Positions 1-64,000 of a stretch of 64,000 nt of DNA are shown one piece after another. Position numbers and translations under genes: made by a program. The stretch's first letter is position 1; the number at the start of each line of letters is the position of its first letter. The notes below the pieces were generated by a model. It saw nothing but the letters and a program-made list of their open reading frames with translations, did no database searches and was not told the DNA's origin. The stretch comes from Adineta ricciae (lineage: Eukaryota > Rotifera > Eurotatoria > Adinetida > Adinetidae): positions 1 to 64,000 of the forward strand of contig CAJNOJ010000310.1 in the NCBI GenBank assembly GCA_905250025.1, written 5' to 3'.

Positions 1-720
1 AAGAATAAATTCACATTTTGAGAAAAAGCAAACACACATTTCGCGAGAGAATTGCGAAGAAGAAAATACATAAAAATTATGATGTAAACAGACAAAGTAA
101 TTAACGAAGAATTGATTTTTTACATACGAAATCGTCTAAAACAGGAAAGAAAATGATAGACATTGACAGAAAAAGAGAAAATATTAACACACTTAGCTAC
201 TACAGCTGGACGCTGGCAGGATGACGGTGATGGACGATTTCTTCTGATTACTTCTTACAAAACTCGTTCCTCACTATTAAAAATGACATTTACACCACCA
301 GTACTCGATGGAAGAACATCACCATAATCAAAACAAACATAAAAATGCTCCATCTTTTACACATTTACTTGAACAAAGTCAGTGACAATTTCGCCGTCTG
401 CATCAAGATTTTGATGTGTCAAAACATATTTTATTGTTCAAATAATTTCAGCTTTTGCTGGCGCTTGTTGTGTACATAGTTTCTTGTGAAGTTTCGGATG
501 AAGCAGAGTTTCTAAGTTGATCAACAAACAATTTCATTATTCTATGAAGATTAAAATCGAATGAAAGAAGCCTATTTCAGCTGTTCCTTATGATCGATGT
601 TTCAGCGAAACTTTAGTCAATGATCTTGACCGTTGATGTTGTTGTCGAGGATGTATGACAACTGCATGTCCTTTACTAAGATCAACATGTACTGGTTCAG
701 TATTTGGTGTATGTGGATGA
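1..720. repeat. Direct repeat, copy 1 (with gene fragment)
   Basis: This stretch matches 4389-5108 base for base at a constant offset of 4388, with about six mismatches seen by eye. One lies near 122 and five cluster in the last 65 bases. Position 1 of the window is already inside the repeat, so its left end is unknown. The right end falls at 720, after which the sequences are unrelated. Bases 588-720 correspond to the last ~44 codons of the minus-strand gene at 4976-5341, so this copy holds only the C-terminal end and 3' flank of that gene and is a truncated duplicate. It could be a segmental duplication, or a tandem unit of about 4.4 kb. Confidence 0.9.
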
Positions 721-2229
721 AGACGTTGTGACGGTGTTATTTTCTTGTATGAGAACAAGGTCCTATATCTATTTATTTAACTGTAAAACCGAGTTTATAT
801 AGTGATCAACTGATCCCTTGACATAACTCTGTGGAAATTTACCAGATGACTGAGATGGAAAAGGATAAATCCATCATTTGAAATGAAGAAGAAAAGAGCA
901 GAAAATTCGTCATATATGCATATGTGTATATGACGAGAGATCCAAATGCTGGAAGTTTCAGCCTGATCGCAGAGGGTCATTGTAATCGTGGGAGATTTCT
1001 GGTGCAACTAACCATATATCAATTCCAATGAAATAACACAAAAGAATAGAGATATCATATTATATGCGGAGTTTTATTTTTCTACCTTCAGGCTTTACAG
1101 ATTAATGAATTTGAAAGTTTGCTCTTGATTGTTTTATTAGATTTGTGTCACAAATATATATTGAGTTTATCTTTTTTGCTCATCGCTACTTTTTTATAAT
1201 TACACGGATATTCCCGGCATATCAATCTTTATCGTTTGCGACATCTCCTGTCCTAATGATGGACACGCACGCGTGCTTGCTTGCTTTAATATGGTATGTC
1301 CTCATTTGCTAATACATTATCCTATCCAAAGAGAGCCAATAGCTATTTGGGAGAGGAATAGCAGGAAGAAGAATTTCTTTGTTTCTATTCTATGTGTTCC
1401 TTTTGACATCATTTTATTCTCCAAATGTTTTAGCTTTATATCCTACAAATATAATGTTTTTGGTTGTGATTGTAATAGTTCGCTTATATGCTTACATTAC
1501 ATTGCGAAAAAACGGAAGCACATGTTGATATCTCCTTATAAATCATCGCTTTTTCATTCAATCTAAACTGTTTCCTATGTATCGTTGTACAACGATCCTC
1601 ATAGCCTTGTACAAGTCATCTTATGTCTCTAACAGATACTTTTGTACATTTAACACATCAGAATAAATCAGCTGCCTGCTAATATGAAGTACAATGAACT
1701 CATTTATTTCCGTTTCTCTGTTTCTATCCATTGAGACATGTAAGCTTTTCTAAATTATATTTCTAATATAGTGTTTATTGTCGAAATTTGGATGAAGATA
1801 GAACAGCATATTCTATGGATGGTTTTCAAAAACAACTAGATTAATCTCAATTGAAAGTATATGCATTGTCTACTACTCTATCAAAATGCATGCATTTCCA
1901 TATTTGACAAAGAAATTCTAGTTTCCATCCTCAACTTTTCTTCTCTGCAACATTTGATTTTATGAATATGAATATTCGATCCAAAAATGACTCTTTCTTC
2001 ATTTTACTTTTAATTGCATCTATCGGTTGGTAATGTCATTTCAGCTTGAATTTTCCTTTTATAACTCCGAATCTAATGCTAAGTTTTATTCATCTATTCC
2101 AATACTTTTTTTACAATGTACTTTTTCTTGTATACAATATCTCTTCCTTTATTTTAGACTGGACTACATTATTTTACTGCAGTCAATTTCTATTTCATTA
2201 CCATTAAGAACGATCAATCAAAGCTCAAT
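721..2229. other. Intergenic, AT-rich, no gene recognised
   Basis: Only short open frames of low coding character occur here, for example 1273-1566 and 2027-2233. None has a recognisable motif, flanking splice sites or a composition like the genes further on. I see no RNA gene or transposon end. Confidence 0.5.
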
Positions 2230-2916
2230 ATGAAAATTAATTACAGTTACCTGAAGAGAGCTGATTGTTGGGCATTATGGGTCTCCGTTCTTCTTTACTT
2301 TATTATAGGTGGATCATGCATTCTTATATTTAATGTTTACAAACTTCAACGCTTAGTGTTTGATTCACGTTTCAACAATTCAATAGTTAATCACATTACT
2401 CCCGTATGTGGAATTCCTTATGAAGAACTCCGTTGTTCTGTCATACAAACAGACAATGATCAGATTTTGAAATACTGTCTCACTGACAACTCACTTATGT
2501 ATATCCGAATTTTAGTACCGATATTGATGGCAATGAATCTTTGTATTATCCAATTATTTTTGATGCTATGTGGAAAGTACAGCCGTTCTTCTCTTTGTGT
2601 TTTATGGATGAGCTATACGTTTGCTGTGGTGGTTATAAAGGATAAAATTCGTTACGATAGTTGTTTTCATAATTCTGCGTTGGACGCTCTTACTCTTACT
2701 AGTATCTTGCTCGCCGGTAGCATGCTCTTTTTTTTAGCGGAACATCGAAAGTCTCAATCTCCCTTGTTTATAAATTCTAAGATTTCTGGTCGTAAACCGA
2801 TCGAAATCGACGATGAGTCAACCGAAGAAGTCGACGATGAACCTACCGAAGAAATTGACCATGAACCAACTGATGAAATCGATCAGAAATCTATGTCGTG
2901 GCAAAATCTACTCTAA
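2230..2916 (+). CDS. Orphan four-span membrane protein with acidic repeat tail
   Basis: Single-exon frame of 228 residues starting at ATG 2230. Hydrophobic segments lie at about residues 15-36, 92-112, 121-135 and 158-174. Between the first two is a Cys-bearing loop (VCGIPYEELRC) that could be extracellular and disulfide bonded. The C-terminal tail from about residue 192 has about four acidic units of the type EIDDEST / EVDDEPT / EIDHEPT, so the tail is strongly negative and probably cytosolic. I do not recognise the family. Just past the stop, another frame encodes a very hydrophobic stretch ending at 2993, so a tail lost by frameshift is possible. The upstream 2160-2229 region is AT-rich without a clear TATA. 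Function unknown. Confidence 0.6.
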   Translation: MKINYSYLKRADCWALWVSVLLYFIIGGSCILIFNVYKLQRLVFDSRFNNSIVNHITPVCGIPYEELRCSVIQTDNDQILKYCLTDNSLMYIRILVPILMAMNLCIIQLFLMLCGKYSRSSLCVLWMSYTFAVVVIKDKIRYDSCFHNSALDALTLTSILLAGSMLFFLAEHRKSQSPLFINSKISGRKPIEIDDESTEEVDDEPTEEIDHEPTDEIDQKSMSWQNLL

Positions 2917-3183
2917 TATGATACGACACAAAATCTTCATTAAAATCTTCTCGTTTGCTGTTTTTTTTGTTATTATAGGATGCATTCTATGTTAAATCGA
3001 TATAATCATTGTTTAATTGTATGATTGCCGTTGTTTTTCTGTCCTTTTTCATTCAATGTATAAAAGTCAAATATAACTAATTCTTACCTTACTATCTTAT
3101 TATTATGCTATTCATAATGCATTGTCTCTACACAAGGTGTACAACAGATTGCAGTTCTAAAGCAGAGAATAGTGAGATGAGTT

Positions 3184-3441
3184 ATGTTTTCAAATGTCCC
3201 ACCTTCAACTGCTACAAGTAAATCAACTACACAAGTATCTATTGATAATGTTGTTCCTTAACAACCAAATAAATCAAATGCTGCTGGTGAACGTGTTGTA
3301 TACGAAGAAAAAGTATATCAATGCCTTCAATCATATGCACCTTTACCCAAGGACAGTGGAACATGTCAAAATCTGGCGAGGCTCAAATGTAGCTTTTTAA
3401 AATATCACCATGAGACAATCGAAGTCAATTATGTTCAATAA
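3184..3441 (+). pseudogene. Interrupted small coding-like frame, unknown
   Basis: Read from ATG 3184 this gives an 85-residue Ser/Thr-rich then Cys-bearing protein with good codon character (for example VYEEKVYQCLQSYAPLPKD). It is broken once by an in-frame TAA near codon 26 and ends at 3441. The downstream part has three Cys and no membrane segment. It may be a recently decayed gene or the tail exon of a gene whose upstream exons I cannot place. No family recognised. Confidence 0.3.
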
Positions 3442-3740
3442 GCTGCTCTTAAAGTATTGATTTTCTAATGAAAAAGTGATTCCTTCATTTTTTTGCTCTT
3501 GCTTAGTGGTACTTGTATATTTCGAGAGAAAGACAAATTTTCCAAAAAAAGTATGGAAATCATCCATTTCGCATTAGTGCTGAACCAAACCCTATTTATG
3601 TTTTTTCATTTGATGATCTGTGAGAATTATCGAAGATTTCATGTTCATTTTAAGATTCATTACAAATTCTTATTCAATTATTTGCACTCGATAAATTTAA
3701 TCCCTTAACAAGAGAAATAACTTGATTAAAAGCCGCTGTT

Positions 3741-3768
3741 CCAGAAATTTCCTCTGGAGAATTTCTGG
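3741..3768. repeat. Short inverted repeat (hairpin)
   Basis: CCAGAAATT and AATTTCTGG are perfect 9-base inverted arms with a 10-base loop. No gene end lies close enough to call it a 3' element; it may be the remnant of a small foldback element. Confidence 0.4.
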
Positions 3769-4212
3769 GACGATGAATTAAATCAGTTCAGGGAGTTTCT
3801 CCTGCCGATGTAGATGTTGACGTAGTATTGGTTTTTCTCGCGAAATACTCTTAAACTAATCCAACCCGTTGTTTCGACGCCCTAACTGTTTATTATGTAA
3901 ATTATTAATTTTTGGATATGATTGAAAGGAAGCACTTATCATCTGTTTTATATTTATATACACATGAGATCAATTTTTAGCAAAACAGATATATTAATAC
4001 TTAAAATACCCTACACTTCAATCATTGTACCGAGCCATCGAAAATATTAGAAAGCTAGACGTTTAAATAACTATACGAATAAATTCGTTCGACACAATTT
4101 TAGATAATGCATTTCTTAATATTACAAAAATTGAACCGATGAATTTCACCGACTTCATTGAACAGAATAAGCACAAATCATTCTCAAAAATATATCATAT
4201 TCGTAAATTTAG

Positions 4213-4227
4213 TGAGGCTGAGCCTCA
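4213..4227. repeat. 15-base perfect palindrome
   Basis: TGAGGCTGAGCCTCA is a perfect palindrome around a central G. It lies in a locally GC-richer stretch (about 4205-4285) that looks unlike its AT-rich surroundings, possibly part of an unrecognised dispersed repeat. Confidence 0.35.
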
Positions 4228-4388
4228 GACGCCAAATTTTGGCAAGGCTAATGCCTCATCGTACCTCCAGCTTTCGCCGCCTATGTGTTTACCTAATGAA
4301 ACATTAGTCGATATTGTTGTAGTGTAGCAACTTTTCTAATTTCAAGTAGACCTATGATTGCATTCATTTATTTTTCATCTTTTTCGAC

Positions 4389-5108
4389 AAGAATAAATTC
4401 ACATTTTGAGAAAAAGCAAACACACATTTCGCGAGAGAATTGCGAAGAAGAAAATACATAAAAATTATGATGTAAACAGACAAAGTAATTAACGAAGAAT
4501 TGATTTTTTTCATACGAAATCGTCTAAAACAGGAAAGAAAATGATAGACATTGACAGAAAAAGAGAAAATATTAACACACTTAGCTACTACAGCTGGACG
4601 CTGGCAGGATGACGGTGATGGACGATTTCTTCTGATTACTTCTTACAAAACTCGTTCCTCACTATTAAAAATGACATTTACACCACCAGTACTCGATGGA
4701 AGAACATCACCATAATCAAAACAAACATAAAAATGCTCCATCTTTTACACATTTACTTGAACAAAGTCAGTGACAATTTCGCCGTCTGCATCAAGATTTT
4801 GATGTGTCAAAACATATTTTATTGTTCAAATAATTTCAGCTTTTGCTGGCGCTTGTTGTGTACATAGTTTCTTGTGAAGTTTCGGATGAAGCAGAGTTTC
4901 TAAGTTGATCAACAAACAATTTCATTATTCTATGAAGATTAAAATCGAATGAAAGAAGCCTATTTCAGCTGTTCCTTATGATCGATGTTTCAGCGAAACT
5001 TTAGTCAATGATCTTGACCGTTGATGTTGTTGTCGAGGATGTATAACAACTGCATGTCCTTGACTATGATCAACATGTACTGCTTCAGTATTTAGTGTAT
5101 GTGGATGA
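4389..5108. repeat. Direct repeat, copy 2
   Basis: Partner of 1-720. This copy is continuous with the whole small gene at 4976-5341, so it is probably the source. The left boundary is at 4389, where the flank ending in ctttttcgac meets the shared sequence. Confidence 0.9.
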
Positions 5109-5341
5109 GCACGTGAACTTGTATTTGTGATTGAAGCATTACAATTTTGAGATATGATCATTTCAACACGATGATATTGCTGTTGTTGATTTTGATAGAC
5201 ATAATCTGCTTGTGTTGATGTAGGAATTAAGAATTGTTCCTCTAAAAACATATTATTCGATGTCATTGATCTATGAGAAAGAAATAAAAAGTGTAAAGAA
5301 TCTCTCTATCATTCGTCTTACATATTATTGTTCAAGTTCAT
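4976..5341 (-). CDS. Orphan Gln/His-rich small protein, two exons
   Basis: Minus-strand gene with exons 5322-5341 and 4976-5270 and a 51-bp intron (donor GTAAGACG, acceptor TCATAG). The spliced frame is exactly 105 codons, 104 residues, starting MNLNNNISMTSNNMF. It is rich in Gln, His, Ser and Asn, with a QNQQQQ tract near residue 35 and a basic end (RQQHQRSRSLTKVSLKHRS). There is no signal peptide or membrane segment, and no known domain is evident. A regulatory or intrinsically disordered protein is likely, but that is inference. Its 3' half and downstream flank are duplicated at 1-720. Confidence 0.55.
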
Positions 5342-6140
5342 TTTGGTTCTCGAAATCGTTTCTATCTTTTCGTCGATCAGATTTCCTTGTTTCGTTTGTC
5401 AATCTAAAGAAATCATGTTTTTGTATTCGTTGATATGAGAGCATGTTGAATAGATACTTGTAGTTTCTATGCTTTATTCTAACGTTCAGTTTGATTTGTT
5501 ATTTTAAGAAGATCATTGTGTGATTTTTATAATAAATTGTTACGTGATCGTAAATGTGACTAATTTCTTTTGTATGTTGAACAGTATTGGAATTATTTGG
5601 TTGTCGTCATCGACAGAAAACATTTTGAAAAACTTATCAAACATTCTATGTAACGATAAAAAAAGAAAGAAAAAGAGTGATGACTCACTTCGACAGGTCA
5701 ACAATTACAGTTGAGTAGCAAACCACGTAAACTAACCCATGTTTGTTTTTTAAAGAAAAACATATTATTGTGCCATATCAGTATGATTGTCTAAACGAAA
5801 CAGGACGAAGAGCAGCGTATACACTATAATCATCCAGCAATTCATATATCCGTTGACTGGTCTAAATCTGAACGGCCAAAGCTATCTATCGCTGATTTCA
5901 TATCGACGACTATATAACGAAGGTAGAATTGACATGATTCTTCTTTTAACTACTGTATAGCCCGCCTTTGGACAGATGGCGTTAACCGTCAGTTGAGTTC
6001 TATAGACTACCGTGAGATATCAATGAGGCATATATCAACGATTGGTTGAGATTTCGATCAACGATGTTGAATTCTTTTTTCCTGTTGTTAGTAGTCATCA
6101 ACGTTTACGAAACTGACGGCAATATACTCATGAAATCCAC
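5342..6140. other. Intergenic, no gene recognised
   Basis: Between two divergent genes (minus 4976-5341, plus from 6141), so it should hold both promoters. The 5520-5714 open frame ends in a Lys-rich run and has no coding signature. No clear TATA box was found. Confidence 0.45.
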
Positions 6141-7127
6141 ATGGTAAGATATTGAAAAATACTCCTATTCAGAAAAATGCTCATGCGTTCGTTTGTTGCA
6201 GACGTCATCATATTATCCCATTACTACGGACAATTATTTTGATAAAACTCACTCAAAAGCAATGACTTCAACGTCTCATTACAATTCGTATCATCCGATC
6301 AAAGCTACGAAACGTAGCTACAGTGATGATGACGATGATGATGATCTAGATGCATTACGAAATGCAGCATTAAAAACATTGAATTCCAGGAAGCGAAAAG
6401 TTAGTTTTTCTTTGTGGAGTGGAATTGAAAATCCATCTATATCGACTTTCATTCATAGAATACTCATGATCATTCTCCGATTCGTCGTGAGTCTCGTTCA
6501 CCGTCACAATCGTACTCTTCTCGTTCTGGTTCGAGTTACTCGTCTATTAGTCGATCATCTTCATCTTCCTCTCTATCATCGATCAGTTCAGATTCAATTG
6601 ATAGACACGACAAAGACTATCGTTTCGAAAACAAAGAAAAACAAGCAACAGGTGATATCGACGAACGTTTTCCGCAAGACATTCCAACAGCAAATGATGA
6701 TACGTTAATTCTTGATTGTCCATTTCAAGACGATGACCTACTCTTGCATCAGGAAGATAAACCTACGGAAAACTCATTCGCACATACACCGTTGCCACCG
6801 CCACCACCAAGAAAATCATCAACGCGCAACGATCAAAACCATCATAAATCTTCGACAAAGGACACTAAACCACAGAAGAAAGAAGAACGCCGTCATTCTT
6901 CCCCCGTAAACGAACGGCCTGTTTCGATAACAGTTAAGCTCAATACAGACGAATTCGATCTTCGACACTTGATTAAGAAGCGTCGAACAGAAGAATCGTC
7001 GCAGAATAATCATCGAACTGTTCAAATTTTACAAAAAGACAGAAATAATACACCAATTATACATAGATCCACGCATGATCGACACTCCGACAAGAGTCGA
7101 TCTTCGCATAGACATCATAAACATTGA
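6141..7127 (+). CDS. RS-rich nuclear protein, three exons
   Basis: Model: the start codon alone (6141-6143), intron to 6201, exon 6202-6399, intron 6400-6458, exon 6459-7127. Phases agree and the product is 289 residues. The first exon ends exactly after ATG, followed by donor GTAAGAT. Near residues 40-66 an acidic run of Asp is followed by LDALRNAALKTL and a basic RKRK. Next comes a Ser/Arg/Asp-rich stretch, then PLPPPPPRK, a short ordered patch (ITVKLNTDEFDLRHLIKKRR) and a His/Ser/Arg-rich tail. This organisation suits an RNA-processing or speckle-associated protein in the nucleus. The acidic/LxxLRxxAL/basic motif recalls several RS-type splicing cofactors, but I cannot assign an orthologue. 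It ends 67 bp before PINK1 on the same strand. Confidence 0.7.
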
Positions 7128-7194
7128 GAACTTTTGTTGTTTTCACTTTTTATGTCAGTTTTGAAATTTAATCTGCGTTTTTTTTAGATAAACA

Positions 7195-9099
7195 ATGGTA
7201 TTTCGAGGAGCGGCGACATTCATTGTTCGATTGAGTCGAACATTAATCTCTCGTCCAGCTAAACCTATTTTTACTTCTTCTATTCACCAAACATCGAAGT
7301 TTACGAAACATCCAACACGATTTTATCTATTCCCATCGATCTATCGATCGTTTCTCGCACCGACCAATGCACAAAATGTGTCATCGAATTTAGTCCCATT
7401 CAGACTGGCTCTCGATGATATCAAACGTCGATTGTTCTTTGCTGGTTCGTATGTTTCCATTATGGAAATCTATTAAACCTTATTCGCTTTTGCAGCGCCA
7501 AGGGGTTCGCATCTTCTATTGGGTCTGCTCGGCTATTCACTTCTCCCGCAATCATCATACGATCAGTGTCATTTCGATAAAACCCTACATCAGATCGGTA
7601 ATCTTCTTTCGAAAAGTTCCATGATGGATCAGTTTAGTCAAGAAGATGAGAAACATTATCAAACAGTACTTGACAATTATGAACTAGGTCGTTTGATTGG
7701 CTGCGGTTGTAACGCAGCTGTGTATGAAGCACGACTTCGTTCATCGAACAGTCAATCAAATGAGAGTGATATCGAGATTCTTTCACAACATTCTTCCAAT
7801 AGTACTGATGGCGAATCGTTCACCGAAGGTATTTCCATATATTTACATTCATAGTTTTCACTATTCTATTGTATCATCGTAGTTCAATGTCAAACATCCA
7901 CTTGTATGACTGATTCTTGCAGTACGAATTCAGACATTTTACCCGGTAGGTTAAATTCATTTCATTTCCAGGTTTGGTTCAAATATTTCTTCGGTTATAG
8001 CTGGTCGATTCAATCTCGCGATTAAAATGTTGTTCAACTATGGAGTTCGATCGAATGCTGAAGTGATTAAAAAAGCGATGGACAAAGAATTGATCCCTTT
8101 ACGACAATACTTTTCTCATCCGAACATCGTGCGAATGTACTCATGTTTTGTTGATTCCTTCCCATTGCTAAACGAAGCGCATGAACATTATCCAATGGCC
8201 ATACCAACACGTCTTTCCCCCGATGGTTACGGTCGAAACAAAACATTGTTTATCGTCATGAGACGATACGATTTGACATTAAATGAATATATTCGTTCAC
8301 ATCAACCAGATGTGCATCAACGTTTAACACTTTTCGCTCAATTACTAGAAGCTCTAGTGTATCTACACAAACAGTCGATTGTTCATCGAGATTTAAAGAG
8401 TGATAATCTACTCATATGTGAATCAACTGGTGAATTAGTTGTCGCTGATTTTGGTTGTGCACTTTATCAGCCGCCCGATCTGAAAGTTCCACATCAAACA
8501 GATGAAATCTGTAAAGGTGGAAATCTGGCATTGATGGCACCGGAGGTAGGATTCCACAGAAGTATGACTTGCATAAAACAATTTAAACCATCTATTTAGA
8601 TTCTGAACAGTGAACCTGGACCGAAAAACTATTTGGATTTTGATAAATCTGATCTATGGGCAAGTGGAACGCTATGTTATGAATTTTTCTCCCAACCAAA
8701 CCCATTCTTTCATGGTACACTCCGACAGGATACATACGACGATCAGAATCTACCTTCTCTTGCCTCTCCGCCAATTATCGAACGGCTTGTTCATTCTATG
8801 CTATTCAAAAATCCCGAAAATGTAACTGATTATTCTGAATTCGACGGTTATCTCATTGTTTTTTTCTTTTCTAGCGTCCGTCCGCAGTTCTGGTTGCCAA
8901 CTGCCTGCAATTATATCTATGGTTTAAGTCGTTGAAATCAACTAATGAACTCTGCCAAGTTTACATGTGGACAGCTTTGGAAACTTTATTTAGTAAACAT
9001 ACACTAACACGTGTTGAACTGAATTTGAAGAAGCTTTTTTTTGAACGGCAAACGTCACAGACACTTTTTCGAGCCCACACTTTTCTCAATCAACTTTAA
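7195..9099 (+). CDS. PINK1: PINK1, mitochondrial Ser/Thr kinase
   Basis: Six exons (7195-7444, 7496-7828, 7883-7945, 8001-8545, 8600-8821, 8875-9099) give 545 residues. PINK1 builds up on damaged mitochondria and phosphorylates ubiquitin and Parkin to start mitophagy. The N-terminus is basic and Ser/Thr-rich, as expected for a mitochondrial targeting sequence. The glycine loop IGCGCNAAVYEA is the PINK1 form. The family landmarks are present: AIK lysine at 224, a long insert around residues 175-215, the YPMAIPTRLSPDGYG segment matching human YPDVLPSRLHPEGLG, HRDLKSDN (Asp346), DFG (Asp365), GGNLALMAPE, and the PINK1-specific helical C-terminal extension after NRPSA. The first intron appears to use donor GTTCGT. 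A polyadenylation signal AATAAA follows at about 9138. It ends 75 bp from the stop of the convergent PLAC8 gene. Confidence 0.95.
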
Positions 9100-9174
9100 A
9101 CATTACTTTTCATCAGCTTGCCAAATTTGTACACAGAAATAAACTTTGTTTTGAAGAAAAAAAAACGAATGCTT

Positions 9175-9979
9175 TCAAAGTCCTTGATAATGTAATTCGC
9201 GAGTCAATTGGATCGACGTGCAACATGGACAGCATGTCGCAGTACAACAATCATCGATTAGGTCACCCTAAATACATGAATATAGACATGCATCCGGATT
9301 TAATAAAAGGACAGCTATGGCATTGGATAACTAAGGCTTCTATTGACGTAAGGATTGAAATTTATAATGTTCGCCTCTTACTTCGACAATAGCTCGAATT
9401 CGGAATATTAAAATACTTACTTGAATTCGAAATGCTGTTCGAATCTTTGATCTCAATGCAAATCGCGAGCCCGGGCATAAACATGTGCATGTTTTCTCTC
9501 CCGCACGTTTATGCAGTTTGTACTCAAAACAACACGAGCAGAAGAAGGCAAAACCACCTAGAATGATCACAGAAAAAAATCATTATCGAGCTAATTCCAA
9601 TCATCAGGATATACATTGCTTGCAATCAGAGCAGCATGAGCACAGTTCGGTTGACCACGGATGTTCGTAATCCCATACACTTCGACCCGGTTGAGTGACA
9701 ACAACATTTCTACAAGAAAATAGATTGCTCAACCTTTCATTCAATATGCTCCCCCTCCCTCCTCTTTTCTCCTTTCGAGTGATATTTACACATGAGCCAT
9801 TTGTTGACGAGCTTTGATTTGTTGATCGTCCAAATGATAACCGTTGTTTGGATATACAACACGCGTGGATGCCGGCAGCGGTTGATAGTATTGTACTGGT
9901 TCTGTATTTTTAAATGAACACTATATGAAAAACGGCAAAACATGAATGTCTTACCACGTTCACGATACGGTGCAGCCAT
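9175..9979 (-). CDS. PLAC8/cornifelin-domain protein, five small exons
   Basis: Exons 9955-9979, 9790-9901, 9615-9709, 9421-9557 and 9175-9267 splice to 153 residues. Every exon is under 140 bp, so no long frame shows it. After a Tyr/Pro-rich N-terminus (residues 1-40) comes the PLAC8 signature: NVVVTQPG, then LCSCCSDCKQCGFAFFCSCC, then GEKTCTCLCPGSRFALRSKIRTAFRIQ, then GDLIDDCCTATCCPCC near the end. This matches the family order (VVVTQPG, CDCFSDC, RTxYGIPGSICDD, CCPHC). Family members are small Cys-rich proteins, often membrane associated, linked to metal handling, cell size or differentiation; the substrate here is unknown. It faces PINK1 tail to tail. Confidence 0.88.
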
Positions 9980-10711
9980 TGATAAAACGATCGGTTAATT
10001 ACTTGAACACACAAGTAAGTTTCTCTTTCCTCTTTTTTTTTTGACAAAAAATGCAATGATCGCCTTTAACTTTTCTCTTCTCCTTCTCGTTTTCTTTTTA
10101 CTTCTCTAACTGTTATTATCGTGTACATTTATTCGCCTACATTAATCGTTTTGCGTTCGCTCTTGCCAACGGCACATAAACACATCTCTACAAGTGAAAC
10201 TTATGTTTCAACTTCTTCATGTTGAGAGAGTTTCATTTAATCATCATCGTACCTTTTTTCTTCTACTTCATCTTGTTGACAAAGAAATCAACTACATTTT
10301 ATACTCACAAAAGAACTTTTTCACACGTCAGTCGATGTACGACGAATAACTCGTCCATCGTGTCAATAATCAGAAAAACAAGAACAAATAATCTGCCAAA
10401 AAGCTCACAGTCCAGATTCATTCCGTCATTCGATAATTCAAATATTCATTTGACTTTCCCTTCTCAACAGAAGATCTGTAAGTAGTTTCGAGAGCTCAAT
10501 GTACTCGTAAATGATAAAACTGGATAGTCAATATTTGGTTGAAACAACTGAATAAATATCTAGCCAATGAACTTGTTCGTATTTGATCTGAAAGATTATG
10601 TCATTTCAGTCAATAGAGATGTATTCAAATGATCTATTAGTTCTTTCAACAAATTATTCGTCAGTGTACATTGAAAAGATGAAAAGAAAATATCTCTCGA
10701 ATTTGGCATAT
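9980..10711. other. Intergenic between two minus-strand genes
   Basis: Pyrimidine-rich DNA upstream of the PLAC8-like gene; about 10000-10110 is T/C-rich on the plus strand. The plus frame 10219-10485 lacks coding features. Nothing else supported. Confidence 0.4.
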
Positions 10712-11277
10712 TTACAATCCAATTCCAAGTAATAGAATTGCTGCAACGAGGAGAAGCAATGCAAAAGCGACATAATTCGCGATGACCATGGCGAATGCGG
10801 AGATGGAGATTGCATATAAACAATAATTTGACCCGGTTGGAGACGTCCACTGAACTTTCCTCATATTTCCATATACACGAGTATTCAAAAGTACGACAAA
10901 TATAAATGCACATGCACCGAATATGAATGCAATTGCACCTAAAGTAGAAAACTAGACTTCATGTCGAAGAAAACGAGAGGTCATTTACCGATTAACATCT
11001 GCATTCCCACACTACTTCCTTTCGCACTTATTTGTGCTGTTGTTAGTCCTTTGCCTGCTTTGAATCGCGCCGGAGTTATAGAGTAGATGAAACCTAATGC
11101 AGCTGCAAAAAAAATCGCCAGAAATACACCGCCAATCGACAAGAATAGCGCAATGTCAGGTTGTAATGGACACAGTTGAACAGAATCAACATAATAAAAC
11201 CCGATTGATAACTCAACCAAGGCGATGAGAAATATTAACGCGATTAGAAACAGAATGAGAACTTTACGAGCTGACAT
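10712..11277 (-). CDS. TMEM272-like tetraspan membrane protein
   Basis: Exons 10989-11277 and 10712-10938 (50-bp intron, donor GTAAATG) give 171 residues. There are four hydrophobic segments at about residues 5-28, 42-65, 92-114 and 134-170, with a basic loop between the second and third. After the first segment comes IGFYYVDSVQLCPLQPDIALFLSIGG, which resembles the TMEM272 pattern IGxxYxxxCPxQPxIPxxLxxGG; the TSPTGSNYCLYAISI segment before the last helix also fits. The family has no established biochemical role. A second member lies at 14236-14907, on the other side of STARD10 and on the opposite strand. Assignment is by motif resemblance only. Confidence 0.72.
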
Positions 11278-11496
11278 TTGATTCTCTTTTCGAATATTTC
11301 TGTCGCCGACAACAACTAGGAATGTTATTGATAAAATCTGTTACCATTTCGATTTTTTTCCCATTGATATGATGTTTTTATTCTTATTTTTCTCCTTCGA
11401 ACAAGATTGTCATTATGGCGCCGTAGAAATTTTTATTTTAAAAAAGAAATTTTTCTTAAATACCCTTCACCTAGCATGTGCTGAATAGCAAAGTAT

Positions 11497-12583
11497 TCAA
11501 TCATCTTTAACAAGATCATCGATTTGAACAGCGTTTTCTCCAATCGCTGCTTCGCTTGTATCTGCCGATGCAGTTAGTGTTTCTTGGGCATTGAATGTTC
11601 CAAGATCAGCTGGATTCAATCGGGGAACAGTCAACTGATCCGGATACAGCCATGGTTTCAAGTGTGGATCATTTTTCGACTTCCATTTGTCATATTTCGT
11701 ACATGCTTTGGCTAATTTTTTGATTATCTAAATCAGAACGAGGTGTTAAAGTTCACCATATCAAACAAAACGTTGCCTTACTTTCGGTACTAAAACTTTC
11801 GATGTTTTATTTACAAACCAAACTGGCAAACTGCCTGAAAGCAAAGAAAATACGATAGCTACAATGGAAAACTTCGAAAAATACTGACCTCCAGGATCAC
11901 ATTGTGTCATGTAATAGAATGTACACGATGACGAACCTTTCGGTATGATTAAAAATCCAGTTAGATAAGAAATTCCACGTACAAAATTCTTTCGCGGTGG
12001 CTCACGCTAGAATATATCAATGAGCGTAGACAAAATAGTCAATTAGAAGAATTATTTACAAGATGATTGACCGAATGATTGAGAATATATTTTTCTTGAT
12101 TACGTCCGAAATCTAACCAAACACGTTGTGTTACAAAATCTCGGTTTTTAAACGGCGGTGGACTTTTTACTAGAGAAGAAATTTTATTATGATTATTTTC
12201 ATAGTTCAATCTGTATATTTCCAACCGGAATAATATCCAATATCACTATTTGGTGAAACAATACAAATATCATTTGATTCTAGCATGGTCGAATCCCATT
12301 TGGCGCGATACGGACCATCATGTAGAACGTCGTAGAGAAGATCCGCTGAAATATCCTTAAACTCCGATTGAACCTACAAACAACAAGATTATTGTATTCA
12401 TCAATTCAATTTAAATAACCTTACACGAACAACATCAAATGCGGAAAGGTCACTTTTCTTCGTAGCTACACGGCATGATGATTTATCATAACACACTGTC
12501 CATCCATCATCATTTGTACATTCGTTCTTGAAATATTTGTAATCTTCATCATCTGGTAGAAAAACTTCTCCGACTTTCATCAT
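11497..12583 (-). CDS. STARD10: STARD10-like START-domain lipid transfer protein
   Basis: Six exons (12425-12583, 12226-12373, 12060-12169, 11889-12006, 11782-11834, 11497-11727) give 272 residues. STARD10 binds phosphatidylcholine and phosphatidylethanolamine and moves them between membranes in the cytosol. Landmarks in order: PDDEDYKYFKNEC at the N-terminus, LLYDVLHDGPYRAKWDSTM, DIGYYS, PPPFKNRDFVTQRVW, NHSVNHL, GSLPVWFVNKTSKVLVPK and HLKPWLYPDQ. These line up with human STARD10 (LYDVLHDIEYRKKWDSNV, LKNRDVITLRSW, GSLPKWVVNKSSQFLAPK, HFKPWLHPEQ). The acidic C-tail ends DDLVKDD. The second intron has an unusual donor, GTTGGA. All phases close. Confidence 0.93.
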
Positions 12584-14235
12584 TTTGATCCGTTCTGAGT
12601 GTGTGTATCAACACGTACACACAATAACAAGTCAAGCTTGACGGGATTAGCTCGCTAATTCATTGGTTATTCAATCATGTACACGTGATGGATAAATGAA
12701 GGACCGAATCAATGATAACCTGTCCGGTATGCGTTGTCTTGTGATAAATAAAAAATTAACTTATGTTTCATCGTTTCGAAATAATTCTAAAGAAGAATTG
12801 ACGATAAAAAAGTGTATCATCGTTAAAATAAAATTGGATTCTGTGTAAATAATTTCAATATAGTCAAGTGTGTAATAGAGACATCTTTTGAGCATGATCA
12901 GATATTGAGTTTTATAACTTGTCAAGTATTTGCATCTTTTTATGGAGAACCCCAAACATTCGTACAGTCTTTTTTTTCTATTCCGCATCTCTAACAATCT
13001 GTTTCAGTTGGAATTCCATCTAGTATTTGCCTCTTCAGCTATATGTGATGATAAACATCTAGAGTATCGTAAGATATCGTATGGAAACGAAGGTCAACAT
13101 CAGGTACTGTTGATATTAATACAGGGAAATGCAACACAACTTTTACCGAAATGATTCTGCCAGTACAGATGACAGATGTAAGAGAGCAAGCAATTTGATA
13201 TTATTAAATTTTAATGGCGAATTTGAATGAATGATTTTAACACAAAAATTTTATAGTAAATGTACCCGGACCTATTAAACGATGCATCTCCTGCTCGTTG
13301 TATAAAATGATGAACAAGGTTATTCGACATATTTTTATCAAATACAATTTGAATTGATAATTTTTTTACTTCTTTTCTTTCGGTTAAATCAATGATAAAC
13401 AAACCAATAACGAGATATGTTTTTACTAATCTTCGTCATCTTCTTCTCTCCTAATCGATCGATCAGATTATGACAAAACTGAGTGAAATTCGATTCATCG
13501 TCTATTTCCACTGCATACGTTTTCTCTAACAACACCGTAGCAACTCTCCTTTAGACAGATTTTTGAATATAATATGATGAAGGTCAGTTACATCGTTTTA
13601 ACATAAAAAAAGAAGAAGAACAGAAATTCTTCTTCACTCCTCCATTCCCTTTCGATTACATACATGTCCTTCAGTGTCTTTTTTTCTTTCTCTTTATATA
13701 ACTAAAAGTTTATTACCTATACACATACACGTACAAAGCCAAAACTGTACCTCACATTTTTTCCTTTCCTGGCATTTTTACGTCTTTTTTATATGTTGTC
13801 ATCGCATCACCGTCGTTTCAATTTCTCCTTCTCTCTTATCTGCAATAGGCGACCCATACGGTTCCTTCTGAATTTTTTCTCTGCCAACAGCGGTAAAGGT
13901 GAGAGTACTACGTATATACACGCGCAAGTAAGAAAAAAAAATCTTCAAAGAACACAAAAGAAAAATTTTGACGGAAGAGAAAAAGAGAAGAAAAGTGAAC
14001 ATGCTTGACACCCAAGGCCATACAAACGTAGAACTAGTAAGAATATGTAGTCGTACATTGACAAATTATATAACAGAAGAAGAGGAAGGACTTGTAAAGA
14101 TGAATAAAGTGAGACGTTTTTCTATCGCTTATCATTTACGATCGGACATTGATCGTTTCGTTTAAAGTTTGTTTTCGATTACAAATATATTGGACTTATG
14201 TCATATCATTCTTTTCTCTAGATTTGAACTTCATT
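12584..14235. other. Divergent intergenic region, possible orphan exon
   Basis: Holds the promoters of STARD10 (minus) and the tetraspan gene (plus). The plus gene probably has a 5' UTR intron, since a CTCTAG acceptor sits at 14216-14221, 14 bp before its ATG. Around 13005-13101 a 96-base open stretch lies between tttcag and GTACTG and reads as 32 codons (starting LEFHLVFASSAICDD). It could be a stray exon, but no neighbour joins it. The rest, notably 13600-13830, is T/C-rich. Confidence 0.4.
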
Positions 14236-14907
14236 ATGGCTACTAAACCCAAAAAAGTTACATATAAAGATCCAGGCGAAGACGATGCTGATTATCTTGA
14301 ACCTTTACAATACGATTTACGTCAACCATTGCCTATACAAACGATACAACCTTCATCTATTAAATATCAAGGTGGATATCTCAGTTCGTTCTATTTTCTG
14401 ATAACCATTCTCCTCTATGCTCCTGTACCTGTTTCGCAATTCGTTATTGGTTTCATCTATGTTGGACAATGTACTGTCCGACAATTTATATCTCCGTATA
14501 TGATTCTCAGCGGTACATCTGGTATTGCTTTTGTCATCGTGGGCATTCTTATTTTCGTTCAACTGAATAAAAAACCATCAATGACGTTAAAAACTTCTGG
14601 TCCTAACCCAAAGTTATTGAAGATTCTCATTCCCGTTTTCATCGTGCTGTTTCTACTTATCATCGCATGGTTTTTTGCTGGACAAGGGATAGTCTTCGAA
14701 GTGAAATTACGCGTCGAGTTCTTTGATCCTGTCCTACCTGAATATTGTCACGGACATTTGTACAAAGCTGCGTATATTCTTATCTTCGTAGATTATCTTC
14801 TATTTCTGGTTGCGGGTGTCTTATACGGAGTTAGTCGCGTATCTCCTCCGTCGGAACAAACGAACAAGAAAAGACCGAACCGTCCAGTTCGAAATGTGCG
14901 AAAATAA
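14236..14907 (+). CDS. TMEM272-like tetraspan membrane protein
   Basis: Single coding exon of 223 residues from ATG 14236, chosen because the frame upstream is interrupted by a splice acceptor. A charged, Pro/Gln-rich cytosolic N-terminus (about 50 residues) is followed by four hydrophobic segments at about 52-76, 89-110, 130-152 and 180-205. The loop IGFIYVGQCTVRQFISPYMILSGTSG matches the TMEM272 pattern, as does the late PEYCHGHLYKAAYILIFV segment. The basic tail ends RPNRPVRNVRK. Related to 10712-11277 but much diverged from it. Function unknown for the family. Confidence 0.72.
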   Translation: MATKPKKVTYKDPGEDDADYLEPLQYDLRQPLPIQTIQPSSIKYQGGYLSSFYFLITILLYAPVPVSQFVIGFIYVGQCTVRQFISPYMILSGTSGIAFVIVGILIFVQLNKKPSMTLKTSGPNPKLLKILIPVFIVLFLLIIAWFFAGQGIVFEVKLRVEFFDPVLPEYCHGHLYKAAYILIFVDYLLFLVAGVLYGVSRVSPPSEQTNKKRPNRPVRNVRK

Positions 14908-16470
14908 AGAGAAAGTTCACTTCTGCTGTATTTTGTAGAAATATTTATGTGTTAATTTGTATTCTTTTTTTTTTAAATATACACTTGGTTTCGAAAAGAA
15001 TTAGGAGAGTAGTGTCTTTTACGAACATTCGAAAGTTATTGACCAAGAAGACTTTTCGTTTGATTTACAATGTTCAATGAAGAAATACTTCTTCTAATAA
15101 ATGACGTAAGAGTCAAGCTGTCAACTTCTGCTCGCGTCATTGACATGTGCAAATATAGGTGTTCACAACAGAAATCTCTAAACTCTATCAGATTAGATCA
15201 GTTATTCTTGATCATGAAGTTGAATTCAAATAAGATCAATGCTCTATGTAGTATTTTGTGCTCTGCTAGTCTGAAAACAGCTGTATACTTCGTCAAACGA
15301 ATATCAGAAAGAAAAGAAAGCCTCTCTCTCTCTCTTCGTAACTTGGATATTTTAACTAAGCAATGATTATTTATTCTTCTTGCAGAAACTTGAAATTTCA
15401 AGGATGATCGTAATTGATGCAAAGGTCAATGGATTATGTTAATTATAAATAAACCAGATGTGCATCGTATTTATTAAGTTAAATGATTTCCATTCCATCT
15501 GGTCTGAAGCATCTTCTATCTATTGTAGAATATCTATATACATTTCCATTATAGACTTCGAAATACATGAGTATTGTTCAAATGCATAGCACACATCAAG
15601 ACATGTTTTGTGCTTATGTAATTGACAGACTTGATCTGAATAATGTACATTGTTTCCATGATGAGCCGAAGAGATTCTCTTGGTGTCTACTAGCTGAATA
15701 GAACAAGTGAAACTTGAGATCTAGATATATCTGAATATTCATGACTATTGAAGATCATTAACTCAATTACAGTTGTACTGATGCCATCATTACAAAAGTA
15801 TTCACTAGTGAATAGAACAGTCCATTTCTTCTGTATAGTTGAGCATGTCTATGATGGCTCTGCATCTAGTAATTGTTTTCTAATTTGGATGTAATTTATC
15901 AAGAAGCTCATGAAATAAATACTTCTGCCAGGTTTCACTCGAATAGTGTATTAAAGTTCGATTAATAATCAAACAATTTGTTTGTTTAATTGAATCAATT
16001 TGAACATTTCTTTTTCTATATACAGAATTACCAACTACAGGCGACCTCTTCTATTTCGTTCAGTATAAAGAGGCTGTCTCCACTGAACAAAATGAACCAT
16101 TCATCATCCTTGAATATTGGCATTTCAAACACCAATAGTAGTGAACCGTATTGTTCTCCTTCATTTTTTTGTGCTACTACTTGAATTATTTGCTATCTTT
16201 TTCTTTTGTTACTTCGTTGCGTTGATGATTGATAATTGAGTGTTCGACAGTCGAGATGTATAGACATACACAACTGTCCGTTTTCTTCTTCTGCTTCTTT
16301 GACTCTCGTTTTCTCTCATCACCGCCGGATTGTTGACTGAGGCATACGCCGAACATTCGATAGTCGTACAAACAATAGACAGCAAATCTCGCTATTGATT
16401 AGTATGTTTACAGAAGAAGTGTATTGATAGTTTTCATTTCAGTATTGAAACGACTCTTGAACATCGAAAC
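14908..16470. other. Intergenic, no gene recognised
   Basis: About 1.5 kb of AT-rich DNA between two plus-strand genes. A polyadenylation-like AATATA lies at 14978. Frames at 15070-15366 and 15990-16184 lack domain or splice support. Confidence 0.45.
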
Positions 16471-17469
16471 ATGGCATCGTCTTTTGCATCTTTCTTTGCT
16501 AAAGACAAGGTAAGTGATTAGATCGATTCTGTTTACAGTTATAGTACTCTTATTTGTAGACTTTTCGTCCGAAGAAGAAATTCGAACAGGGTAATGATTC
16601 ATTCTATAATTGCCAAGAACGATTCTGGTTTGTTTTAAGATACAATGCGATACTCGCTTCATAAACAAGCCAGTGCTTCGTTAAAATCCGGTCTTGATTT
16701 GAAAGAGATTGTCAAACTACCTGACAATGAAGATGAAGATGATTGGATTGCTGTGCATGGTAAGAACTGAAAGCACACGTTTGACATGAACGAACGAGAT
16801 GAATTCTTTCATTATGAATTATTAGTGGTCGACTTTTTCAATCGAATCAATCTGGTCTACGGGATTATTACTGACTATTGTACTCCGCAAAGTTGTCCAA
16901 CGATGTCTGGCGGACCTCGATATGAATATCGGTAAATACTAAAAGCTGTCATTCATCGCCAAAAGCTAAACGAATTCTGCTGATTTCAGATGGTGTGACG
17001 GTGTAAAATATAAAAAGCCAACATCATTAAATGCGCCCAGTTATATAACTTTACTGATGGAATGGGTCGAAACGATCATTAATGATGAAGCAATATTTCC
17101 AGTACAAGTCGGTACACCATTCCCGAAGAATTTTCGTTCGACATGTAAAAAATTACTATCGCGATTATACCGGGTGTTTGTTCATGTTTATGTACATCAT
17201 TTTGATCGCATTATTGACTTGCAAGCGGTAAGATTTGTTTACCATTGTAAACGACACGAATTTTTTACCCCTCTTCCAGGAACCGCATGTCAATATGTGT
17301 TACAAACATTTCTGCTACTTTTGCCACGAATTTGATTTGTTGAAAAGAGAAGAAATGGCTCCGTTGGTAAGATAATTTCGCATATTTTGATATATTTTCA
17401 CATCCTTGGATGCTTTAGTATGAAATGACAAATCGATTGTGTCCAGAGGTACTTGGTGTCGTCAAATAA
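16471..17469 (+). CDS. MOB3: MOB3-type MOB kinase activator
   Basis: Seven exons (16471-16509, 16560-16590, 16640-16759, 16826-16931, 16990-17227, 17280-17366, 17419-17469) give 223 residues. MOB proteins are small zinc-bound adaptors for NDR/LATS and related kinases. The MOB3 pattern is clear: [41 protein letters not shown], the Cys pair in [42 protein letters not shown] and the His pair in HVNMCYKHF. The MOB3-specific PKNF and YEYRW segments separate it from MOB1 and MOB2. Introns are 48-66 bp, and phases close to the stop at 17467-17469. The C-terminus ([12 protein letters not shown]) is a little longer than in human MOB3. Confidence 0.93.
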
Positions 17470-18795
17470 AGTGAAATTATATCCGGCTTAGAAGACTTGA
17501 TTATTTTCAACCGTAGAAAGAAAATCAATTGTACATAAAAGACATTCGATATATATTTAAATAATTTTAAAAGGAAGATTTCTATTCGAAAAGTTGATTT
17601 ATTCGAAATAAATGTATGTGTCAAATAAAAATGTGTAAAGTTTACGCAGTATTCATAGACATTAATTTTGACAACAGTAATTAGGATGTTGTTGTTGTGG
17701 CAGTTGGCTTTGGGAAAGCAACTGACATTTTAGAATTAGGCTTCACTTTCTCAGAGTTTGATTCTTACGAAATTAATATTTAAAAAAAAGACGATTTCAA
17801 ACGGTAGTGAACTTTTCAAAGGATGTCTCTCTAAAATTAGGAAGTTACTTCGATTTGAAGATCACTGGGAAAACTACAACTGGTGATTCAATGATTTTGA
17901 GAGCATCACTAATGTGATATATATTGTTTTGATACATTGCTTACTCGTGTCATGTTTATCTGCAATAACATAGCTCATAAATTCTTCTCTTTGCCATGTT
18001 TTTCTCATGCTCATTCAGATAAACACAATCAACTTCTTACATCTTATAAAAACAGAAGATGAACAAAAATAACATCGTAATCAGCATCTCAGTGTTATCT
18101 TTTCGCAATAGCCGAAATATGCAATAAACTACATGTGTCTGTCTATTAGTGTAGGCTTGTGATTTTTCAGCGAACACATCACACCATCATAACGAAAAAG
18201 TCAACATGAGACTACCAAATGTAACTCGTCTTTGAACTTGTTTGCTTTACAAATTACTCATTTCACATCTCTCCTAATTATTTAGACTATTTCCTATTTC
18301 TCGCCGCTCATTTCATCCTTTTCTTTTCCACATCAACATTATAAATCTGCATACATATATCAAATCACATCCTCGCCCCACATATTCAAATCAAAAACAA
18401 CAATCACCAACATTGTCTCAAACAACATCATTATAATCAAATTTATGAGTTCAATCATTTGCACCTTCTCCTCTCACTTCCTTCCTTCCTTCCTTCCTTC
18501 CTTCCTTTCTTTGAGAACAACAACTATGAAAATTGATCTGCTTTCTTTTCCATTCACATAAATCATCTGCTAAACACACCAACACGTTACGCAAACTTCC
18601 GCGATCACCATCAACATTCAAATATCATTCATTCTTTATTTTTCTTTCTAATCGAAATAACAAATCTTTATTCACATATTTCGAACATTTACATTTACAA
18701 TATCACATCACTGTTCATTCTGTGCTTCTCTCTCTCTCACACACAATTAATATAAATAAATCATTCAAAATACAAAAATAACAATAAACCAACTC
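17470..18795. other. Intergenic, includes duplicated flank
   Basis: No gene seen. From 18230 the sequence is repeated in inverse orientation after the N run at 52805. It is strongly T/C-rich with a CTTC microsatellite at 18478-18506. Confidence 0.5.
18478..18506. repeat. (CTTC)n microsatellite
   Basis: About seven TTCC units in the 3' flank of the C2H2 gene. The right edge of the assembly gap in the inverted copy falls exactly at this tract, which would explain a break in assembly there. Confidence 0.9.
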
Positions 18796-19663
18796 TCAGT
18801 CTTCGTTTTCCACATCGATCATATCTTCATCTTCATCAACACTCTCATCGCCATCCATATGAGATAACGACTGATTTTCTGATTGAAACGAAGATGAAGA
18901 AAAGTCCAATGGTATATCATTGTGATGAGTGCGAACATGTGATCGAAGATTACATGATAATGAGAATCTCTTCATACAATGAACACATTTGAATGGTTTT
19001 TCACCACTATGAATAAGAAGATGATTTCTCAGGTTGGTTTGTTTGGAAAAACCACGAGTACAGATCGAACATCGGAATGGCCATGTACCATTATGAACAT
19101 GTAAATGACATCGAAGATCACCTGGTGTTGCAAAACTTTTCGAACATTGACAACATTTGTGAGGTTTTTCCTACAAATAAACACAATATAATCATCTAGT
19201 ATCAAACTAATCGAATAAAGTCACTTACTTTGCTGTGTGTTAACTTATGATAATAAAGATTCGATGAAGCAGTGAATCGTTTGTTACATATCTCACAGAC
19301 ATGAGGCTTTTCACCTGAATGAATACGACGATGAGTATTGAGTGATGATGAAGTCGAAAATGCTTTTGTACAAATATCACATTCATGTGGTTTTTCACCT
19401 AAAATAATCATATAGAAATCAAATAAGAATGAACTAATGTGAATCTTACCTGTATGTGTACGAATATGTCGAGTTAATAGCGATGGACGATCGAAAGCTT
19501 TCGAACATATGTCACATTGCCACATTCGTCGTTGTTTTTGTTGACTTGTACAAATGGAAGTGTTTGTCAATGACTGAAGAGCTGATCGAGTGACATTGAT
19601 TGTGGAAGTGATCGAAGATGAACATGATGATGGAGCAAGAAGTCGGTCAATCATAAATGACAT
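18796..19663 (-). CDS. Six-finger C2H2 zinc-finger transcription factor
   Basis: Exons 19450-19663, 19229-19398 and 18796-19170 splice to 252 residues. After a Ser/Thr-rich N-terminus (about 47 residues) come six consecutive C2H2 fingers with TGEKP-like linkers: [105 protein letters not shown] and [21 protein letters not shown]. The linker after finger four (NGTWPF) is non-standard. The tail is acidic ([16 protein letters not shown]). It should bind DNA as a sequence-specific regulator in the nucleus; the target is unknown and I cannot assign an orthologue safely. Promoter and 3' flank are duplicated at 52601-53052. Confidence 0.9.
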
Positions 19664-19764
19664 GATTCTCAGTTAGTTAGTCGATTGATATGATATGATG
19701 TTGTAATCTAATGTGTGTGTGTGTTATGTCAGAATGAGCATAATATTACGTAGTCAATACCGTC

Positions 19765-19773
19765 TTATATATA
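19765..19773 (-). promoter_or_regulatory. Probable TATA box of the C2H2 gene
   Basis: On the minus strand this reads TATATATAA, 102 bp upstream of the ATG at 19663. It lies inside the block that is also present, inverted, at 52601-52751. Confidence 0.5.
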
Positions 19774-19844
19774 CGTACATGTCTACATCGATCAACCGTT
19801 CTCTTTTTCTCTCTCTCTCTTTTTCCTTCTCTGTCTCCCTCTCA

Positions 19845-20979
19845 TGTGTATAGGGTCTCGTATTTAGTCGAATGATGGGTGAAAGAAAAGAGAGAAAGAG
19901 AAAGAGGTACGGAGATACAGTTCACAGTTGGTGATCGAGTGGGATCGATTCGCGTGACCACGAATAATTAGATGTTCACTTCTTTTCATTTCCATGTTCA
20001 TTTTCAATTATGATTTCAAGTAGTTTTCTCCTTCAGCTGATGTGGAGATGTGGAGCGGCAGAATGTGTTTGTTGGATGAAGATGTCATCTTTGAGTCACG
20101 TCTTTTGATCGTCTAAGGAATAATTGTGACCAGCGGGCAGTGTTGCTCATCATTGATGTCAATCTTTGAGATGAAACATTATGAAGCGCAAAAAGGTGTC
20201 AATGCATGACATAAGTTATTTAAAGAATACATTCTATAATCGAATATCTTGTTTTGCTCATAGAGAAGAACAGAAATCCAATATATCATCTTCATTTCAT
20301 ATCGTTTCCCATCTTCTCACAATTGAAGATCAAAACATTCATAATCATGATGATAATATTCTTGTTAAACTGTTTTTTCTCTTTCGGACACAAGGGAGAT
20401 AACAGATGGACTCAATATGAGGCAATGTGTCAATCGATTGAAAACATTCACATGTGTGAGGATGAAAGAACAATAATGGTGATGGTTAATCTCATCAGAC
20501 TTGATCGTTTGCACATTTGTGTTTTATAACTCATCAGCACCTTTTCCGTTCGAAATGAAAACATCACAAGATAAATCATCCATAGACGACTTGACACGCG
20601 AAATAGCATTTTCACGGTTCCATTCGTTTTCTGCCGACGGGGATCGTTGGAGAGGGATAAGCCACTTCTAGTAGGTACACCTGTCGATGTCAGTCGCACG
20701 GTAGGAGAAGACTCTCTTGACTTATTCACTTATATACTTGACTTCATTTCCCATTGCATATATTCAAATGAATTCGAACACTTTTTTTTGCAAAAGTGAC
20801 GAATAATTGCAATGTGCTTTTGCACAACAATCGAGTAATGCGAAAATATACAATTATATAAGTGATCTTTCTGTGTATCAGTGAATGCCCAATAGAGATA
20901 AGATCCATTAAATGAAAAATGAAACCAGTTTACTATTACTTTCATATAAACACATTCAGAAAAAAGGAAAATATTATGT
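19845..20979. other. Intergenic, no gene recognised
   Basis: Upstream region of the C2H2 gene and downstream region of the Rab gene. Includes A/G-rich tracts near 19880-19905. The small frames at 20181-20529 and 20448-20945 lack coding support. Confidence 0.45.
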
Positions 20980-21646
20980 TTAACCGTTACAACAAATATT
21001 CGATTTGGTTGTTTTGGTTGTCACACTTGTTGCTGAAATTGTATCATTCGTTCTATTTAGTGAATTTATTTGTTGTTTTGCAGCAATTTGTTTAGCAACT
21101 GTCAAAAATATTTCTCCGACATTATCACCACGTCGTGCCGACGTTTCCATGAAAAGCAACTCATTCTCTTCAGCATATTCACTAACTTCCTGTCTGTTTA
21201 CTTGACGTTTGTCACCTGTAGCTAGATCGAGTTTGTTGCCCACTATTGCAACTACCATGTTGAGCCCATTTGCTGCACGTATTTCTTTAACCCACATCTT
21301 CGCACGACGGAATGACTCACTATTTGTTATGTCGTAAACAACTAAACCTGCCGCAGCATGTCGATAGTACATCGGAGCGAGAGAATGAAATCTAGAATAT
21401 GAATAATGTTTACATCGAGATAAAGAAAGAAGATACAGCCTACCTTTCTTGACCAGCTGTATCCCACAAGTCAATCTTTAGCGCTGTATCAGGATCAATC
21501 TGAACCGAATGTGGGAAGAAGGCACCACCGATTGTAGTTTCAATATGTTCATGACTATAGCCTTTAGTGATACGAAGTGCTAAAGAGGATTTACCGACAC
21601 TTGTGTCACCTAAAAGCACCATTTTGCATCGACCCGAACGACTCAT
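20980..21646 (-). CDS. Rab5-family small GTPase
   Basis: Exons 21444-21646 and 20980-21391 give 204 residues. All GTPase motifs are present: GDTSVGKSS (P-loop), TTIGGAFF (switch I), [18 protein letters not shown] (switch II, Rab5 style), GNKLD and ETSA. The effector loop IGGAFF with [11 protein letters not shown] places it in the Rab5/22/31 group, which acts in early endosome fusion and sorting. The C-terminus ends ICCNG, a double-cysteine site for geranylgeranylation like CCSN of Rab5. The insertion ATGDKRQ after NKLDL and the Thr-rich hypervariable tail are its own. Whether it is the canonical Rab5 or a divergent paralogue needs a tree. Confidence 0.88.
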
Positions 21647-21905
21647 GTGATGGATTTCACAGATAATATATAATAAGTACTACTTTCGAGCTTGAATTTT
21701 TTATTTATACATTCTATTGTGTGGTGATTCACGGGCATTATTGACTTTTCGTCTTATCATTTATGATATAAAACTTGTCAAAGAGATATTATCAAGATAG
21801 AAATCCTTTTCCTTGTCTATTAAGTGTGGCAATGACGAAAAAAGATCACATGTTAAAGAGAAATGACTATCTGTATTAGTCATGCAAAAGCGGTTAGTCA
21901 CCATA

Positions 21906-24876
21906 TCACATATTCGATCTTATCGAATTAACTCGTGCGAGATCGTGTCCTGCTTCAATGTAATCTGAAATATGGAAAATAAAATCAATGGAAATGAAAA
22001 AATTATGTGAAACATATTTTCTGATGACAAACTAACCTTTCTCCAACGCTCCTAAATTTTCTCGTGCTTCATTGAATTCATGTTCTTCCATTCCTTCGCT
22101 AATGTACCAATGAATAAATGCGCGCTTCGAATACATGAGATCAAATTTGTAATCAATTCGAGCCCACGCTTCAACTAACGCTGTGGAATTTGCAAGACCA
22201 ACAGCAGATCGATTAGTGGGTGCAAGATCACCACCCGGAACAGCGATTGGTGGACTTACAGCTAAATAAAATAGTTCGATCAAAACAAAAATCTGCAGTA
22301 CATGGCACTCAACTGTGACCAATTTTGAAACCAGTAGGACACCTACAATTAAATTTGTCATGAAACTTTTGCGTCACAATTTCATTATATAGAAAAAATT
22401 TGCGGAACTAGTGAAAATAATCGTGAACTCACTTGTTTATGGTGTGTATCAGATCGAAGATGTGTATATAAAGGCTGCGGTCGAAAGCAAAAAAATTGTA
22501 GTTATAAAAACAAGTTGTTAACTAAGTCAATTGCTACTATTTGAATAAACGTGGCCTCTGAACCAGATCTTATCCTTCGCAATTGTCCAATGGAATTAGT
22601 GTGTGCTCCTTCAGGATCAGAGTGCATGTATGTACGGCAACCTCAGTGTCTCTGCCAACCAAAATTAGTTTGTCCACCACCCAAGCTGATATATCCTCCG
22701 CCGCAACTAGTCTGTCCTCCACCGAAACTAGTCTATCCGCCACCGAAACTAGTTTATCCACCACCAAAACTAGTCTGCCCGCCGCCACAACTGGTCTGTC
22801 CACCGCCGAAACTAGTTTATCCACCACCCAAATTAGTCTGTCCACCAGTCAGATGCGTCTGTGTGCCACCTCCATGCATTTGTCCTCCAGCCAGATGCGT
22901 CTGTCCACCACCCAGATGTTTCTGTCCGCCACCTAGATGTGTCTGTCCACCACCCAGATGTACCTGTCCACCACCTAGATGTATTAGTCCTCCACCTAAA
23001 CATATGTGTCCACCACCCAAATATATGTGTCCTCCACCAAAACGTGACTGCCCTCCACCCAAAGGCGGATGTCCTCCACCGAAAGGTGGTTGTCCGCCAC
23101 CAAAAAGTAGCTGCCCTGCGCAAAAACCGGCTTGTCCTCCTGCAAAACTGTTCTGTATGCCTGAAACACAATCAACTGATATGTTCACAATTGGATCAAG
23201 CGATATGCCAACAACTGGGACATCTGATATGTCAACATTTCCGACAACTGGCTGCTCCACATCATCGTCTCCAAGGCCTATGCCCATACCAAAAGATCCA
23301 ATCCTACTATCTCCACCTGCACCACCAACCCGTATGGACAAGCCATCAAAATTTTCTCTTAATACGACATCAAATACAGATGATTCGTGTTCGTCGAAAT
23401 CTGACAATACTTTTTCACCAAAAACGATCTGTATTCCAGCTCCCGAAGCAACCTGTGTTCCTCCACCACCTTCGGTTTGTGTAGCTCCACCACAAGTTAT
23501 CTGTGTTCCTCGACCTAAACTAATTTGCGTTCCTGAACCAGAACCAATCTGCATCATACCGCAGGAAGTTTGTGTTCCTGCATATTACTGTTTAGATGAC
23601 GTCCTTTGTTGTTGTTAACAACTGTCGGGATATATTTTTTCACTATCAGGAAGTTACGATATTAGTACATAGGTTTTCTGGGTTGCTGAACTCATTTTCT
23701 CTTTTATATTATTTACCTGATTGATATTCTTAGAAAATAAAAAGTTTTTCGTATAAGATAATTTTTAATTCATATGATCGCTTTCGAAAACTTACCAGTC
23801 AACAAACGATATTCTTCTATCACGTTTTAATTTATTGATTGTATTGTTGATGTCGATGGGCGAGACTGCGCCTCGATAAATGATCGTAATTGACATATAT
23901 TTGCCTTGCGATGGTTCTACTTTGATCATTTGATTATTTCGATGGAACAAATCTTCTGTTATCGATTGTGTATCATTTCGTTCGTGGTAAGCTTTCTCGG
24001 CCGAACACAACGGTGCATAGCTTACGAGAGGAAAGTGAATGCGTGGAAATGGAACAAGGTTTGTTTGAAATTCGATAAAATCAGCTGTAGTACCATCTTT
24101 GAAACGACTACTAACTGTGATATTTGAGATAACCTGTGCAATTAATCGATTGATATTGACAAAATTTCCTCTTGAAAGATTCAAAGAGCGGGTGCATATG
24201 TCCCAGAGTGCTTCATTGTCAACAATAAAAACACAGTCCGCATATTCCAAACCTGTATGAGTATTCAAAACAGTATTGTACGGTTCGGTAATAACAGTTG
24301 ACAGCTTCGGCGATGGAAAGATCGCGAATTCAAGACGTGTCTTCTTTCCGTAGTCGTTATGTAAATGCTCCATGAGAAGAGATGTGAAACCAGAACCAGT
24401 TCCTAAGCATATTTCGACAAATAAACAATGTAGTTTCCAACATAGATTCGATAATTACCACCACCAAAACTGTGAAATACCACAAAGCCTTGCAATGAAT
24501 GACATCGATTCACGAGGCGGCGTATCTGTTCTTGAACACGATCGACTATTTCCCTCCCAATCGTGAAATAACCACGAGCATAATTCGATGCTGCATCCTC
24601 TTTCCCAGAAATGATTCTATCTGGATGAAACAATTGTCGATACGAACCCGAACGAACTTCATCTAAAACTGTCGATTCTAAATCAATATACAACATTCGT
24701 GGCGTGTATGCATATCCCACAGGTTCGAAAAATGTCAGTAACGATTGATTATCGTCATTCGACGAACATAAGGATCCATCCGGTTGTATACCGTGTTCAA
24801 GACAAAATAATTCCCAACAAGCATGACCTATCTGACAACCTGCTTGACCGATATGAAGACATATAATCTCGTTCAT
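21906..24876 (-). CDS. Divergent alpha-tubulin, five exons
   Basis: Exons 24459-24876, 23796-24402, 22314-22342, 22037-22261 and 21906-21964 splice to 445 residues. Alpha-tubulin marks: [31 protein letters not shown], the GTP loop GGGTGSGF followed by [28 protein letters not shown], and [15 protein letters not shown] (alpha-type catalytic Glu region). Sequence divergence is high: the luminal loop that normally carries Lys40 is rewritten ([13 protein letters not shown]), core helices differ at many sites, and the tail ends [12 protein letters not shown] instead of an acidic EEY tail. It is therefore probably a specialised isotype lacking Lys40 acetylation and tail tyrosination. Its third intron (22343-23795, 1,453 bp against about 50 bp for the others) contains a gene on the other strand. 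Confidence 0.9.
22465..22473 (+). promoter_or_regulatory. Probable TATA box of the nested Pro/Cys-repeat gene
   Basis: TATATAAAG lies 117-125 bp upstream of ATG 22590, on the same strand as the nested gene and inside the tubulin intron. Confidence 0.5.
22590..23618 (+). CDS. Pro/Cys-repeat structural protein nested in tubulin intron
   Basis: Uninterrupted frame of 342 residues from the first in-frame ATG (22590); the frame is open a little further upstream, but only from a GTG. Residues about 20-190 consist of some 20 octad units of the form (V/I)(C/Y)PPP(K/Q/R)xx, for example [15 protein letters not shown] Ser/Thr/Met-rich spacer follows. The C-terminal block has looser CVP/CIP repeats ([18 protein letters not shown]) and ends VLCCC. 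There is no signal peptide, so it should be intracellular and cross-linkable through Cys and Lys/Gln, like small proline-rich or cornified-envelope proteins. Bdelloids have an intracellular skeletal lamina, and a role there is a guess. Long frames on the other strand are reverse images of the repeat. Confidence 0.75.
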   Translation: MELVCAPSGSECMYVRQPQCLCQPKLVCPPPKLIYPPPQLVCPPPKLVYPPPKLVYPPPKLVCPPPQLVCPPPKLVYPPPKLVCPPVRCVCVPPPCICPPARCVCPPPRCFCPPPRCVCPPPRCTCPPPRCISPPPKHMCPPPKYMCPPPKRDCPPPKGGCPPPKGGCPPPKSSCPAQKPACPPAKLFCMPETQSTDMFTIGSSDMPTTGTSDMSTFPTTGCSTSSSPRPMPIPKDPILLSPPAPPTRMDKPSKFSLNTTSNTDDSCSSKSDNTFSPKTICIPAPEATCVPPPPSVCVAPPQVICVPRPKLICVPEPEPICIIPQEVCVPAYYCLDDVLCCC

Positions 24877-25516
24877 ATAAATAAATTCGAAAAACAACAA
24901 GAAAACAATCCTTTGCGCGCCTTTGTTTTAAAAACTATTTTAATGATTTACATAGTTCCGTTTCGAGAATAGGAAACTTCCGATATGAAGCGAGATGTTT
25001 TTTTCATTACCTAGTACAAAGTTTGTTTTGAACAAATAAAACTTTTGTTCAAGGTTTTCCCTTGACTATAATTAAAATTTATGTTGCCTTGCGTTCGTAC
25101 GATAATCAAACATTCAGTAATATTCATCAGTGTTGAAAAAACAACAAGTCAATTTATTCTCTTCGGGATTTATTAAATAATGATTCAACGATGAAAAGAA
25201 AGAGTTTTTTTTTCTTTGTGTGTATTTCAGACGAAAACTTTCCTGAGTTCTATTGGCTCCCATATCTCGTCTATGTTGCAGCTTCATCATGTGTCAACTA
25301 GACGTTTCTATTTTTCATGCCAGTAACTTTTTACTTTTTTCCTCTTGCTCATGTTTCTTGAAGATGAAGGAAACGTTGTTGTAATCTTCTCAGATGAACA
25401 CAAAGAAAATATTTTTAACATCATACATTTCTTTTCTTTTTCCTCTCCGTATCGCTTAGACGTCGTTTTCTTGCCGTCAGACGCAGACGAATATATTTCA
25501 TTTTAACACACAACAA
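24877..25516. other. Divergent intergenic region
   Basis: Shared upstream region of alpha-tubulin (minus) and the mucin-like gene (plus). T-rich; no clear promoter motif or further gene. Confidence 0.45.
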
Positions 25517-26388
25517 ATGAAGATTCTCCTAAGCATTTTCTTCATTGATTTGTTTATTGTTTCTATCTACGGTGATTTTAACATAACACTTCAAGTACCT
25601 AAATCAAATTTTACAGTGAATAACACAAACGTTCCCTTTTCGATTCAAAGTAGGCGCGTAGAAATAGATTGTAATCCGTAGTTGGTTTGGATTTTATTTT
25701 CAGTCAGTCAATTAGTTAATCGACCGACATTTTCATCACGCATCTGTGTTTATAATTATTCGACAAATACATCAGTTTATCAAATCGATGTTTCTAACTC
25801 TAACAGCAGTGTGAGCTACACAAACTACACAGTAGCCTTTTATTTACCGCAAAATCTTTATAATGCCAGCAATGAATTCTATATCACCTTTGATGTCGGC
25901 GTATTGTTTTCCAACAGTACTATCAACTCAACTGCCTTTACTGATCCACAGTTTTGGCATCTGAGAGTGATTGATCCTTCGACAACTACTACAACCACTA
26001 CAACAACAGCAACCACAACTACTTCGTCTACGACCACTACTGCTAATGTCGCCGTAGTGACAGTGACAACATCAACTACCACCACCACCACTACTACTAC
26101 TACAACCAGTCAAACAACGCGATCGTCGACAACAACGACGACGACAATGACAACGACAACAACAGTTACTTCTGCACCAGTCAACACAGGTTTGACTTTG
26201 GTTAATGTGAAGGAAACAAAACGAAGATTTTCCTGATTTCCCTTTCAGGTGAACCACCTCCAACCCGTTCAGCACAGTTGGGTATGGGGCTAGGTATAAC
26301 ATTTATAACCATAGCAATTCTTGCTGAAATTATCTATTTCAAATATTGCTACAGTGGCGGAGACCGTGGTGGAAGTTATTACACATGA
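25517..26388 (+). CDS. Mucin-like type I membrane glycoprotein
   Basis: Exons 25517-25649, 25704-26189 and 26249-26388 give 252 residues. A signal peptide (MKILLSIFFIDLFIVSIYG) is followed by an extracellular region of about 130 residues with many NxS/T sites (NITL, NYST, NTSV, NSSV, NYTV, NSTI). Next is a Thr-rich stalk of about 65 residues that would be densely O-glycosylated, then a single membrane span (about 218-236) and a short Gly/Tyr-rich cytosolic tail. The Asn-rich ectodomain has the look of a beta-sandwich but no family was recognised. A cell-surface or cuticle-facing role is inferred from the architecture alone. Confidence 0.8.
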
Positions 26389-26939
26389 AAAAAGTGTCCA
26401 TTCTTACTTATCGACTTTTTCAATATCTATTTGACATGTGATTTTTCGATGAAATGAATCAAAAAGAATATAGCAAGATTTGTATATGTGGGTGTACGTG
26501 CGTCTAACCTATTCGTATGCAGAATGAGAAATTTGTGAATTGCTTACTAAATAGTCAGAGAAATTTATTTGATGTTTAATTAGAAGAAAAAAAAATCAAC
26601 GCTCTTTATTTTTCAAAATAAAAACTAATAGGTTCTACCTTGTTTAGTTTATCTAATTGCGTCATACAACATGTCACAGCTTTCAAGTGTTGTTTACTGA
26701 CTAATTGATTGGAAAAAGCCTGACATATACGTTATTGTCTAACAATGATCATGATTACTAATTAAGAAAAAATATCAAGTGCCTTTCTTTTCTACCTGCA
26801 ATAACACGCTCGATTTTGTTTTCATTTTTTCTCTTCCTTTTTTCCCCTATATATCTATATATACTGAAGCACATACATACACTCAGACATATTCATATTT
26901 GGTGAGAAACTATCACTCGACAAAGTATTCAATATCATA
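26389..26939. other. Intergenic with AT-rich promoter
   Basis: No gene. A tatatatctatatatact run at about 26848-26866 lies 75-90 bp upstream of the next ATG and is a likely TATA region. Confidence 0.45.
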
Positions 26940-27185
26940 ATGGAATTAATACTGGCTGCAGGTGCTGTTGGTTTAGCCGGTTATGCATTAGGCAAAAGAA
27001 AGGAACGTCACGAAATAGCCAATGGTTTTGTGACGTATCATGGTAATGCAACCGGTCAACCAGAATATGGTAATGTTCATTATGGCAGTAGTGCTCGACA
27101 CTATCACGGTGGTAGCAGCGGCGGTCATCGCAGTCATCATCACACATACTATCCAACCGGCACAGGTGGAACTACCCAGTACTGA
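26940..27185 (+). CDS. Small Gly/His/Tyr-rich orphan protein
   Basis: Single exon of 81 residues from ATG 26940. The N-terminus is mildly hydrophobic with a glycine pattern (ILAAGAVGLAGYALGKRKER). The rest is rich in His, Gly, Ser and Tyr (HYHGGSSGGHRSHHHTYYPTG). The composition resembles metal-binding or phase-separating low-complexity proteins. A TATA-like run upstream and stop-flanked isolation support a real gene. No family recognised. Confidence 0.55.
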   Translation: MELILAAGAVGLAGYALGKRKERHEIANGFVTYHGNATGQPEYGNVHYGSSARHYHGGSSGGHRSHHHTYYPTGTGGTTQY

Positions 27186-27333
27186 AAGACAACCGATCAA
27201 TATCCTATGATGTGAATCTTTGTCATTTTTGAGATGCAGAATAAATTTCAATTTCTCAAAGGAAGAGAAATTTCGTAGCAATGACTTACAGTTAGAGTGA
27301 CATTTAGCAGAAGGTAACAGAAGACTTTTTTAT

Positions 27334-28842
27334 TTACAGTAAATTGATAAAAAATGCTAATATCACAAAGAAAAATACAATTACTATCTTATCAATAGTT
27401 TTCCAATTCGTTTGTCCTGATGTTAAGAAATTCACATTTCGACATTGAATATTTGTTTCAATTAACTGCGTCACATTACTAATATTCAAACATTGTCCAT
27501 AATAGTATTGCTTTGGTTCGACATACTCGATTTCAATATTTTCGAGATATAATCCGTTAGTATCCATAGCAAAGAGCCCATCTACATTTGCTCGGCTCAT
27601 TTGTGGTTCTTGTGACGGACGATAATCAAGCGACGGATGTTCACTTACATTACTCCATCGTGCAATCGTAAGTGACACATTGCTAAAATAGATATCTTGT
27701 AATATACTTGTATTTCCTCGAATGAGAAAGCCTTGTTCACCGCGTGCAACGATATGTCTGAAAGTGACGTTTCTCATTAGTCCCGTCCACGTCCGTTCTG
27801 CATTAGCTGAAAGACCCGTTATATAAATCGGCTCGGCTGTACCCCACCAATCTAAACCAAAAAATCTTGTTTCGATCGACATTTGTTCGAATAGAAGATT
27901 TGCTATTCTTCCTGTTCCCCAACGTGGTGCAACACATAAACCACGATTTGTATCGTTTATTCGTACATTTCGAAATACCATATCGTACATATCACCCGTC
28001 GAATTTCGTTCATATGCGCTAACTTTAATTCCTGCTGATGTACTCTGTAAATTCATATTCTCTACCGTGATATTAAACATCGACGATGGACCATGTGACA
28101 TGATGGCAATACAATCATCGCCCGTCGTTATATTTGAATTGCGAATTGTCACATGACGAGAATTGATTAGATCAATACCATCATTATTTGGCCAACGACG
28201 ATCGCCGACTATCGTCACACGATCAAAAAGAATGTTTTCACTTTCAACAATCGTGACTGTCCATAGAGGAGAATTCATTATAGTTATATTTGTCAACTCA
28301 ACTGATGAACTGTATCGTACAACGAGCAGTTTTGGTCGACAACTGTAATACGAACAATTCGGTAGTGTCCATTCTGTAGGTATAAGCATATTCGATGCTG
28401 GACGATATTCATGAACGAGATGGCCTGGTGGACTATTAGCACCGGCATCAATTCGACCTTCCCCCCGAAGATGAACGTCGTGTGCATGATCAACAAGTAG
28501 AAATGGATAATCGCAAGGTCCCGTATCACTTGTCATACTTGGAACGCATGAATAATGACTAGCATTATCCGAGGCACGGAGAGTAGCATTTGCAGCGAGA
28601 TAGAATGTTACATTTGATGGTATTTCCAATGAACCTGTGAGAAAGTCTCCTCCGGGAACAAGAACCGTACAAGGTGCTTGTTGATCGGTTGCTCGAAGAA
28701 TCGTTCTTCGAATAGAATCAGTATTATCATGAACGCCATCACCGATAGCACCGTCGTCCAGAATATTAAATACAACAGTCTTTTGTGTTGCAAGAAAATT
28801 GAGAGCTGAAATAGTACATAGAATAAAAAGAAACTTTGTCAT
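27334..28842 (-). CDS. GH28-family polygalacturonase-like glycosidase (HGT candidate)
   Basis: Intronless frame; I favour the second Met (28842), which begins a signal peptide (MTKFLFILCTISALNFLATQ), giving 502 residues. The frame itself opens eight codons earlier. GH28 enzymes hydrolyse pectic galacturonans on a right-handed beta-helix. Counting from the earlier Met, seen features are FNILDDGAIGDGVHDNTD (classical start), NNDGIDL (Asp229), TGDDCIAI (Asp250 and Asp251, catalytic pair), and many parallel-helix repeats such as NITIMNS and NVRINDTNRGL. The usual GHG histidine and RIK motifs are not evident; STSAGIKVSA occupies that place, as in many bacterial members. More than a dozen N-glycosylation sites and a hydrophobic C-terminus (VIVFFFVILAFFINLL) suggest a secreted, membrane- or GPI-anchored protein. 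Lack of introns and a family foreign to most animals suggest horizontal transfer. Confidence 0.88.
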   Translation of the reverse strand: MTKFLFILCTISALNFLATQKTVVFNILDDGAIGDGVHDNTDSIRRTILRATDQQAPCTVLVPGGDFLTGSLEIPSNVTFYLAANATLRASDNASHYSCVPSMTSDTGPCDYPFLLVDHAHDVHLRGEGRIDAGANSPPGHLVHEYRPASNMLIPTEWTLPNCSYYSCRPKLLVVRYSSSVELTNITIMNSPLWTVTIVESENILFDRVTIVGDRRWPNNDGIDLINSRHVTIRNSNITTGDDCIAIMSHGPSSMFNITVENMNLQSTSAGIKVSAYERNSTGDMYDMVFRNVRINDTNRGLCVAPRWGTGRIANLLFEQMSIETRFFGLDWWGTAEPIYITGLSANAERTWTGLMRNVTFRHIVARGEQGFLIRGNTSILQDIYFSNVSLTIARWSNVSEHPSLDYRPSQEPQMSRANVDGLFAMDTNGLYLENIEIEYVEPKQYYYGQCLNISNVTQLIETNIQCRNVNFLTSGQTNWKTIDKIVIVFFFVILAFFINLL

Positions 28843-29376
28843 GGTTACTTCTCCTGATAGAATCAACGTATGACAATGATAAGATATGGTTTCTTTCTTT
28901 CTAAATAGAGCAAATGTGTTTATATGGCTACTCTATCAAAATCTGATAAGAATAAGCGAAAATTCATTTTCAGCAGATGGTTCACATCTGTTGAATTGTA
29001 AGCAAGAGTTGATTCAAACTTGATAACCTTTTCATTGTTCGTAAAAGAATGTTTTCATTACTTCTTCAGTACTCTCGTACACGATATATCGATTACATTG
29101 AATACATGCTTTTCATTACTTAAACAATAACAACACGACAGATGCACAATGTAAAAATAAACATTCTGATTTGTGTTTATACTTACATAGCAGGTGAGTA
29201 GATAATACGAAACTTAGATGTTAGTGCACATATCGATGTTTTAGCTCATAGAGGTTGAGTTCTTGAAATAATATTTTCGTTCTGTTAGCAATCTAAACTG
29301 TATTCTAGTATGGCTACACATAAAGAAACACAAGCAAATTGAATTCTAATGGTAAAAAAAGGCAAAATTTATCAGT
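28843..29376. other. Intergenic, no gene recognised
   Basis: Upstream region of the GH28 gene and downstream of the myosin light chain gene. Nothing distinctive beyond AT-rich sequence. Confidence 0.45.
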
Positions 29377-30112
29377 TCAATCATCTTCTTTTCCACGTTT
29401 GATTTGTTTGGTAAATGCTCCATAATCGAGTAAACCTTTTGTATCAACCGGTGCTCCTTCTAGCATCTGATTGAACTAATTACAAAGAACATATACAACA
29501 AATCATATCAATTCATTGCTTCCCGATTACCTCGACATCAGATAAGCGTTCGCTTGGTTTTCCCATTGAAGTTAATAACTCACGAAGACTAAAAAGAACA
29601 ATCGATAATGTTTATGTTTTAAGTCAAGTTTTAGAAGATAGTTACTTCTCACGCTCGAGAAAACCCTTTCCATTCTCATCGAATGTTTTGAAAGCATTCA
29701 TTAAAATATCTTCAGCATCTGTACCTGAACAGAAAACACGGAAAAATTCTTCTGATGTCATCAGCATGAGAAAGAGTTCAAACCATTCAATCGATCGCCA
29801 AATATTTGCAGTAATTTTGTGAAATTAACTGGTCCACCTGTTTCCTCAAGCATTTCTTTCAATTCGGATTCTTTGGGTGTCTTTCCCAACGACGAGTAGA
29901 CTTCTTTTAAGTCATCCAATGATATCGAACCATCTCGATCTTGATCCATCAGACCAAATGCTTCTTTAAATTCTTGCACTTGTTTCTGTTCAAACATCGT
30001 GAAGACATTGCTTGTCGCTCGTTGAGCAGGCTTCTTTACCTTTTTCTAATAAAAAAAGAAACGAAACAGAATTGAGAAGATCCTAGATCAAAAAAATATT
30101 TACATCAGCCAT
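29377..30112 (-). CDS. MRLC: Myosin regulatory light chain (non-muscle/smooth type)
   Basis: Five exons (30104-30112, 29784-30045, 29646-29724, 29531-29588, 29377-29475) give 168 residues; the first holds only three codons. The N-terminus [15 protein letters not shown] contains the conserved RATSNVF site (human Thr18/Ser19) phosphorylated by MLCK and ROCK to activate myosin II. EF-hand 1 is [13 protein letters not shown], the one metal-binding loop normally retained in the family. [33 protein letters not shown] is followed by degenerate hands. Length and order match sqh/MYL9/MYL12. It should bind the myosin II heavy-chain neck. Confidence 0.93.
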
Positions 30113-31145
30113 TAGCTGTACAGATTGTTAACGAGTGATATTTCTCTACTTGATAGTGACTATCCGATATGTGTGTTAGAATAATAAGAATGAGAGAACA
30201 AACCAGGACTATTTCCCATTACGGAAAAGATCATTCTAATATATACAGGCGCATTTGTTGATTGTCGGTATGATACCGTTGTAAACAGAAGAGAAGAGAG
30301 AAAGGTGACTGATAGTTCGTTCGATTACATGTTTCCTGTGGAGAAATCAATAGATACAGGAGATTTTGATCTCGATTACTTTCCTTTTTGTCTTCATTCA
30401 AAACCAATTTTGATCGGTTAAGCTTTAAATGCACTGTAATCATCATCATCATCATTCATGCATGACCATAGACAATAATTGCTTCGAGAGACAATCGCTT
30501 CTCATTTAACAGTGATATGGGATATATGACAGCTCATATACCCATAGCCAACAGTTTTACAACAATTATCTGATTACTCGAACTTCGGACAATTTAATAC
30601 TAGTAGTAACGACTATGAAATCTGACCGCTGACCATAATTTTTCGGAGGAAAATCGTCATGTCTTGAAATTGTTCAATCTCATTATCAGAACAGCTTCTC
30701 AATCACGGAACCAAGTTCCAGGAGAACATATCAAGACGGCGAGCTTTCTTATCACTCAATGGATGGCAAACAATATAGATACGCTTTAACTTTTGAAAGA
30801 GCAGACAACGTCGTTATATCCAGCGAATAATTGCGGCGCTCGTGTAGCTTCTCGTCGACTCATGATACGAAATTGTGTGCTGTTCAACATCAGATGACTC
30901 GAAGGGAATTTTTCACATGTTCCCGTTATGATTATATGAGACTTGTTAGTTTTGTTGATTGACAATGGCGTTTAATGAAGAAAGTTCTGAAATGTATTGT
31001 CTATTCTATATGGTTGATCATTTGACTGATTGCATTAAGAATTTCTTGTCATTGAAATAAACTTTTTCGGAACAATTCTTCTTATTTTTATGTCTGTTTG
31101 TTCGGAAACAATAACAATATAAGAAACATAAATAACAAAGTACTG
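30113..31145. other. Intergenic, no gene recognised
   Basis: About 1 kb upstream of the light-chain gene. A short CAT/ATC run at 30438-30457 is the only simple repeat. No frame or splice-bounded exon is convincing. Confidence 0.45.
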
Positions 31146-33107
<1,962 letters not shown>

Positions 33108-33386
33108 TTCAAAAAGTAATTTCTCAAGTAAAACTATCTTCTATTGAGACAGTCAGCACCATCTATCGTTGAATATTTCATTGAGAAAAAAAGTCATCTT
33201 TTTCTTCTGAAAACTATTTCTAAATTGAAAAAATTTTTCTCGCAATATGATTTGTTTCCAAAATGAATAATTTCCTCATCGAGGAGTCTTTCTTCCTATC
33301 TGTCAATATGGCACTGACAAAGACCTTAAACCATCGTCTTCATTGCCATTTATTGTTTTGGACGGTGATCAAGCTTAGCCGTCAGC
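33108..33386. promoter_or_regulatory. Bidirectional promoter, KLHDC4 / RAD21
   Basis: The two start codons face away from each other across only 279 bp, so regulatory elements must be shared. No TATA box is obvious on either side. The region is A/T-rich with poly-A tracts around 33180-33240. Confidence 0.6.
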
Positions 33387-36019
33387 ATGTTTTATACACA
33401 TGCGATATTGACCAAACGTGGTCCTTTAGCTCGTCTATGGCTTGCAGCACATTGGGATAAAAAATTAACTAAAGCACAAATTTTCGAAACAGATATTCGA
33501 CTTAGTTGCGAATCGATTCTTGAACCATGTCTAAAACTAGCATTACGTACGAAAGGACATTTATTACTTGGAGTTGTGCGAATCTATTCACGGAAAACGA
33601 AATACTTATTAGCGGATTGCAATGAAGCGTTTATTAAAATTAAAATGGCTTTTCGACCGGGAGTTGTGGGGATTGAAGGATCAAATACACATAGTGTCAA
33701 TGTCGACCCCGATACCCGAGAAGTTTCAATTGCTGCAATAACTTTACCAGAAAATTTTCACGATTTTGATCTAATCGATCTTAACATAGAGTAAGTTTCA
33801 TGCTTATTATATCGAAACAAAGATATGACTGGATAAAGATCAGTGTAATTGATTTTTCTATTCGATTTAGTTATATCGATGATCCAACTCGGTTTCAAAT
33901 GCATCAAGCACGTGCAGAAGAAATCACATTGAAGGAAGATTTTATCAGTGTGCCTATGCCAATGGATGATGATTTTGGTAAGGATAAACTAAAGAAGATG
34001 AACAGTGATTGATAACATTATCTGTCTTTTAGGCGATGCTAACGGACTCGATGAACCTGAGTTCTTTCGTAAACTTCAACCATCAGTACATTTGAATGCA
34101 CAAAATTCAAATCTAGATTTAGATGGTAGGAAAAACCATGCTGAAAATTCGAATTTTTCGTCAATTGAACCTTTTCAGATACAACTATGCGTAAAAAACA
34201 AAGTATTGCTCGACCATTCGGCGATGATCCATTTGCATTGGATGGTTTTGGAGATTGTACGTATTATGAATTAAGAAGAGATAATCTAATCTGATCAGAT
34301 AAGGCATTTGCAAAATTCTGTAATCAATCAGTTCTATAGAATAGCCCTAGTAGAAGCACCATTATATGTTCAGTGATTTGATTTACAGATGAAGGAAGAA
34401 TGGTTTTCTACCTTTTAGTTGCTGGACCTAGCTCAGTGATTGGTATTGGCGATGATAATTCAGATTTAGCCAATGGTAAAAGTCATTATGATCATGTCAT
34501 GTCACCATTTCATCGTAAGTCAAGGTATAATGTGGAACAGTACATAGATATATCATCTATTTGCAGATGATGACAATGATCCTGCTATACCCACACTTAA
34601 TGATCATGCAGCTCCAGCTAGTGAACGGAATCAAGGTATGAAGAAGAATAGGAATGAAGAGATTTTCTCAAAACTGTGTACGTCTTTAGATGATGGCGAT
34701 AATCGTATGGATGTTGAAGGAGACAATCAAGGCATTCAACACATTCCAGGTGTTGATGACACAACACTTCTATCTAATGTTTCGGATGAGTTTGTTCTAC
34801 CACCTATTTTAACATCAGGTGAGAATCAACGAACTCTTTATATGTAAATTTCCTTATCTTTGTTTTCTTTTGCCGAGTAGCGCAAACACCTGCAGCAAAT
34901 CGGCAAGCAGCCAAACGCAAGCGGAAACTAGTTATTGATGAAGTGAAAGAAATCGACAGTACATCAATGAAAACGCAACTCAGTGATACAACAGATATTG
35001 TTGGTGTACTCGAATTAGCACCGCCGACGCGTCGCCTAATGCACTTGAAAGAAACCGGTGGAATCGAAAAGCTATTCTCTCTCAGTGCTACATCTGTATT
35101 TTCAAAAAGTCTGCAACAGGTAAAACAAATTCGTTGACCAACGAACGTTTCCTTTATGACCTCATCTTTCATAGTTATATTCACGCAATTTGACCACAAA
35201 AGCATTAGATCAAATGCCGCCGGATAATTATCAAATTCAACATGATCTTGCTATGGAACAACTTGAACGTGACAGAGACGATTCATCCATTGAACAAATG
35301 CGTGCTTCACATCATCATTATCTAGAAGTGCTAGGTTATGATTCACCCAATCGCTCAAGAAAACGTGGATTATCTCCGGGAAATGAATCGAACATGGATA
35401 AACGGCAACGTATGGAATCGATTCTACCGGGTGATTCCTTATTTTTTCCTCCGATGATAACATCTATGGATAATCTCATGGATGTCATGCCTGCGCCCAT
35501 GTCGCCAACGAGAAAGAGCGGACGAAAAGTTCATGAATTGAATCAGCTACCTCCATCGCCCTCACGCACACCCGGTAGTGCACGACGTAAGAAAGGAATG
35601 GGACATTTGAAAGAGAATCAGGATGAGCAAGACGATGACGAAGAAGAACATGGACAAACCACTACCGCTCAAGAAGTACGTAATTTATTTCGAAAAAAAA
35701 ATCTCTGATTACTATATAAAACCGCTGTTCTCTCCTCTAGGATTTTGAATCTGGCAAGAAATTGAATCGTCGTGCAAAAATCATGCTTAATGCTTTCGAA
35801 CGTTCTCTCGATTCAGCGGATGCACTTTCGTTTCACGATCATCTCTCGTCAGGCAACCCAAATTATCATACACGAAAATTGACTGCACAGAAATTTTATA
35901 CGCTATTAGTATTGAAAAAGTTGCAAGCTGTTGACGTTGAACAAAGTGAAGCATTTGGAGACATAACAGTAACACCGGGTGTGAATTTTCATCAGTATAT
36001 ATCCAGCGGCGGAAGATGA
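33387..36019 (+). CDS. RAD21: RAD21, cohesin kleisin subunit
   Basis: Ten exons (33387-33790, 33871-33977, 34033-34125, 34179-34256, 34419-34514, 34567-34635, 34690-34818, 34881-35119, 35175-35675, 35741-36019) give 664 residues. RAD21 closes the SMC1-SMC3 ring and is cut by separase at anaphase. The N-terminal SMC3-binding domain is highly conserved: [72 protein letters not shown]. The central STAG-binding region lies at about residues 341-415 ([44 protein letters not shown]). The C-terminal winged helix for SMC1 ends [15 protein letters not shown] and DITVTPG. An intron splits the central region after SKSLQQ. A related central region occurs in the neighbouring fusion gene. Confidence 0.96.
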
Positions 36020-36705
36020 AAACGACAAACAAATCAATATCAATGTTGTCAGATTGAATGTTTTGGTAAAGCTAATCAAATCATGATGGTATTTGCAAAA
36101 TAAAATCAATTCTTCTATTTCTTTCGCCGTTCAAGTATTTTCTTTTTCTTCTTTCTCTCAATGTCTGCATGTACATTGTACATATTTCTGTCGACGTGTT
36201 GTGTCTTTGGTTGTATGATAAAATACTCACTTTCTTTTTCTTTTCTGTGTCTCAGAATGGTTCCATCGTATTCGATTTTTCTTTCTTAATCTATATATAC
36301 ATACTTCTTGTTGTCTTCTAGAACTTTGTGTGTGCTTTTTGCGCTCTCCCTACTTTTTCTTCTGTCTTCGGATTTATTAATATCTTCTTTTGTCTTATAT
36401 CTTCTCATGATTGTAATTTTCGCATTCATCGAACGATCATATTGAAATGGTGGACGATTAGAATGCCTTATTTCAAAAGACAACTCAAAAAATAAAAGCA
36501 AATCGAATTTTTTACTTAATATCTCCTGTGAATGTAGCAATGTGTGTTGAAGATTAGATCTCATAGCATAATTGTTCATGAGAAAGGGACCGAAAAGTGT
36601 GCAAGATTAGAAAAATCACTGAATGCAGTCTATACTTATATTGAGATTGAAGAAGAAATTAACATCTTAATTGCAAAATTATGCGAATTGTACAAAAGAA
36701 AAAAA
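36020..36705. other. Convergent intergenic region
   Basis: RAD21 and the NADPH oxidase gene end towards each other here. Small frames at 36286-36579 and 36544-36777 are Lys/Glu-rich noise. AATAAA at about 36101 probably serves RAD21. Confidence 0.45.
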
Positions 36706-39648
36706 TCAAAATTTTTCTTCGTAAAATCGAAATCGAAATGTAGCACAGTGATTTCGAATTGTTTGGGCCATAGTTGATGGTCCACAGAAGAAAACATCGA
36801 CATCATTTGCTGTCGAGGCATTTTCGCCTGAGATTAAATTACTAAACAAATCTTCCCATTTCGGTCGACCGATATGTGTTTTCGATTTTAAACTAGTAAA
36901 TATATCTTGTCCAGCTACTTGAGCCCAGATTTTAGTCACTAGATCTAATGGAACATTACCAATATTCTCATCATGCTTGATTTCTGTGAAATATAAATGA
37001 ATGTCAAGAAAACGCTTTTCATTAGAATTTGACGCTAGATAATATTCTTGTTCTTGTTCAAATTGACGAAGAAGATTGAGGAACCATTCGAAATTCTTTT
37101 GGTCTCGATTCACCCAAATAAAATCGACTTTTTTCAGACGATGATTTTCGACAAGTCCTTTGGAATTGTAATTGATTCCATTACAGTATTTACAAACAAC
37201 ACGCGACGCACGAAATTGTGCCATGAGACTTGATAATATCGATGCATATGGTGTGATACCAATACCACCGCCAATCAAAACAACATGTTTACAGTCGAAT
37301 ATGTAACGAGCACATGAAGAATAAGGTCCATTGATCACCACAGGTTCTCGTTTTTTGAATTTCATTCGACATTTGCCTGCATATACTTCACTTCCATCAT
37401 CATCACCACAGTGATCTTTATTGATAGCTTGAAGATCTGCAACCGATTGTTCGGGATGAAGATCAGCACGGTAAACTTTGACGTGATTTTCTCGAGCGTC
37501 ATCTTCAGACATTTCTTTGAAACGTTGATAAACCTGCTTCGTCCAATTACCAACAGCTTGGATATGTACGCGAAGATTGCCCATTTCTTCAGGTGCACTA
37601 CTGATCGTAAATGGATGGAATTCGTAGAGTGCAACACGTGGTAAATTGATACTTATATAATCACCTGGTTGAAAACTAGAAATCACACACAAGAAAACTG
37701 AAAAGGAACGTCGCCAAGTAGAACATACGTGAAATTTTTTGGTCGATGTATATTCAAACTAATAACATTCGACTGTTCGATAGTTGCTGAATGAAGATAA
37801 GTGCGGCCACTTCGAACAGAATATCTTGTTAAAATTGAATAGGTTTTTTCCAATAGGAAAAGAGATAATGGGCCCACGATCCATTTCTACAAAAAAAGTC
37901 ACCTGTAAAGTTCCGCGCATAGACCCATGTTGAACATACCCAAAAGTTTCCTGCGTGCAAAATAAGAAGAATGAAAAACGGAAAGTATAGTAAATGTGTC
38001 CAATAGAAAATCTATATAAAGAACAGTTAGAATTGAAGATAACAGAAGATAAAAATTACTTGAAAATGACCACCACGACGAATCCATTGCATGGAACAAA
38101 TAACAATGACAGCAAGGATGATACATAAGATAACACCAGTCAATGGCGCAAGGCCTCCAACCCAACCTAGATTAGGTCTTGTCGCAAACTAAAGAAACCG
38201 AGATGTTCATTCTATAGAAAAGACAAGTAAACGTACCATGTAAGTTCCCCAGGAATGATCTAAATATTGAAAAATGAAAAGATCTTTCGTCGTGAGGCAA
38301 ATCATTCGTACCTGTAAGTCTTCCGAAGTTAGCCATATGTGCGATTGTATGTACGATTGATAGAACGGCAATAAATCGTCCGACGATTTTATGAAAGTCA
38401 ATATGATCATCAACAGGAATGATCTTCCGTAGAAAACTATTCGTACGAATGATCAATATTGTTTGTTTAAGCATCAGTGTAATGACAAGTGCACAATTGA
38501 AATTCAGCAACATTCCACCAATACGTGCAACAACAACAAATGCATGTGATCTGGTCACTGTTATTCGATAAATAATAACATAGATGGCCAAAGCTAGATT
38601 TACCAAAATGTACAGAATGAAAACGATGATACTCGATAGATTATCCTTGATATAGTCTATTGTTAGTCTATTTTTTCGTGCTTCGTATATGACTTGTTGA
38701 TGGCAGTGATGACTAAAAAATCGTTGAATTTTACTTTCTTTGACCGTTGGATTAGTGGGTGTTTTAATAAACCATGTTGGATGAACAGTAAATTGAGATA
38801 AAGATTCAAGTAGTGTCGCATCTTTGGATACAATTGAATAGAATTCTTCGAAATCAATTCGAGTTTTCTAAAATAAAATAAATGCATTCGATTGCACTTT
38901 TTTTATATCAATTAAAGTTGTCTTTTTTACTTGATCGAGATGAAACTTTTTTAGAAGCACTTGGATAACCTCTTGCAAACGATTGGCATCGAATGTTTTC
39001 AAACCTTGTAAATATTTCTCATAGAAAAATGCCAGTTCATTACTTGTTATATAACGATCACCATCTTCGTCGAGCATCATGAAAAAGAGAAGCGCGCGAA
39101 CGTCCATCGTACTATTCAGCGCTCGTGTTAGCTTTCGTACTTCGCACTTGCTCAAAGTCTTTATACTATCATCGTCATCGGTAGACGAATAGAGAGCATT
39201 AACAAGTCGTTCGATGACAAACGTTTGAGTATTGAGTAATTTGGACACTTCTTCTAATGGTAGATTCTCATTTGGTAAATGGTCACTGGCACGACGTGCA
39301 AATGCCGGTAGAGATTCTTCAGGTTCATTAAGTAAACTTTGCAGTTGAATTTCGGCTCTTTGCCGATTCGAAATGGTTCGTTGGATTAAACTGAAAAAAT
39401 AAACATCCGTTCAAATCAAATAAACACTCTTTCGGCAAGAACACGAACTTGTTGAAAAATCCACCATTGCTTCCTGAGGGTGTTCGCAAAAACGAAGAAA
39501 ACACTGGTGTTGATTGATGACTAATCTTACGCCTTAGAGGACGAGGCTGCTGTTGTGGCAGAGCAACAGCTACTGTATTAATGATCGCTGGCTGCGAGGA
39601 AACATCCATTGAGAGAGTCGTGTGCGGGCTTTCATCCGTGTTCGACAT
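36706..39648 (-). CDS. NOX5: NOX5-like calcium-regulated NADPH oxidase
   Basis: Eight exons (39449-39648, 38931-39390, 38312-38867, 38237-38259, 38060-38188, 37940-38011, 37729-37886, 36706-37675) give 855 residues. NOX enzymes pass electrons from NADPH through FAD and two haems to oxygen, making superoxide. A disordered N-terminus is followed by an EF-hand region; loop DEDGDRYITSNE (about 174-185) looks competent. Six membrane helices include haem-ligand histidines in FHKIVGRFIAVLSIVHTIAHM and in THLLYFPFFILLILHAGNFW. The FAD site is HPFTISSAPEE. NADPH sites are GGGIGITPYASIL, VDFIWVNRDQ and FFCGPSTMA, and the end is FRFRFYEEKF as in NOX5. One exon is only 23 bp. The first intron uses donor GTTCGT, as in PINK1. 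Confidence 0.93.
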
Positions 39649-40425
39649 GATATTAGAAACGTGTGTGAGAAGAAAGGTACATTCGACGATTTATGTCTTG
39701 TCAGTTCATAGACAATCTGAATTTATATTCGCACGAACATGAAGCGTAACGATATACAGAATGGTAAAGAATGTTCCTCGTCGTCTATAGTTTAATGTAA
39801 CTGATGATTTTGTTTCGGAAAGAAACGAAAAAGTCATCCCTCGAGCGACATAATGTTTCTTATCTTATTGATGATCGTACGATACGCAGATAATCGAATC
39901 AATCCATTAACACGCTATTGAACTATGTTCATATTGATTTTAAGATCAAATCTTAGACAGATGTGTCTTTGTATATCGAGAAGAAAAACAGAATCGAAAG
40001 CGTACATTAGTATGAACCTTTGAACGTTAAGTACATTTATGAGAAGTAACCAGCAATGCAAAATCATCGTTTCATAAATATATTAATGCGTTTCGTATCG
40101 ATTGCTTATCGAACAAAAGTCAATCGAATGATTATTACGCATATCATTTTTCGGTATTGTCTAAAACCGGTTTTCTAAAATCGTCATAGTCCTACTTGAC
40201 TGAATGTATTAGATCAAGGTAAATCATTTCGTCCTTGATAGCTCCATTGTTCCCTTACGATTTGACGCAAATCAATGTTATCAAAATTATTTATATACAA
40301 AGTTAATTAGTATTTCTTTTTTTTATTATTATTATTATCATATCTAAGACAGTATTCTGACTAATCATATTTTTTTACCCATATGTACAAAAAAAATACA
40401 TTCTAATGTAAAATTGTTAATCTCA
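39649..40425. other. Intergenic, no gene recognised
   Basis: Upstream region of the NOX gene and downstream of the TIL-domain gene. An ATT repeat occurs at 40322-40337. Nothing else supported. Confidence 0.45.
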
Positions 40426-40763
40426 TTAACAACGCCAGTCAGGAATGCATTGACTTTTCGAATGAGTACGACGCGCATAACCACGTTTACAGAAACAGCC
40501 TTGAACACATTGATACGTGCATGGTTTAAAATATCTTGCATATCGAACATCAGCGCATGAAAGTGGACAGGCGGAACCGCATCTTAAATATTCTTGATGC
40601 GCACCTAAACACCATTGACCAAACAGGAAACCTAGAAAAGTATCCAAAGTTGATTTTCTCCGAATCGACGACTTTTCTCTCAGATGACTTTACCGTTCGT
40701 TTGACTAACGAGTGTAGCTAGAATCAGGATCAATAGCAAGCTGAGACGAATCGATACGGTCAT
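40426..40763 (-). CDS. Secreted TIL-type protease inhibitor-like protein
   Basis: Exons 40694-40763 and 40426-40631 give 91 residues. A signal peptide (MTVSIRLSLLLILILATLVS) is encoded by the first exon. The mature part has ten Cys in the trypsin-inhibitor-like (TIL) pattern: WC, RCGSACPLSCADV, KPCTYQCVQGCFCKRGYARR, SQCIPDWRC. TIL domains inhibit serine proteases or form extracellular modules. The reactive site normally lies between the fifth and sixth Cys and cannot be assigned confidently here. It sits between NOX5 and the GART-like gene, apparently unrelated to either. Confidence 0.87.
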
Positions 40764-41420
40764 TGTTTGTTGTTAACGAATGGGTACACGATGCTTGTCG
40801 TGAAACAACTTCTCGAGTGAATAAAATAAAGAGAAATGCAAAAGTATACGTAGGCAACAGATTGATAAGAAACGTGATGCAATATATGATATGTTGCGCT
40901 CTTCTTTCAATTAATCTATCGACAAAAGAAATGCTCTCAACATTTGAAGACAGACTGTCCGACAATGATTAACTCGATTTGAAAACAATACACATAAAAG
41001 AGTGCTTGTTTTATAGTTTAGATAAGAGAAAGAGGGGGTGATAAAGTCAATTAGTATTTTTTTTTCTTCGTCTCAGATAGAATTACATTCAACTGACACT
41101 TGTTTGGACGATCAATTAACAGCTAAAACAACACCTGAAAGAATCTCTCGCTCGTTCACATGCGAACAGTTGAAAGATGCTTTGTCTTCGTTCGTGCTAT
41201 TGAACATGATTAACAAACAAACACAGTTTGTACTTTGTTCATGACTGTATACATATACATATATATATTTCGTTTGGACTTTTTTTCTTAAACAAGACGA
41301 CAAGACTACAAAAACAAAAAGAGGGAAAAGACAAAAAGAATCAGGCTATTCCAGGAAACAAATAGCGCAGAAACATATAATGGTATAGAATCCAATGTAC
41401 AGACAAAAACAAAAGTTTAT
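40764..41420. other. Intergenic, no gene recognised
   Basis: Between two minus-strand genes. Contains a tatacatatacatatatata run near 41247-41268 and a purine-rich stretch 41305-41340. Frames here lack coding support. Confidence 0.45.
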
Positions 41421-44400
41421 TTAATAAGATGAAGGTGTAATTGACGTAGTTGAATTGATTTTACTCATGCGTCGTTTACCCTGATAGACAATCTTTCCTG
41501 ACGCCACTAAATCAATTGCTTTCGGATACAATTGTTGTTCGAGTGTACGCAGACGATTTTCCAGTTGCATTTCCGTTTCGATCGGTGCCACAGATAAACT
41601 TTCCTGGGCAATGATAGGTCCATCGTTGTCCGTATCTGATTCACCAATAAAATGAACTGTCACACCTGTTATACGTACACCTGTTTGTAAAGCATCACGA
41701 ATTGGCGAACTACTATGACGAAATGATGGTAACAACGATGGATAGATACTTAACAAACGTCCACGCCACGCCATAATAAACGAATGTGATAAACGACATG
41801 TATAACGATCGAGAATAACTAATTCACAGCCATGTAGTTGTAATTCGTCGTCCACTTTTTGATCCTGAACGATGAAAAAGAAGTAAAACTTCTATGTAAT
41901 GAAAGGAATTCAAATGAACTATTTACCAAATCGTAATGTCGAGCAGCGTATTTCTTCGGTTGAATCACTTTGGTGACCACGGAGGGATGTAATTCATTCA
42001 CGCGAGCAATATCTGATAGGCCAGCTACTGTTGAAAGTACAAGAACGATCTCGAATGCACATTCAAGTGTTGATGTACTATAAGCAAGAAGTGAAAGTAA
42101 GGAAGTGTCTAAAAAAAACGAGCAGATATAGAAATCGTCATATTGTCTCGAGATTGGTTTACCATTGTTAGAGATAAGTACAGCACAACGTGTTTTGTCA
42201 TTTGCAATCGGTTGTTTCATTCGATCTTTGATTACGACAGGTGCACTATTGTTTGTTAATGCACCAGCTGTTTGATACGGTTTCGGATATTTGAAAGAAA
42301 TATTTTTCAACTGAACAGTACGTGGTTGTGGTGGAGTGACAATTGGTTGTTGCGGTGTACGAATTGGTTTACGTGTTGGAGCTGGATCTAAGAAGAAAAC
42401 ATCGAAACATAGATAAAACAACATTTCGAATTTCAACTTACTTATTGACATAAATGTTCCTAGATAAAAACTTGACGTATGTGTTTCAGTTAGATGACGA
42501 AGAAGATCTTCGGTAGTAATTTTTGTATGATCAACAAGAAGCATATAGTCGACACCACAGTTAAAATATTCGAACATTTCATCTTGACTAAAACCACTCT
42601 GAAAAGAAGAGAATTGAATTGTACGAACAAGAAAGCACGATTAATCTTACATGTTGATAGATCCAAGTAAAAAGTGGTGGCATTACAGGCCATTGTTGAC
42701 CATTTAAGTCAATATTCAATGTTGATATGAATGGACCAAGTAGAGATTCAATCATACGAGCCAAACCAATATCTAAATGAATAAGTAGATAGGATTTTTA
42801 TTAATCCAAAGCTAAGCTACATACCTTTGAGATAACGAACTGCTTTGATCGTTCGATTTCTAATCAGTTCACCAATGGTCTTAGTTAGTGACGATGCTAA
42901 CACGGATGATTTTTGTAGCAATAACGAGAAAAAAGACTCTTCTTCACCATCAGCAGTTCGAAAAGGTACCGTATCGTTCAAATGAATATTTTTCTTTTGG
43001 AATAACTCTTTTAACTGTACATAGCCTTGCGTATTAACTGTACCCGAACTACTTCGAATAGCCACTAAGAAATCACCTTCGTTAATTGTTGGATGATTTG
43101 TATTATTCAGTGTAGTAAATTCTCTATCACATAGACCTGTACATAATGAACTGAACGATGATGATGATATAGCAGAACTGGTTGTTTTAAGAAGTGTACA
43201 ATCAAGTTGTTGACACGCTTGTTCGATTCCTTGATAGAAACGTTGAATTGAACGGCGTGATGATATTGGTGAAGAGCAACATTGAATGTAAAGTGTACGA
43301 GCACAAACAAGATCATTCGCACATCGAACAGTGAGTTCGTGACCAAGATATTCGAAAACAGTTTGACAATCACTCATATCGCTATCATTTAAATTGAATA
43401 ATGCTGCTAATGGATTCAAATTGATTGTTGACGATACGAGAACAGGTTGCTTATAGGTTTTCAGATCGATTTTGCTTGACAAATCAAAATATGTTTCACC
43501 TTCATGAACATTATGATCATCGAATGTACCATTATTTTGATAGATATCCATATGTTCCAATTTCGGCGTGTCGGATACGGTGCCAAATGCTCGTTCGAAA
43601 TCCATCGGTTCAGCGTCGTCATCTTCATCTTCATCCTCATCATTATCATCACTAGTTTCATTCTCTTCATTGTAATTGTCTTTATCTTGTTCGGAATTTT
43701 TCGTGTTACGACGACGATTTGTCGAATTGCGATTTCGTTTATTCGATCCCGATAGAAGCGAGATTTTCTTTTTCACCTTCTTCTTTTTACCATTGGTTAA
43801 ACCATCAGTTGACGAGTGATTGCGATTAACACGCGTCTTATACCATTCAATCGCTTGTGCACCAATATCCGATTTAAAAAAGAGACCGTCAACATTAGCA
43901 TGCTGTTTGATATATTCACAGGCAAGTACCGATTGAATTTGTGCTTCCTGTAAGGTCGAACCATAACCAAGCACGTTGAAGATTCGTTCACCGCTTGTTG
44001 TTATGAAACTTGTTTCACCTGTTCCATTATTGTTAACATTCACATCTGTCTGATTGTGAAAGATTTTCACTTTGTTATTTTTCGTTGCGGTCGATAGAAC
44101 TTTGTTCGAAATAGTTAAAGACGATTTCGTTGATGTTATAGTTGTATTCACACAGTGAACACGACGCTTTTTGCTTGTCAAAGGTATGATCGGAACCGAC
44201 GGTAAATCTAATGCATATTGAAGAAGCACATCGGGTTCGCATAATGACAAGATAATCTCTGCTTCGGGTTCTTCAAATGTGGATACATAGTCAAGTAGAC
44301 AGACTTGATTGTAATTCGATCCTTGAATCAATAAACGAAAACCAAACAAATGACGAATCGTTGGTGAACATCGAAGTGTACGTTCAACAATACGACGACG

Positions 44401-46065
44401 AACATAGGATAATTGTTTTGATGTTAAATATGGACATGGACCATAAGCACCCATTCGTAATGGATCAGATTGTATTATTGGCAATTGAGTATAGTCACCA
44501 TCGCCATCACTTACAATGTATAAAATACAAACTTGATGATCGTCTGCTGAATAACCATGCTCGACGACGACGGATTGATTTAGTTTACCAAAGATATGAT
44601 CCTAGAAAACAAACAAGTCAGTTGATCGATCCGAGGTCAAGATTGTTTGTTTCATTTTTACATCGAAAACAGCTTTGATCGTTTGCATTGCCTCGTCTGG
44701 ACTTTTACAGTTGATTATACCATTACCATGTGTTCCACGAATTATCCATTGTTGTTGATTTGGAGATCTAATGGAGAGGAAGGAAATTTACCAAATATTT
44801 ACTATCTTCGATATGCTTACTTATTGATAAATGACCGAGCATCTTCTTCATTCAAACAATGTGTCCACTCTAATGTGGGAATTTTATGTTTACTCATAAA
44901 TTGCTTGGCATTTAATTGATTATCAGTTAACACTAATGTATCAACAGAACATCCTAAGTAATGTAAGCCATGTTCACAAAGACGTGCTTCAAGTTCTTCA
45001 AAATAAAATGTCTTATTTAACGATATAACTAGATCAATTTGTTTGGAATCGACATATTCTAAAAGATCTTTTTCGTTTTGGAAAACCGTCGAAATTGATC
45101 CTGTTGATTGATCGATTGTTGTGCCACTATTACCAGGTGATATAAAGATTTTGAAATTTCTTCGCTGTAATAACTTCCATACAAGCGCATGTTCGCATGC
45201 AGTTGAGCCAAGCACAAGTATTGTCGCTGGTACTGGTTGTGCCAATGATGTGCATGTCGAATAAGCGTCGTTGTCATCGGAACGTGCCAAAACACGCTCG
45301 AAGACACGCAAATCAGATGGTGCTGTATTCACGTCATTGTTTAATGATTTTGTGAATAGGACTCGATCGAATAGTTTTTGTAACGTTTTCGAATAGATTT
45401 TCGTTGACGATGAGACAAAAAGATTTCCACCAAGTTCTTTTAAGTGCAATAAACGTTTTGTTGGAACTTCAATAATAGGTTGTGTGATGATATCCTCAAC
45501 ACTGTTCAATTGCTCTTTGATTCCTTCGGATGATTGTTCAGTTTCATTATCAATAATTAGACCCGATTGAGTTTGAGCGACATTTGTCGACGACGATGTC
45601 GACTGGTTCTCACGTTGACGATAGGCGCCTGATGAAGAGATACGCGACCGCTTGTTGCCGCCACCACGGTTGTTCGCCTGCGACATCTGATACAACTTTA
45701 GCAATATATCGTTCAATATCAACTACAATAGAAACACAAACATCATTGTATTCATTAAAAAACTCTCTTATAAATTGAAATATGTCATCACAATTAAGAA
45801 TAATAAGATTTAAACGAACAATATCATGTAAAAAGAAAATCTAGTAGAACTCAATAGACGAAAGGCAAGGTGGATGTTTTGTTTATTTACCTTTTCATGT
45901 TAAATATATAAACCACCAATAGTAAATAAAGAACGACCTCCAAGTTGGAGAGATGTCGCCTACTTACCTCACCAATTAATTTACAGCATGGCGCTAGTTC
46001 CATCTGCCTTGCGATTGCATGTCCAGTAACCAATATAAAGTTCGTCGGAATTTCAGCAGAGAGTA
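41421..46065 (-). CDS. Kleisin STAG-binding segment fused to degenerate GARS-AIRS-GART
   Basis: Exons 44821-45722, 44662-44767, 42825-44601, 42651-42772, 42442-42598, 42163-42387, 41927-42108 and 41421-41864; an exon at 45968-46065 joins upstream in phase, but its own start is not found. From Met at 45686 the product is 1,292 residues. Residues ~42-115 match the RAD21 centre (GLIIDNETE, KEQLNSVEDIIT, PTKRLLHLKELGG, STKIYSKTLQKLF). From ~154 the fold order of trifunctional GART follows: GARS (TILVLGSTACEHALVWKLL, FISPGNSGTT, RMGAYGPCP), an acidic insert, AIRS (EYLGHELTVRCANDL; FEYFNCGVDYMLLV) and GART (LLSIYPSLLPSF, TGVRITGVTVHF). Catalytic signatures are lost: FGDPE is FEEPE, the AIRS GTDGVGTK and GGETAE are gone, GTGSN is NNGDT, and the GART Asn/His pair is Ser/Tyr. 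I infer a pseudoenzyme, perhaps a cohesin-linked scaffold. Confidence 0.85.
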
Positions 46066-46286
46066 CTAACAAGTAGAATAGTTAATGTTAATGAGACATT
46101 TTCATTTCCAATCCAATTTATTGACCCAAGAAAGAAAAACAATTCATTGAAATCGAAGATTCAATCGTACACGATTTATACAATGTGCATAAACAGATAT
46201 CAGACGAGACAAAAAAAAAGACAGAAAAATTTCTCACATCGTCTTGATACAAGACATTTCGAGAGGAACGATACGAACACTTCATT

Positions 46287-47534
46287 TCAATCTCTCATTA
46301 ATTCAATAACAAAATTAAATGCAACATGTTCACTCAATGGAAAAGATTGTTTAATAACTACTTGATAACAATTCATAATGAAATTGCTCAAGACCAATTT
46401 TCCACGTGGCAATCGTAGTTGATAACCCATTTGTTTACAATCTGGATTTGGGATACGTTCAACAATTGTTTGACTAATACCATCGTATACATAGAGTGTT
46501 GCTTGTCGAGCGCGTATCGTATTGAATGAACGAAAAGCACGTTGGCAAGTGAACCAAAACGAAGCACAATCAGTTGAGAATTGCGCGTTAGCTTGAAATA
46601 TCAAACCTTTATAAGCTAGTTTGTTGTCTTTTCGACCATTCAATATAATTGTATGCCGATTTGGATCATAATATGAGCGATCATCAACTACGACAGATAA
46701 AAGGTTAAGAACGGAATAATATATTTCGATCTACGTACTATATATGTGTTTGATTCCATAGGTTAAATCTGTTGGATCTTCTATTAAGCATAGAGAACGT
46801 GCGAGAAATGCTTTTTTAAATTTTTCATTCAACTGTGACTTCGCGACACAGGAGATTAGGTGACGTTTTTCCACATCACCTGTAAGTGATAGTAACTTGG
46901 TGCGTAATAAAGTTAAAATTTTAACGAAGTATTCATCTGGTAAACCGAGAAACATCATACCGTTTAATAGATCATCATAAAACAATAATTGTTGTGGACT
47001 TTGTTGTAGATTTTCATCAGAATATAATAGATCGATGCATGTTAATAGAGTTTTTTCTGTGAAATTAAATGTGCAATGATATTCATTCAAATAACATTGT
47101 TGACTAGAATCATAGGTTGACTCAGGTTGATTGTATTTGAAAAATAAACGAAAATAGATTGATGATGCGCTCAAAACAAGACGATGACATAGGACAGAGG
47201 ATGATAAACCGTTGCACGTATAAACCAAACGACAATCACAACAATGACGAGCAGATAGAAATGAACGAAGTTTAGAACTTAAACCAACTGACATCGGTGA
47301 TGAAGGTAAGTCTAAAGACAAAATACGTCACTCTTAAATACATTGTATGATAGAAAACATACCAAGATCTTCCTCGTCTTGAAATAACATTGAGTTATTT
47401 CGTTTTGTAGTAGTCGTTTGTGTTTTTGTATTTACAACCTGCATTTCCTTACGCACTTGTTTGCACACTAATACTTTTCCACTCGGTGTTGTTTTATTCG
47501 AAGATGCAGATGACCGATGACGTTCAATACACAC
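46287..47534 (-). CDS. BTB-like protein, possible FLYWCH-like tail
   Basis: Exons 47363-47534 (5' end uncertain), 46739-47311 and 46287-46687. Product is about 380 residues. After a Lys/Thr-rich start, residues CCDCRLVYTCNG...VLCHRLVLSASSIYFRLFF look like a BTB/POZ fold (D-x-x-L ... H-K/R-x-V-L-x-A-S-S-x-Y-F). A helical region resembling a BACK segment follows (DDLLNGMMFLGLPDEY, RSLCLIEDPTDLTYG). The last exon has HTIILNGRKDNKLAYKGLIFQAN...FWFTCQRAF...ARQATLYV, weakly like a FLYWCH zinc module. BTB proteins often recruit cullin-3 or act in transcription. The stop is 222 bp upstream of the first placed exon of the kleisin/GART gene on the same strand, so read-through or a shared transcript is possible. 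Confidence 0.6.
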
Positions 47535-48416
47535 CGACCAGTCAATATGAACTATTTTGTCTTGTTGCTACCGGTGTATGACGTAAAAGCAAGAGAACAG
47601 TCATACATATTGTTCACGATAGACGGCCACTAGCTAACTGACTGATATGTATTCATGTATGGATAGAACGAGCAGGCGATCATGTGTGTGTTTATGTATA
47701 TGTAGAAATTTCTATACATGCGTTTGAAAAATAAGAATAGGAAAAAAGAAGAAATATCTTTCGTCAGTCCGTCTATGTTCATTGCTATTTCTTCTTTTGT
47801 TTTCTCTCGGCATAAATGCGACGTAGTAGATGTATTGTGAATAGATTTACATAATTTGGAAATAAGAGTAAATCAATAGTAACGGTTAAAGTGTTTGAAA
47901 CTCCTTGCAGAATTTCATCTACATCATAATCATTGTCGTTGTTTTTCATCATTTTGGTGATGTCGTCTTGCTCTAAACTACCATTCTGCTTGCTAACCTT
48001 ACACGCTATCTATTGAGGCGTGACGTTCGAATGCATTGATGATTCAGTAACGAGTATGCAAAGCAGATACGTGTTCAACCAAATCGATAGATAATATACA
48101 TTTATGAGATCTTAAGTATAACTTCTAATTGTGCTTAACCTAGCTCCTACTAGTTTTACATTAAGATAATGTCTCTGTATTATTTCAGTACACAACTGCA
48201 AGTGCAGTACGTTTACAATATAAAGTTAAGTGGAAAATATTTATGTTGGAAAGAGAATGATTGTTGAAAAACTAAAAAAAATGGATTTACTGGTAAAATT
48301 TATTTAGAAGATAGGCTGATCTCATTTTGATTGACAAAAAAGCCTTATCCTCGGAATAAAAAAAAAAGAATAGTTGAGAATGTTGAAAGAAGGAAACTAG
48401 ATAGCTTCTTGTTTTA
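47535..48416. other. Intergenic, no gene recognised
   Basis: Upstream of the BTB-like gene; its true first exon may lie here. A tatatgtag run occurs around 47697. No clear start exon could be chosen. Confidence 0.4.
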
Positions 48417-48828
48417 TTAGCCACAAACAAAACAGACACAACCATTCCCAATAGTAATAGGATTAGTATCTTGATAACCACAAGCACAAGTATTACCAGA
48501 AAAATACCCATCACAAGACGCGCCAGTAAAACCACCAGGATATTTGTCAGCACCAGAATAACAAGTAGGACAAAGACCACTAGTAGTCTCACGGCGGTTA
48601 ATACAAATTTTTATCACAACGAGAAGCAGTGGTAGCACCCTGTGAAACCGTAACAGGGCCACTACCACAAATCATACAGCCACAAGCAGCATTGTAATAA
48701 AGAGTGTTATGACAAGACCAACCGGAAAAACAATTACAACCAAGTTCACGTTTCTTGCTTAAATGATGCACATGTTTATCGACATCAAGAAAACGATCAA
48801 ACAAACCAATTGATTGTTTCTTTTCCAT
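48417..48828 (-). pseudogene. Cys-rich small protein gene with a frameshift
   Basis: From ATG 48828 one frame runs to a stop near 48598 (LGCNCFSGWSC, NAACGCMICGSG). The continuation, with the same Cys/Gly/Thr-rich style, lies in the next frame to 48417 (TTSGLCPTCYSGADKYPGG, NTCACGYQD, GNGCVCFVCG). The switch falls near the AAAAATTT run at about 48606-48613. No intron of plausible size can bridge it. Together the two parts would make a protein of about 135 residues with 16-18 Cys and no signal peptide. CGCMICGSG in the first half and GCVCFVCG in the second suggest an internal repeat. Either a base miscall in a homopolymer, a true recent loss, or programmed shifting would fit. A TATA-like sequence lies about 90 bp upstream. 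Family unknown. Confidence 0.55.
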
Positions 48829-50826
48829 TGTCTTTTGCTGTTGTTCGATGGTTCAACGAAAAATAGTAGGTAAATACACTGAAAGTGTGTAAATGATTGT
48901 CCTACAGGAATGTTTCTACCTTATATACACGTTTATCAACGAATAACACGGAAATATGCGTGGAAAAGGAGTAACCTTATTTTCGAAAAAAAGAGCAATT
49001 GTAGAACAATTCTTTGACGATTGAAATGTGAAATACGATATGGATGAGAGATTTTGCTATAATTATTCCTCGTCTTAACATTTCATCCTAACTAACGGAC
49101 GATCTCTATACATATGAATGGGCGATTAGTATGTCACAGTTACTTGTAGAAAAAGATTCTTCGTAATTGTTCCCCGTTATGAGAGAAAAAGAAATTTGTA
49201 TTCTGTTAATGATTATACTACTATTGATTTTTAAAGATATGAATACCGCTTTTTTTTTGTTATCTTATTTACTAGTGTCTTGTTGTATGCGTTCTTTCAG
49301 GATTTATTCGTTCAGAGTGTGCGGATGAGATGTTATTCTAACTTATTTGCACACGTAAAATACATGTGGAAGTAACGAATCAGAGAGCGCTGATGAAGAA
49401 TCGATTCGATATTCACATTGATAAAAGATTACCGGATCTTCATTTGTATCGATTCGTAGCCAATAGATGATACACGAAGAACACTTAATGACGCCCGCTA
49501 CTTCTCTTGCTTGATTCCTATCTAAAATGTACGAACTTGATATATAATGAACTGTAACTTCGCTATAATGTGACTTGTGAGTGGACTTGATTAAACGTTT
49601 ACGAACTTATTTTCATTCGATGTTAAGTTGAACATGGGCTGAGTGCAAAGTCGACATCACATTAGGTGATATATTCTGTTAGTGAATGATACATTGTACA
49701 GGCAGTAGGAAAAAGTTGAATTTACTCATTAAATCTGTTCAGATAAATCTGCTGCATGTCTTCTTTGGAAAATTTTAACAGATATTGCTTGGACTGGTGT
49801 CTTTCGATGTTGATGAGGGTGAAAACTTTTCAAGTGCAAATAATTTCGTGAATGTTACGTGTTGAAATGGTAGAACTATTATGAATATGTTAAGCAAAAA
49901 ATAACAAATGATTCTATCACCATCATATTAAGTCTACAGTTGTATGACTATTCAACGTGTTAATATATTTTCCGAAGAGCCGGATATTTTTCAGGAATAG
50001 TAAGCGCGTCATCATATTTTCAATTACTCTGAAACACAAATCTCGCTATCATCACATTCGTCACTTCCAGTCTTTGAAATCATTTGATTAAAAATATTGA
50101 AAATCTTTCTAATTCAATCGGCTTCTCTTACTTTTACTGCGTAATGATCATATGTAGGGGTGGACCATTGAATTTAATTTGAGTTAATTAACGCAATTAT
50201 TTAACGCTAATATTAACGGTTAACGAAATCCGTTTACGTTAATTTCAAATAAGCTTAAATGTGCCACCCCTATTTCATATCTGATAGAAATTTGAAGAAT
50301 AAGTTTTTAGGTAAATGTTAAATAAGAATATTACGATAAGTAATGAAATAAAGAGAAGCACTGATGTAGACTAGCTTAAAACTCCAAAAGACAGTATTAA
50401 GTGTCAATCAAACTCGAATGCCATTTGTCAGAGGAAATAGTTATTTTGTTAGTCAGATTTCGATTCTAATTTGTATGGTTTGCTTGATGTGAAATGCGAA
50501 GATTATGAATGTGGTACTTTGACATCAGATAGACTGATGACGATTTTGGAAGGAGCTGTATCAAAGATGTGAGTGGTAAATTGCTGTCTAGTTTCAGTCG
50601 AAGATTCGACTGTTTGATCCAATATTAGGAACAAAATATAAAGAAATGACGGATTCATATGCAGAAAAATTTGTGATTCGAAGAGATTGTTAACACTGAT
50701 AGGTTTTTAAATATCGTGCCGTCCGATGCTGTTGCACTCACCTGTAAAATTTGCTCTACAAAGATAAAGATCTGAAGCAGTTTCGAAAAAACAACTCATT
50801 CTTTTCATATTTCAGTCTCTTTCGAA
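48829..50826. other. Gene-poor AT-rich interval with a MITE
   Basis: Two kb without a convincing frame. The only structured element is the short inverted-repeat transposon at 50155-50272. Confidence 0.5.
50155..50272. mobile_element. hAT-like MITE, 118 bp
   Basis: Begins TAGGGGTGG and ends CCACCCCTA, perfect 9-base terminal inverted repeats of the type seen in hAT elements. The interior is AT-rich and partly self-complementary (GTTAATTAACGC, AACGTTAATT) and has no coding capacity. The flanks (atcatatg and ttcatatc) agree at six of eight positions if the right edge is moved one base, consistent with an aged 8-bp target duplication. It would need a transposase supplied from elsewhere. Confidence 0.7.
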
Positions 50827-52376
50827 ATGCACAATAACCAAGTCTATATTGAAGGTTTGATAGTGAATGGTAGGACACGCAAATATTGGCATCGTCGTTG
50901 GTTCAAGATCGTTTGCATCGTTCTAATCACTTTCCTGATCCTAGCAATTATTAGTTTCTCTCTAGTACTAGGACTTGTCATCCTAGCACCGAACAAAGCT
51001 GGAACGACTACGATCTCAATAGCGACAGAGACATTAATAACGACAACAGTAGTACCTTCAATGATTACCACATCGATAAAGGAATTGATAACAACGAGTG
51101 CCACAGTAGAATTCCAATCAACAATGTTAATCTCGACAATAATGTCGACGACATTGGAATCAACAACGATGCCTGTGTCACTGACATCGGCAAAGCTGGT
51201 ATCAACGACGGAAACTGCAGTAATGCCATCGAAAGAATCACAAACAACAGGCATACAAACATCAACAGTAAAAATTACAACTACTTTAAAACAATCAGGC
51301 AAGTTCTTTTGTGAAAAACAAATAATGGCATAAAAAGAACCATTTTCATGAGAATTCAACAAAGATTTCAATACTTTCTTTTAGGATGGTCTTATACTGC
51401 TCGTATGAACCAGGGACGACAGGAACACACGACATCAGTATTATCTGATGGCAGAGTACTAGTTATTGGTGGATCTAATCGTGCTGCAATTCTACGTAGC
51501 GTCGAGTTGTACGATCCGTCAACTGAAACTTGGATGGTCACGGCAAATATGAATAGTGCTCGACAAAACCATGCAGTATCCATACTGAACGATGGCAAAG
51601 TTTTGGTCACCGGAGGTCAAGATAGCAATCCATTGAATAGTGTTGAGCTATACGATCCAACCACGGGAACTTGGACAATAGTGGCAAATATGGCTTATGC
51701 ACGATCTTTGCACACATCGACACTATTAGCAAATGGAAAAGTCTTGGTTACTGGAGGTTGGGATGGGAACGATGTTCTGAACAGTACGGAACTATATGAT
51801 CCATTAACGAACACTTGGACTATTAGAAGCACTATGAATGATGCACGACACAGTCACACAATATCGACGCTATCTAACGGGAAAATGTTAGTAGTTGGTG
51901 GTAAAGGCATAAATGCTTTAAATACAGCTGAAGTATACGACCCATCAAGTGAAATTTGGACAAATACTAATCGCATGAATTATGCGCGATATTTTCATAC
52001 GGCATCCTTATTAACAGATGGAAAAATACTTGTCGTTGCTGGATGGAATGGTTTTCAACTATTTGATGGTGCTGAGTTATATGATCCGACAACCGGGATT
52101 TGGTCAAATACTGGAAGTTTGAATATTAGACGGCAGTATTCTGCAACATCCCTATTAACGAATGGAAAAGTACTGGTCACCGGCGGATACACTGGATACA
52201 TGCTTGATAGTGCAGAACTGTATGATCCATCCACAGAAATTTGGACCTATGTCGATCATATGAACGAAGCACGATTTTTTCATGCAGCGTGTGTATTAAA
52301 TGATGGAAGAGTACTCATTACTGGCGGATACGGCAACATCCAATCTTTGAATACTGCAGAACTGTTTAAACTATGA
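50827..52376 (+). CDS. Type II membrane protein with kelch-like repeats
   Basis: Exons 50827-51298 and 51385-52376 give 487 residues. A short basic cytosolic N-terminus (YWHRRWFK) is followed by one membrane span (about 27-56), a Thr/Ser-rich stalk of about 100 residues, then six to seven tandem repeats of about 48 residues of the form LxDGKVLVTGGxxxxxxLNSAELYDPxTxxWTxxxxMxxARxxHTxxxL. These build an extracellular beta-propeller. This repeat version is characteristic of bacterial and bdelloid kelch-like proteins and may have come by transfer; its ligand is unknown. The intron has a GC donor (CAG|GCAAGT) and TAG acceptor; no GT choice keeps the frame. It lies just upstream of the inverted C2H2 copy. 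Confidence 0.88.
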
Positions 52377-52600
52377 CATATCAATCAAATCTTTATCTAA
52401 TTTTAACCCAAATAACTCTTCAATCTAAAACAGTCCACGACAAGAGTAGATTGGACCAAATTCGAACAAAGCCGCAATGTTTGTATTCATTTATCTTTGT
52501 ACTTTGTATTGATATGTAAAGTATAAAATCAAATCAAATAAGTGTTGAATTTCTTTGTGAAAGTTGCTTCGCACACTTCATGTTAATCGTACAAGGTTCT

Positions 52601-53052
52601 TGAGAGGGAGACAGAGAAGGAAAAAGAGAGAGAGAGAAAAAGAGAACGGTTGATCGATGTAGACATGTACGTATATATAAGACGGTATTGACTACGTAAT
52701 ATTATGCTCATTCTGACATAACACACACACACATTAGATTACAACATCATANNNNNNNNNNNNNNNNNNNNNNNNNNNNNNNNNNNNNNNNNNNNNNNNN
52801 NNNNGTGAGAGGAGAAGGTGCAAATGATTGAACTCATAAATTTGATTATAATGATGTTGTTTGAGACAATGTTGGTGATTGTTGTTTTTGATTTGAATAT
52901 GTGGGGCGAGGATGTGATTTGATATATGTATGCAGATTTATAGTGTTGATGTGGAAAAGAAAAGGATGAAATGAGCGGCGAGAAATAGGAAATAGTCTAA
53001 ATAATTAGGAGAGATGTGAAATGAGTAATTTGTAAAGCAAACAAGTTCAAAG
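52601..53052. repeat. Inverted copy of C2H2 locus, gapped arm
   Basis: 52601-52751 mirrors 19694-19844 (promoter side, including the TATA box) and 52805-53052 mirrors 18230-18477 (3' flank). Order and orientation are those of one continuous inverted copy, with the middle hidden by Ns. Confidence 0.93.
52752..52804. other. Assembly gap, 53 Ns
   Basis: Run of 53 undetermined bases. By comparison with 18478-19693, about 1.2 kb including a zinc-finger coding region would be expected here, so the gap length is probably not literal. Confidence 0.97.
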
Positions 53053-54054
53053 GCACGTTTCGTTTGTTGAGTTCACATCTAAATTTTTTGTTCAATATTC
53101 GCAATCATATGCTAACAGACCAAATACGTGTAATTTATTACATACGGTCATTGTGAAAAGATAACACTAAGATGTTGATTAATGATATTGTTGTTCACTT
53201 CTGTTATTCTAAGATGCAGGGAACTGATTGTTCATATCTTTATAATCATGGGAAAACATATAAGGAAATTTTTTTATGAGATATCAAATTTAAACATGAA
53301 TTGCTCTAGGGTTGTAAATTGTCGTCAGAACTGTTCAAGTTGCTTTTTCTTGCGCCTCTCGACCGATAATTATGTTGTGAAGTGTTGAAATCTCCAGAGA
53401 GCGAAAGAGTCAGAGAAATATGAGTGACCGGAAATAATCATGTCGATACCGTCATTTCATAAGTGTAAATGATCGAAGAATTGATTGGATATGTATTGCT
53501 AATTACAAATGAAGATTAACATGCCGAATCTGTTCATTATGTCTGAACACCAAAGAAAGAAAGTCGAGTGAGCGGAAAAAGATATGTCAGATATATTCAA
53601 GTGTACAACTAGAACAATTGACCACATCTAATCTTCGGATGAATGAAGAAGTCTTATGAAATATTATATATCGATGTCTTTGATTGAAATGGGAAAGCGA
53701 ATGAGTAGAATGTTCATTTGAGATAAAGAGATATACTTGTAATACGAATATTTAACATGGTAGGAGAGAAACGTGCGATGGATATAATAGAAGAAAATAT
53801 GCTCCGAATTTACAAGCATCTCTGTTTTCGCGTGATTATTTAGAGAAACGAAACAATTAGAAATATGATGAGCGAAGCAAAAATAATTAAACATATCATG
53901 AGAATAACACAAATCAAATGACGATGGTATTTGTCCATCATTTTGAAAGATTTATTAATATAAGAAGAAAACAGTTATATGCTCATAATAGAATTGGAAA
54001 GAAAAGCGCTTGGAAGTTTCATTCGAGAAATGATTGGATTGTTAACAATAATAT
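53053..54054. other. Intergenic, no gene recognised
   Basis: AT-rich DNA after the inverted repeat. Frames at 53182-53388 and 53664-53912 have no coding support. Confidence 0.45.
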
Positions 54055-54219
54055 CTAGCGAGTAATCACCCAGAAAGCATGAATGATCCCAATAATATAG
54101 AATCCCAGAATAGTCAAGACTAAATTCAATAAAACTTGATTATTGCATGCATTTTGATGTAGATAGACAGCCAATGGTGGAATGAAGAAAGCAAGAACAA
54201 GTAAGATGATATCAGCCAT
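54055..54219 (-). CDS. PMP3: PMP3/UPF0057 plasma-membrane proteolipid
   Basis: A 54-residue single-exon gene. The sequence starts MADIILLVLAFFIPPLAVYL and has, after a short polar turn (HQNACNNQ), LLNLVLTILGFYIIGIIHAFW. This is the PMP3 family layout: two membrane helices, FxPPLxV in the first and LLTILGxxPGIIHAxxVI in the second. Family members in fungi, plants, nematodes and bacteria are tiny plasma-membrane proteins that limit cation influx and are often induced by salt, cold or desiccation stress. A role in stress tolerance here is inference. The normally conserved Pro before GIIHA is Ile. A TATA-like TATATTTATATTA stretch lies about 80 bp upstream of the ATG. Confidence 0.88.
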   Translation of the reverse strand: MADIILLVLAFFIPPLAVYLHQNACNNQVLLNLVLTILGFYIIGIIHAFWVITR

Positions 54220-55424
54220 TTTTTAAAAGATGTTTCGTCAAAAGCGTTCGTACACTAAGCTTGAATCTGTGTGAATAAACGATAACTAACTAAACTTGTA
54301 ATATAAATATAGCTGGTCGTGTTGTTTTTTCTTATCAATTTCTCTTGTGCAACTGTTACGGAGTGTGGGGGGAGAGAGAGCCAGATATTATCAATGTAAG
54401 GATAAAAACTCATAGATTAGAAATCATAAAAAAATACTGTAAAAGTGTCTTTTTTGTCGAGAAAAATTGTTTTCAACCGTATTCACTCGTGGTAATGTTA
54501 ATTTAATGAGTAACATCAAATATGAGACTTAATTGTTTGAGCAGGTCAAATTAAATGACTAATGAATGGTATTAGACTTTTCACACAAGGAAAAATCCTT
54601 TTTTTTGTGACACCTGACGATAAGTTGTATATGAATGTCGCGAACAAACATTCGAATATTCTTTTTTATGATTTCATTTCGCCATTAAAATAGCTGTTTC
54701 TATATCTATCGAAATCAAATTCGATAATTTGTTAATTCTTGCAGAATATATTTGAAATCATGAGAGCAATGAGATTTGTCGATTATCGCGACTCATAGAA
54801 CAGAAATGCTCTTTCATTTCGCATTAGTAAGAACAGATAAAGAATGACGTTATGTATATTCGCCATATAACCTGAAGTCATCTACTCATCTTGAAACGAC
54901 GATTCAAAATACAAGAATGTTTTGCTTCTCATTCCTAACCCACGATAAAATCCATTCGATTTACATTTACTGAATGATCTTGTGGAATACTATCGAGTTT
55001 TATTGATCTATGTTACGTGTAATAAACCAGAGATAATATTGTTGAGTCACACATTCCCATGAGAAAGCTTCATTTCGTCCATGATGTATCTATCGATAGT
55101 AGCATCTAGGTTGTATTCATGAAATCGATCGTTTCTCAAAGATAAACATCAACAACGTTCAAAACTGCTTTACAGTATAAAGAAAAAGTGACCTTGCCGA
55201 ATATCACATCAATCATACTGTTTATCTTGGTTAAGTAAAAATTTGCGAATCTTTTCGATATGCAAAGAAAAACAAATGAGTGCTTTAACCGCTACAGACA
55301 TCACACAACATCGAAAAATACTGGACATAGAGCGCACCGGAGACGTCTTACCGGCGATTAGTATAAAAATAATGTGTTATGGTAGTTTACAGAAATAAAA
55401 CAAAGAAACGAAAACCGGTCTGGA
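54220..55424. other. Intergenic, no gene recognised
   Basis: Contains the PMP3 promoter at its left edge. Otherwise AT-rich without coding signal; a GGGGAGAGAGAG run lies at 54369-54380. Confidence 0.45.
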
Positions 55425-57131
55425 TCAGTATTTGGCTCGCTTTCGTCTTCCACTGGCATAAGTACTTTCGGACGCGGTAGTCACAGGTCCCTTGATTGCT
55501 ACAGCTTTTTCTTCTTCTGCGTCATCACATGCCGAACGTTTGGATAATTGAACCGTTGCTGGTGTCTTCACGACTTGAGAAGAATACATCATACTATCCA
55601 CCCGTTTCGTATTATCAAGGTCATCAGCTAGCCAAGGATGTTGAAGTACACCATCCATTGTCAAACGTTTGGCTGGATCAGTACACATCATTTTTCGAAT
55701 GAGATCTTTCGCTGAGTCTGATACGTCTGACCAGAATTCATCAGGAAATGTGTAAAGACCTTCGATAATTTGATCATTTAAAGGTTTTCCACTAATCGAA
55801 TCACTGAATGGTGGATAACCGACTAGAAATAGATAGAATGTATCAGATCTATTCAATAGATTTTGATTTACCTAAGCAAACATAGAGAATTACGCCTAGA
55901 CTCCAAACATCAACTTTATTCGTGTAACTTGATTCGCCACGGGTTATTAAAACTTCTGGAGCTATGAAATATAGATAGAAGTGTCCAATTATGAAATGTT
56001 ACAAACTTCGTCTACTTACCGAGATAGTTTGGTGTACCACAAAATGTTTTCATCAGTGTTGTTTCATTGATAAATCTCGACAGACCAAAATCGGTAATTT
56101 TAACTAATGTTTCATTTGTGTCCGGTGATGTTAATAAAACATTTTCTGGTTTTAAATCGCGATGCGTAATTGAACGGTCGTGTAAATATTTCACTCCCAG
56201 ACACATTTGTCGAAAGAGAAATTTGGTCGTTGGTTCATCGAATTGACCACTGGCGACGATACGATCAAATAATTCTCCGCCTTCCACTAATTCAAGAATA
56301 ATATAAACAGCATTTGGCGTATCGTAAACATCGTATACACGAATGATGCACGGATGGTCAAGTCCTTGTAAAATATTACATTCAGCTTGAATTTGTTGAT
56401 TGAATGTATGGGCCTGAGTGCCCAACATGGTAAAATGCTTCTTTGCAATGATTTTCATTGCAAATCGATTACAAGTGCCTACAAACAAATGAATTGAAGT
56501 CGTGAGATCGATAGTTTAATCGGAAACATTTGCGTATTATACCTCGAATGAAGCATAGTTTCACTTCTCCGTATGCACCACGTCCAATTTCTTTCGAAAC
56601 GATATATTTTTCACGTACAACATCTGGAATCGATGAATCCTCTTTAGCATTTGTGTCAATATAAACGTAAACACGGTTAGTTTTAGAAGCTAGAGCGATT
56701 TCCGCATTGTTATCCAGCACGCGTTTTTTATTCTTGCCAATTTTATCGCCATTTACATACGTTCCGTTCGACGAGATGTCTTGAATATAAACAAAATTTT
56801 GAATTGTGTCGCGAATGATTTTGAAATGTGTTGATGAGTATGTCGCAAAATATTTGGATGCTTGTATTTCTTTCGATTCCAGTGCTATTGTACATTTTTT
56901 ACCACGACCAAGCGAGTATTCATTTGCAATCAAATTAATCGACGGAAAAAGTTTGTTTATCGATAAAAGTCGACCCCAGACTTCTAAGTCTTGTTCAGTA
57001 GTTTCTCCATCGGGTAGAGTATTGCCAGTTTCAACACATTCCTGAGTTACCTGAGTTCTTGGTCCGTCGTTCTATAAGAAGAAAACCAAATTGTTCATTG
57101 ATATACAATTATTCAAACGCAAACTAACCAT
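55425..57131 (-). CDS. CHEK2: CHK2-like checkpoint kinase (FHA + kinase)
   Basis: Exons 57129-57131 (start codon only), 56543-57071, 56020-56478, 55872-55961 and 55425-55822 give 492 residues. CHK2 is activated by ATM after DNA breaks and enforces checkpoint arrest. The FHA domain shows LGRGKKC, the phosphate-binding SSTHFKI and DISSNGTYVNG. The kinase shows IGRGAYGEVKLC, AMKII lysine, THRDLKPENVLL, TDFGLSRF, the CHK2-type FCGTPNYLAPEVL, and DVWSLGVILYVCLVGYPPF. A basic tail (SGRRKRAKY) suits a nuclear signal. Near the start lie TQ motifs (TQVTQE) that could be ATM targets, but no dense SQ/TQ cluster. As in the RS gene, an intron directly follows ATG. Confidence 0.93.
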
Positions 57132-57487
57132 TGAAATTGAATTCTGTTGTGAAACGCTAATTTATTCTACGCCAAACTAATACTCACAGAAAATAAATGA
57201 GTCAAGATTGTCCATTCACAATAAAACACCAATCAACAACGTATGAGTGACATCTTTTCTGAAATAAAATACTCTTTTATTTTTTTAACAATTGCAACGC
57301 ATAAAATGCATCGCTATGCCTCATTTTCCATCCCACAGTACGATCCATATCGGCGTGTCAAAACATTCTCTTCTAAATATGAAAGCACTATAGATCGATA
57401 TGTAATACCTGAGAGTTCAAACACATGTTTTGATGATATCTAATCGCACAGGCTCGTGTGATCATTCGATAGAAAGCAAACGTGCAA

Positions 57488-58202
57488 ATGATGAACTCTA
57501 CTTCCTATAGTTCAGCTCATAAAAATGACATTACATACGATTCAACTGGTGAAATCCTATTTATTGTTGCAGTTCTCATCTGGTATTCCTTGGGTATGGT
57601 TTGTATGCTAGGTATGCAGATAAAAGCACGCGATGAAACAGTTGAAGATTGTGCTCGACGTCGAGCTAAAGCTCTACTTGAAACTCTTCATGATCAGACA
57701 CATACAAAACAGATACTTGGTATGATCATTAATGGCGATGTTGAATAGAAGTAATGTTCGTTTTCTTTTTCCAGAAGAACTCGTCGATAAACAAAAACGT
57801 GACAGACTCTGGGATATTTATTTAGGAACAAGTGAGAATAATAGTGGTAAAGTGATTCAGGACGATTTACTTCGCATAAGAAATATCGAAAAACAATTAG
57901 CTATTATCAATCAAAACCGAGTATTTGCTAATGAAAGTTTAATATCATCAACGATCTTTTCAGACATCATCGTCAATGAAAATCGTGTTCGTGTTCGACG
58001 TCGTTCATCATTAGATCAGCAAATTATTGAACGATGGAAAATCTTAGTTGAACAATGCAGGAAACATGAACAATTACCATGGTCAATACAAAAACTGATG
58101 ATTCGTCGACATTTTCGAAGACATTACAAAACCATGTTACAACAACCGGATCAAATTAATATGTCAATGGATGATGAAAAGCATCTCACCTCTGACTATT
58201 AA
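57488..58202 (+). CDS. Single-span membrane protein, KCNE-like layout
   Basis: Exons 57488-57719 and 57775-58202 give 219 residues, starting at the first ATG of a double Met. An extracellular N-terminus with NST (glycosylation site) is followed by one span (about 23-45: ILFIVAVLIWYSLGMVCMLGMQI), then a long charged cytosolic region rich in Arg, Gln and Glu with helical character (VEDCARRRAKALLETLHDQ, WSIQKLMIRRHFRRHYK). A short N-terminus, a single span ending in a glycine-containing stretch and a basic juxtamembrane segment recall KCNE potassium-channel subunits, but the similarity is weak and the cytosolic part is long. It may be a lineage-specific protein. Confidence 0.7.
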
Positions 58203-58829
58203 GCCTTTCTATGATAATACTTCAATTTTTGAAAGTATTTATCTGGCGCACCTCTGGATACGTTCTCCTAAATGTTGCTTAATAAAAGATTGTCATTCGA
58301 AGGACATTAACAAGAAAAACTGCCTTTTAAGAACGAATAAAGTCTATGCTGTTGATTTTGGATTTAAATATTTGTCGAAAAACGAATGACGTTGGTATAG
58401 TTTTTCATTTGCTTTAATAGAAAAAAAAGTCAGTCTATTCATTCGTCTTAAAAGAATAACTTAAATCTAATCTTTTATGATACCATGACGTCAGAAAAAA
58501 AAACTTGAAAGAAAATATAATATGGTCGTATTTTCATAGTCTTATTCGATTACATACACACTCTTCATATGCTCCTCTATCACGCAATGATACCAGAAAG
58601 ACAAAACAAGCTGGGCGAAGTTCATCTGTGGTTTTATTCTTTTAACCATGCACACCGAAAGATAAGAATTTCAAGCAAATAAACGCAAGAGGTTTTTTTT
58701 TCCGTTGTGTACTCACAAATTCTCTCACGATGATAGACAAGAGAATCTTCTTTAGTTCGTATTTTAAACTAGACTATCAACATTATCAAACACACTTCGA
58801 TCTGCGTTTTTAGATGTGAATAAAAGATA
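58203..58829. other. Intergenic, no gene recognised
   Basis: Between two plus-strand genes. The short frame 58171-58389 overlaps the previous stop and shows no coding support. Confidence 0.45.
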
Positions 58830-60834
58830 ATGAAAACAGACGCAACATCACCTCCAAACACTGATGTGGTTAATCCACATTCATCATTACCATACATCCA
58901 TCGATTTTATCTTCTTTTGAAGGGACATTATTTTCTCCATTTCTCCGCTTTCGGTATCATCTATCCAATATTAAACATCACATTACGTGCTCGTGGTTTA
59001 TCCAATGTTGAACTATCGTATTTTAATATCGGTATTCCCTTTTTAGTCTTCGTGACAAATCCACTTCTAAACTATGTAGCTGACCTTACACGTCGCTATA
59101 AACTAATGTTTAATTGCGTTTTTGCCATCGCTACAATCGCCTGTGTAGCTATTTTCATGTTACCACCTGTAAAATCGCATCATATTCAAGCGGATCTTAT
59201 TGATGACCATGAACTTGGTCACGTCTTGGAATTTTGTGCTAGTCAAGAAGTCGGAACCAAATGTGCTTCAAGAACCGAGTGTGGATGCTCCTATGGAGCC
59301 AATTGTACCATCGTTGATACGGTTTACCGAAGAAATCCAAATGAAATGAAAACATTTTCCTTTACGTTTTCGATGGGTTTGAAGAATACTTCCAAAGAAT
59401 TCAAAGATGATTCACGTTCGTGTGGACTTCAATATCGAGTGCCAGTCTATCAACGTTTTGATGCAAATAATTTCGTTCCGTTCCAATCACCTCGTTTAGC
59501 AATATGTGAAATAACTTGTTCTATAGCACATTACTGTCACGGGCCACGTCATCCTGATCAAACACGTGTTGTTATTCTCTATTCACTTTTATTTGTACTG
59601 GCCGCCAACCTTTTGACAAACGCCATTCCACTCGGCGTTGCAATCGGTTTTTCTAGTTTACATCGGTCGGATATTTTTGGAAAGCAACGTGTTTGGGGAA
59701 CAATAGGATTTGGCATATCAGCATTTCTCGCTAGCCGGTTATACGAGGCCTTTCAAAGCGAATATGTTTATGTAATTTTTTTCATGATTATGGCCGCTAT
59801 TTGCATGGTCATTACGGGTCTTGTTCGCATCCAACCGGACAAAAGAAAACGTCATGCAACAGTAGAAGAAGTTCTTGCTGAGGACGATGGCCAAGTGACA
59901 AAGAAGAAGAAGAATAAACCTCAATCTACACTCTTTGAACTTATTCCGCTGGTGAAACGAATTGACGTTATCGTCTTTCTTCTGCTGATTTTCGTTTGGG
60001 GAATGTCATACGGTGTTCTCGATCCAGTAAGTAGCCACTAGAAGTCAAGATTGAATTCCCAATCCTGTTCTCTCTTCTTTAGTATTTGTATTTGTATATT
60101 GATGAATTTGCTCCATGTCAATCCCGTTCGATTGTTGGTTATATGTCGTTGGTATCAGCTATCGCAGAAGTTATTGCTCTTTTCTTTGCCGAGAAAGTTT
60201 TAAAATTCTTAGGAACTAATGTTGCTTCGATTATTATTCTATTAGCTTTTGCACTTCGATTTGCTGGCTATTACTTTATTCTTCAACCATTTCTTTTACC
60301 CATTGCAGAAACAATGCATTTCTTTAATTTTGGTATTCTCTACGTTTTGGTTCTTCAGAAGGCTGCTTCCATTGGTATGTTTGCAATTAGATAGTATAAC
60401 TATGTATACTGATTATATTTCTCTCTTCTAGCGCCAGCTGGACTTGTCGGTACACTTCAAAGTTTGTCCTTAGGAATCAATTTCGGTTTAGGTAGGAGAT
60501 TTCTTTTTGCTTTTGTACATGTTAACAATAAATGTTGCATTTGTGCGTAGCTCGCGGTATTGGACTGGTTGCATCGTCATTTATCTATACGCTCTTGGAA
60601 CAACGTCTACTTTTCTTAATCTTTGCCATATTTAATGTCATCTGTGCAATCATCTTTGGTCTTTACTTTCTCATAACTAGAAAACAATCAAATGACCAAA
60701 CAGATCTATCAAAGCCTCCCGTTGATTCTGGTAGATAATTAGTATCTTGTTGTACAAATGAAAGATTGAATACCTTTCTCTCTCTAGATGTCAACGCCAA
60801 TGAAGAACCTCTACTGACGAGAACAACTGCATAG
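58830..60834 (+). CDS. MFSD6-like major facilitator
   Basis: Exons 58830-60026, 60083-60374, 60432-60491, 60551-60730 and 60788-60834 give 591 residues. About twelve membrane helices are visible. The first pair (KGHYFLHFSAFGIIYPILNITLRARGLSNVELSYFN) and the motif NPLLNYVADLTRRYK fit the MFS_1-like/MFSD6 group; so does RVWGTIGFGISAF after helix five. A large extracellular loop between helices three and four has about ten Cys (CASRTECGCSYGANC), a hallmark of MFSD6-type proteins. The late LFFAEKVLKFLG and ARGIGLVASSFIY segments complete the second half. The substrate is unknown for the family. The acidic C-tail is NEEPLLTRTTA. Confidence 0.9.
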
Positions 60835-61050
60835 ATCAGTCAATGCTCAAAAACAAGAAGTTAAAATAACCGACAATTTCCATTGATTACAAAATGATTT
60901 AAACCAATATAAGAATATCAATAAACAAACGAGAGTTTTCTTAAACATAGAATGTTCATTTTAATATCGAGAACAAGTTTGATAAAACTAACACTGAGGC
61001 GAACTAGGTTATTTCAACAAGTAAGAACAAAAGAAAGTTTGTTTTTAAAA

Positions 61051-61407
61051 TTATTTCTTGGCTGGATCAACCGATTTGATTGAGTCATTAGTGATTTCAA
61101 ATATCCAATCTTTCTTCGGCGCTGTCACACCGTCAAACGGTTGTTTTAATTCGATTGTCGAACCATCGAATTTTCGCGCACGAATCAATTCCACTGTTTT
61201 ATGATATTTGCCATCTGAGTCACCATGAGTAAATTCTTTTTCGTCTACACGCTCTTCTTCACCTTGTGCAATTTCAATGTCAGCAACTTCAGCATGATGA
61301 TCTTCAATGCCGGAAAAATGCACCTGAACATCGATTTCAGCATCACTATTATTTCGGATAACACACGAATATATAGCTGCTGGAGAACGAAGACCTACTG
61401 TAGCCAT
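61051..61407 (-). CDS. Orphan 118-residue soluble beta-rich protein
   Basis: Single exon from ATG 61407. The sequence alternates polar and hydrophobic residues (IYSCVIRNNSDAEIDVQVHFSG), predicting a small beta-sandwich. It is acidic in the middle (IEIAQGEEERVDEKEF) and basic near the end. No signal peptide or membrane segment. The pattern of a strand with NNS followed by VxVxFSG resembles small immunoglobulin-like folds, but I recognise no family. Probably cytosolic; function unknown. Confidence 0.7.
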   Translation of the reverse strand: MATVGLRSPAAIYSCVIRNNSDAEIDVQVHFSGIEDHHAEVADIEIAQGEEERVDEKEFTHGDSDGKYHKTVELIRARKFDGSTIELKQPFDGVTAPKKDWIFEITNDSIKSVDPAKK

Positions 61408-63266
61408 CTGAAAAATAAAGAAAAATATTCGTTTGTGTTATTGTTGACATGACATTTCTCATTCAGTTCGAATTAATTCACGTGTAGAAAACTTTAATCG
61501 AATTCGAATTTTCAAAGCGACACATGAAATGATATTTTCTATCGCCATTCAGTTCAGCAGTTCTATTTCACTTCACTTGACTGGTTGAAAGGAAACATTT
61601 ATTTATTCGTTGTTTTGTCCTCTATAACGTTTTACTTGAATCTTGAAGGTAATAATGGAGTCGCTTTTGGACGTTGAATGAAAGTATGATGATCGAAATC
61701 GATACAAATCATGAAGTTTTATTCAGAACTAGTATGACTAAACCCCAAATACCATTGTTTGGAAAATGTAGACTGTATGGTTCGATCTGTATCTGTAAAA
61801 GATATTAATCTTATCTGGCTATTCCCCTAATTTGTTTTCTATCCATTTGTTTCAATACAATGTTATTAGCAAACAAGTTCGACGGAAGATGCAGAATATC
61901 GAACAATGCTCTTCTGAGATCATTACTCCTCGGTGATAGTCTTATCTGACAATAAGCGATGTCAGCGATAATTGTCCGAATGAACGGGTAAATCGAGGAT
62001 GTCTTTTTTGAGAAGTTAGGTTTTACATGATATTGACCGAGTTTGTTGAACAGTAATATGTCGGAAAAGCAGAATGGATGAGTAACTAATTAAAATAACA
62101 TGAGAATTAGTCCAAGAAACCAATGATGATGTTTCGTTTAGGAATGTAACTTGGATCGGCTGAATGAGCTGCGCCGGTCGTGTGAACGAACCGTGAAAGA
62201 GCTTCGATTGGCAATAATCGACGCGAAAATGGACATGGATGAATGGCGCAAAGGAGTCGAAAAGTTTACAGCGCACCAACAGAAGCCTATGGACAACGAT
62301 TAGTCGATTATCACGCTCATGTCAATGCTTGGAAATAAAATGACGAAGAACTAAAGCAAGCAATGGATGACCTCGCTACACAACAAGTCGAAATTGAAAA
62401 GTGAATCAAACAGACGAAGCTGAAGTGTGTAAGAACTACTCGTCACTGGAAAAGTGTTATTGAGAAAGAGTTTGAAAAACGAGCACAAACGGATACTGGT
62501 CTCAGTAAGTGATGTGATACAAGTGAGTGAAATATCTCCTCTGTTTCTATGTTAGGGTGGAAGCTACACGCAACAAATCGCCTGAAAGTCGATCGAACAA
62601 CGTGGAAGGATAATAGATGGCACATGAACTCCTGATCAGTGTAGTTTCTTGTTGAAATCGAATAAAATGTGTTTCTTGAAGTTCATTTGTTGGGAAGTTA
62701 TGCGGGGTGAGAACAAATTTGGATGATTTAGGATATTGTTAGGGTGTCGGTCAAGTAACTTATGTTAGATGTTGTTTCACTCACATGACGTCAAAGACAT
62801 GTACATGGATTTGGTCACTCTTATGATCATATGTTCGTTCTCTGATACTTGCTTATGACGTCGTATGGATCTCTCCTAGTCCATTTTCTGATAGCTATTT
62901 TTGGACTTGCATAGATGTACTGTTTTTCATCGAATGAACGGAGGTCTTTACACAACGTGAACTAAATCTCTTCTGGATGCGGAAATATCTTCTTTATAGC
63001 ACTGATTAGATTGAGAGTCCATAAAATTCCGATAGATTTGGTTTAACCTATTGATAAGAATGACTTTATTATGTATGAATCAATGACATGTATACCACAG
63101 ATGGGATATAAGTCTGTCTTTTCATTGTATCACTGACTCATATCCGCGTTTCTATTACGATTTACTTTCGAGTTAACAGTTATATTAGTGTTCTCTACTT
63201 TTTTCCAAAATAGATAGATGCAATGATTCTTTAGTACGTTTTTTTCGATCAAAAGTGCGGCATAGT
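61408..63266. other. Gene-poor interval with a decayed gene
   Basis: Apart from the coiled-coil remnant at 62142-62635, nothing in this 1.9-kb stretch looks coding. Confidence 0.5.
62142..62635 (+). pseudogene. Decayed coiled-coil protein gene with retained intron
   Basis: After acceptor-like tcgtttag, a frame reads LDRLNELRRSCERTVKELRL and WRKGVEKFTAHQQ. The same helical, Lys/Glu/Gln-rich style continues in a second frame (RLVDYHAHVNAWK, ELKQAMDDLATQQVEIEK, HWKSVIEKEFEKRAQTDTG). It then meets a canonical 50-60-bp intron (GTAAGT at 62505, TAG at about 62556) before WKLHATNRLKVDRTTWKDN. About three interruptions (one frame change and two stops) show it is no longer a single open gene. A retained spliceosomal intron means it arose from DNA duplication or decay in place, not from a processed copy. 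The parent family is unknown. Confidence 0.5.
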
Positions 63267-63841
63267 TTATTCAAAGAGTACGATGAACTTGAAATACAAA
63301 AGAAAACTACAAATGAATAAAATAAAAAGTTCTCTCGGCATTTTCATTCCATGATTACACATATCTTGATCAGAGCAGAAGCATACTTCTTTCATTTTCT
63401 TGTCTTCTCGTTTTACTTTTCGACAACCATCAGAGGTATTGACACCTAACTCTGCTGCTCGTAAAAGTTCCGTCGCAGAAAAACATCGACGACTTGAGCG
63501 AAGTTTATATAGATCTGTATCTTTACGCAATAGACGATCGAGAGTATTATTTTCAGATGATCGTGTTTCGATTAAATCAACCGATTTCCAACATTTACCG
63601 TCGCAATCTTCTCGTGTATGTTGCGTAAAATCGAATCGAGCTCGACAATCTTAAAATATGTATCTATCATTATGTGCAAGAAATAGTCGATGAATCGCGT
63701 ACCATCTAAAAACATTCCAGCCTTGTCTGGAGCTTGAACAGTAACTTCACATCGCCAACAATGCAGTGAAGATTCCAGAGAGACAATTCCATGAAGCATA
63801 GTGAAAAAATATAATAATATCGACACTCGTCGAGAGACCAT
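63267..63841 (-). CDS. Ly6/quiver-like GPI-type cysteine-rich protein
   Basis: Exons 63703-63841 and 63267-63649 give 173 residues. A signal peptide (VSILLYFFTMLHGIVS) leads into LHCWRCEV, followed by Cys in DC, EDCDGKCWKS, RCF, DGC, EVCFCSDQDMCNHG, and a hydrophobic end (ELFILFICSFLLYFKF). The CxxC start and CxCxxxxxCN end are the three-finger Ly6/uPAR pattern, in its quiver/sleepless form, with a C-terminal GPI-attachment signal. Such proteins modulate ion channels or receptors at the cell surface; the partner here is unknown. The insert around residues 75-105 (TRSSENNTLDRLLRKD) is longer than in classic Ly6 proteins. Confidence 0.78.
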
Positions 63842-64000
63842 TTTACTTGAATGAACTGATAAGATATACGACATTTTCGTGCAAAAACATTGCATTCAAT
63901 TCATCCATATCTCTCTCTCTCTTTCTTTCTTTTTCTGTTGTTGACAAAATGGTATGCCATCATCTAGTTCATATACAATCGCTTTTATTCATCGAAATTC

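Follow-up and report, generated by a model that had tools for sequence, protein, structure and literature searches.

The fusion gene and its RAD21 neighbour

The window, a stretch of 64,000 nucleotides from a contig of the bdelloid rotifer Adineta ricciae, encodes a fusion protein of 1,292 aa at 45686-41421 on the minus strand. Translation from the ATG at 45686 gives exactly the sequence of P0001, a 1292-aa protein annotated in A. ricciae. A convergent RAD21 gene lies 5.4 kb from the stop of the fusion gene. The features are as follows.

45687..46003, minus strand: upstream part of the fusion gene; putative exon 1 at 46003-45968 (donor GGTGAG/gtaagt), intron 45967-45723, and the first part of exon 2, ahead of the annotated ATG; splice sites read from the sequence
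44821..45686, minus strand: first coding exon; N-terminal tail with a KRSR basic motif, RAD21-like segment, linker and GARS_N-like domain; frame open, donor gtaagc
45339..45563, minus strand: RAD21-like segment of STAG-binding type (75 aa, GLIID...TKSLN), placed by sequence searches, shuffle test and alignments
44946..45224, minus strand: GARS_N-like domain (46.4 bits, profile search)
42825..44767, minus strand: two coding exons (44767-44662, 44601-42825) for the decayed ATP-grasp and C domain of GARS, a basic/acidic linker and most of a decayed AIRS
41927..42772, minus strand: coding exons 42772-42651, 42598-42442, 42387-42163 and 42108-41927; end of the AIRS-like domain, linker and start of the GARFT-like domain
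41421..41864, minus strand: last coding exon, for the GARFT-like domain, in which Tyr takes the place of the catalytic His; stop codon at 41423-41421
33387..36019, plus strand: RAD21 gene encoding Rad21_Rec8_N and Rad21_Rec8; the match to its own STAG-binding segment covers 34928-35122, and the segment extends into the following exon (from 35175)

Frame reading bore out the eight open exons with good splice sites that the first-pass annotation had described: a single open frame spans all eight coding exons, and the introns (52-62 nt) are of the GT-AG type. In-frame splicing would also be possible for a 36-nt exon and a 245-nt intron further upstream. This exon was rejected as coding on the annotated start and on the database proteins. 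Since 13 of the 18 database fusion proteins begin with MSQ at the point of ATG 45686, the gene limit of 46065 given earlier probably lies outside the coding region, and 45687..46003 is probably a 5' UTR or a trans-splicing acceptor. The segment (45563-45339) and GARS_N share one 902-nt exon (45722-44821), so the segment does run into a GARS domain within one exon, as had been claimed, and the coordinates first given for it (45342-45563) were correct to within one codon. This layout speaks against separate transcripts for the two parts, as do the database proteins P0014-P0016 (736-749 aa), each of which carries both the segment and GARS.

Because RAD21 is only 5.4 kb away, a mis-join of a RAD21 fragment to a GART pseudogene, by the gene model or the assembly, is conceivable in a single assembly. 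However, at all three loci of the A. ricciae genome that carry a fusion, one open frame covers both the segment and GARS_N. The two also occur together in 18 database proteins, and dN/dS is far below 1. The probability of an artefact is negligible, and this reading is refuted for practical purposes.

Orthologues exist in other bdelloids. The 18 database proteins with the fusion, counted among the matches listed, include 12 with a named organism, which represent nine species and two orders of bdelloids; every organism-named protein bearing the segment among these matches is bdelloid. In the tree, good support was confined to the clade of the second copy type; the first copy type was unsupported as a clade. 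Overall dN/dS of the fusion was 0.071 and 0.149, not near 1. The protein, of which there are two duplicated copy types, is under strong purifying selection.

The RAD21-like segment

Against the RAD21 of the window, the segment is identical at 35 of 83 positions (42%; E=4e-19, single-comparison BLASTP). Of the 42 fusion residues that begin at 'PT', 24 are identical, in line with the 'roughly half' first estimated. A phmmer search of 177,635 PDB sequences with the segment returned nine distinct matches up to E=10, all of them RAD21 (best 7.7e-8). One of the nine is a RAD21-separase construct. The Smith-Waterman score against the window's RAD21 was 150, and the maximum of 2000 shuffles was 53. 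When other 75-aa windows of the fusion protein were scored at every fifth start (starts 1-121 excluded), the best reached 45. A search of the genome (130 Mb) gave six matches, namely the three fusions and the three RAD21 genes, with one RAD21 gene lying about 10 kb from each fusion. The segment is short (75 aa), which leaves some room for convergence or chance, but it scores far above chance in the PDB set, the genome search and the shuffles, and RAD21 was the sole match besides the fusions themselves; a fortuitous resemblance is extremely improbable. The likeness to the central region of RAD21 proposed in the first-pass annotation is thus upheld. The segment is intronless in the fusion, whereas that of RAD21 has an intron.

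The segment is the best-conserved part of the fusion between A. ricciae and the most distant relative, Didymodactylos (60/76 identical residues, versus 35/92 in GARS_N and 77/141 in GARS_A). Among the columns that Didymodactylos and at least 16 of the 18 proteins cover, 48 of 76 were invariant in the segment versus 74 of 409 in GARS. Between the C310 and C168 copies, the segment has eight synonymous differences and no nonsynonymous one. Constraint is weaker in the N-terminal tail that carries the basic motif (dN/dS 0.39 between the two copy types, 41 codons).

According to PMC3709894, joint mutation of L385 and F389 weakens SA2 binding of human RAD21, joint mutation of L385, F389 and T390 abolishes it, and RAD21 has an N-terminal SA-binding motif as well. 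In the alignment of fusion proteins, the L385 position is Leu in 18/18 and the T390 position is Asp in 18/18; the F389 position is Phe in 11/18 and Ile in 7/18, Ile marking the second copy type. By the Pfam scan, Rad21_Rec8_N and Rad21_Rec8 are present in the neighbouring RAD21 and absent from the fusion, which thereby lacks the domain that holds the N-terminal SA-binding motif of RAD21. Without these two domains, the fusion should be unable to close the cohesin ring as a kleisin. Five fusion proteins were also scanned for CTCF-type STAG-surface, YSR and FGF motifs. The first two were found in none of the five; an FGF triplet occurs in four, but inside the GARS-like part. A KRxR motif stands at residues 12-15 in all five.

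With T390 replaced by Asp in all copies and F389 by Ile in the second copy type, the affinity or the partner of the segment may have changed. Re-tuning could thus have given the segment a different partner (for example a loader, a releasing factor or some HEAT-repeat protein outside cohesin) or a role in dimerisation, instead of action via STAG, with the GARFT-like domain perhaps the main functional part. Conservation that continues into the linker (FERVLAR), past the end of the BLASTP alignment with RAD21, is consistent with this, as is the GARFT-like domain, in which 131 of 197 columns are invariant among the 12 proteins covering it. Such conservation points to a separate function for this domain, which may be to bind a ligand. 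Against re-tuning, much of the RAD21 pattern is kept, including L385, and the segment is conserved as a whole. We regard re-tuning as a real possibility, albeit an unlikely one.

A decayed GART body and the purine pathway

The body of the fusion follows the domain order of animal GART, as first noted. Pfam recovered GARS_N, GARS_A, GARS_C (under its cut-off) and Formyl_trans_N in that order; AIRS lies below the reach of Pfam but was matched by purM (2.1e-13) and by the AIR-synthase chain 2v9y (2.6e-15). GARS, AIRS and GARFT are therefore all present, in order, by profile and PDB chain searches. Like GART (trifunctional purine biosynthetic protein adenosine-3), the fusion keeps the GARS-AIRS-GARFT order, with 24-38% identity per domain to frog GART. 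Unlike GART, it has about 150 extra N-terminal residues with the RAD21 segment, a basic/acidic linker between GARS and AIRS, changed active-site signatures in all three domains and scores that fail the equivalog cut-offs. For purD, purM and purN, P0001 scored 126, 50 and 104 bits against cut-offs of 288, 236 and 150. P0011 (112, 53 and 114 bits) was also below all three, whereas frog GART (P0019) passed with 587, 411 and 229 bits.

RFGDPE in GARS and DGVGTK in AIRS are counted as catalytic signatures. In 18/18 fusion proteins, other residues stand at the Asn of EFN and at the Arg, Gly and Asp of RFGDPE, and the GARS lysine-glycine loop and NTGG, together with AIRS DGVGTK and GGETAEMP, are missing in the aligned rows shown. 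The GARFT catalytic residues are Asn106, His108 and Asp144 (PMC3261824, PMC4786211), His108 being given by the former. On this assignment, the His108 position is Tyr in 12/12 proteins covering the site, the Asn106 position is Asn in 9/12 and Ser in 3/12, and the Asp144 column holds Asn, Val or Thr with an acidic residue adjacent, in a region where the alignment is ambiguous. Signatures are thus changed or absent in all three domains, as the first-pass annotation had it, with some residues persisting: MGAY and the PE of RFGDPE are mostly kept, and FNCG remains. These remnants, the full domain order and the strong purifying selection would fit an active GART whose catalytic site is unusual and whose N terminus carries an extension. 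That is very improbable given the replaced residues, the missing motifs and the failure of three domains at the equivalog cut-offs, and the remaining purine enzymes discussed below also argue against it. Decay was evident at all three active sites, and the protein is predicted to be catalytically dead. As judged from its residues, it is a pseudoenzyme under constraint, in which catalytic residues are lost and purifying selection persists.

Profile searches of the genome for purine enzymes were run with IMPDH as the control family. No separate canonical GART was found in A. ricciae: the only GARS_N matches are the three fusion loci, which therefore do not look like redundant copies, and three of the nine Formyl_trans_N matches are the fusions. 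Five of the other six were read by eye as methionyl-tRNA formyltransferase (C66, C179) or other formyltransferases (two on C227, one of the two on C21), so these five look non-GARFT. Two AIRS_C matches (C29, C10) were rejected as AIRS or PFAS, their ORFs reading by eye like selenophosphate synthetase. The GARS_A search gave no match and missed even the window's own gene; its null was therefore not counted. The ATIC and PFAS families had no match in the profile search of this one assembly, and purF gave three weak matches (best 37.6 bits, cut-off 350). Because ATIC and PFAS were not found in the assembly, the de novo purine pathway seems to have been lost in bdelloids.

For PAICS, nothing turned up but a second decayed, conserved protein (C113, C133; P0023), with dN/dS of 0.124 and Tyr at His303. 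Like the fusion, it is a decayed and conserved bdelloid purine enzyme in duplicated copies. Unlike the fusion, it has no visible cohesin segment, and its ORF begins like PAICS itself.

A candidate STAG ligand

Sequence searches, homologues in nine species and dN/dS together support what was first proposed for this locus, the fusion of a RAD21-like segment of STAG-contact type to a complete, decayed GART. We consider it, on balance, probable that the protein is a pseudoenzyme of bdelloids, likely located in the nucleus, that docks STAG via a borrowed RAD21 segment; both STAG binding and nuclear location are predictions from sequence. Points against this reading are the changed T390 and F389 positions, the motif scan, the missing domain with the N-terminal SA-binding motif, the strongly conserved GARFT-like domain and the looser N-terminal tail. 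STAG is encoded at two loci in the genome. With RAD21, the cohesin kleisin whose middle region binds STAG/SA, the fusion shares a segment that keeps L385 and, in one copy type, F389; unlike RAD21, it has neither kleisin end domain.

The STAG-binding segment of the adjoining RAD21 gene would have become attached to the N terminus of an ancestral trifunctional GART. Segment homology and linkage in all three copies are observed, and local duplication is the presumed route. The three active sites decayed and the remaining de novo purine pathway would have been lost, in whatever order these events came. The N-terminal segment would lie along the STAG subunit in the way RAD21 does. The fusion might occupy STAG in place of RAD21, giving a STAG complex free of cohesin or restricting the assembly of cohesin, or it might bring the dead GART body and the basic/acidic linker to chromatin-bound STAG. 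The body may be a scaffold or a switch that responds to a putative ligand, with putative partners that might include the PAICS-like protein, which is just as decayed. The 'scaffold or nucleotide-sensing chromatin factor' of the first-pass annotation likewise stands as an inferred role.

An improbable, more far-reaching version is that GART and PAICS became chromatin apparatus after purine synthesis was lost in an ancient asexual lineage. The pseudo-GART would hold STAG by the segment derived from the adjacent RAD21 gene, form a ring-free STAG complex, and couple purine status or post-desiccation chromosome repair to cohesin via its ligand-responsive GART body and the PAICS-like partner.

In the literature, listed in full for some queries and by the best-ranked papers for others, no title or abstract opening described such a protein or the loss of purine synthesis in bdelloids, and no title dealt with rotifer purine synthesis. 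Bdelloids are known for lacking conventional sex and for rebuilding broken chromosomes. Binding to STAG would make the fusion a ligand of STAG that mimics the kleisin itself. The findings suggest that bdelloids may depend on food for purines, and they would offer a natural case of two enzymes of a lost pathway outliving their chemistry.

The fusion gene and its RAD21-like segment

The window lies within contig C310, which is 115,049 bases long, in a genome of 130 Mb. The product of the fusion gene is identical to P0001, a 1292-aa protein annotated in the bdelloid Adineta ricciae. The gene and its segment are located as follows.

45686-41421, minus strand: fusion gene, its eight coding exons separated by GT-AG introns of 52-62 nt
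45563-45339, minus strand: RAD21-like segment of 75 codons, nearly all of which aligns with the middle part of RAD21 that binds STAG/SA

A further exon (46003-45968) carries an ATG and could be spliced in frame; it was treated as a leader because the annotated protein and 12 of 17 other database proteins start with MSQ in the next exon. Directly upstream of the gene is an ORF with a weak BTB/POZ match (46734-47327, minus). An NADPH-oxidase-like gene (36706-39410, minus; two of its ORFs carry ferric reductase, FAD-binding and NAD-binding domains) lies between RAD21 and the fusion. ORFs with a TIL (trypsin-inhibitor-like cysteine-rich) domain (40429-40689, minus) and, adjoining RAD21, Kelch repeats (32276-32554, minus) were also observed.

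The RAD21-like segment proposed in the first-pass annotation is real, as BLASTP, Smith-Waterman comparison with shuffles, and PDB and genome searches agree. It was identical to the window's own RAD21 at 35/83 residues (BLASTP), and at 24/42 from 'PT' onward. The Smith-Waterman score was 150, whereas none of 2000 shuffles exceeded 53. All nine PDB matches (177,635 distinct sequences, E ≤ 10) were RAD21 (best, 7.7e-8). Of six genome matches, three were fusion genes (contigs C310, C168, and C14) and the other three RAD21 genes; only at these three RAD21 places was there a match to the kleisin C-terminal domain. At all three loci, RAD21 and a fusion are convergent and approximately 10 kb apart. 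This linkage points to the neighbouring RAD21 gene as the source of the segment, by a route that we infer. RAD21 has an intron inside the homologous stretch, whereas the fusion lacks it.

Decay of the GART body and probable loss of the purine pathway

The GART domains were scored against the NCBIfam equivalog cut-offs for purD/purM/purN (288/236/150 bits). Frog GART reached 587/411/229 bits, the A. ricciae protein 126/50/104, and its second copy 112/53/114; a partial Didymodactylos protein, which does not cover the purN region, gave 127 for purD and 28 for purM. By a crude yardstick of two to three canonical comparison proteins, P0001 retains canonical-identical columns at 59/138 (GARS), 42/141 (AIRS), and 27/54 (GARFT). 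RFGDPE, NTGG, DGVGTK, GGETAEMP, and MGAY are signature motifs of the GART domains. The Arg, Gly, and Asp of RFGDPE are replaced in 18/18 proteins, with PE mostly retained; NTGG, DGVGTK, and GGETAEMP are absent in the aligned rows examined, and MGAY is mostly retained. In the GARFT domain, Tyr takes the place of His108 in 12/12 proteins. Published work names His108 and Asp144 as GARFT catalytic residues (PMC3261824) and includes Asn106 in the catalytic triad (PMC4786211). Judged by its sequence, the fusion enzyme is dead.

GARS_N had three genome matches, all of them fusions. Family searches of the genome gave no match for the ATIC domain PF01808 or PFAS GATase_5, and purF gave three weak matches far below the cut-off; with the same tool, the positive control IMPDH was found at 263.7 bits. 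Neither canonical GART nor canonical PAICS was found in these searches, which ran exon by exon on one assembly and in which GARS_A missed even the window's own gene. As ATIC, PFAS, and canonical GART/PAICS were not found while IMPDH was, we infer that de novo purine synthesis, which appears absent, has been lost. Two AIRS_C matches were rejected as pathway enzymes, their ORFs being read as selenophosphate synthetase. Two very similar formyltransferase-domain open frames of 327 aa, possibly of bacterial origin, lie approximately 12 kb apart on contig C227 (42525-43028 and 54843-55343).

SAICAR synthetase matched at two genome loci only, both PAICS-like.

G000:C113:254884-256584 (1249-2949 of extracted stretch L010): PAICS-like protein, one long open frame
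G000:C133:108864-110546 (1189-2871 of extracted stretch L011): PAICS-like protein, one long open frame

The best PDB match was multifunctional protein ADE2 (2h31, 1.7e-55), which we take to be human PAICS. The protein cleared the Pfam cut-offs (AIRC barely) but fell well short of the equivalog cut-offs for purC and purE. In the alignment with the PDB match, Tyr occupies the His303 position. According to one study, His303 is the general base of human PAICS, and its change to Tyr went with no growth in a complementation test (PMC9376930). A protein search returned 57 matches including the query, bdelloids wherever the organism was legible (Philodina checked); the two A. ricciae loci gave a dN/dS of 0.124. 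Both the SAICAR synthetase and the AIR carboxylase portion of the protein are decayed, although it is conserved across bdelloids.

Distribution, age, and constraint of the fusion

A search over 5.8 billion proteins, with scoring limited to the 8000 candidates sharing most words, gave 22 matches, and the segment was present in 18 (P0001-P0018). Twelve of the 18 had a named organism, representing nine bdelloid species (three Adineta, five Rotaria, and Didymodactylos carnosus). The other four matches were frog GART, two Kluyveromyces ADE5,7 entries, and one phosphoribosylamine-glycine ligase. When residues 40-160 served as the query, the same 18 proteins and no others came back at E ≤ 0.01 (182 candidates); as RAD21 itself was not recovered, this search has limited reach and could have missed a diverged non-bdelloid fusion. 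Adineta belongs to Adinetida, and Rotaria and Didymodactylos to Philodinida. The fusion is an old, conserved bdelloid protein.

Two copies per species occur in three Adineta species. In a FastTree phylogeny, doubtfully rooted on Didymodactylos (a partial, long-branch sequence of the same family as Rotaria by taxonomy), the second copies of Adineta and Rotaria formed a clade with support 1.0; the first-copy type formed no supported clade. As this clade holds both genera, the duplication should predate the Adineta/Rotaria split.

Compared over 1288 codons, the window's copy differs from its close C168 homologue at 103 synonymous and 27 nonsynonymous sites (dN/dS 0.071), of which eight and none, respectively, fall in the segment. 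Comparison with the older C14 duplicate (1224 codons) gave dS 1.34, dN 0.199, and dN/dS 0.149, rough values near saturation; dN/dS was 0.037 in the segment (saturated), 0.39 in the N-terminal tail, and 0.31 in the acidic linker. Identity between A. ricciae and Didymodactylos was 60/76 in the segment, 35/92 in GARS_N, 77/141 in GARS_A, 70/168 in the C part, and 43/100 in the AIRS start; hence, the segment is the most constrained of the parts comparable to Didymodactylos. The Didymodactylos fragment lacks the GARFT-like domain, which among the other proteins is held as strongly as the segment (131/197 columns invariant).

Putative role of the fusion protein

Pseudoenzymes that have taken on new roles are known, and so are domain fusions. 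The two protein searches placed the STAG-binding segment of a kleisin on a non-kleisin protein, within a decayed enzyme of an apparently lost pathway, in no named organism outside bdelloids, and no such protein appeared among the titles and abstract starts listed from the open-access literature.

In human RAD21, SA2 binding in insect cells requires no more than residues 351-450 and is abolished when L385, F389, and T390 (helix 383-392) are mutated together (PMC3709894). In the fusion proteins, Leu is retained at L385 (18/18), the F389 position holds Phe in 11 and Ile in seven, and T390 is Asp in 18/18. The chief rival reading, which we hold possible and rather unlikely, is that the segment has been retargeted to another partner. 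The genome encodes STAG at two loci. A KRxR motif occurs at residues 12-15 in 5/5 scanned fusion proteins, and between GARS and AIRS lies a lysine-rich stretch with an acidic tract after it; the protein is probably nuclear. Given the conserved L385, the encoded STAG, the KRxR motif, and this linker, we lean towards a nuclear pseudoenzyme whose borrowed N-terminal RAD21 segment would dock STAG.
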